Under the pieces are notes generated by a model. That model saw nothing but the letters and a program-made list of their open reading frames with translations, searched no databases and had not been told where the DNA came from. Source: Terriglobia bacterium (lineage in GTDB: Bacteria > Acidobacteriota > Terriglobia > Bryobacterales > Bryobacteraceae). Taken from it: a stretch of DNA of 34,423 nucleotides. How positions within the stretch are numbered: position 1 is the stretch's first letter; each line of letters starts with the position of its first letter. The position numbers and the translations under genes were made by a program. The stretch is from positions 1-34,423 of the forward strand of contig JANYJA010000082.1 in the NCBI GenBank assembly GCA_025358575.1, written 5' to 3'. Below are positions 1 to 34,423 of the stretch, piece by piece.

Positions 1-179
1 CAGAGCCAGGCCTCGTGAATCATGAGCTAGATACGTCCCTCGGCATAGCTTGGAGTCTACCACATTCCCTGTGTCAAGTATATAATTACGGACGTTTCTG
101 CCCGGGGTGATTCCGCCCGCGAGAAGCCCGACGAAGAGTTCTTCCATCAGGCCTTCCAGGCCTGTGACGGTTCGTATAC
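1..179 (-). other. Open but unassigned reading frame at the window edge
   Basis: On the minus strand one frame stays open from about 180 to the left edge of the window (about 60 codons, containing the stretch GLEGLMEELFVGLLAGG). It is not the frame of the transposase fragment just upstream of it. The transposase match stops at its DDASSR motif near 180, so this is either the C-terminal part of that transposase after a frameshift or a different gene joined to it. I do not recognise the protein. The gene would continue outside the window. Confidence 0.25.
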
Positions 180-509
180 TCGACTGCTCGCATCGTCGAT
201 CACGGCGATCAGGTAAAGACGCGATCCGCGCCCCTCCAGCCAATCGTGCACCGACGTGTCCCATTGCACCAGTTTTCCGACGCAGGCACGGCGCTGCCGC
301 CATTGGTGCACCACCGCGATCTTCCTCTTCCGGGGCTTATAGGCCATTATTTGCACGATGGATCTGCGGCGAGCCTGGAAGAGATGTTCGACCCAAATCG
401 CTTGGAGGGAACGCACGAGCCCGGCGGATGGATCCCACCGGGAACAAAGACGCGCGCCATCAAAGGTCACGAATTTGGCATAAATCTTAAGTTGGGAGGG
501 CGTGAACAT
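180..509 (-). pseudogene. ISNCY-like transposase fragment
   Basis: This minus-strand fragment (about 110 residues) resembles the middle of an ISNCY-family integrase-core transposase. The recognisable block is a basic linker (KPRKRK) followed by RACVGKLVQWDTSVHDWLEG and then YLIAVIDDASSR. These look like the first catalytic-aspartate region and the following strand of the DDE/RNase-H fold. Only the start of the catalytic core is present: the N-terminal helix-turn-helix is absent or degraded beyond recognition, and the frame breaks right after DDASSR near 180. Intact members are several hundred residues long, so it cannot be active. It marks the left end of the decayed accessory stretch that runs to about 6.08 kb. 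Assignment to ISNCY is from remembered motif resemblance. Confidence 0.6.
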
Positions 510-550
510 CTTCTCGCCTTCCTACACACTCTTTGACAAACTTCGTTAGC

Positions 551-589
551 GTTCACCTGGGTAATAAATCCTACTTGGGCAAGGTGAAC
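551..589. repeat. 8-bp inverted repeat upstream of the nucleotidyltransferase remnant
   Basis: GTTCACCT at 551-558 is repeated in perfect inverted form as AGGTGAAC at 582-589, with 23 bases between. It lies in the gap between the transposase fragment and the nucleotidyltransferase remnant. It could be a hairpin in the leader, an operator, or a coincidence. There is no T-tract and no matching copy elsewhere that would mark it as an IS terminal repeat. Nothing else was recognised in 510-636. Confidence 0.3.
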
Positions 590-636
590 CTGGATTCCGC
601 CCAGAGCGACGAGATCTCAGGGATCATACTGGATGG

Positions 637-1472
637 GTGATCGCGCGCTCAGTCCCAATGCTGTTGCCACCCCGCGTGCAGCATTACATCGCTGCCATTC
701 TGGAAACCTGCAAGGGCGGTGAATGCGCACCGGTGAGCGTGATCTTGTTCGGAAGCGCGGCGGCGGGCGGATTCTCGGGGACCGTGTCGGACGTGGACTT
801 GATCCTGGTCCTCCCGGATACTGCCGGCCGGAGTGCCAGCCTCGTTTGAGAGCCGCTATAAAGCTACTGGAGATTAAGCACGGACTGGGCACAGCTTGTT
901 CAAAACGACAGGGCGGGCTCGAATCACTAGTCAACCGTGTAACGGGTAACGATCATTCATTATTCGTCTGTGTGCGTTGCGATCTGCTTTCCGGTGATCC
1001 GGGGCGCATGCTGGGCCTGAAACCGGCGCAGGCTTTTTTTGTGGATCGCGTGGTCATCCCGAGTATTGTCTTTTCCGCAGTAACCGTCGGCGGGGAAGAA
1101 TTGCTCGCGCAGATCCACCTGCCGCCGATCCGTCGTCTGGATGTTTTCAAAGCTTTCTTCTCGCTCTTTAATCAGGTGCTATTGACGGCGAGTTTGTTCC
1201 TCTTTCTTAACGGCCCGACGGGATACGCCATGGGTGCGCTCAAACGGTCGGTGCACAATTGCTACTTCTGCTATCACGGACGCCGGGCTGCGCTTGACGA
1301 AGAGATCGACTTTTTTCAGCGCAAGCGCCGCATCCCGGCCCTCGATCAGTTACTCTCATTGCGACTTTGTTATGAAGAGTCGTTTGGCTTTCTGCTCCGG
1401 TGCTTCCCGGCACTGGCACGGTTGCACTTGCGCACGGCTTTAGACAACACGTTTCCGCATTTGGTCGGATAA
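637..1472 (+). pseudogene. Nucleotidyltransferase-domain protein, frameshifted
   Basis: Two overlapping plus-strand frames together encode one protein of about 278 residues. The first (637 to about 845) carries a polymerase-beta-type nucleotidyltransferase signature: FGSAAAGGFSG then SDVDLILVLP, the glycine-serine motif and the metal-binding Asp-x-Asp pair. The second frame (about 840-1472) continues without interruption of sense, from LRAAIKLLEIKHGLG to LHLRTALDNTFP. Moving from one to the other needs a one-base slip near 836-846, where the first frame hits TGA. No slippery heptamer is visible, so a one-base deletion (or a sequencing error) is the likely cause. Proteins of this type transfer a nucleotide to a small molecule, protein or RNA; the substrate is unknown. 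The stop is followed after four bases by a further short ORF, as in an operon. Confidence 0.6.
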
Positions 1473-1476
1473 GGCG

Positions 1477-1566
1477 ATGGAAGACAGACGTATCTATCGA
1501 GTCGACCCCGGATACGCCGAGTCATTGAAATGTGCGGGCATAGACGCACTAGCGCTCAGCCAATAA
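1477..1566 (+). pseudogene. Truncated N-terminal stub of a second gene (29 codons)
   Basis: This starts four bases after the nucleotidyltransferase stop, with an AAGGCG ribosome-binding-like sequence overlapping the gap, and ends after 29 codons. The spacing suggests a translationally coupled second gene. The peptide (YRVDPGYAESLKCAGIDAL) faintly resembles the N-terminus of lipopolysaccharide/Kdo-kinase-like proteins, but it is far too short for a firm call. The body of the gene is missing, in keeping with the decay all around it. Confidence 0.25.
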
Positions 1567-1678
1567 CCATCTCATGGACTGCGGTCGAAATTGCGTGCGG
1601 GAAAGTGAGCTTCCAGCCCTGAAACCCGACGTAGGAGGGCTGCAAGCCTCATGCACAATATGGTCTCTGCTGAGTCTG

Positions 1679-1732
1679 AGCATTTCTGGCATACGGGATC
1701 AGCCGATCAAGCGGCCAGTGTTCGATACGACT
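1679..1732 (-). pseudogene. Fragment of a ParB-like nuclease gene (inverted relative to 4738-5450)
   Basis: On the minus strand 18 codons read SRIEHWPLDRLIPYARNA, the start of the ParB/sulfiredoxin-like N-terminal domain found in phage-type ParB-methyltransferase proteins. The same 18-codon block occurs on the plus strand at 4777-4830. Compared base by base, 46 of 54 positions agree. Seven of the eight differences are synonymous and the remaining one changes Asp to Tyr in the other copy. Similarity ends abruptly on the downstream side (the frame goes on to a stop near 1649). It is a scrap with no function of its own. Apart from this, 1567-1838 contains nothing I recognise. Confidence 0.6.
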
Positions 1733-1838
1733 AAGAAGTTTCCGGAACGGAATGCGGATTTTGCGTGCATAAATTGCTTTCCAGACTAGGTTGCAAACGG
1801 AGGTATGGTCATGTCCTAGGGCCAAGAAACCTCTCGTG

Positions 1839-2246
1839 TCATAGTGACCTCTCCCCGTCGAGGCTTGCCAGAATTGGGCATTCTTCGGACGCGCAATGTT
1901 CGCATTGATTGACAAGGCCGCGCAGAATGGTTTTCATCGCGGCAAGGGTTTCGATTTTACTTTCTATGTCGGCTATCTTCGCTTCGGCGCGGGTACGGAC
2001 ATCCCCGCGATGTCGCTTCGGTTGAACGCGCAGCGCCAGAAAATCCCCAATCTCATCGAGCGAGAAACCAAGCTCCTTCGCGCGTTTTATAAATCGCAGC
2101 CGTTGCGCTGTTTCCGGGGAGAACTGCCGATACCCGGCCTCAGTTCGCGGAGGCTTTTGCAACAAACCCCGGCGCTCGTAATACCGGATGGTTTCGAGAT
2201 TGACGCCGCCAAGTCGGGCAACGCGGCCAGTCGTTAGTTTCTCCAT
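1839..2246 (-). CDS. MerR-family, metal-type transcriptional regulator
   Basis: A 135-residue regulator with an N-terminal winged helix-turn-helix typical of MerR (TGRVARLGGVNLETIRYYER, about residues 5-24, then a wing), followed by the long dimerisation helix and a C-terminal effector region CEHCASEECPIL. MerR-type proteins twist a promoter with an over-long spacer to activate it when ligand binds. The two C-terminal cysteine positions of Hg(II)-binding MerR are matched, but the cysteine expected before the dimerisation helix is missing: the region reads VQPKRHRGDVR. Mercury is therefore unlikely and the ligand is unknown. The ATG at 2246 is chosen because it follows an AGAAGGGA ribosome-binding site and starts the conserved domain. 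The 18 extra upstream codons would overlap the promoter. No resistance gene is adjacent, so it is an orphan inside the decayed island. Confidence 0.85.
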   Translation of the reverse strand: MEKLTTGRVARLGGVNLETIRYYERRGLLQKPPRTEAGYRQFSPETAQRLRFIKRAKELGFSLDEIGDFLALRVQPKRHRGDVRTRAEAKIADIESKIETLAAMKTILRGLVNQCEHCASEECPILASLDGERSL

Positions 2247-2268
2247 CGCTTTTCCCTTCTCTGCTTGC

Positions 2269-2300
2269 AGTGTAAACCCCTTACGTAAGTACGAAGTCAA
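2269..2300 (-). promoter_or_regulatory. MerR-type long-spacer promoter of the merR-like gene
   Basis: Reading the minus strand, TTGACT (-35, at 2300-2295) is followed after 20 bases by TACACT (-10, at 2274-2269); with TTACAC as -10 the spacer is 19. Normal spacers are about 17, and 19-20 is the hallmark of MerR-controlled promoters. A 10-bp perfect palindrome, CTTACGTAAG (2280-2289), sits inside the spacer, where MerR dimers bind. The predicted transcript begins just upstream of the regulator's ribosome-binding site, so the regulator appears to control itself. Confidence 0.6.
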
Positions 2301-2402
2301 GCGGAGGCGTTAAAATCTTTTGTTCCAGAAGGGTAGATGCTGTTGAAAAACTCGCTGAGGAACAGGACTTTGGCCGCAACCTTCTGCAACAAACTGCAAG
2401 GC

Positions 2403-3221
2403 CTACGAAACCGAGATGAAGCTCGAACTCGACTGTCCCGGACGGACATGCAAGTACTGCCTCGTTGTAGCGACTGATGCATGTCCAAGCGTTGCCTGAA
2501 CGAGATGGATGGGCGCGCCATTGTCGAGAGGTGTGAGGCGTGAGCGTGTCTGAGCCAGTGCGTAGTCACGTTGGCTTCGATGCCGGCGCATTCTTGGCTT
2601 CTCTCACGATTCTCAGCACGCGCGAAGGCTCCAGGCAGTTGCCAGTTCGCGAAGAAAATATCGGCGCGTGTGATGGCGCTGCCGCTCGGAACGCGACCAG
2701 GTCCGTTCAAAGGCACTGCGGCATCAGAATGGCGCGGTGGCGACGCCCCTTTCCGGACACGATGATTTGGCCGGAATCCGCGAGGATCTGCAGATTGCGC
2801 CAAGTGAGGCGGCATGCTTCCGACACCCGAATTCCAGCCGTGTAAATGAGCGCTAACAGTAATCGGTTTCGGAAGTCGGGCTCGAGCGCGATCTTCGGCG
2901 CACGTCCTCTTCCGCGACGATCCGTTCCGACAGACGACTTTCGCAGCGAGGCAAGTCCAGCGAAGCGGCGGTATTCGTGCAGTAGCCGATTCTTTTCGCG
3001 AACCCAAACAGGCTGCGAATGGCCTTGATCGTTCGCCCCTGCGAAATCGGCGCGAGTCCCGCGTCCGCTAATGACGCGGCGAAGCGTTCCAGATCTAGGG
3101 CACTCGTCTCCGTCAGAGTCTTGCCAGTCCACTTCAGCAGCCGGTTCACATCGCGAAAATAACAACTTCGGGTAATCGGACTAGGCTGCCGGTGCAGCCA
3201 GAGTTCGACTTCGTTGGCATC
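2403..3221 (-). pseudogene. Tyrosine recombinase (XerD-like integrase), multiply frameshifted
   Basis: Read on the minus strand, the segments DANEVELWLHRQPSP to RIGYCTNTAASLDLP (N-terminal SAM-like DNA-binding domain, 3221 to about 2900), LLLALIYTAGIRVSEACRL (first catalytic arginine), HWLRHAHASH (HxxR box) and LGHASVATTRQYLH (terminal His and the nucleophilic Tyr) together make nearly a full tyrosine recombinase. They lie in three frames with at least three shifts, near 2895, 2720 and 2545, so no functional protein is made. All catalytic residues are still recognisable, which points to fairly recent decay. An integrase here fits the idea that 1-6080 was delivered by a mobile element. The outermost N-terminus (beyond about 3236) could not be traced. 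Confidence 0.85.
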
Positions 3222-3420
3222 AGTAATACGGCGGAGACACGCAGGTCGGTGGTCTGGATAACTGTGGTTATGCAGCGTTCAGGCATGAACACACCTTCGC
3301 TCTTTTAGCTGCGGTTTGCGGCTTAGCCAACGCCAGCTGTGCCATGAGGGCCGTAAGAGACGAACCAGCTGGTGGAGAAATTACCTAGTCGGAATGCAAG
3401 CTAGCCACGATTATTTCGAG

Positions 3421-3426
3421 TATAAT
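3421..3426 (+). promoter_or_regulatory. Candidate -10 box of the GYD-domain gene
   Basis: A perfect TATAAT ends 18 bases before the ATG at 3445. No good -35 is visible at the usual distance. The predicted leader would be about 12 bases. The rest of the stretch 3237-3420 shows nothing recognisable. Confidence 0.4.
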
Positions 3427-3444
3427 CGCGCAGAGGCGAAAACT

Positions 3445-3783
3445 ATGACTCACTATTTGATCCAGCTATCCTATACCGCGGAGACTTGGGCGGTGATGGT
3501 AGCGAATCCGCACGACCGCGCGAAGGCGGTTGAAGCGGCTCTCCAAAAACTGGGAGGCACCATGGAACGATTTTGGCTCTCCTTCGGTGACTACGACGTG
3601 ATTGGCATTGTAGCAATGCCGGACACCGTTGCTGCCGCTGCGTTTTCGATGGCGGTCGCTGCGGGCGGAGCCTGCAAGACGGTGAAGACAACTCCCTTGC
3701 TCTCCATCCAGGACGGCATGGAAGCGATGAAAAAGGCCGCTACTTGCGGGTATCAAACTGCGGCGTCACACGGTAACAGATAG
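3445..3783 (+). CDS. GYD-domain protein
   Basis: A 112-residue cytoplasmic protein of the GYD-domain family (small alpha/beta proteins, probably a ferredoxin-like fold, of unknown biochemical role). It opens with THYLIQLSYTAETW and carries the family signature FWLSFGDYDVIGIVAMPD at about residues 47-64. The start at 3445 begins the conserved domain and follows a TATAAT; the frame is open further upstream, but that part does not look like protein. It is intact although both neighbours in the island are broken. It converges with the minus-strand secreted-protein gene at 3820; the 36-base gap holds only a weak hairpin. No function should be inferred beyond the domain name. Confidence 0.8.
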   Translation: MTHYLIQLSYTAETWAVMVANPHDRAKAVEAALQKLGGTMERFWLSFGDYDVIGIVAMPDTVAAAAFSMAVAAGGACKTVKTTPLLSIQDGMEAMKKAATCGYQTAASHGNR

Positions 3784-3819
3784 GTAGGTGAAATTAGCCC
3801 TCAGGGATGGGCTGCTCTC

Positions 3820-4569
3820 CTACTGACGCGTCGCGCCTTGCTTGAGGCTGACCGATTCGCTGGTCTTAACGGCGCTGTTCACGGAGTAGCCAGCGTATTC
3901 GATAGTCAATTCCGTCTTGCCTAACAGGAACGTTTCGGAGAGCGCGCGGCTCTTAGAGGCCAGAGAGAAGCCGTCTATTTCCGTGTAATCCCGGACGACC
4001 TCGGGCCGGCCAGCCAAAAATGCTGGGCTGGCCGTTGGCTGGCCTTCAATGCGAACAAGGATGTGTGTTGCAGAATCCATCCAAGCCCGCCCCTTGAGAA
4101 GGTGGGCACTCTTCACGCGCGGAGTTAATTCAACAAGGTCGCAGAGATGACTGTTCACGGTCTCCTGTCCGGCAAGCTTCATGGCATAGTTCGCGGAGGT
4201 GACTAAAGCGTTCTTCCGCCCCTCGCCCCGACTCATGTCTGTCTCCTCCTTGAGAAGGCGATCGAGGACGTGGGTTTGAAGTAACGCGGGTCCAGATCTT
4301 GAGACTACACGATAGGTCTTGCCACTATCTTTGGCGTAAGTCGTCGCGGTTGTGGTCTCAGCAGGCACAGAGAAATGGCTGTTTCGGATCGTGTAATGCT
4401 CTGCGACTGAGTACCCGACGAGCCGCTGCTCACGTTCCAGCTGTGCCGCGTCTATCGCTTTGAGAATCTGCTCCTCACGAGCTTTCTGGTCTGGTAGACT
4501 CGCCGCGGCCGAGTTATGCGCGGTAGCGACAGTAATAAAACTAAAAAGGATAAGTTCGCTTAACTTCAT
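3820..4569 (-). CDS. Secreted protein of unknown function
   Basis: A 249-residue protein starting with a typical export signal (MKLSELILFSFITVATA then HNSAAA-S). The mature part is rich in short strands (YTIRNSHFSVPAE, YAKDSGKTYRVVSRSGP, AWMDSATHILVRIEGQPT), a pattern like acidobacterial proteins distantly related to outer-membrane lipoprotein-sorting (LolA-like) folds. That resemblance is an impression only. The start is placed at 4569 because it begins the signal peptide; 20 extra codons upstream do not look like an export signal. It has no operon partner: the gene before it on the chromosome is the broken ParB-methyltransferase and the gene after it is convergent. The upstream region contains GTGAT (4635-4639) and ATCAC (4656-4660) as a spaced inverted pair that might be an operator. 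Confidence 0.7.
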   Translation of the reverse strand: MKLSELILFSFITVATAHNSAAASLPDQKAREEQILKAIDAAQLEREQRLVGYSVAEHYTIRNSHFSVPAETTTATTYAKDSGKTYRVVSRSGPALLQTHVLDRLLKEETDMSRGEGRKNALVTSANYAMKLAGQETVNSHLCDLVELTPRVKSAHLLKGRAWMDSATHILVRIEGQPTASPAFLAGRPEVVRDYTEIDGFSLASKSRALSETFLLGKTELTIEYAGYSVNSAVKTSESVSLKQGATRQ

Positions 4570-4700
4570 GTCCGGTGTGTGATGCACGTATCCCGCCGTG
4601 CGGGTTGAATAGGAACACCAGCCGCTCATTTTTTGTGATAGGCTCCGTACGGTAAATCACAGATGTAGTAAAATGTGTAGTAGATCAGTTCGCAAGACCA

Positions 4701-4743
4701 GCGCGTAGCGCGCTCTCCGAGGGATCACCCGAGAGCTATGCGC
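4701..4743. repeat. Long imperfect hairpin at the 5' end of the ParB-methyltransferase remnant
   Basis: GCTCTC (4712-4717) pairs with GAGAGC (4731-4736) around a 13-base loop. Further out GCGCGTA pairs with TATGCGC (one G-T pair), after a four-base bulge on the left arm. The structure covers the presumed start codon of the broken gene at 4738. It could be a leader hairpin or the relic of an element end. There is no T-tract, so it is unlikely to be an intrinsic terminator. Confidence 0.35.
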
Positions 4744-5450
4744 GCGAAAACTCCGTCTTCAGCTCCAGAACTTACGAGTCGCATTGAACATTGGCCGCTT
4801 TATCGCCTCATCCCGTATGCCCGAAATGCCGGACACACTCGGATGCTTAGGTCGCTTAGATTGCGGCCTGTATTCGGGAATTCGGCTTCACCAATCCGCT
4901 GCTTGTAGACACCAACGCCGGAATCATTGCCAGCCACGGTCGCCTGCTGGCGGCTCGCAAGTTGTCCCTTCCCGAAGTCCCGGTCATCATCCTCGATCAC
5001 CTCACCGAGACGCAGAAGCGCGCGTACATCATTGCCGACAATCGCTTGGCAGCAAGTGCGGGTTGGGACGACGACATGCTGGCGGTCGAACTGGCAGCGC
5101 TTCAGGAGGAAGGCTACAATCTCCATCTAACCGGCTTCGATGCAGACGAATTCATGGAATTGATGGCTGATGAAACCGGCGCATTGACTGATGAAGACCA
5201 AGTTCCGGACGCTCCGCCTGTTCCGGTGACGATGGCTGGCGATCTGTGAATGTTAGGGCCGCACCGCCTGATCTGCGGAGACAGTACTTCCGCCTCAGAC
5301 GTGGAACGCTTGCTGAAGCGCGCGCAGCCGAGCTTGATGGTGACCGATCCGCCTTACGGCATCGAACTAGATTCGGAATGGCGCGACCGCGCCGGACTGA
5401 ATGTCTGCGGAGGCGCTGAACCCAGCTACATGAAGAAGCGCACGGAGGGT
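4738..5450 (+). pseudogene. ParB-like nuclease / DNA methyltransferase fusion gene, inactivated
   Basis: The plus strand encodes the N-terminal half of a phage-type protein that joins a ParB-like domain to an amino-methyltransferase. Domain order: IEHWPL-RLIPYARNA (ParB start), then DTNAGIIASHGRLLAARKL and VPVIILDHLT (core ParB motif), then LGPHRLICGDST and MVTDPPYGIE (methyltransferase catalytic DPPY), ending near SYMKKRTEG. Four lesions are visible. One base is lost near 4830 (AATGCCGG for an expected AATGCCCGG). Two TAG codons at 4848 and 4857 stand where the family has CAG (DAQVAQIA). A TGA at 5247 stands in the GDLWLLGPHR-like linker where TGG is expected. The C-terminal half of the methyltransferase is missing after about 5450. 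A fragment of a homologous gene lies inverted at 1679-1732. Confidence 0.75.
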
Positions 5451-5644
5451 CCCCGCACAACGAATAAGCAACTCGCCAGCGCGACGAAGAACAGCGCCAG
5501 CTCATCATTTCGCGAGGCGATGAGGTCTGGGCTTGGCATTACCGAGAGGATCTCGCCACGCGGGTCGCCCAGCGCTCCGATGTTTTCCGGAAAGTAAAAT
5601 GACCCGTCGGCAACAGGCGATTGCGGTTGCCGGGTTTCCCTGAA
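5451..5644 (+). other. Junction segment between the methyltransferase and helicase remnants
   Basis: Methyltransferase similarity stops near 5450. The stretch up to 5644 has a protein-like frame on the plus strand (about 5478-5600, including RQLIISRGDEVWAW and YREDLATRVAQRSDVFRKV) that ends in TGA at 5599. I do not recognise it. It may be the tail of a gene that preceded the helicase in the original cluster, joined to the methyltransferase by a deletion. Confidence 0.3.
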
Positions 5645-6025
5645 ATGCGCGGTCAACTACAACCCGGCAAACTGGTAACCCTGCGTGGCCGGGAGTGGGT
5701 GGTCCTGCCCTCAGAAGATCCCGATAACCTTCTTATCGTGAGGCCACTCGGAGGCTCCGACGACGAAATCACCGGCATTTACCTGCCTCTCGACATCTAC
5801 GCTGATCGTCCTTCGGACGCCCACTTCTCCCCACCGACCAGCGCAGACCTCGGCGACATCAGCACAGCCCGCCTGCTCTACGATTCCGCCCGCCTCGCGT
5901 TCCGCAACGGCGCGGTCCTTCCGGCCCTCCATCCCATAGAAAAAATATCCTTACGTCCGCAGCTTAACGTGCGGGCCGCCGCTGAAGAACTTCCGCCGTC
6001 ATATCGCGGCAATCATGGAAAATGA
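5645..6025 (+). pseudogene. N-terminal remnant of a SNF2-type helicase (DISARM DrmD-like)
   Basis: About 105 residues (LQPGKLVTLRGREWVVLPS, LLIVRPLGGSDDEITGIYLP, LGDISTARLLYDSARLAFRNGA) resemble the N-terminal region that precedes the helicase core in SNF2-family helicases such as DrmD of the DISARM anti-phage system. Similarity ends near EKISLRPQ (about 5965). The Walker A, DEAH and later helicase motifs are all absent and the frame closes at 6025, so the protein is a stub of an enzyme normally around 1,000 residues. The ATG at 5645 starts the conserved part; a TTG at 5621 is also in frame. The DISARM link rests on remembered similarity of the N-terminus. No drmA, drmB or drmC relic is seen. 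Confidence 0.5.
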
Positions 6026-6080
6026 TAACGCGTTTCGCGATGAAGGATCGCCAAATCTCACGAACTAGTATCAACAAAAG

Positions 6081-6121
6081 TAAACAAAATGCTTGTTTAG
6101 GTCATTGCAAAACCGTATAAT
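6081..6121 (+). promoter_or_regulatory. Promoter with overlapping operator-like inverted repeat
   Basis: TTGTTT (-35, 6093-6098) and TATAAT (-10, 6116-6121) are separated by exactly 17 bases, upstream of the beta-propeller gene. TAAACAA (6081-6087) and TTGTTTA (6093-6099) form a perfect 7-bp inverted repeat with a 5-base centre that covers the -35, as expected for a repressor or activator site. The predicted start of transcription, near 6128, excludes the upstream TTG at 6093 as a translation start. Confidence 0.6.
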
Positions 6122-6161
6122 CGAGGAAACCATTTGTCGTATCGACCTCGGAGGATTGTTT

Positions 6162-7709
6162 TTGCGCACTCAATATATATCGGCCCTTATCTTGTGCCTC
6201 GGCACCATCCCTGCGTTCTCTCAGCCAATTATTTGGACTGGAGGCTATGATCCGAACCGGACCAACTCCAATCTGAAGGAGACCATCCTCAACACCACCA
6301 ACGTCAACCCAGTGACCTTTGGCAAGATATTCACACGCGCCGTTGACGGTAACATTTATGGGCAGCCCCTTTGGCTTCCGGGGAGTACGCCCGGAGCAAC
6401 AAATGTGGTGTTTACCGCGACCATGCACAACACAGTGTTCGCCTTTGACGCTGATATTGCCGCGAACAGCACTCCAGTTTGGTCGAAGAACCTAGGCCCT
6501 TCGGTTCCGGCGAGTTTCTACAACTGCGCCGACCTCAACTACTCTCCGGAAATCGGCATCATGAGCACCCCGGTTATCAAGGTCACGACTTTCACCATCT
6601 ACTTGGTAGCCAATACTTTCGAGGGTGGAAACTCGGTATATCGATTGCACGCCTTGGACATTCGTAACGGGCAAGAAAAGCCTGGCAGCCCGGTTGTGAT
6701 TCAGGCGTCGGTTCCAGGCTCGGGGTCCAATAGCATTGGCGGCGTGGTTACATTCGATCCCGCGCAGCATTTTCAACGCCCCGGTTTAATTCTTTCAAAT
6801 GGAAACGTATATATCGCGTTTGGATCCCACTGCGATTCGTCGCCATATCACGGCTGGTTTATGGGCTATAACGCGTCGAATGTCTCACAACAGATGAGTG
6901 TGCTTTGCATCACCCCCAACGGGAATGAAGGTTCCATTTGGCAGTCTGGCCGAACGCCTCCCGTCGATACTTCAGGGAACGTTTACATCGAAACCGCTAA
7001 CGGTGATTATGACGGTGTCTCTAACTGGGGTGAGAGTGTGATCAAGGTGAGCACTACGACTCCGACTCTGACTGTCACCGACTGGTTCACGCCGGATTAC
7101 TGGGCCGGCCTGAACTCCGGTGACAAGGATGTCGGCAGCAGTGGCGCCGTAATTATTCCGAATACCAATACTCTCCTGGCGGGCAGCAAATTGGGCAATC
7201 TCTACGTCATGGATAAGACCCGGATGGGCCATCTTGTTCCTGGGAACGGACAAATTCTTCAAATTTTCCAGCCTGTGGTCTACGGCATCTATAACATTGC
7301 GCTGTGGAATAACTCTAACGGGCTTTCAGCTTACTTCTGGGGTTGGGGAGACACCATCAAGGCCTATAAGATGTCGGGCGGTATATTCGTGACTACACCG
7401 TCTTCTCAGGGAAATCAAGTGATCTCCGGCTTTCCCGGTGGCATTTTGGCTGTGTCGGCAAACGGCAGTACGGCGGGCAGCGGCGTCGTCTGGGCAACCA
7501 CCCGTAATGCGAACTCAAGTAATTTCGGGACCTTTCACGCCTATGATGCTTCCGACGTTTCCAAGGAACTTTGGAACAGCAACATGAACCCCACGCGCGA
7601 TACACTTCCAACTCTTTCGAAATTTGCCACGCCCACGGTCGCGAACGGCAAAGTCTTCGTGCCGACTTATTCCAATTTTCTCGAAGTATACGGTCTCCTG
7701 GGACACTAA
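6162..7709 (+). CDS. Secreted PQQ-repeat-like beta-propeller protein
   Basis: A 515-residue protein with a signal peptide (MRTQYISALILCLGTIPAFS, cleaved before Q) and a mature part made of propeller-blade-like repeats (VYRLHALDIRNGQ, GNLYVMDKTRMG, TFHAYDASD), similar to the PQQ-binding-like beta-propeller proteins common in Acidobacteria. No dehydrogenase catalytic or haem-binding CxxCH motif is seen, so it is not assigned as an enzyme; it is likely a periplasmic or surface binding or structural protein. TTG at 6162 is taken as the start because GGAGG lies seven bases upstream (6150-6154) and the signal peptide begins there. The frame is open upstream to a TTG at 6093, but that lies inside the promoter. 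It ends three bases before the convergent ntrX gene. It is the first clearly intact gene after the decayed island. Confidence 0.75.
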   Translation: MRTQYISALILCLGTIPAFSQPIIWTGGYDPNRTNSNLKETILNTTNVNPVTFGKIFTRAVDGNIYGQPLWLPGSTPGATNVVFTATMHNTVFAFDADIAANSTPVWSKNLGPSVPASFYNCADLNYSPEIGIMSTPVIKVTTFTIYLVANTFEGGNSVYRLHALDIRNGQEKPGSPVVIQASVPGSGSNSIGGVVTFDPAQHFQRPGLILSNGNVYIAFGSHCDSSPYHGWFMGYNASNVSQQMSVLCITPNGNEGSIWQSGRTPPVDTSGNVYIETANGDYDGVSNWGESVIKVSTTTPTLTVTDWFTPDYWAGLNSGDKDVGSSGAVIIPNTNTLLAGSKLGNLYVMDKTRMGHLVPGNGQILQIFQPVVYGIYNIALWNNSNGLSAYFWGWGDTIKAYKMSGGIFVTTPSSQGNQVISGFPGGILAVSANGSTAGSGVVWATTRNANSSNFGTFHAYDASDVSKELWNSNMNPTRDTLPTLSKFATPTVANGKVFVPTYSNFLEVYGLLGH

Positions 7710-7712
7710 CGT

Positions 7713-9086
7713 TTAAGCGCGGGGTTCGGCCGGACCGATCCCCAGCGTTTTCATTTTGCGGTACAAATTGCTTCTCTCCAGGCCCAGCAGTTCCGCCGTT
7801 CGTGTCACGTTTCCGTTCGTTTCGTCGAGCTTTTTCAGGATGTATTCCCGCTCCACCGCTTCGCGAACCTCTTGCAAACTCCCAAATCGGTCCATGGGCC
7901 TTTCGGCGGAAGAACGGCGAGTGCCCGCCAGCGGAATGTGACGAGCGTCCACCCTCACTTGCGGATTCAAAATCACGATACGCTCGATCAAATTTTTTAA
8001 CTCGCGCACATTCCCCGGCCAATGATGGTCCCGAAGAATCTGATACGCCTGCGGCGTCAACTCTTTGGGCTTGCGCCCATAAGCGGTCGTGAATTCGCGT
8101 AAAAAGTGATCCGCGAGCACCGGCACGTCTTCCGAGCGGTCCCGCAGCGGGGGCACATGAAAAGGAATCACGTTCAGCCGGTAGAAAAGATCCTCGCGAA
8201 AATTTCCGCGTTCAATCTCTTCTTCCAGATTCTTATTGGTAGCGGCGATCACGCGCACGTCCACCTGAATCGATTCATGCGCGCCCACGGGTTCGAATCT
8301 CTGCTCTTCCAACGCGCGCAGCACCTTGGCTTGGGTGCGCAGGCTCATGTCGCCAATTTCATCGAGGAATATCGATCCCCCGTCGGCCTTGTGAAACTTG
8401 CCCGTTTTGGATTCGTGGGCGTTAGTAAAGCTCCCTTTGCTGTGCCCAAACAACTCGCTTTCAATCAGTTCTTCCGGGATAGCGGCGCAATTCACTTCCA
8501 CAAACGCGTGATCCGCTCGCGGGCTTAACGCATGCAGCGCATGGGCCACCAGTTCCTTGCCGGTGCCGCTCTCGCCATAGATTAGCACCCGGCCATTGGT
8601 GCCCGACATCAGCGCTAGCTGCTGCCGCAACGCTTTCATCGGAACGCTTTCTCCGATAATCCGGTAATTCGATCCGGCGTCCTCTTTATAGCGGGTGTTT
8701 TCCAGTTCCAATCGCTTCTGATTCAGGGCGTTCTTCGTCACGACAGCGATCTTGCGGATGGAGAGCGGCTTCTCTAAAAAATCGAAAGCGCCCAGCTTGG
8801 TCGCTTTCACCGCAGTTTCGATAGATCCGTGCCCCGAGATCATCACCACCACGGGCCGTTGGTCGAATGGGACTTCCTGGATTCGGGCGAGCGTCTCCAT
8901 TCCATCAATTCCAGGCAGCCACACGTCCAGCAGGATCAGTCCGTAACTCACTTCGGTAATTGCTTGCAGACAGGCCTCGCCGCTCTCAACGGCGGTGGCA
9001 CCATAACCCTCATCTTGAAGGACTCCCACTAGCGACTGGCGAATTCCCGGTTCGTCATCCACCACCAAAATCCGCGGAGCCTTCAA
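7713..9086 (-). CDS. ntrX: NtrX-like sigma-54-dependent response regulator
   Basis: A 457-residue NtrC-family regulator. Receiver domain, residues 1-120, with acidic pocket DDE (10-12), phosphoacceptor Asp54 and Lys107. AAA+ domain, about 145-375, with Walker A GESGTGKE (171-178), Walker B SIFLDEIGD (238-246) and the arginine-finger region. C-terminal Fis-type helix-turn-helix (NVTRTAELLGLERSNLYRKM). It should activate sigma-54 promoters when phosphorylated by the NtrY kinase encoded directly upstream, whose gene overlaps it by four bases. The sigma-54 contact loop, normally GAFTGA, reads GSFTNA at 218-223; this was confirmed from the bases. That departs at two positions and may weaken or change sigma-54 contact. 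Target genes are not identified. Confidence 0.88.
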   Translation of the reverse strand: MKAPRILVVDDEPGIRQSLVGVLQDEGYGATAVESGEACLQAITEVSYGLILLDVWLPGIDGMETLARIQEVPFDQRPVVVMISGHGSIETAVKATKLGAFDFLEKPLSIRKIAVVTKNALNQKRLELENTRYKEDAGSNYRIIGESVPMKALRQQLALMSGTNGRVLIYGESGTGKELVAHALHALSPRADHAFVEVNCAAIPEELIESELFGHSKGSFTNAHESKTGKFHKADGGSIFLDEIGDMSLRTQAKVLRALEEQRFEPVGAHESIQVDVRVIAATNKNLEEEIERGNFREDLFYRLNVIPFHVPPLRDRSEDVPVLADHFLREFTTAYGRKPKELTPQAYQILRDHHWPGNVRELKNLIERIVILNPQVRVDARHIPLAGTRRSSAERPMDRFGSLQEVREAVEREYILKKLDETNGNVTRTAELLGLERSNLYRKMKTLGIGPAEPRA

Positions 9087-11161
9087 AATTGCACCACCAG
9101 TTGCGGAGTTTCCACCAGCGCCGGAATTTCAATCGTGAACCTCGCGCCCGCGGGGACATTGTCTTCCACGCGAATGTGCGCCTGATGGTCCGAAACAATG
9201 TGATTGACGATAGCCAGCCCCAGGCCAGTTCCGCGCCCTTTGGTCGAAAAATACGGCAGAAACAGCTTTTCCTTGTCTTCCGAACTGACACCGCACCCGG
9301 TGTCGGCAATCACCAACTCGACGGTATCGCCGTGGCCGGCCTGGGTCACAATGTACAACCTCCGCACCAGCGAATCCTGCATCGCCTCCGCGGCGTTGTC
9401 GATCAAATTCACAACCACCCGCCTAAACTGCTCCCGGTCCAAATGAACGGGCGGCAGCAACGGCGCTAGATCGGTGTGAATATCGATGTTTTCCAGCCTT
9501 CCGGCAAATATCTGCAGGGCCGCCTCCACCACTTCGTTCAGATCCGACCGGGCTGGCTGCGCGGCGGGGAATCGCGAAAACTGGGCGAATTCATTCACCA
9601 AATTTTTCACCGACTGTACTTCGTTAGCGATCGTGTCCGTGCATTCGCGAATGATCCGCTCCACGTCCGGAGCAATCTGGATTCGCGCCAGTTGCCACGC
9701 AATTCTTTCGGCGGAAAGCGCGATAGGTGTTAGCGGATTCTTGATCTCATGCGCCACTCGTCGGGCTACCTCGCTCCACGCGGCAGCCTTTTGAGCGCGA
9801 AGCAGGTCGCTGGTATCCTCAATCACCATCACGAACCCCGATGTAAGCTTATCTTCCAGCGCGGAGACCGTAACGGCTAGGTGCAGTGTTTGACCGACCG
9901 ATTGCACATCAAGCTGCTGGGACGCGAGTCCCGTGCGGCGCGCGCGCTTCATCAGATATCGAATTTCGGCGGCATCGTCGCGCGCAAATAAATCCTCCAT
10001 CCTTGACGGGTGTGACGCGCCAGCGCCCGGTAAAATTCGCTTAAGCGCGCGATTGATACGTTGGATCGACCCGTCCGCCGAGAGTGAAACTACTCCCGTG
10101 GGTATGTTTTCGAGGATGGCTTCGGTAAACCGACGCCGCGCCTCCAACTCGCGCGTGTTGGCTTCCAGATCTCGCGTCATCTGATTGAAGCCGCGGACCA
10201 GCCCGGCAAGTTCATCGATGGCCCCCACCTCCACGCGGTAGCTGAGGTTGCCACGGCTAACTTCTTCCGCCGCATGCGCCAGAGCCGCGATGGGGACGCT
10301 GATTTGCCGGGCGAGGTAAAGCGCAATCCAAGTCGCTACATACAAAACGAATACCGTGATCAAGGCTAGAATCAGCAGCGACGTGGTGCGGATATTTTTC
10401 TTCTGCGCAGCCAAGGTTTCATACTCGTGCTGGTATTGTTCAATCTCTCTCTGCTTCAGCGCGACGTTCAAGGGCATCCGCGCCGCCAGCGACACGTATC
10501 CAACTTCCCGGCCAGCCACAAATACGCCACGCCGCGCCGTCGCGACTTCCGAGCTTGCCTGCAGCGGCATCGCGCCGCACGATGCTACGGCATTTCGGTT
10601 CCCAAGCACAAAAATCTCCGCGGCGGCCAGATCGTGTACCGTGCAGAATTGGCTCAAATAGTTTCCATCGTGTTGCGCACCCATTGCCTGTAAACGGGTT
10701 TCAGGCATGCTTGCCAGCAGTTCGGCCTGGGCGGCGACTTCCTCGCGCAGCTCCTTGTGCAGCGCATTGGAGATCTGCACGAAGTTGACGCGCACCGTTT
10801 CCATCGGATGCGTGAACCATTTCTGCAGATTGATGTTAAGTACGTTGTAGCTGAACAACACCATGAACACTACCGGCAGGAAAGAAAGGGCGAGCGCGCC
10901 GATCACCAGCTTGGTTTTAATGCGGGACCCTTCGCGATTGCTGCGGCGCTCCACGTAAAGCTTTACCCCGGTGCGCGCCAGAATGAACCCTAACGTCACC
11001 ATCAGCAAAAAAATCAGTGTTGAGAGAGCCCAAAAAATGAGCGTTTGTTCTGGATCGACGGGTACCAGCCGGCCCGTGTTGAAGGATCCCTGCCACACCA
11101 CAAGCGTCATCATGATGACAAGAAGAACTACGCCGGTGCTGTATAGGATGCGCTTGCGCAT
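9083..11161 (-). CDS. ntrY: NtrY-like membrane sensor histidine kinase
   Basis: A 692-residue kinase. Three N-terminal membrane segments (about 6-24, 41-63, 84-106), an extracytoplasmic sensor region (about 107-255), a fourth segment (about 259-283), HAMP (about 284-336), a PAS domain (about 345-455), the phosphoacceptor helix with His471 (SEVARRVAHEIKNPLTP), and the ATPase domain with NLIDNAAEAM, DTGCGVSSED and STKGRGTGLGLAIVNHI. This is the NtrY layout. It phosphorylates the NtrX-like regulator; its stop overlaps the ntrX start (ATGA). The signal sensed is unknown; NtrY proteins have been tied to nitrogen and redox control in other bacteria. The gene starts at ATG 11161, with a TATAAT about 21 bases upstream. 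Confidence 0.88.
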   Translation of the reverse strand: MRKRILYSTGVVLLVIMMTLVVWQGSFNTGRLVPVDPEQTLIFWALSTLIFLLMVTLGFILARTGVKLYVERRSNREGSRIKTKLVIGALALSFLPVVFMVLFSYNVLNINLQKWFTHPMETVRVNFVQISNALHKELREEVAAQAELLASMPETRLQAMGAQHDGNYLSQFCTVHDLAAAEIFVLGNRNAVASCGAMPLQASSEVATARRGVFVAGREVGYVSLAARMPLNVALKQREIEQYQHEYETLAAQKKNIRTTSLLILALITVFVLYVATWIALYLARQISVPIAALAHAAEEVSRGNLSYRVEVGAIDELAGLVRGFNQMTRDLEANTRELEARRRFTEAILENIPTGVVSLSADGSIQRINRALKRILPGAGASHPSRMEDLFARDDAAEIRYLMKRARRTGLASQQLDVQSVGQTLHLAVTVSALEDKLTSGFVMVIEDTSDLLRAQKAAAWSEVARRVAHEIKNPLTPIALSAERIAWQLARIQIAPDVERIIRECTDTIANEVQSVKNLVNEFAQFSRFPAAQPARSDLNEVVEAALQIFAGRLENIDIHTDLAPLLPPVHLDREQFRRVVVNLIDNAAEAMQDSLVRRLYIVTQAGHGDTVELVIADTGCGVSSEDKEKLFLPYFSTKGRGTGLGLAIVNHIVSDHQAHIRVEDNVPAGARFTIEIPALVETPQLVVQF

Positions 11162-11182
11162 GAGCCAATCGATTTCCCTTAA

Positions 11183-11188
11183 ATTATA
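11183..11188 (-). promoter_or_regulatory. -10 box of ntrYX
   Basis: On the minus strand a perfect TATAAT lies 21 bases before the ntrY ATG, followed by AAGGGA (11180-11175) as a distant ribosome-binding site. The -35 region is weak. Together with the hairpin at 11221-11252 it suggests ntrYX has its own transcript, separate from the upstream receptor gene. Confidence 0.5.
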
Positions 11189-11220
11189 GCGGCAGGGTCG
11201 CTGAGAAATGCGACCAGCAA

Positions 11221-11252
11221 TGGAAAGGGGAGCCTTTCGGCTCCCCTTTCCA
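11221..11252 (-). terminator. Perfect 14-bp hairpin after the TonB-dependent receptor gene
   Basis: TGGAAAGGGGAGCC (11221-11234) and its exact complement (11239-11252) flank a four-base loop TTTC. It sits 34 bases past the receptor stop and before the ntrY promoter, the right place for a transcription terminator. No T-tract follows on either strand, so it may stop polymerase weakly or protect the 3' end of the mRNA. Confidence 0.55.
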
Positions 11253-11285
11253 TCAAACTATTAGAGTCGTTTCGAGCCGCGCAGA

Positions 11286-14200
11286 CTAAAAGACTAATTT
11301 TGCCGCGAGCTGAATCGTGCGTGGATTGCTCGAGAACGTAACCTCTGGATTATTGAACGCTGCTTTCCCGGGCGTCAGATAGTTCTTGCTCCCTGTGTCG
11401 GTATGGCCGATCGAGTTGATCTGGTTTAAGATACCGGGAGTAAATTGCGCGTGATTGAATGCATTCAGGAACTGGGCTTGAAACTCAAGTTTCACGCGCT
11501 CCCTATAAGAGAAACGTTTGATGAGCGTGGCATCCCAGTTGTTGATGCGGCGAGTCGGCAGCGTGTTGCGCCCGCCGTTGGCATAGGCACCCTGTCCCGC
11601 ACGGATGTAACGAGCGTTCGGGTTGGTGGCCAAGTAGCCTACCGTTGCGCCTGCGGTGTTCTTTAGCGCTGTCACGCCGCTTCCGGTGCCAGCGACACCA
11701 CCAGGATTGATAATCGAGCGGTCTCCCGCCGTGTCACCGTTCAGGTTCGCGTCCTGCGCGCTCTGGACAGTGGCCAACTCAGGCGTCTCGACGATGTAGA
11801 TAGGCGCGACTTCCCAATTTCCGATCAAGTTTTTCACAAACCAATTCGAGTTTTTAAACCAGGGCACATCGTAGACGGCCGTGAACGAAAGTCTCTGGCG
11901 GTGATCCAGGGCTGAACTGGCTTTTTCAGGGCGAAGATTCTGAAAATCTTGAACACGGCGAGGGCTCAGAACAGTGGTAAAAAAGTCCGCCGTGCTGTCG
12001 TCGATCGCGTGGCTCCAAGTGTAGGCCCCAATGAACTGAAGCCCGTTCGAGAACCGGCGATTCAACTGAGTGGCAAGGCCGTGGTAAGTCGAGTTGCCGA
12101 TGGGTGCAAACCCAACAATATTGCTGCCTTTGAAACCGGCGTTGGCATAGGCAGGAACAAAGGACCCTTCTTTCTTCAGGCCGCTCAAAGTCAAAGGAAG
12201 AGCATCCAAAGTCGCTTGGCTCGGTGCCGAGAGGAAGGTGGGCAGCGAGTGAGTCGCCGTGACCACGGTGCGGCGATTGAGCCGGTCCTGCACATTCAAG
12301 TGGACGCCACGTGTGCCCACGTACCGAGCTTCAAAAGTGTAATCCTTGGCGAAAGTGTGCTGAACTCCAAAGTTCCAGTTAATCGAATAGGGAAGTTTCT
12401 GATCCGGAATATAGGAAGAGGTTTGCGAACGGCAATCAGCCGCGCTCGCGCAAGTTTGACCTGCGCTGGAGTTAGGGGCGATGCCGCCCTTGGCAAGAAA
12501 GTTGTCGATTCCGGCCGCGTCCACCGTGGTGCTCAACTGGGGGGGAAGTGACAAAATGCCAATGTTGTCATAAAGCACGTCATAAGCAATGCCAAAACCG
12601 GCGCGGATGGAGGTGTTTCCGCTGTTGCCAGGAGAATAAGCGATGCCGACGCGCGGAGCGAAATTCTTGTGCTGAGGCTTGGGTTCGCGAAAATCAATTA
12701 GGCCCGGGACACTAGAAATCGCGTTCAATTTCTGCGCGCGCTCTCCATACGGAACCGAGGTAAATTCGTGACGAAGCCCCAGGTTAATGGTGAAATTCGG
12801 GCGCAAACGAAATGTATCGTTGATGTAGCTGTACAGCGCCACCTGATCACCATAAAACACGACATTGCCCAAGCTGCGTTCGGCCAGCGAATCGGGTGTC
12901 TGATCCAACAGGTAGCCCTCTAGCGTGCTGTAATCGTAATCGCCGCGGGCTCGCTGCGTGAAGGTCTGAGGTGAAATTGCCTTGTGACCCTCAAAGCCAA
13001 ATTTTACGGTGTGCCGACCCTTGATCCAAGTCACGTTATCGGTCGCCTGGTAGTGATTCTGAATTGTGTACTGCGGCGCGTTGGGGTCTGGACCGATCTG
13101 CAGATTCAATTCGTCGAATGTTAGATTCGGGAAAGAATCCAAGCCGGGAAATTTGAAGTTTCCGGCAGGCGTGGTGTTGTTATACCGGTTGTAGCCCAGG
13201 CGGAGTTCATTGGTCAGGTTCGGAGTGAAATTGTGGTATTCGATCAGTGAGCCCAGATAATAAGTCGTGGGCAGCGGGAGATAAAAAACCGGTAACTCAG
13301 CGGCGGTGTCGATCCCGCTTTGTTTATTCCAGATATAGCGTCCGCGCAGCTGGTCTTTCTCAGAGAGCGTGTAGTCTAAGCTGACCACCGAAGCATAGTT
13401 ATTCTGGAAATTCGGCGCCACCACTGGGAAAATACCAATCGGAATATTCTTGCCGGCGATGGAGACGGTGTCACTGGCATTCTGGGTGGCAACACCGGGC
13501 GCATACTTTTGGAGGATTGAAAGATTGGTCTGGCTGATTCCGGGCAAACCTGCGATGGTGGAAAGCCCAGCCACGGTTGGAACCTCAATCGCAGCCCCGG
13601 GTTGAGCCGCCTGCCCAACCGGATTGTATTCGAAGTTTCCGAAGAAAAACAGCCGGTTCCTCAGGATGGGTCCGCCGATGGTGGCGCCCAAGCGATTTGA
13701 ATCGTAACGAGGATTCGAGAAAATTCCTTGATTGCGCGAAACCTGATCCACGGCGTTTAGCTTCCGGTTCTGCAGGTAATCGTAGATGCTGCCATGGAAT
13801 GTGTTGCCGCCGCTCTTGACGAGCGTGTTGAATTGCCCGCCGGAAGAGTGACCGAATTCAGGGGCGAACTGGTTCTGCAACAACGTGAAGTTTTCCACCG
13901 CGTCATTGGGAATGAAAATGAGCGGGCCGGTCACCGACTTACTATTGTTGTCGACGCCTTCGACTTGAAAATTATTGTTGCGGGGACGCTGGCCGCCAAC
14001 CGAAGGACCTGTTCCGGCACCTACTCCGCCACTGCTCGCGACTCCCGAACCGAGCAGCGAGAGATTCAGCACGCCCAGTCCGATGCTCGCCGTCGGAAGA
14101 TCTTGCGCCAACTTGGCTTCGAACTGGTTCTGAATTGTCGCTGTCGTGGTGTCGATCACCGTTGCAGCCTCCGACACTTCCACTGACGAGGCCACAGACC

Positions 14201-14549
14201 CGACCTGCATTGTGAGATTTGCAGTCACAGACGTACCGACAGCAACCTTCACTCCGTTTTCGCTGGAAGCCGCAAAACCAGGCGCATTGGCCGTTATCTT
14301 GTAAGTCCCGGTCGGCAGGTTCGGAATGCGATATTCACCGTTCGCATTTGTCTGGGCGGTGTTCTTGACCCCGGTAGCGATATTAGCTGCCTCCACAGTC
14401 GCGCTCGGAACGGCCGAGCCCGAAGCGTCAGAAATGGAACCGACCAAGTCACCACTCACGGTCTGTCCAAACAGGCCTGATGAACCTGTAAGCACTAACA
14501 GAAAGGTAAGTGGGATCAACAGCTTACTAGAGAAAACTCGAATGTCCAT
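11286..14549 (-). CDS. Oar-like TonB-dependent outer-membrane receptor
   Basis: A 1087-residue outer-membrane protein. It has a signal peptide (KLLIPLTFLLVLTGSSGLFG-Q), then an N-terminal carboxypeptidase-regulatory-like (transthyretin-fold) domain at about 29-110 (GSISDASGSAVPSATV, TNANGEYRIPNLPTGTYKIT). A plug domain follows at about 125-240 (GGQRPRNNNFQVEGVDNN, FAPEFGHSSGGQFN), then a long beta-barrel ending in the typical C-terminal aromatic residue (AAKLVF). This is the SusC/Oar-like layout seen in large numbers in Acidobacteria, thought to bind and import large substrates or act in surface adhesion. No SusD-like partner is adjacent, so the substrate is unknown. ATG 14549 is preferred over TTG 14558; the ribosome-binding site is weak. 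It lies just upstream of ntrYX. Confidence 0.88.
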   Translation of the reverse strand: MDIRVFSSKLLIPLTFLLVLTGSSGLFGQTVSGDLVGSISDASGSAVPSATVEAANIATGVKNTAQTNANGEYRIPNLPTGTYKITANAPGFAASSENGVKVAVGTSVTANLTMQVGSVASSVEVSEAATVIDTTTATIQNQFEAKLAQDLPTASIGLGVLNLSLLGSGVASSGGVGAGTGPSVGGQRPRNNNFQVEGVDNNSKSVTGPLIFIPNDAVENFTLLQNQFAPEFGHSSGGQFNTLVKSGGNTFHGSIYDYLQNRKLNAVDQVSRNQGIFSNPRYDSNRLGATIGGPILRNRLFFFGNFEYNPVGQAAQPGAAIEVPTVAGLSTIAGLPGISQTNLSILQKYAPGVATQNASDTVSIAGKNIPIGIFPVVAPNFQNNYASVVSLDYTLSEKDQLRGRYIWNKQSGIDTAAELPVFYLPLPTTYYLGSLIEYHNFTPNLTNELRLGYNRYNNTTPAGNFKFPGLDSFPNLTFDELNLQIGPDPNAPQYTIQNHYQATDNVTWIKGRHTVKFGFEGHKAISPQTFTQRARGDYDYSTLEGYLLDQTPDSLAERSLGNVVFYGDQVALYSYINDTFRLRPNFTINLGLRHEFTSVPYGERAQKLNAISSVPGLIDFREPKPQHKNFAPRVGIAYSPGNSGNTSIRAGFGIAYDVLYDNIGILSLPPQLSTTVDAAGIDNFLAKGGIAPNSSAGQTCASAADCRSQTSSYIPDQKLPYSINWNFGVQHTFAKDYTFEARYVGTRGVHLNVQDRLNRRTVVTATHSLPTFLSAPSQATLDALPLTLSGLKKEGSFVPAYANAGFKGSNIVGFAPIGNSTYHGLATQLNRRFSNGLQFIGAYTWSHAIDDSTADFFTTVLSPRRVQDFQNLRPEKASSALDHRQRLSFTAVYDVPWFKNSNWFVKNLIGNWEVAPIYIVETPELATVQSAQDANLNGDTAGDRSIINPGGVAGTGSGVTALKNTAGATVGYLATNPNARYIRAGQGAYANGGRNTLPTRRINNWDATLIKRFSYRERVKLEFQAQFLNAFNHAQFTPGILNQINSIGHTDTGSKNYLTPGKAAFNNPEVTFSSNPRTIQLAAKLVF

Positions 14550-14735
14550 GAGGGTCAATGATGCAGTTCTCTGGCCAAATCGCGCCTTTTATTTTCAATC
14601 AGTTACGCGATTTTTTGCCTCTAGAATTCCAAAAAATGGAAAGGAGCCACCGAGCCAGCAGGAAAACTATTGAAAACGGTAGTAGCTCGGTCTAGCTTCT
14701 ATACGCGATTTTGAAGCAGACGACGCCGGTTTAGA

Positions 14736-15767
14736 CTAATTCAAAAAGTAAGTTCGATACAGCGTATCCCGCTGCTTCGGAACAAACCCCGCATCCCGAA
14801 TCATCCGTCGCAGTTCTTCTTCCGACGCCCGGTTGTGCGTCCCCGCCGCCGACACCACATTCTCCTCGATCATAATGCTGCCGACATCGTTCCCGCCAAA
14901 CCGAAGCCCGACTTGGCAAGTCTTCAGCCCCGGCGTCACCCATGACGATTGCACGTTCAAAATGTTATCCAGGTAAATTCGCGAAATCGCCAGTGTCTGC
15001 AAATACTCCACCGCCGTCGCTTCTTCTTTGATGAAGCGCCCGAGCGATGTGTTCTCGCGCTGAAAACTCCACGGAATAAACGCTGTAAATCCGCCCGTGT
15101 CTTCCTGAATTTGCCGGACGATCTCGAAATGATTCACGCGCTGCTCCATCGTCTCGCCAGTGCCGAACATCATCGTAGCCGTCGTGCTCATGCCGAGCGC
15201 GTGCGCCGTCCGGTGCACATCGATCCACTGCTGCGTCGTGCCCTTCAATCGGCTGATGCGGTAACGGACCGCGTCGTCTAGGATTTCAGCGCCGCCGCCC
15301 GGTATTGAATCGAGGCCAGCGTCGCGCAGCCGCGCGATGGTATCGCGCAAAGTTAATCCGCTCACTTCGGCAATATTCGTAATTTCCGACGCCGAAAAAC
15401 AATGTGTATGAATGCGGAAGCGCGTCTTAATATTTCGCAGCAGAACTTCATACCACTCAATCTTCAAATCCGCGTGCAACCCGCCCTGCATCAGAATCCC
15501 GGTGCCCCCCAGGTCGATGGTCTCCTGGATCTTATCGAAGATCACATCCTGGTCGAGCACATAACCTTCTTTGTGCCCCATCGGACGATAGAATGCGCAG
15601 AAGCTGCAATATTCGGTGCAAAAATTCGTGTAGTTAATATTGCGGTCGATGATGTAGGAAACCACTCCCTCCGGATGCAGCCGCCGCCGCACCGCGTCCG
15701 CCTCCATTCCGATGCCGATCAGGTCATTGGAGGCGTACATATCAAGAGCTTCCTGGCGGCTGATCAT
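14736..15767 (-). CDS. mqnC: Cyclic dehypoxanthinyl futalosine synthase (menaquinone pathway)
   Basis: A 343-residue radical-SAM enzyme. The cluster motif CTEYCSFC (Cys50, 54, 57) follows the strand NINYTNFC. Further family motifs are MQGGLHADLKIEWYE, SIPGGGAEIL and TTATMMFGTGET. It cyclises dehypoxanthine futalosine in the futalosine route to menaquinone, in the cytoplasm. MqnC and MqnE/MqnF-like paralogues are related; the HADLKIEWYE and GGGAEIL segments favour MqnC. Length is normal. No other mqn gene is adjacent. It is transcribed divergently from the molybdopterin oxidoreductase, with only 58 bases between the start codons. Confidence 0.88.
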   Translation of the reverse strand: MISRQEALDMYASNDLIGIGMEADAVRRRLHPEGVVSYIIDRNINYTNFCTEYCSFCAFYRPMGHKEGYVLDQDVIFDKIQETIDLGGTGILMQGGLHADLKIEWYEVLLRNIKTRFRIHTHCFSASEITNIAEVSGLTLRDTIARLRDAGLDSIPGGGAEILDDAVRYRISRLKGTTQQWIDVHRTAHALGMSTTATMMFGTGETMEQRVNHFEIVRQIQEDTGGFTAFIPWSFQRENTSLGRFIKEEATAVEYLQTLAISRIYLDNILNVQSSWVTPGLKTCQVGLRFGGNDVGSIMIEENVVSAAGTHNRASEEELRRMIRDAGFVPKQRDTLYRTYFLN

Positions 15768-15779
15768 AGGCGAACTTTT

Positions 15780-15819
15780 ATTATAAGACGCCTGGACTCA
15801 CGGCATTCAACGTTATAAT
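15780..15819. promoter_or_regulatory. Back-to-back promoters of mqnC and the molybdoenzyme operon
   Basis: Plus strand: TATAAT at 15814-15819, only six bases before the oxidoreductase ATG at 15826, so transcription should start at or next to the A of the ATG (leaderless). Minus strand: TATAAT at 15785-15780, 12 bases before the mqnC ATG at 15767, leaving a leader of about six bases. Neither gene has a Shine-Dalgarno sequence. The -35 elements are weak. Confidence 0.55.
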
Positions 15820-15825
15820 CCCAAC

Positions 15826-17877
15826 ATGCCCGAAGTCCGACACTCCGTCTGTGCCCTAGACTGTCCGGACGCCTGCTCTCTCCTCATAAACGTCGAGGCT
15901 GGCATAGGCTCAAAACTGCGGGGCGACCCGTCCCATCCCGTCACTCGCGGCTTCCTCTGCGGTAAAGTCGCCCGCTACCTCGAGCGCGAGTATTCCCCCG
16001 ATCGCCTCCTCTACCCTCGGCGCCGTATCGGCGCAAAAGGCGAAGGCCATTTCACTCGTATTTCCTGGGATGAGGCACTTGACGAAATATCTTCCCGCAT
16101 CCAGCAAATCTCAAACGAGTTCGGTCCGGAATCCATCCTCCCTTATAGCTACGGCGGAACTCTCGGCTATCTGCAAGGCAGCGGCATGGACCACAGGTTT
16201 TTCCACCGCCTCGGCGCGTCCCGGCTAGATCGCACCATCTGTGCTTCCGCTGGCGGTGCCGGCCTGATCGAAGCCCTCGGCTTCCGCTACGGCACCGAGC
16301 CCGAACAATTCTCGAAGTCCAAACTCATCCTCGCTTGGGGTGCCAACATCCTCGGCACGAACGTTCATTTGTGGCCGTTCATCGTCGAAGCCCGCCGTCA
16401 CGGGGCGAAGTTCTACACCATTGACCCGCACCGCAACCGCACCGGCCACCTCTCGGACCGCCACTTCTCCATCAATCCCGGCAGCGATACCGCGCTCGCT
16501 TTCGGCATGATGCACGTTATCACTACCGAACGCCTGCACGACGCCGATTATGTAGCCCGCTACACCGAGGGCTTTGACGCTCTAGTTGCCCGCGTCGCCG
16601 ATTACACTCCCGATGTCGCCTCCCGTCTAACAGGCATTGCCGCCGAAGACATCGTCACGCTGGCCCGCGAATATGCCACCACGCGGCCCGCCGTCATCCG
16701 CCTGAATTACGGCGTGCAGCGCAGCGAGCGCGGCGGCATGGCCGTCCGCACCATCGCCCTCTTGCCCGCGCTAGTCGGCGCATGGGCTGACGTCGGCGGT
16801 GGCTTGCAGCTCTCCACTTCCCAGGCATTCCGCGTCAATCGTCCCGGACTCGAACGAGCCGACCTCCAATCGTCATCGCCTCTCGGTCGCGAAGCCCGTC
16901 TCGTCAACATGTCGACGCTTGGCGAAGCCCTAACCCGGCTCGACGATCCCCCAATCAAAGCGCTGGTTGTCTACAACTCCAACCCCGCCGCGGTCGCGCC
17001 CAATCAAAATGCTGTTTTACGCGGCCTCAAGCGCGAAGATCTGTTTACGGTCGTTCTCGAACAGTTCGCCACCGACACAGCGGACCACGCTGACATTCTG
17101 CTGCCCGCCACTACCTTCCTCGAACACACCGACCTTTATTATGCATACGGTCACCACTATCTCCAGCTTGCGCGACCCGCTCTTCCCGCACCCGGCGAAG
17201 CGCGCTCCAACGTGGCCATTTTCCGCGAGCTCGCTCTGCGCATGAACTTCCCCGAGCCATGCTTCCGCGACACCGAAGACGATATGATCCGCACCCTGCT
17301 CGATTCCGACCATCCCTTCGTCAAGGGCATCACCCTCGATCAGCTGGACCGCGAACATTTTGTGCGTCTTCGCGTCGCGCCCAACGGCGATCCGTTCCAG
17401 CCATTCTCCCGCGGCGGATTCGGAACTCCGTCCGGCAAGTGCGATTTCCGTGCCGATTCGCTCTGCTACACACCGCCCGTCGAATCGCGCCTCGGCGCCG
17501 AAGAACTGCGCGCCAAGTACCCGCTTGAAATGATCTCGCCCAAGCACGACGACGCCATGAATTCAACCTTCGGCAACCAGCCCCACCTGGACGCCGAGAC
17601 CGCCACCGCACTTCTTCATGAACTCGATGCCGTTGAGCGAGGCATCGGTACAGGCGACGCCATCCGTATGTTTAACGACCGAGGCTCGTGCGTCCTCCGT
17701 GCCCGTGTCAACGGAAGCGTGGCCCGCGGCGTGGTCGCCGTTCCATCGTCTCGCTGGCCCAAGATGTCGATTGACCGACGCAACATCAACGCTCTAACAT
17801 CCGAACGGCTCACTGACATTGGCAACGGGGCCACGTTCTATAGTTGTTTAGTGCAAGTGGAGAAAAGTGGCGATTAG
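15826..17877 (+). CDS. Molybdopterin (bis-MGD) oxidoreductase, DMSO-reductase family
   Basis: A 683-residue catalytic subunit. An N-terminal [4Fe-4S] domain has Cys9, Cys13, Cys17 and Cys45 (SVCALDCPDAC and GFLCGKV). Next come the molybdopterin-binding domains (ICASAGGAG, LAWGANILGTN, TIDPHRNRT, VYNSNPAAVAPN, ATTFLEHTD) and a C-terminal molybdopterin dinucleotide-binding domain (SPKHDDAMNSTFGNQ). The likely metal ligand is in the ICAS region, but its identity cannot be set by eye. There is no twin-arginine signal, so it should act in the cytoplasm. No iron-sulfur or membrane-anchor subunit follows, so the electron partner and substrate are unknown. The next gene overlaps its 3' end by 11 bases, indicating a three-gene operon. 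The start at 15826 is probably leaderless. Confidence 0.85.
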   Translation: MPEVRHSVCALDCPDACSLLINVEAGIGSKLRGDPSHPVTRGFLCGKVARYLEREYSPDRLLYPRRRIGAKGEGHFTRISWDEALDEISSRIQQISNEFGPESILPYSYGGTLGYLQGSGMDHRFFHRLGASRLDRTICASAGGAGLIEALGFRYGTEPEQFSKSKLILAWGANILGTNVHLWPFIVEARRHGAKFYTIDPHRNRTGHLSDRHFSINPGSDTALAFGMMHVITTERLHDADYVARYTEGFDALVARVADYTPDVASRLTGIAAEDIVTLAREYATTRPAVIRLNYGVQRSERGGMAVRTIALLPALVGAWADVGGGLQLSTSQAFRVNRPGLERADLQSSSPLGREARLVNMSTLGEALTRLDDPPIKALVVYNSNPAAVAPNQNAVLRGLKREDLFTVVLEQFATDTADHADILLPATTFLEHTDLYYAYGHHYLQLARPALPAPGEARSNVAIFRELALRMNFPEPCFRDTEDDMIRTLLDSDHPFVKGITLDQLDREHFVRLRVAPNGDPFQPFSRGGFGTPSGKCDFRADSLCYTPPVESRLGAEELRAKYPLEMISPKHDDAMNSTFGNQPHLDAETATALLHELDAVERGIGTGDAIRMFNDRGSCVLRARVNGSVARGVVAVPSSRWPKMSIDRRNINALTSERLTDIGNGATFYSCLVQVEKSGD

Positions 17878-18403
17878 ATTCCGTACTGTCGCTTTGTTCA
17901 TCGCCCTTGTGGCCGTCGTTTGCCTCAGCGACTGTAAAAGCCGCAACCGCACGCGCGTTCAGACCGACGAAGAACCGCCCCGCATGGCTGCCGTGCTCTC
18001 CATGGCCGATCCCCGCGCCAATGCGCAGCTTCTCAGCGGTTTCTATCCAGTGGAGCAAAACGCCTGGCGATGGACCGCCAGCAAGTTTTCGGTCATTCTG
18101 CGCACCCCGCGCGGCGCGGATCAGAAGGGCGCCACGCTGAAACTCAAGCTCAGCGTTCCTGATTCCGTCATCCAGCAGGTGAAGAGCACCGGCGTCTCCG
18201 CAGCGTTGAACGGCGTCGATCTCGCGCCCGAATCCTACACCCAGTCCGGCGAATACATCTACACCCGAGACGTCCCCGCTCGCGCTTTCGCCGGTGATTC
18301 CGTCAAGATCGATTTCGCGCTGCAGAAATTCATGCCCCCCGGTCCGGTTGATGCGCGTGAGCTCGGAGTCGTCGTCTCCATGGTCGGCTTAGAAGGGAAA
18401 TGA
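17867..18403 (+). CDS. Small exported protein of unknown function
   Basis: A 178-residue protein with an N-terminal hydrophobic export or anchor segment (TVALFIALVAVVCLSDC). The cysteines do not fit a good lipobox (Asp stands before the second), so a lipoprotein is possible but unproven. The mature part (LKLKLSVPDSVIQQ, ALNGVDLAPESYTQSGEYIY, DSVKIDFALQKFMPPG) looks like an all-beta domain. The C-terminal end of the following membrane protein has a similar run (LQVTVDGHPVDL, RIEISLEVN), so both may share a beta-sandwich type. The GTG at 17867 overlaps the oxidoreductase 3' end by 11 bases, and its own stop overlaps the next gene by four. I do not recognise a family. Confidence 0.65.
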   Translation: MAIRFRTVALFIALVAVVCLSDCKSRNRTRVQTDEEPPRMAAVLSMADPRANAQLLSGFYPVEQNAWRWTASKFSVILRTPRGADQKGATLKLKLSVPDSVIQQVKSTGVSAALNGVDLAPESYTQSGEYIYTRDVPARAFAGDSVKIDFALQKFMPPGPVDARELGVVVSMVGLEGK

Positions 18404-20268
18404 AGCCCGCCGTACGCGCCGCGTACTGGCTCGTTCCCCCCGTTTTCTGCCTCTGGCTTTACTGGCAGGGCCTGAAAGTATGGTTCCAGGCCGACGATTT
18501 CGCGTGGCTCTCGCTCGCCCGCCAAATCCATAACGGAAAGCACCTGCTCCAGGCCCTTTTCGAACCCATGGCCCAGGGCACCATCCGGCCCTGGAGCGAG
18601 CGCGGCTTCTTCCTGCTGTTCTACAGCTTCTTTGAACTCGATGCACTCCCCTACCGCGTCTTCGTCTTCCTCACCCAGTTCCTCAACCTCGCGCTCCTCA
18701 GTCACCTTGTTTGGAGACTGAGCCGTTCGCGATCCGCCGCATTCGTCGCTCCTCTACTCTGGACGGCCAATAGCTCCCTGATCGTCCCTATGTCCTGGAG
18801 TTCAAGCTACAACCAGATACTCTGCGCCTTCTTCCTCCTGGCCGCGTTTAGCTTCTTCCTGCGATTCGCCGAGCGCGGACAGCTGACCGACTACTTCATC
18901 CAGCTCTCGATCTTTATCCTTGGCTTCGGCGCCCTGGAGATCAACGTCGTTTACCCCGCCATCGCCGCCGCCTACGTGGTACTCATTGACCGCCGCCGCC
19001 GACTGCTCCTGTCCCTGGCCCCGCTTTTCGCGCTGTCGGTGATTTTCTTTTTCTTTCACCATGCGTTTGCGCCTGGCCTTGCCTCCGGCCCCTATGCCCT
19101 GCACTTCGATCCTGCCCTTCCCGTGACCCTGCTGAAATATTGGGCCTGGACCTTTCTCCCCATGCAATGGCCGGATCGCGCCGGTCACATTCCGCTCCTC
19201 GGACGCCTCGCTCTTCTCGCCATGGCTGGTGCCGTCTTAGTTTTTACAATTTGGAAGGCCAAACAGCGCAACTGCATGCCGTTGTTCTTCCTGAGCTGGT
19301 TCCTGATCACTCTCGCGCCGCTCCTGCCACTGCGCGATCACATTTCCGATTACTATTTAGCCATCCCCGCGATGGGGATTGCGTCAATTGCCGCAATAGG
19401 CATCTCTGAAGCGCTAAATTCTTCGCGCACCGTGGCGATATCGACACTAGCACTCGCCGCGGTTTACCTCTGGCTGAACGTCCCTGAAGCGCGTTCCGGA
19501 GTCAACTGGTACTTCGAGCGATCCCGCGGCGTTCGTACGCTCGTCCTCGGCGTCCAACGCGCCCGCGAACTCCATCCCGGCAAAGCCATTCTCCTCACTG
19601 GGATCGGCGACGCCCTTTATACCAGCGCCATCGCCCATTCTCCATTCGCCGCTTTGGGAATTCCCGATGTTTACCTGGCCCCCGATAACGAATCCAGCAT
19701 CACCTCACATCCCGGTCTTAACGACCTTTCAATGTATCTCCTCCCCACGGACTCAGCCCGAAAGGCTCTTGAGGATGAGCAGGTCGAAGTCTATACCCCC
19801 GGTCCCACGAGACTCCAAAACGTCACTTCGGCTTATGAGAAGAAATTACTCGCTCAACCCCCACCGGGTTTACCTCGCCGCGTGGATGTCGGCAACCGCC
19901 TCGAATCCTATCTGGTCGGGGAGGGGTGGTATGCTTTGGAGGGCGGTTATCGCTGGATGTCTCGCCGAGGTACAGTCTACATGGGCGGTCCTCGGGCTCG
20001 TTCAGAGCAGATTGCTCTGACTGGCTACTGTCCGAAAGAGCAGTTGCGGTCCGGACCGATCCACTTGCAGGTCACCGTTGATGGTCACCCTGTCGATTTA
20101 ATAAGATTTAGCGATCCGGAAACGCCGTTTCACCGTATCCTAACTTTACCGCCGCAAGTTTTAGGTAAGGAACGTATCGAGATTTCTCTCGAAGTGAATC
20201 GAACTTTTCAGCCCCAAGGAGACGGCAGAAGCCTCGGACTGGCCTTTGGAATAATAGAAATCCATTAA
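18400..20268 (+). CDS. Multi-pass membrane protein, GT-C glycosyltransferase-like
   Basis: A 622-residue integral membrane protein. About ten hydrophobic segments occupy residues 8-370, followed by a soluble part of about 250 residues. The first loop contains FQADDFAWLSLARQ, the acidic pair that GT-C enzymes (PMT/ArnT-like, using lipid-linked sugars) carry between the first two membrane helices. A fusion of a membrane body and an outside beta-rich C-terminal domain fits this class, but the match is structural only and no donor or acceptor can be named. It is translationally coupled to the preceding exported protein (four-base overlap), so the two may work together at the cell envelope. Its link to the oxidoreductase at the head of the operon is unclear. 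Confidence 0.6.
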   Translation: MKPAVRAAYWLVPPVFCLWLYWQGLKVWFQADDFAWLSLARQIHNGKHLLQALFEPMAQGTIRPWSERGFFLLFYSFFELDALPYRVFVFLTQFLNLALLSHLVWRLSRSRSAAFVAPLLWTANSSLIVPMSWSSSYNQILCAFFLLAAFSFFLRFAERGQLTDYFIQLSIFILGFGALEINVVYPAIAAAYVVLIDRRRRLLLSLAPLFALSVIFFFFHHAFAPGLASGPYALHFDPALPVTLLKYWAWTFLPMQWPDRAGHIPLLGRLALLAMAGAVLVFTIWKAKQRNCMPLFFLSWFLITLAPLLPLRDHISDYYLAIPAMGIASIAAIGISEALNSSRTVAISTLALAAVYLWLNVPEARSGVNWYFERSRGVRTLVLGVQRARELHPGKAILLTGIGDALYTSAIAHSPFAALGIPDVYLAPDNESSITSHPGLNDLSMYLLPTDSARKALEDEQVEVYTPGPTRLQNVTSAYEKKLLAQPPPGLPRRVDVGNRLESYLVGEGWYALEGGYRWMSRRGTVYMGGPRARSEQIALTGYCPKEQLRSGPIHLQVTVDGHPVDLIRFSDPETPFHRILTLPPQVLGKERIEISLEVNRTFQPQGDGRSLGLAFGIIEIH

Positions 20269-20390
20269 TTATCCCAGAAATCTAAGGTTTTTGAGAAGTT
20301 TGACCGATAAAAGTCTTTTGTCGGTTGCACTGGCCGAAATTCTGTCATATTGTAGAGCTTCCGATTTCGTTTAGGAGTTTGGAACGAAGC

Positions 20391-20416
20391 GTGCTAATAC
20401 TGTTCGCAATTAGTAC
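20391..20416. repeat. Stem-loop in the gap before the zinc-finger gene
   Basis: GTGCTAAT (20391-20398) pairs with ATTAGTAC (20409-20416), eight pairs including one G-T, around a ten-base loop. There is no T-tract. It lies in the 277-base gap 20269-20545 after the membrane protein gene. Apart from this hairpin, the -10 box and the leader hairpin listed separately, I see nothing in that gap. Confidence 0.25.
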
Positions 20417-20469
20417 AAGGGCGATTGCTGAGAAGAAGAAAGTTAAGAAATCTTAGCGAAAGCCGCTGA

Positions 20470-20520
20470 TATAATTTGAAACTTTTTATGCACTTTCCCG
20501 TCTGATCTTCAAGACGGGAA
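20470..20520 (+). promoter_or_regulatory. Promoter -10 and leader hairpin of the DksA/TraR-like gene
   Basis: TATAAT at 20470-20475 without a good -35 predicts a leader of about 60 bases. The leader contains an 8-bp perfect hairpin, TTCCCGTC (20495-20502) with GACGGGAA (20513-20520), ending 25 bases before the ATG. The ribosome-binding site AGGAG (20533-20537) lies outside the stem. The hairpin may stabilise the mRNA or be a regulatory site. Confidence 0.45.
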
Positions 20521-20545
20521 GATAGCGGATCCAGGAGATTTAGTC

Positions 20546-20929
20546 ATGACCAAGAACGAGCTCGAAAAATATAAGACGGTGCTGGAAGCGAAGCGGGTTG
20601 AACTTTCCTACGCTCTGCGCAACCGCGAAGATATTGCCATTGAAAAAACGCCGGATGCGCTCGATGAAGTGCAATTGGCTGGCGAACGTGAACTCGCTAT
20701 CCGCAACTTGGATCGCGAATCGAACCTGTTGCGGCAAGTGCGCGCCGCGTTGGCCCGAATTGCCGACGGCAGCTACGGGGTGTGCATGCATTGCGAAGAG
20801 GACATCAGCCCTAAGCGCCTCAACGCCGTGCCACAGACAGCATTCTGTATTAAGTGCCAGGAAGCGGTTGATCGCAACGAGATCGAATCGCCCGAAACAT
20901 TGGACGCGCTGCTCGCTAACGCCGCTTAA
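20546..20929 (+). CDS. TraR/DksA-family zinc-finger protein
   Basis: A 127-residue protein with an N-terminal coiled-coil (about 3-70) and a C-terminal C4 zinc finger, Cys80-x2-Cys83-x17-Cys101-x2-Cys104 (CMHCEED and CIKCQEA), the DksA/TraR layout. DksA-type proteins enter the secondary channel of RNA polymerase and, with ppGpp, adjust initiation at stable-RNA and amino-acid promoters. Whether this is the functional DksA or a paralogue depends on the acidic tip of the coiled-coil. The region TPDALDEVQLA holds Asp38, Asp40 and Glu41 but is not the classic DxxDxA in obvious form. It has its own promoter and leader hairpin, and a terminator-like hairpin follows. Confidence 0.85.
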   Translation: MTKNELEKYKTVLEAKRVELSYALRNREDIAIEKTPDALDEVQLAGERELAIRNLDRESNLLRQVRAALARIADGSYGVCMHCEEDISPKRLNAVPQTAFCIKCQEAVDRNEIESPETLDALLANAA

Positions 20930-20954
20930 TCGGAATCCAACTCTCAGGGACCCC

Positions 20955-20978
20955 GGGCGCGGAGAACTTTCCGCGCCC
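20955..20978. terminator. Hairpin between convergent zinc-finger gene and pgeF
   Basis: GGGCGCGG (20955-20962) and CCGCGCCC (20971-20978) form an 8-bp GC-rich stem, extendable by an A-T pair, with an eight-base spacer. It lies between two convergent genes and its right arm touches the pgeF stop. It is placed to act as a two-way terminator, though it lacks a T-tract. Confidence 0.5.
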
Positions 20979-21643
20979 TATGTATTTCCGCGGATGCCCA
21001 CGAAAGTAACCATCCGACCCGCCTGCTCTTTTTCCTTGCGATGCGAATAGAAGTCGTCGACACGGCACATCGTGCACTGCCCGGAATCGTAGATTTGTGA
21101 CGTCGGTACGCCCGCTAGTTGCAATTGACGATGGTTGACCTTACTTAAGTCTAAATGTGGTCGAGGCTTGCGATTTAAAACCGCGTTAGCATACTCCCCG
21201 AATTGTTCCGCGACTTCGTTCCCAATCTCAAAACAACAGCTCCCAATTCCCGGACCCATTGCGGCGTGCATTTTTCCTGGATCGCTTCCAAATCGCTCGC
21301 ACATCTTTCTAATCGCTTTGTCCGCGATTTTCGCCACCGTTCCCCGCCACCCCGCGTGAACCGCCCCGATAGCCCTATTTACCGGATCGACCAGTAAAAT
21401 CGGCAAGCAGTCAGCGGTCTTGATGCCGAGAAGCATCGGAGACCCATGCCCAACGATGGCATCGGCCGGGCCCAAAACACCCGTTCGGCCATCCGCCACC
21501 AACACATCGGCTGAATGTATTTGCGTCACCGTCGCCAAATTATCGGGCGGAGCCGAATGCCGCGTCCCAAAACCGTGTTCCAACCAGGGAAATTGATCTA
21601 ATTCGGAAAATCGGTAAACCGCCTCTGGGGTTCGATAGAACAT
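20978..21643 (-). CDS. pgeF: PgeF/YfiH-family polyphenol oxidase-like protein
   Basis: A 221-residue protein of the multicopper polyphenol-oxidase/laccase-fold family (YfiH, now PgeF). Members act as purine nucleoside phosphorylases or adenosine deaminases and, in E. coli, remove mis-incorporated L-Ser from peptidoglycan precursors. The zinc-site motifs are visible: VTQIHSADV, KTADCLPILL, GAVHAGWRGTVAKI and MGPGIGSCCFEIG, and the C-terminal SHRKE. Length is slightly short at the N-terminus but within range. It is the last gene of a five-gene minus-strand run, with its start overlapping the nuoB stop by one base (TGATG). Which activity it has cannot be read from sequence. Confidence 0.85.
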   Translation of the reverse strand: MFYRTPEAVYRFSELDQFPWLEHGFGTRHSAPPDNLATVTQIHSADVLVADGRTGVLGPADAIVGHGSPMLLGIKTADCLPILLVDPVNRAIGAVHAGWRGTVAKIADKAIRKMCERFGSDPGKMHAAMGPGIGSCCFEIGNEVAEQFGEYANAVLNRKPRPHLDLSKVNHRQLQLAGVPTSQIYDSGQCTMCRVDDFYSHRKEKEQAGRMVTFVGIRGNT

Positions 21644-22203
21644 CAGGCGGGTTGAATTTGAGAGATCCGCACCTGCCGCTTAAATTCTTCCAGCATAGTC
21701 TCGTCCAGATGCACGTCCGTAGGCCGCTTTACCAACGTCGTCATCTGGTCGATCTTATCTTGCAGCTTCAGCAGCGCATAAAACAGATTTTCCGGCCGCG
21801 GCGGGCACCCCGTCACATACACGTCCACGGGCACAATCTTGTCCACGCCTTGCAGCACCGAATAAGTGTTGAACGGACCCCCCACGCTCGAGCACGCGCC
21901 CATCGAGATCACCCATTTCGGCTCGGCCATCTGATCGTAAATTCGCTTCAGGACTGGAGCCATCTTCAGCGTCACCGTGCCCGCCACAATCATCAGATCC
22001 GCTTGCCGCGGACTGGGCCGGAAAACTTCCGCCCCAAAGCGCGCGATATCGAAACGCGCCGTCGACGACGCAATCATCTCCATTGCGCAGCACGCCAGCC
22101 CAAAACTTAGCGGCCAAAGCGCCGATTTCCGCGCCCAGTTAAACACGTAATCCACCGAGGTGGTAACTACGTTCCGATCGAATTGATGTTCCAAACCTGC
22201 CAT
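21643..22203 (-). CDS. nuoB: NADH-quinone oxidoreductase subunit B
   Basis: A 186-residue NuoB, the complex I subunit that holds cluster N2 and passes electrons to quinone at the membrane surface. All four cluster ligands are present: the tandem Cys38-Cys39 (GLACCAMEM), Cys104 ([11 protein letters not shown]) and Cys133 ([11 protein letters not shown]). The N-terminus has the usual [15 protein letters not shown]. Length is typical. Unusually, no nuoA, nuoC or nuoD flank it: it sits between lysA (13 bases upstream) and pgeF (one-base overlap). It is either a detached member of the complex I set or a second copy. Confidence 0.92.
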
Positions 22204-22216
22204 GAATAGTTCACTT

Positions 22217-23458
22217 TCAGTTTAAGACTTCCCCGCGGACCAAGTCTTCCATCGATTCCCGCCGCCGAATCACTCGCCACCTGTCGCCTTCCACCAGCAC
22301 CTCTGCCGCGCGCAGCCTTGAGTTGTAATTCGACGATTGCACGAAGCCGTAAGCTCCCGCGGCGCACACCGCCAGCAAGTCTCCGGCCTTCACGTCGGCA
22401 ATCTCGCGGTCGCGCGCCAGAAAATCCCCGGTCTCGCACACCGGTCCCACCACATCCGCCGTAATCTTGCCGCGACCGTTGCGATGCAGCGGAATTATGT
22501 CGTGATGCGACTGATACAGCGACGGACGGATCAAGTCGTTCATCGCCGCGTCCACCACCACGAATTCCTTTTTCGGACTCCGCTTGCGATACAGAACTCG
22601 CGTTAGCAGCACCCCAGCCGGTCCCACAATCGACCGCCCCGGCTCCAGCATCACCGCTAAGCCGCTGCTCTGTAAACGCGCCCGAATCTTCTCGATGAAT
22701 ACTCGAATATCCGGTGCTCGCTCGCGCGGCTTGTACGCGATGCCCAAGCCGCCGCCTAAATCGATCGTCCCAATCTGAAATCCGCGCGCACGCAGCCGGT
22801 CGATCAGCGCCAGCACCTTCTCAGCAGCCTCGAGAATCGGTCCGATTTTTAAGATCTGCGACCCAATGTGGCAGCTCACACTCTCCGCGGTCAAATTTGC
22901 GAATCGCCGCGATCGCTCATACACAGCTTCAGCTTCCACAATGTCGATCCCGAACTTGTGATCCCGTAGCCCCGTTGAAATATATGGATGCGTCGAGGCA
23001 TTCACATCCGGATTCACTCGCAACGCGAAGCGGGCCGTTAGACCCATTTTTCCCGCTACCCCATCGATCAGTGTCAGCTCATCCTCCGACTCGCAGTTGA
23101 AGCTGTGAATGCCCGCCGAAAGCGCCCGCTCCACTTCCTCCGCAGTTTTCCCGACACCCGAAAAAACGATCCGCTTGGGATCGCCACCGGCCTGCAGCAC
23201 GCGGAATAATTCGCCCCCCGAAACAATGTCGAAGCCCGCGCCCGCTTTGGCCAGCAGCGCCAGGACCCCGAGCGAAGAGTTTGCCTTCACCGCATAACAG
23301 ACCGTGTGCGGCATATCTCCAAATGCCTCGTCGTACGCCCGATAGGCGTCCAGAATCGACTGCCCTGAGTACACATAACACGGCGTGCCGATGGTTTTCG
23401 CTATCGAATCCAGCGCCACGGCTTCACAGAAAAGAGAGTCTTGAGAGTAGGAATACAT
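22217..23458 (-). CDS. lysA: Diaminopimelate decarboxylase
   Basis: A 413-residue PLP enzyme (fold III) that decarboxylates meso-diaminopimelate to L-lysine in the cytoplasm. Motifs: CYAVKANSS with the Schiff-base Lys58, [16 protein letters not shown], the phosphate-binding [16 protein letters not shown], the catalytic CETGDFLA, and [13 protein letters not shown] at the substrate side. Length is normal. The start overlaps the stop of the upstream PP2C phosphatase gene by one base, so the two are translationally coupled. The next gene, nuoB, follows after 13 bases. Confidence 0.93.
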
Positions 23459-25242
23459 CAGCTCCGAGGTTTGGTCCTTCGCGTCTTCACTTTCATCACC
23501 AGCAAAGTCTGGTCGTCAAACTTCGCTGTGTTGAAGCGGTCTAAATCTTCGAAAATGGCCGTGACTAAATCCGCCGGACGCGCCTGTTCGTTTGCTCGCA
23601 CCACGCGCTCCAGCCGCCTCCGGCCGTACTCTTCTCCGGAAGGGCTCAAGTGGTCCGAAATCCCGTCCGAGTAAAGCACAATCGTGTCGCCCGGCTGCGC
23701 CTGAAAAGTGATCTCGTCGTACTCGATATCGGGCAGCAAGCCCAGTGGCACACCCTCCGGTCGCAGCTTCAGCATTTCGCCGCCGCGGCAAACCATAGGG
23801 GGCGTGCCGCCGGCGTTGGTGATCTGGAATTGTTTCGAATGCGGGTGCCACAACATCAGCAGGAGCGTCACGTAGCGCGCTTCCACTTTGCGCTCCACCA
23901 GCTTGTCATTCAGCGCCTTCATCAGTTCGGAAGGCTTGCGTCGACGCGGAGCCAGGGTTCGCATCAGCCCGTCCAATACCGCGCCGTAAAGCGCGGCCGC
24001 CACTCCCTTACCGCTCGAATCGCCGAACGCGATCACCATGTGGTGCTCTTTGTGACTCGTATCGCGATGCTCAAAAAAGTCGTAAACATCGCCGCTGATT
24101 TCCCGCGCCGGCCGCAATCCCACCGCGCTTTCGATGCCGCGAATCTCCGGCGTTTCCGCCGGAAGCAGAACCGCCTGAAGCTCTCGCGCCACCCGCAGAT
24201 CTTCTTGAATCAGCTTCTCCCGGATCGCGATCTCTTCATACAGCCGCGCGTTTTCCACTGAATTCGCGATTTGCGGACCGAGCAGCGCCAGCGTCCGCAT
24301 GTGGTCGTCCGTAAAAAAGCCGTACCGCCCGCTTTCCAGATCCATAACGCCCACCACGCGATCCTGCACCATCAGCGGCACGGCCACCTCCGACCGCAGA
24401 TCCGGATGCGAAGCGATATATCGCGGGTCGCTCGATGTGTCGTCAACGCGGACGGGTTCGCGGGATTCCGCCGCCGCCCCCGTGATCCCCTTGCCAAACG
24501 GGATGTTGTCGATCTTCACCCGTTCGTCGTAACGGATGCTGAACCGGTGCTTCAGAACGTTCGTCACCTCGTCCTTTAGCAGAATGCTGAACGCATCGTA
24601 ATTGATGAGCGTCCGCATGCTGGACGCAATCTTGGTCAGCAGTTCGTCCAGCTCCAAAATCGCCGCGAATTCCTGCGAAATTCTCCCCAAGGTCTTGAGA
24701 GTCCGGTTCTGCCGCTCCGCCCTGCGATACAACCGCGCATTGTCGATCGCCGCTCCCACACGCGCCGCGATCAGCCGCAGCATCGCCCGGTCATAATCGG
24801 TGTAAGCACCCAATCGCGTCGATTGAACATCGATCACGCCGACCAGCTTCTGCCGCGCGATCATCGGCACCGCGAGTTCCGTTCGCACCGCATCCACTGA
24901 ATTCAGATAGCGATCGTCGTTACGGACATCCGCCACCAGAATGGGCTCGCGTTTCTCGGCCGCCGCGCCGGTAATGCCTTCCCCCAGCTTTACCGCCAAA
25001 TTGCGAACAATTTCTTCGCGGTGCCCCACCGCATACCGGATGCGAAGCTCCTGCTGTTTCTCGCTATAGAGCAAGATCGCGAACAGCTCGTAGTGCATTA
25101 CGCGCCGCACAATCTCCGACACGTTTGCCAGCAGACGGTCAAGGTCAAGCGTTTGTGAAGTGACGGCCGAGACTTCCAGCAGAAAGTCCAGGAGATCCGC
25201 GCGCTCTTCGAATCGAACCGCTTCTTTGCGTGTAGCCTGCAT
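23458..25242 (-). CDS. GAF-GAF-PP2C (SpoIIE/RsbU-type) serine phosphatase
   Basis: A 594-residue cytoplasmic signalling protein. Two GAF domains (about 15-165 and 190-335; IGAAAEKREPILVADVR and the parallel GITGAAAESREPVRVDD) are joined by a linker to a SpoIIE-type PP2C phosphatase (about 375-585), with GDVYDFF, GDSSGKGVAAAL and DTIVLYSDGISD providing metal-binding aspartates. Such proteins dephosphorylate anti-anti-sigma factors in partner-switching systems in response to small ligands or light bound by GAF. No anti-sigma or anti-anti-sigma gene is adjacent. The gene starts three bases after the deoC stop and overlaps lysA by one base. Confidence 0.87.
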   Translation of the reverse strand: MQATRKEAVRFEERADLLDFLLEVSAVTSQTLDLDRLLANVSEIVRRVMHYELFAILLYSEKQQELRIRYAVGHREEIVRNLAVKLGEGITGAAAEKREPILVADVRNDDRYLNSVDAVRTELAVPMIARQKLVGVIDVQSTRLGAYTDYDRAMLRLIAARVGAAIDNARLYRRAERQNRTLKTLGRISQEFAAILELDELLTKIASSMRTLINYDAFSILLKDEVTNVLKHRFSIRYDERVKIDNIPFGKGITGAAAESREPVRVDDTSSDPRYIASHPDLRSEVAVPLMVQDRVVGVMDLESGRYGFFTDDHMRTLALLGPQIANSVENARLYEEIAIREKLIQEDLRVARELQAVLLPAETPEIRGIESAVGLRPAREISGDVYDFFEHRDTSHKEHHMVIAFGDSSGKGVAAALYGAVLDGLMRTLAPRRRKPSELMKALNDKLVERKVEARYVTLLLMLWHPHSKQFQITNAGGTPPMVCRGGEMLKLRPEGVPLGLLPDIEYDEITFQAQPGDTIVLYSDGISDHLSPSGEEYGRRRLERVVRANEQARPADLVTAIFEDLDRFNTAKFDDQTLLVMKVKTRRTKPRS

Positions 25243-25245
25243 GAT

Positions 25246-26004
25246 CTAAACTGCCGACGCCTCCGCAATCCGGACGCTTGCGCTCGCTCCCACGCGCGAC
25301 GCCCCGGCCTCGACCATCTTCCGGAAATCCTCCAGCGTCCGAATTCCGCCTGACGCCTTAACTCCCATCACGCTCCCCACGGACTTACGCATCAGCGCGA
25401 CATCGTGCACGGTCGCTCCAGACGGTCCGAACCCCGTCGAAGTCTTCACGAAATCCGCGCCGGCATCCTGCGCGATCCGGCATGCAGTCACTTTCTGCTC
25501 ATCGGTCAGCAGCGCCGTTTCGAGAATCACTTTCACGATCGCGCCCGCATCGTGGCAAACCCTCACGACATCCTGAATATCGTTCTTAGCGATCTCGTAT
25601 TCTTCTGCCCGCAGCGCCCCAATATTCAGCACCATATCCACTTCTCCCGCGCCATGGCGCACCGCCGACCGCGCTTCAGCAGCTTTTATTTCCGAAAGAT
25701 TCGCGCCCAGCGGGAAGCCCGCCACCGTGCACGTCTTCACTACCGAGCCAGCCAGCTCCGCTCGAACGAAGTCAACCCAGAACGGATTCACGCATACGCT
25801 CGCAAACTCATAGCGTCGCGCCTCCTCGCAAACGCGCCGCACATCCGTCCGGGTCGCATCCGCTTTCAGTAATGTATGGTCGATCAGGTGAGCCACTTTC
25901 GGATCGAATTGGTTCGTTTTGTCTCCTTTGGCGGCCCCGCTGTCCCGCAGACGTAAGCGCACTGGAATCATTGCGTTCGCGGTATTGTGGGGCTGAAAAC
26001 TCAT
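25246..26004 (-). CDS. deoC: Deoxyribose-phosphate aldolase
   Basis: A 252-residue class I aldolase that splits 2-deoxyribose-5-phosphate into glyceraldehyde-3-phosphate and acetaldehyde in deoxynucleoside breakdown. Catalytic residues in the chosen numbering: Asp123 ([11 protein letters not shown]), the Schiff-base Lys187 ([10 protein letters not shown]) and Lys216 ([10 protein letters not shown]). ATG 26004 is preferred over 26025 because GAGGA lies at a suitable distance before it, in a leader that mirrors the one of the divergent NicO gene. The first roughly 30 residues are extra to the core domain. It heads the minus-strand run deoC-phosphatase-lysA-nuoB-pgeF. Confidence 0.92.
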
Positions 26005-26008
26005 GATA

Positions 26009-26057
26009 ACACTGTCCTCTTCCATCTAAAGCGTCGTACAATTCGTAGGGACAGTGT
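26009..26057. promoter_or_regulatory. Inverted repeat shared by divergent deoC and NicO genes
   Basis: ACACTGTCC (26009-26017) and GGACAGTGT (26049-26057) are a perfect 9-bp inverted pair, 31 bases apart, inside the 54-base gap between the two start codons. Each arm lies directly upstream of its start codon and contains the ribosome-binding purines, so both mRNAs have near-identical leaders ending GGACAGTGT-(A or TATC)-ATG. It may be an operator, a common mRNA regulatory site, or a coincidence of two similar Shine-Dalgarno regions. Confidence 0.5.
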
Positions 26058-26058
26058 A

Positions 26059-27684
26059 ATGAAAAAACTTGAATTTCTCGTTGTTTTTCTTGGCTTTGCA
26101 GTCCTAAGCTGTGCTCACCCAATGGGCAATTTCAGCGTCAATCATTACTCTAAAATCGAGCTCGCTCCAAAAACTTCCAAAGTGCTTTTCGTCCTCGATT
26201 TGGCCGAAATTCCAAGTTTCGCGTTGCTGCAAAAATGGGGACTCCAGGCCACCAGCCCCCGCGCCGACCTGAATGCCAAAGCTACCCAGGAAGCGCGCGA
26301 CTGGTCCCGCAATCTAGTGATCCGCGACAACGGAAAAATCATCAAGCCGCGTTTCGATAGTGCCGACCTCACGGTTTCCGAAGGAGCCGGTGGACTCTCC
26401 GTATTTCGAATTGCCACGCATTTGTCACTGCCGCTCGTTTCCGGCCGGCTTGAATACGAGGATTCGAATTACGCCGAGCGGGCGGGATGGAAAGAGATCG
26501 TCGTGCAGGGCGGGGAAGGCGTCACTCTTCAAAAGTCCACCCCTGATCATCCCGACCAGAGTCAGGCACTCGCCGCATATCCGCAAGATCCCCGGCTTTC
26601 CCCGCCGCAGGAAACCCAGGCCAGCGTGCAATGGTCGGCAGTGGGTGAGCCGACAGCGCCCTTAGTCGCGACGGCTCCGGCAAAGACTGCACCCCTCGAA
26701 GTCGCTGCCGCGCCTGCAGTAGTAGCCGTTCCACCTCCGAATACCGCTGCCACGCCGCCTGAGCAAAAGTCTCTCGGCACCGTAAGCCGCGGCGACTTCA
26801 TCTCACGCACGCTCGGCAGTAAAAAAGAAATCGGCTGGAGTCTGGCTGTAACGCTCCTTCTCGTCGCATTCGGTTTCGGCGCGCTACACGCTTTCGAGCC
26901 CGGTCACGGAAAAACGATGGTCGCCGCCTATCTTGTCGGCTCGCGAGGAACCGTCAAGCAAGCCATTTTTCTGGGCGGCATGGTCACTTTCACGCACACC
27001 ATTAGCGTCTTCATCCTCGGCATCGCCACGCTCTTTCTGTCACGTTATGTCATGCCCGAGAAGATTTCGAAAGTTTTGGGCGTGGTCTCGGGACTCACAA
27101 TCGTCTGGATCGGCGGCCTGCTTCTTTATCGTCGCGCCCGCAAACTCGCCCCGCATACCCATGCGCATCATGATCACGACCACGACCATGACCACGCACA
27201 CCCCCACACCCATTCACACGACCACGACCATGCCCACGCCCACAAACACGACCACAAACACGACCACCATCACCACGAGCCGGTGCCCGCCCACACCCAT
27301 ACCCACACTCACGATGGCCACACTCACAGCCATCTGCCCGAAGGCGACGTAACGCTCGGGAGTCTAATCGCGCTCGGCGCCAGCGGCGGCCTGGTGCCTT
27401 GCCCTTCCGCGCTGGTCCTGCTCCTTAGCGCCATCTCATTAGGTAGAACCGGTCTTGGCCTCCTGATGCTGCTCAGCTTCAGCCTAGGTCTTGCCTTAGT
27501 CCTCATGGCCACCGGACTCACCGTGCTTTTTGCAAAAAAGCTGCTCCCCGAGAAAAGCAAAAGCGCCTCCAATCCCGTCTTTCGTCTGCTGCCCGTCCTC
27601 TCTGCCGCCGTCATTCTCATCATCGGAATGGTGATGACCGGCGTCTCGCTCGGCCTAATTCCCGCCAGCCGGTTTTTGAGTTAG
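26059..27684 (+). CDS. NicO/RcnA-type nickel-cobalt transporter with His-rich loop
   Basis: A 541-residue protein. Signal peptide (KKLEFLVVFLGFAVLSC-A), then a periplasmic domain beginning HPMGNFSVNHYSKIEL (about 20-220), a Pro/Ala-rich linker, and the NicO membrane domain. Key motifs are HAFEPGHGKTMVAAYLVG (metal site HxxxPGHGK), TFTHTISVF and GASGGLVPCPSALVLLL. Between membrane segments, at about residues 364-427, lies a loop with 30 histidines alternating mostly with Asp, Ala, Thr or Lys. The family exports or imports Ni/Co; a His-rich loop fits metal buffering and favours RcnA-like export, but direction is not proven. ATG 26059 begins the signal peptide and follows AGGGA. It is divergent from deoC. 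Confidence 0.85.
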   Translation: MKKLEFLVVFLGFAVLSCAHPMGNFSVNHYSKIELAPKTSKVLFVLDLAEIPSFALLQKWGLQATSPRADLNAKATQEARDWSRNLVIRDNGKIIKPRFDSADLTVSEGAGGLSVFRIATHLSLPLVSGRLEYEDSNYAERAGWKEIVVQGGEGVTLQKSTPDHPDQSQALAAYPQDPRLSPPQETQASVQWSAVGEPTAPLVATAPAKTAPLEVAAAPAVVAVPPPNTAATPPEQKSLGTVSRGDFISRTLGSKKEIGWSLAVTLLLVAFGFGALHAFEPGHGKTMVAAYLVGSRGTVKQAIFLGGMVTFTHTISVFILGIATLFLSRYVMPEKISKVLGVVSGLTIVWIGGLLLYRRARKLAPHTHAHHDHDHDHDHAHPHTHSHDHDHAHAHKHDHKHDHHHHEPVPAHTHTHTHDGHTHSHLPEGDVTLGSLIALGASGGLVPCPSALVLLLSAISLGRTGLGLLMLLSFSLGLALVLMATGLTVLFAKKLLPEKSKSASNPVFRLLPVLSAAVILIIGMVMTGVSLGLIPASRFLS

Positions 27685-27685
27685 T

Positions 27686-28492
27686 TTGCCCAATTTCTCC
27701 AGCTCGGATCTCGTGCTCGCACGCAGACTCGAAGCTGCCGATGCTGCCATAGGCCTCGCCTGCGCGGAGGCAAGCGCCCTCGGACAACCCCAACTCCGCG
27801 CCTGCGCCGAACCTTTCGCAGGAGGCTATCTGGTCTTCGGGGGAGTAGGCTCACCCATGACCCACGCTCTTGGCGTTGGCATGGACGGCCACGTCACTGA
27901 ATCCGAGTTCTCTCGAATGGAAGAGTTTTTCCGCAGCCGCGGCAGCGCGTCCCTCATCGACCTCTGCCCCTTATCCGACGCCGCGCTCATCCAGTATCTT
28001 CAAGAACGCAATTACCACGTCATCGAATTCAACAACATCATGGCTCGCCGCCTCCATCCAGGTGAAACTTTTCCGCTCGATCCCCGCGTGCGCCGCATCC
28101 ACGAGAGTGAACTCGACCTCTGGACTCTCACGGTTACCCGCGGATTCATGGGACACGACGACATCCTTCCCGAATACCTCGAAATGCTCTCCGGGCTCAC
28201 CGGCGTCGCCGACTGCTTCTTCGGACTCGTCGCCGACCGGCCCGGAGCTGGCGCCGGCCTTCGTCTTTCGAATGGAGTCGCATCCTTCATCGGCGATGCC
28301 ACACTGACGTCGGCACGCAATCACGGTCTGCAAGGCGCTCTCATCAACGCGCGTCTGGCTCAGGCCACCGCCGCTGGTTGCGATCTCGCTGCAGTTTCCG
28401 TCATTCCCGGCGGCATCTCACACCGCAATTATGAACGCGCCGGATTCGAGCTTATTTACATGCGAGTGAACTTGAGCCGCGAATGGACCTAA
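27686..28492 (+). CDS. GNAT-family acetyltransferase-like protein
   Basis: A 268-residue cytoplasmic protein. The C-terminal half has GNAT features: GVASFIGDATL, then GLQGALINARLAQATAAGCDL (in the position of the acetyl-CoA-binding loop and helix) and the family ending ISHRNYERAGFELIYMRV. The N-terminal half is a second degenerate GNAT-like domain (ASLIDLCPLSDAALIQYLQE then NYHVIEFNNIMAR). Acceptor unknown. The TTG at 27686 comes one base after the stop of the transporter gene; the start is uncertain and GTG 27710 is another choice. It precedes yggS by nine bases, so transporter, GNAT, yggS and the next genes probably form one operon. Confidence 0.75.
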   Translation: MPNFSSSDLVLARRLEAADAAIGLACAEASALGQPQLRACAEPFAGGYLVFGGVGSPMTHALGVGMDGHVTESEFSRMEEFFRSRGSASLIDLCPLSDAALIQYLQERNYHVIEFNNIMARRLHPGETFPLDPRVRRIHESELDLWTLTVTRGFMGHDDILPEYLEMLSGLTGVADCFFGLVADRPGAGAGLRLSNGVASFIGDATLTSARNHGLQGALINARLAQATAAGCDLAAVSVIPGGISHRNYERAGFELIYMRVNLSREWT

Positions 28493-28501
28493 CATCGGAG
28501 T

Positions 28502-29173
28502 ATGCTCGATCACGGTCTCGCCGACCGTCTAGCCACTGTTCGTGACCGCATCGCCACCGCCGCCGCGCGCGCGGGCCGCACTCCCGAGCAGATCCTCTTG
28601 CTCGCCGTCACGAAAGTCTTCCCGGCGGCCGTCGTCCGCGACGCCTACGAACTCGGACTGCGGGACTTCGGAGAAAATTACGTTCAGGAATTCGAGCACA
28701 AAGCCCCGCTCGTTGCGGACCTCTCTGGAGCCCGCTTCCATCTCATCGGCCACCTTCAATCCAATAAGTCCCGCAAGGCCCTCGATTTATTTCAAGTCAT
28801 CCAGACGGTGGATTCACCGCGCTTGGCCGCCCGCCTTAACGAATCGCCCACGCCGGTCGAAGTTTATCTGGAAGTAAAGCTGTCCGCCGAAGAATCGAAA
28901 CACGGCGCCCTTCCAGAAAAGCTCCCCGAACTGATCGAAAGCGTCCGCGCCTGCCCCCAACTCACGCTCACCGGTCTCATGACCATTCCTCCTTGGACCG
29001 AAGAGGCCGAACAGTCCCGCCCTTATTTCCGCGCGCTCCGCGAGCTTGCCGCGCGTCACAATCTGGCTGGTCTGTCTATGGGGATGTCGCACGACCTCGA
29101 AGTTGCCATTGAAGAAGGTGCCACCTGCGTGCGCATCGGCACGGCCCTTTTTGGCAAGAGGCAGAAGTCGTGA
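28502..29173 (+). CDS. yggS: YggS/PLPBP-family pyridoxal-phosphate homeostasis protein
   Basis: A 223-residue PLP-binding protein of the YggS (PROSC/PLPBP) family, which keeps free PLP and amino-acid pools in balance without catalysing a known reaction. Motifs: LLAVTKVFP with PLP-binding Lys38, LRDFGENYVQEFEHK, HLIGHLQSNKSRKAL, LTGLMTIPPW and GMSHDLEVAIEEGATCVRIGTALFG, the phosphate-binding end. Length is typical. CGGAG precedes the ATG. The stop overlaps the GTG of the next gene. Confidence 0.93.
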   Translation: MLDHGLADRLATVRDRIATAAARAGRTPEQILLLAVTKVFPAAVVRDAYELGLRDFGENYVQEFEHKAPLVADLSGARFHLIGHLQSNKSRKALDLFQVIQTVDSPRLAARLNESPTPVEVYLEVKLSAEESKHGALPEKLPELIESVRACPQLTLTGLMTIPPWTEEAEQSRPYFRALRELAARHNLAGLSMGMSHDLEVAIEEGATCVRIGTALFGKRQKS

Positions 29174-30267
29174 AGGTGAATTACGACGCGCCGCCGCCGA
29201 GCGCGGCCTCAGGCGTCGCCGCCTACGCCGCCGTGCTTCTCATTGCTCTGCGCGCACGTGGCGATGTCGGCAGATTTCCCAAAGCCGATGTCTCCCTCTA
29301 CCATCTCGGCAACAATCAACTCCACCTCGGAGCGTACCGTCGCGCACTCGCCCAGCCCGGTGTAGTCGTCCTTCACGACGCGGTCTTAAATCATTTTTTC
29401 CTCGGCTCTCTTACCGCGAACCAATACATCGACGAATACGTTTACAACTATGGTGAGTGGTCGCGCCCGCTAGCCGCTCAGCTTTGGCGTGAGCGCGCCG
29501 GCTCCGGCAGCGATGCCCGTTACTTCGACGCCCCCATGCTCAAACGTATCGCGACCACTTCAAAAGCCGTGATCGTGCATAATCCCGGTGCCGCCGAGAT
29601 GGTGCGCCGTCACGCGCCCGCGGCCTCCATCATCGAAATTCCGCACTTCTACCAGGACGAACCCGCGCCCGAAGTTTCTGACGTAATTCGCTACCGCTCG
29701 AGTCTAGGCGTGCAACCGGGCACCTTCCTCTTCGGTGTCTTCGGCTATATCCGCGAATCCAAACGCCTCCTCACCATTCTTCGCGCCTTCGACTCTCTTC
29801 ACCGAGCTTTGCCAAGCTCGTGCCTCCTCGTCGCCGGTCGCATCATCTCGCGGGATCTCGAACGCGCCGCGCATCCCCTTCTCCAAAATCCCGGTATCAT
29901 CCGCCGCCCTTTCCTTTCCACCGGCGACTTCCGGCTCGCCGCTCACGCCGTGGACGCGTGCGTCAATCTGCGCGTCCCCGCCGCCGGCGAAACCTCTGGC
30001 ATCGCTATCCGCCTCATGGGTACCGGTCGCCCCGTCATACTGAGCGAGGGAGCCGAAATTGCCCGTTTTCCCGCCGGCTCGTGTCTCCGCATTCAAGCCG
30101 GAGTTGCCGAACGCGCCGACTTGTTTGAACATATGTCTGTAGTAGCGGTCGTTCCTTTCATGGCGCGCGAGATAGGGTTACGCGCAGCCGGCCACGTTCA
30201 GAGCCGCCACCGCCTGGAACCGATCGCCGACCAATATTGGAGTGCGTTGTGCGCCTGCCGCAATTAG
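29170..30267 (+). CDS. Family GT4-like glycosyltransferase
   Basis: A 365-residue soluble glycosyltransferase of the GT-B fold. N-terminal Rossmann-like part with YHLGNNQLHLGAYRRAL and VVLHDAVLNHFFLG, then the hinge HNPGAAEMVRRHAP and IPHFYQDEP. The C-terminal half has GTFLFGVFGYIRESKRLLTI and SSCLLVAGRI, and a donor-site region GETSGIAIRLMGTGRPVILSEG in place of the usual E-x7-E loop. The GTG start overlaps the yggS stop by four bases and its end overlaps the next gene by 19. Probably it adds sugars to an envelope or exopolysaccharide product; the sugar is unknown. Confidence 0.8.
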   Translation: MKVNYDAPPPSAASGVAAYAAVLLIALRARGDVGRFPKADVSLYHLGNNQLHLGAYRRALAQPGVVVLHDAVLNHFFLGSLTANQYIDEYVYNYGEWSRPLAAQLWRERAGSGSDARYFDAPMLKRIATTSKAVIVHNPGAAEMVRRHAPAASIIEIPHFYQDEPAPEVSDVIRYRSSLGVQPGTFLFGVFGYIRESKRLLTILRAFDSLHRALPSSCLLVAGRIISRDLERAAHPLLQNPGIIRRPFLSTGDFRLAAHAVDACVNLRVPAAGETSGIAIRLMGTGRPVILSEGAEIARFPAGSCLRIQAGVAERADLFEHMSVVAVVPFMAREIGLRAAGHVQSRHRLEPIADQYWSALCACRN

Positions 30268-32033
30268 CGATCACCGGCTGCTTCCTCATAGCCCTGGCGA
30301 TCCGTGTGGTCGCGCAGGTTGAACATCCCTCTCATATCACCGCCCACGCCTTCATGCGAATGCACGACGGCGTTCACCTCGCCGCGAATATTTTCCGCCC
30401 CGCTGAACACGGACGCTTCCCCGCGGTTCTCGTCCGAACCCCTTACGGAAAGGGCGTCGAAATGAGCGCACATTATCACGCTTTCGTGGACCGCGGTTAC
30501 GCCGTTGTCGCCCAGGACGTCCGCGGGCGCTATGAATCGCAAGGAGTCTTCTCACCCCTCGATCAGGAGTCTCGCGACGGAGACGACACTATCAATTGGA
30601 TTGCGGCCCAGCCCTGGTCCGATGGCGGCGTGGGTATGATGGGCGGCTCGTATCTCGGTATCTCTCAGTGGAAAGTCGCCGTGCTAAACAACCCGCATTT
30701 GAAAGCCATATTTCCGATCGTCTCCGGCGACGACGATTATCGCGATCGTTTCTATTCCACTGGCGGCGCGTTTAAACTTGGCAACCGCCTGTTGTGGACT
30801 TCGGAAAACATGCGCCTCGCTGGCTATGAACCCCCCGACTTCTGGAAATTCATCTGGACCCTCCCCGTGCGCAAGACCGACACGCTGGCCACGGGGCACA
30901 AGTCACCCATGCTGCAGCAGGCCTTCGATCATCCATCCGAAGACGCCTTTTGGAAGAATCTGAGCACGCGTCGCAAGCTCAAAGATTTCCACGTCCCCGT
31001 TTTCACGGTCGGCGGTTGGTACGACAATTTTGTGGAAGGCGACCTCGACGCCTTTTCTATCCTGCACAAGCACTCCAGTATCGATCGCATTCTCATCGGA
31101 CCCTGGCCGCACAACATGTCCATCCCGATCACTACCGTAGATTACGGCCCACACGCCCTGGTCCCGTTGCGCCGCACGCAATTGGAATGGTTCGACCAAT
31201 GGCTCAAGCATAAAGATGTGCCGCTTACCTCGCAGCCGCCGGTCCGGATTTTCGTGATGGGTGTGGATCAATGGCGCGATGAGCAGGAGTGGCCGCTCGC
31301 GCGCGCCCGCGAAACCCGTTTCTATCTTAAGAGCAACGGCCACGCCAACACCGTTTTCGGCGATGGCGTCCTTTCTCCGGAACCAGCAACTGGCAACGCG
31401 CGCGATGAATTTGTTTATGACCCGCAGCACCCCGTCCCCACCGCCGGCGGATCCGTCTGCTGCAATCCCGACGTATTTCCATGGGGGCCCGTCGACCAGC
31501 GCAAAGTCGAAAAGCGAAAAGACGTGCTGGTTTATAGCACCACCCCGCTCGCCGACGATCTGGAAGTGACCGGCCCCATTGAGGTTGTTCTGCATGCGGC
31601 CAGCAGCGCGCCCGACACCGACTTCACCGCCAAGCTGGTGGATGTATACCCCAACGGACAGGCCATGAATTTGACTGATGGCATCCTCCGCGCGCGTTAC
31701 CGCAATTCGCTCGAAAAGCCGAAGCTTATGAAAAGCGGCCGCATTTACAAGCTCACGATTGACGCAGGAGTCACCAGCAACGTGTTTCGCAAGGGGCATC
31801 GCATCCGCCTTGAAATATCGAGCAGCAACTTCCCTCGCTTCGATCGTAATCCCAACACCGGCCGCCCCGTCGCGGACGAAGCTCAACTCGTCAAGGCGTC
31901 GCAGACCATCCACCACGACCGGTGGCATGACTCCTTTCTCCTGCTGCCGGTGATTCCCCAGGCCCTACCCCGATTGACTTCAACCGCTCCAACGCGCTAT
32001 TTTGCAAAGAGATCCGCATCCCTGGCGCGGTAG
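30249..32033 (+). CDS. Secreted CocE/NonD-family (X-Pro dipeptidyl-peptidase S15) hydrolase
   Basis: A 594-residue exported serine hydrolase. GTG 30249 starts a signal peptide (RLPQLAITGCFLIALAIRVVA-Q); a TTG at 30237 is also in frame. The alpha/beta-hydrolase domain carries the nucleophile elbow MMGGSYLGIS (Ser134), VAQDVRGRYESQG, the acid in the GGWYDNFVEGD region and the histidine in LIGPWPHN. The C-terminal jelly-roll (VTGPIEVVLHAASSAPDTDF onward, ending DSFLLLPVIP) is the XPD C-domain. Family members cleave acyl esters, cocaine-like esters or X-Pro peptides; here the natural substrate is unknown. Its 3' end is unusual: the TAG stop (32031-32033) is inside the tRNA-Cys gene, the last three codons overlapping the tRNA. 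Confidence 0.88.
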   Translation: MRLPQLAITGCFLIALAIRVVAQVEHPSHITAHAFMRMHDGVHLAANIFRPAEHGRFPAVLVRTPYGKGVEMSAHYHAFVDRGYAVVAQDVRGRYESQGVFSPLDQESRDGDDTINWIAAQPWSDGGVGMMGGSYLGISQWKVAVLNNPHLKAIFPIVSGDDDYRDRFYSTGGAFKLGNRLLWTSENMRLAGYEPPDFWKFIWTLPVRKTDTLATGHKSPMLQQAFDHPSEDAFWKNLSTRRKLKDFHVPVFTVGGWYDNFVEGDLDAFSILHKHSSIDRILIGPWPHNMSIPITTVDYGPHALVPLRRTQLEWFDQWLKHKDVPLTSQPPVRIFVMGVDQWRDEQEWPLARARETRFYLKSNGHANTVFGDGVLSPEPATGNARDEFVYDPQHPVPTAGGSVCCNPDVFPWGPVDQRKVEKRKDVLVYSTTPLADDLEVTGPIEVVLHAASSAPDTDFTAKLVDVYPNGQAMNLTDGILRARYRNSLEKPKLMKSGRIYKLTIDAGVTSNVFRKGHRIRLEISSSNFPRFDRNPNTGRPVADEAQLVKASQTIHHDRWHDSFLLLPVIPQALPRLTSTAPTRYFAKRSASLAR

Positions 32034-32098
32034 CCAAGTGGTAAGGCAAAGGTCTGCAAAACCTTTATTCGTCGGTTCGATCCCGACCCGCGCCTCCA
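32024..32098 (+). tRNA. tRNA-Cys (anticodon GCA)
   Basis: A full cloverleaf folds by eye. Acceptor GGCGCGG (32024-32030) pairs with CCGCGCC (32088-32094). The D-arm is GCC-GGC, the anticodon stem AAGGT/ACCTT with loop CTGCAAA (anticodon GCA), and the T-arm GTCGG-TTCGATC-CCGAC. The discriminator is T and an encoded CCA ends the gene at 32098. GCA with a U73 discriminator is the cysteine tRNA. The first ten bases overlap the coding end of the hydrolase, whose stop codon is tRNA positions 8-10. Confidence 0.97.
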
Positions 32099-32109
32099 AA
32101 CTTCCCGGT

Positions 32110-33816
32110 ATGACTAAGCTCGCATGGCTAGTTTTTCTATCCTTTCCGCTGTTTTCACAAACCTTTAGCCTCCCGAGCGGACCAAGTCTTCCTGATGCTT
32201 GTAAGGTGGGGGATTTGTTCTTTTCAACCTCTCAGCCGCCCGGCAAGAACATCTTCGGCTGTATTCCGGCGAACTCCTGGGTGGCTGAAAGTGTAGGCAA
32301 GGAATTATTTACCGCCACGGGCCGTAAGACAGTTGCCCGCACGGCTCTATCTAAGCTTGAAGAGCAAGTGAGCCTGCGGGACTTTGGCTGTGCCGGAAAC
32401 GGGATTATCGACGACAGCGCGTGCGTTTCCGCATGGCTTAGTGATGTGATATCGCACCACCGGAGAGGCTTTTGTCCGGATGGCGTCTACAAAGTCACTA
32501 CTCCGATTACTTATAGAGTTAATTCCAACGGAGGGGACGACAACAACTTCACGGGCACCGTGATCCAAGGAGTGCGCGGCGGCTGTTCGCTCATGTGGTC
32601 GCAGAACGGCACTGGCGTGATGATTACATTAGTTGGCTCCAGGGGTATGCAGCAAGAAAAAGTAACTATAACCGGGATTCGATTTGTTAGAGACAACGTA
32701 TCCACCGGCGCATCCGCTGCTTTATTGCGTCTCGATGGCATCGCGGGCCTCTTTCTCAATCAAAATGATTTCGAAGGCCCCATATTGAACCAGGCCCACA
32801 CCCTGTGGCTGAGCGCGACCCAGCAGGGCGAAATCGGAGGGAACAACTTTACGGGTGCGGGAATCCTTTACGACGACCCCCTGAAGACCGGTGCCACCGG
32901 CCCGCTGGAAATTCACGGCAGTAATGTCGCGGGCATGGGAAACCATTACTTTTTCGAGCATAAAGGCGGAGACTCCTGGCTGCATAACAATCATATGGTC
33001 CAGGGCGGCGCCTGTATCTACAGTGACACCGGTGTAACCAAGCCCCCATTCAGCACAATTGTAGCCACCGACAACCATTGTGAGAATATGAGCGTGGTTG
33101 GGTTTTATATCAATGGTTCCGAACTATATGCCAAAGGCAATCAGATCTACATGTCTGAGGGTATCCCCGCCATTGATACAGTGATTGGCCGGTCCTGGAT
33201 CGATCTAAATCATATAGGCGGCGGAGATATCATCTTCCGGTCTGGCGCTTGTGCCGGCGCAGACCCGGCGCTAACTTTCTGCCGGATCTTTGGCAATGAT
33301 TACTATGGTTCGCTCCTGGATCACACCGCCTATCATCAGGTTCAAAACTTCATGAATATTAAGGCCGGGAACAATCCTCGCTCAACCATCTCTTCCAGAC
33401 TGGAGGATCCGCTCAAAATTACAACTTTCCAGATCGGCGGTTCGGTCAAGCTGCTTGATTTGCAGGGCAATAACCACCAGCCTCAGAATGTCTCGGAATC
33501 CCTTAGCGCGACAGGGAATGGCACAGCTACTTTCACGCTCGGCACCGGTTCGGCTCACGACTTTGGGATTCAAAGCAGCACGGCTCAAGACCACCTGAGC
33601 GTGATAAAAGATGGTGTCGAGTACATCCGTGCCACCCCTGCCAATACGACTTTTGCCAAACCTATTACATTGGCGGGTTCGCCGTTAGCGGCCTTGGGGA
33701 ACCCTCCAAACGGCACGATACAACTCTGCACCGATTGCACCGTCACGAACCCTTGCGCCGCAAAAGGCACTGGTGCCCTGGCAAAACGCCTCAACAACGT
33801 ATGGGTCTGCAATTAA
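32110..33816 (+). CDS. Secreted pectate-lyase-3-like beta-helix protein
   Basis: A 568-residue exported protein. Signal peptide (TKLAWLVFLSFPLFS-Q), then a short Cys-containing segment, then a Pectate_lyase_3-type motif (VSLRDFGCAGNGIIDDSACVSAWL) that opens a right-handed parallel beta-helix, with repeated short strands through about residue 430. A separate C-terminal part ends [29 protein letters not shown]-type (Cys-rich, similar to tails of acidobacterial phage-fibre-like proteins). No catalytic residues are evident, so enzyme activity is not claimed. It may bind or cleave polysaccharide at the surface. ATG 32110 begins the signal peptide; it lies only 11 bases after the tRNA CCA and has no good Shine-Dalgarno sequence. 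It ends tail to tail with the CbiO-like gene, the stops overlapping in TTAA. Confidence 0.7.
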   Translation: MTKLAWLVFLSFPLFSQTFSLPSGPSLPDACKVGDLFFSTSQPPGKNIFGCIPANSWVAESVGKELFTATGRKTVARTALSKLEEQVSLRDFGCAGNGIIDDSACVSAWLSDVISHHRRGFCPDGVYKVTTPITYRVNSNGGDDNNFTGTVIQGVRGGCSLMWSQNGTGVMITLVGSRGMQQEKVTITGIRFVRDNVSTGASAALLRLDGIAGLFLNQNDFEGPILNQAHTLWLSATQQGEIGGNNFTGAGILYDDPLKTGATGPLEIHGSNVAGMGNHYFFEHKGGDSWLHNNHMVQGGACIYSDTGVTKPPFSTIVATDNHCENMSVVGFYINGSELYAKGNQIYMSEGIPAIDTVIGRSWIDLNHIGGGDIIFRSGACAGADPALTFCRIFGNDYYGSLLDHTAYHQVQNFMNIKAGNNPRSTISSRLEDPLKITTFQIGGSVKLLDLQGNNHQPQNVSESLSATGNGTATFTLGTGSAHDFGIQSSTAQDHLSVIKDGVEYIRATPANTTFAKPITLAGSPLAALGNPPNGTIQLCTDCTVTNPCAAKGTGALAKRLNNVWVCN

Positions 33817-34423
33817 CCGTGATGGAGGTGCGGGTGTGGATGAGCCGCACCCGCTTTGTGAACATGGTGCTGCGCCCGGATCAGTCGGGCGCGTTCCAGT
33901 GTGCTTACATCGTGGAGGATTGCTAGGGGTTCGCCTTCAGCCACGATGCTCCCGCTGTCAAACACGTAACATCGGTCCGCAGTGTCCTCTAATGTATCTA
34001 AGTCATGAGTCGCGGTAATCACAGTCTTATTCCCCCCGCCCCATGACACTAAGAAATCAATCATCTGTCTCTGACTCTTGGGATCGAGCGCGGCGCTAGG
34101 CTCGTCCAGCAGCAAAACCTCGGGGTCAAGAATCAGAACGGACGCTAGCGCAACTCTTTTCTTCTCGCCGCCCGATAGCCGGTGAGGCGGCCTCTCCTTC
34201 AGGTGCGCGATGTCCATCAATTCCAGAGTTGCCATCACGCGCTGGCGGATCTCCTCCTTCGGCCAGCGAAGCTGCAGCGGCCCGAACGCCACTTCATCGA
34301 ACACGCTTGGGTTAAAGAGTTGGATATCCGGATTCTGGAAGATCAATCCAACGCGGCGCCGGAAACGAAACGTGAATTGCTCGTCCTCCAAGTCCACGGC
34401 GCTCAAACGCTTTCCATCGAAAA
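33813..34423 (-). CDS. cbiO: CbiO/EcfA-type cobalt-nickel ECF transporter ATPase (partial)
   Basis: The window holds the last 203 or so residues of an ABC ATPase read from the minus strand; the N-terminus with Walker A lies beyond the right edge. Visible motifs: Q-loop ([12 protein letters not shown]), signature [13 protein letters not shown], Walker [14 protein letters not shown] and switch histidine [20 protein letters not shown]. The QNPDIQLF and FDEVAFGP spacing is typical for energy-coupling-factor ATPases of the CbiO/NikO group. The tail [19 protein letters not shown] is rich in histidines, which supports a nickel or cobalt role. It converges with the beta-helix gene; the two stop codons share bases. 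Confidence 0.85.

What the first reader, a model, noticed from the sequence alone, without database searches (positions are those of the whole stretch)
32024..32116. Hydrolase stop codon inside tRNA-Cys, and a secreted protein gene 11 bases after the tRNA
The last ten bases of the CocE-like gene are the first ten of the tRNA, the stop codon being tRNA positions 8-10. The next gene starts 11 bases after CCA without a ribosome-binding site. Transcription through all three would need the tRNA to be cut out of an mRNA, leaving a very short leader or destroying one message.
Basis: seen in the sequence. Interest (0 to 1): 0.5.

Follow-up and report, generated by a model that had tools for sequence, protein, structure and literature searches.

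The report
Gene stop codon inside tRNA gene
An enzyme gene in this bacterium has lost its own stop codon and now reads through a tRNA's promoter to end on a UAG that belongs to the tRNA itself, an odd-looking but recurrent and probably harmless overlap; the secreted-protein gene just after the tRNA looks like a newcomer at a spot where mobile DNA likes to insert.

Summary
The CocE-like hydrolase ends in TAG at tRNA-Cys positions 8-10, and a secreted-protein ATG lies 11 bases after CCA. The tRNA has its own candidate promoter, TTGACT-18-TATTTT, 20 bases upstream and inside the hydrolase's last codons. That motif precedes tRNA-Cys in 31 of 59 upstream windows from the family, against 1 of 560 control windows. 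The tRNA therefore need not be cut from the hydrolase mRNA. Of 11 genomes where this hydrolase directly precedes tRNA-Cys, 4 stop inside the tRNA and 7 stop 25-56 bases earlier. The overlap is best read as stop loss: translation runs through the promoter and is caught by U8-A9-G10, which 59 of 60 tRNA-Cys genes carry. The arrangement recurs in this genome at PurD/tRNA-Arg(CCU) and a ThiE-like gene/tRNA-Arg(UCU). For purD, 8 of 20 adjacent pairs stop inside the tRNA's -10 box and 6 of 20 on the tRNA's TAG. tRNA-Cys is an integrase target in some relatives, and the secreted gene is a singleton among 237 family genomes. It probably depends on read-through from the tRNA promoter. No RNA data.

The parts
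30237..32033 (+). CocE/NonD family hydrolase (S15/PepX_C); start codon uncertain (TTG 30237 or a later one)
31959..32033 (+). Hydrolase C-terminal tail beyond the TIGR00976 match (residues 575-598 plus stop), overprinted on the tRNA promoter and tRNA 5' end
   Evidence: match ends at residue 574; same-frame tails LTS...RY in G033 and G064
31974..32003 (+). Candidate tRNA-Cys promoter: TTGACT, 18 bases, TATTTT; -10 box ends 20 bases before the tRNA
   Evidence: motif in 31 of 59 family windows vs 1 of 560 controls
32024..32098 (+). tRNA-Cys (GCA), CCA encoded; the only tRNA-Cys among 40 distinct tRNA genes listed
32031..32033 (+). TAG: stop codon of the hydrolase and tRNA bases U8-A9-G10
   Evidence: 59 of 60 tRNA-Cys genes have TAG here
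32099..32109 (+). 11-base spacer between CCA and the next ATG; no Shine-Dalgarno by eye, no + strand promoter or terminator found
32110..33816 (+). Secreted protein gene, probable right-handed beta-helix/tail-spike-like, singleton in the family, lower GC than its neighbours

Best explanation
This is a stop-loss overlap of a protein gene with a neighbouring, independently transcribed tRNA gene. The gene order hydrolase - tRNA-Cys is older than this genome and left only a short gap, which holds the tRNA's promoter. In some lineages the hydrolase has no stop of its own there. Translation then runs through the -35 and -10 boxes, giving a non-domain tail (LTS...RY...), until it meets a stop triplet that cannot easily change because it belongs to something else: here U8-A9-G10 of the tRNA; elsewhere the -35, the -10, or the tRNA's TAA at 19-21. 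The tRNA is transcribed from its own promoter with a leader of about 14 bases. The downstream secreted gene is a separate, probably recent arrival at the 3' side of the tRNA, which in relatives is a site used by tyrosine-recombinase elements. It lacks a promoter of its own that I could recognise and is most likely transcribed by read-through from the tRNA promoter, then released with a leader of about 11 bases. Shown here: the anatomy, the conserved promoter footprint, the variable hydrolase ends, the recurrence at other tRNAs, and integration at tRNA-Cys in relatives. Inferred: actual promoter use, the direction of change (stop lost rather than gained), read-through, 3' processing, and how the secreted gene arrived in this genome.
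For: Own promoter: TTGAC-N17-20-TANNNT in 31 of 59 75-base windows upstream of tRNA-Cys, 1 of 560 control windows further upstream, 0 of 59 on the reverse strand; the -10 ends 16-25 bases before the tRNA in 25 of the 31, and 25 of the 31 show no hydrolase match in the upstream DNA held. Variable hydrolase end: of 11 genomes with the hydrolase directly upstream, stops lie in the tRNA in 4 (G000, G033, L165 at 8-10; G064 at 19-21) and 25-56 bases before it in 7; the stop is part of the -35 in G081 and L167, of a -35-like TTGATT in G069, and of the -10 in G013. The tail lies beyond the conserved domains, and in G000, G033 and G064 it is the promoter read in the same frame. The overlapping rows are scattered on the hydrolase tree, with at least 2 changes forced. 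Recurrence: PurD and a ThiE-like gene end on TAG 8-10 of two tRNA-Arg genes of the same genome. Of 30 purD loci, 20 have tRNA-Arg(CCU) within 100 bases; 8 stop inside the -10 (TAGAAT/TAAAAT), 6 on the tRNA TAG, all 6 with a stop-free TACAAT/TATAAT -10. Downstream site: 3'-part copies of tRNA-Cys in relatives, with integrase matches within 240 bases of the tRNA in G033, G036, G083; the secreted gene has GC 50-55% against 57-61% over the hydrolase and no match at E <= 1e-12 in 236 other family genomes.
Against: No transcript data. 28 of 59 tRNA-Cys windows lack the strict motif within 75 bases (in G064 it lies further out), and L165 has the overlap without a recognisable promoter. The 29-row tree has weak branches, its label is no more clustered than shuffles, and it does not give the number or direction of changes. 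In G000 no second copy of the tRNA 3' end was found and no integrase match lies beside the tRNA; the contig ends 2.3 kb downstream, so island membership of the secreted gene is not shown. G069 also has a secreted-protein ATG exactly 11 bases after tRNA-Cys CCA, which my account leaves to chance or to a shared insertion point.
Confidence: 0.85

Rival explanations
1. Functional mRNA-tRNA coupling: the hydrolase operon is read into the tRNA, RNase P cuts at tRNA base 1 and so removes the hydrolase stop codon, making a non-stop message whose ribosomes need rescue. tRNA maturation thereby limits hydrolase synthesis.
For: No + strand terminator was found before the tRNA in the stretch scanned (31700-32400), and the stop lies 3' of the RNase P site. 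The overlap recurs at other genes, including PurD.
Against: The tRNA has its own promoter motif. The overlap is not kept: 7 of 11 adjacent hydrolases and 14 of 20 adjacent purD genes stop before the tRNA. The genes concerned (CocE hydrolase, PurD, ThiE-like) share no regulatory theme that I can see.
Confidence: 0.08
2. The three genes are one functional operon (hydrolase - tRNA - secreted protein) in which the secreted protein's expression is tied to tRNA-Cys supply.
For: Same strand, 11-base gap, no intervening + strand signals found; G069 has a different secreted protein (NHL-repeat-like by eye) also 11 bases after CCA, and the hydrolase upstream.
Against: The secreted gene is a singleton in 237 genomes, while the hydrolase-tRNA pair occurs in ten other genomes and the DNA after tRNA-Cys differs between genomes by eye. 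Its composition differs.
Confidence: 0.05
3. Assembly or sequencing error: an indel near the end of the hydrolase hides its true stop.
For: The tail is outside the conserved domains and the genome is a draft in 261 contigs.
Against: The tail frame matches that of G033 and G064 (LTS...RY.AKR), and G033 and L165 end on the same TAG.
Confidence: 0.02

Closest known systems
Same-strand overlapping genes born by loss and replacement of a stop codon (PMC3887535: title and start of abstract seen in a search listing)
   Same: An upstream coding frame that lost its stop and ends at a stop triplet inside the next gene.
   Different: The neighbour is a tRNA gene and its promoter, not a coding frame, so the new stop is a structural base triplet of a tRNA or part of a -35/-10 box.
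Mobile islands in tRNA genes (Islander, PMC4383910: title and start of abstract seen in a search listing)
   Same: tRNA-Cys of some relatives carries an integrase next to it plus displaced 3' tRNA fragments.
   Different: In this genome no displaced fragment or adjacent integrase was found, so membership is not shown.
Bacterial mixed tRNA-mRNA transcripts (E. coli thrU-tyrU-glyT-thrT-tufB, secG-leuU; recalled, my searches listed nothing usable)
   Same: tRNA directly followed or preceded by a protein gene on one strand without an obvious terminator.
   Different: No such ten-base overlap is known to me in those operons (recalled, not checked); cotranscription here is untested.

Membership tests
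Stop-loss overlapping gene pair | Upstream frame ends inside the next gene | tested here: met
   TAG at tRNA bases 8-10
Stop-loss overlapping gene pair | Relatives with the same gene order stop before the neighbour | tested here: met
   7 of 11 genomes stop 25-56 bases before tRNA-Cys
Stop-loss overlapping gene pair | Extra C-terminal residues lie outside the conserved domain | tested here: met
   TIGR00976 match ends at residue 574 of 598
Stop-loss overlapping gene pair | Direction of change is loss of an earlier stop | tested here: inconclusive
   Tree of 29 rows: at least 2 changes, direction not resolved
Genomic island in a tRNA gene (for the secreted gene) | Displaced 3' fragment of the tRNA at the far end | tested here: inconclusive
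   None in G000 with up to 3 mismatches in 30 bases, but the contig ends at 34423; present in relatives
Genomic island in a tRNA gene (for the secreted gene) | Integrase within the element | tested here: inconclusive
   No PF00589 match between 32098 and the contig end (on this contig only matches at 2442-2877); matches within 240 bases of tRNA-Cys in G033, G036, G083
Mixed tRNA-mRNA transcription unit | One RNA spans tRNA and protein gene | not testable with these tools
   No RNA data; only absence of + strand promoter/terminator matches between them
Independent tRNA transcription unit | Conserved own promoter motif at a fairly constant distance | tested here: met
   31 of 59 windows vs 1 of 560 controls; 16-25 bases in 25 of 31

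The most novel reading that the evidence does not exclude
In this Acidobacteriota family, protein genes upstream of tRNA genes repeatedly take their stop codon from the tRNA's transcription signals (-35, -10) or from U8-A9-G10. Because RNase P cuts upstream of a stop borrowed from the tRNA body, any read-through message that is processed becomes a non-stop mRNA, so tRNA maturation and ribosome rescue act as a built-in brake on the upstream gene (CocE, PurD, ThiE-like).
Probability: 0.07. Interest if true: 0.65.

Novelty: new variant of a known kind. Interest (0 to 1): 0.36.

Why it matters
It suggests a simple rule for how protein-tRNA overlaps arise. Many tRNAs carry a stop triplet (U8-A9-G10) in one frame, and their -10 boxes can read TAG or TAA, so a gene that loses its stop in front of a tRNA can be caught within a few codons. 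That would explain odd C-terminal tails in annotated proteins, warns against trimming or dropping such genes in annotation, and offers natural test cases for what RNase P does to a message whose stop codon lies inside a tRNA.

Tried and rejected
Misfolding idea: in one folded stretch the hydrolase tail pairs with the tRNA acceptor strand, while the precursor from the predicted start folds as a cloverleaf. Over 53 tRNA-Cys genes acceptor pairing with 45 upstream bases (mean 0.63) did not differ from that with shuffled upstream bases (mean 0.72; Wilcoxon p = 0.29), so I dropped it.

The long open frame 32002-33816 running through the tRNA into the secreted gene: one tRNA frame simply has no stop. 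The apparent signal peptide begins at 32110, so this is taken as chance.

A single-sequence structure model of the secreted protein had mean pLDDT 31.9 and was not used. Viral contigs: 6 stretches matched a pattern, none encodes a relative. Phages: 16 records matched, none over 80% of the query; best E 4e-9 over residues 523-568, about 8e-7 over residues 52-133 of Klebsiella phage proteins, and 7e-6 at 22% identity to a 'pectin lyase fold protein'.

L176 (Eubacterium, 35% identity) was left out of the junction survey, which covered 16 of 17 loci; L173 among these is cut by its contig end. One tRNA line could not be parsed. One of 60 tRNA-Cys genes has under 75 upstream bases and was left out of the promoter count. 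Upstream DNA held was 1.5 kb or less for many tRNA-Cys loci, and several contigs end sooner, so hydrolase neighbours may be undercounted.

Literature: in the rows listed (20 of 209; 20 of 101; 10 of 34; 3 of 3; 8 of 35; 2 of 2; 1 of 1) no title or abstract start reports a bacterial stop codon inside a tRNA or tRNA promoter. Unlisted rows were not seen, and the library lacks most subscription papers, so this is no proof of novelty. Searches were for tRNA integration sites and ribosome rescue. I opened no paper; I saw only search listings with the starts of abstracts.
Full report
What is there. The window belongs to a draft genome of 4.77 Mb in 261 contigs. The 16 named relatives of the hydrolase at 52-68% identity are Bryobacterales/Bryobacteraceae, Solibacteraceae and other Acidobacteriota records. 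tRNA-Cys(GCA) lies at 32024-32098 and is the only tRNA-Cys among 40 distinct tRNA genes listed. The CocE/NonD-type hydrolase upstream (TIGR00976, 482 bits, residues 40-574) ends in TAG at tRNA bases 8-10. An ATG 11 bases after CCA opens a 568-residue protein with an apparent signal peptide.

The tRNA has its own promoter motif. A scan of 31700-32400 found one promoter-like site, TTGACT-18-TATTTT at 31974-32003. I then collected tRNA-Cys genes from the 54 of 61 family genomes that had a match (60 tRNA genes in all) and compared their upstream regions. The motif TTGAC-N17-20-TANNNT is in 31 of 59 windows of 75 bases directly upstream, in 1 of 560 windows taken 100-1000 bases further upstream, and in 0 of 59 on the opposite strand. 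The -10 box ends 16-25 bases before the tRNA in 25 of the 31. In 25 of the 31 no hydrolase match was seen in the upstream DNA held, so the motif does not depend on that neighbour. I read tRNA-Cys as an independent transcription unit whose promoter happens to lie in the hydrolase's last codons.

How the overlap arose. Searching the hydrolase and the tRNA in relatives gave 11 genomes in which this hydrolase is the gene directly before tRNA-Cys: eight from the family survey (G000, G013, G033, G036, G063, G064, G069, G081) and L164, L165, L167 from named records (L160 is the same genome as G063). In four more genomes (G021, G030, G062, G078) a relative of the window gene 29170-30267 lies upstream of tRNA-Cys without a hydrolase match. 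The hydrolase stop lies inside the tRNA in 4 of 11: TAG 8-10 in G000, G033 and L165, TAA 19-21 in G064. In the other 7 it lies 25-56 bases before the tRNA. The TGA is part of the -35 box in G081 and L167 and of a -35-like TTGATT in G069; in G013 the TAA is part of the -10; in G063 and L164 the TGA stands just before the -35. In G000, G033 and G064 the tail is the promoter read in the same frame: TTGACTTC gives LTS and CG(C/G)TAT gives RY; L165 has no recognisable promoter there. The tail lies outside the conserved domains. On a 29-row hydrolase tree the overlapping rows do not form one group, and starred branches force at least two changes. The tree is weakly resolved and the label no more clustered than shuffles, so I claim recurrence, not a number or direction of changes.

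Why the stop is at bases 8-10. Of 60 tRNA-Cys genes, 59 have TAG there, as do 20 of 40 distinct tRNAs of this genome. Any frame entering in that register is caught. In the same genome two further genes end on this triplet: PurD (TIGR00877, 440 bits, cut-off 288) at tRNA-Arg(CCU), and a ThiE-like protein (TIGR00693, 129 bits, below its cut-off of 145) at tRNA-Arg(UCU). For purD I examined the 30 loci returned from 41 genomes searched: 20 have tRNA-Arg(CCU) within 100 bases, 10 have none within 400. Of the 20, 8 stop within the -10 box itself (TAGAAT or TAAAAT), 6 on the tRNA TAG, and 6 elsewhere before the tRNA. In all 6 that run into the tRNA the -10 is TACAAT or TATAAT, which holds no stop in that frame. 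So the -10 box is the first backstop and U8-A9-G10 the second. This is the most general thing learned here.

The downstream gene. DNA after tRNA-Cys differs from genome to genome by eye. I searched PF00589 in 8 genomes: 7 chosen because they had partial tRNA-Cys copies, plus the own genome. In 3 of the 8 (G033, G036, G083) an integrase match lies 210-237 bases beyond the tRNA's 3' end. Copies of the tRNA's 3' two-thirds, from the anticodon stem to CCA, lie 7 kb (G036), 20 kb (G033) and 1.8 kb (G072) downstream on the same contig, or on other contigs. This is the known signature of elements that integrate in a tRNA gene. In G000 itself no second copy was found and no integrase match lies beside the tRNA, but the contig ends 2.3 kb downstream. 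The secreted gene has 50-55% GC against 57-61% over the hydrolase. It has no match at E <= 1e-12 in 236 other family genomes; among 60 relatives searched at E <= 0.001, 20 match only short segments, mostly between residues 12 and 110. Its weak similarity is to phage tail and pectin-lyase-fold proteins (Pfam NosD 21.3 bits, below its cut-off of 23.6). I call it a probable beta-helix; a single-sequence model was useless. No + strand promoter or terminator match was found between tRNA and ATG, so read-through from the tRNA promoter with cutting near CCA is the likeliest source of its message. G069 has an unrelated secreted protein also exactly 11 bases after CCA; 2 of the 56 tRNA-Cys genes examined have this, and I have no explanation beyond a shared insertion point or chance.

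Verdict. The overlap is real, well explained and not unique. It is best read as a stop-loss overlap in which the neighbour is a tRNA with its own promoter, rather than a processing paradox.

Noticed in passing
L138 (G069), tRNA-Cys and the gene after it: An 806-codon secreted protein (NHL-repeat-like by eye) starts exactly 11 bases after tRNA-Cys CCA, like the window's unrelated secreted gene; this genome also has the hydrolase just upstream of the tRNA.
   Followed up: partly
L177-L206 (purD loci of the family): The -10 box of the tRNA-Arg(CCU) promoter doubles as the purD stop codon (TAGAAT/TAAAAT) in 8 of 20 adjacent pairs; 6 of 20 end on the tRNA's TAG.
   Followed up: yes
window 2442-2877, minus strand: Decayed phage-integrase-like fragment (PF00589 match with 2 TGA stops and a second piece next to it).
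   Followed up: no
G029 C119 end and short matches at the ends of C332 and C401: Contig C119 ends exactly at the tRNA-Cys 3' end and 20-21-base copies of that end sit at the ends of two other contigs, as expected if several element junctions collapse in assembly.
   Followed up: no
window 32002-33816: The secreted gene's reading frame stays open backwards through the whole tRNA; tRNA-Cys has no stop in that frame.
   Followed up: yes
L046 (G062), L053 (G007), L139 (G021), L135 (G015): Tandem pairs of tRNA-Cys genes with diverged second copies in some family members.
   Followed up: no
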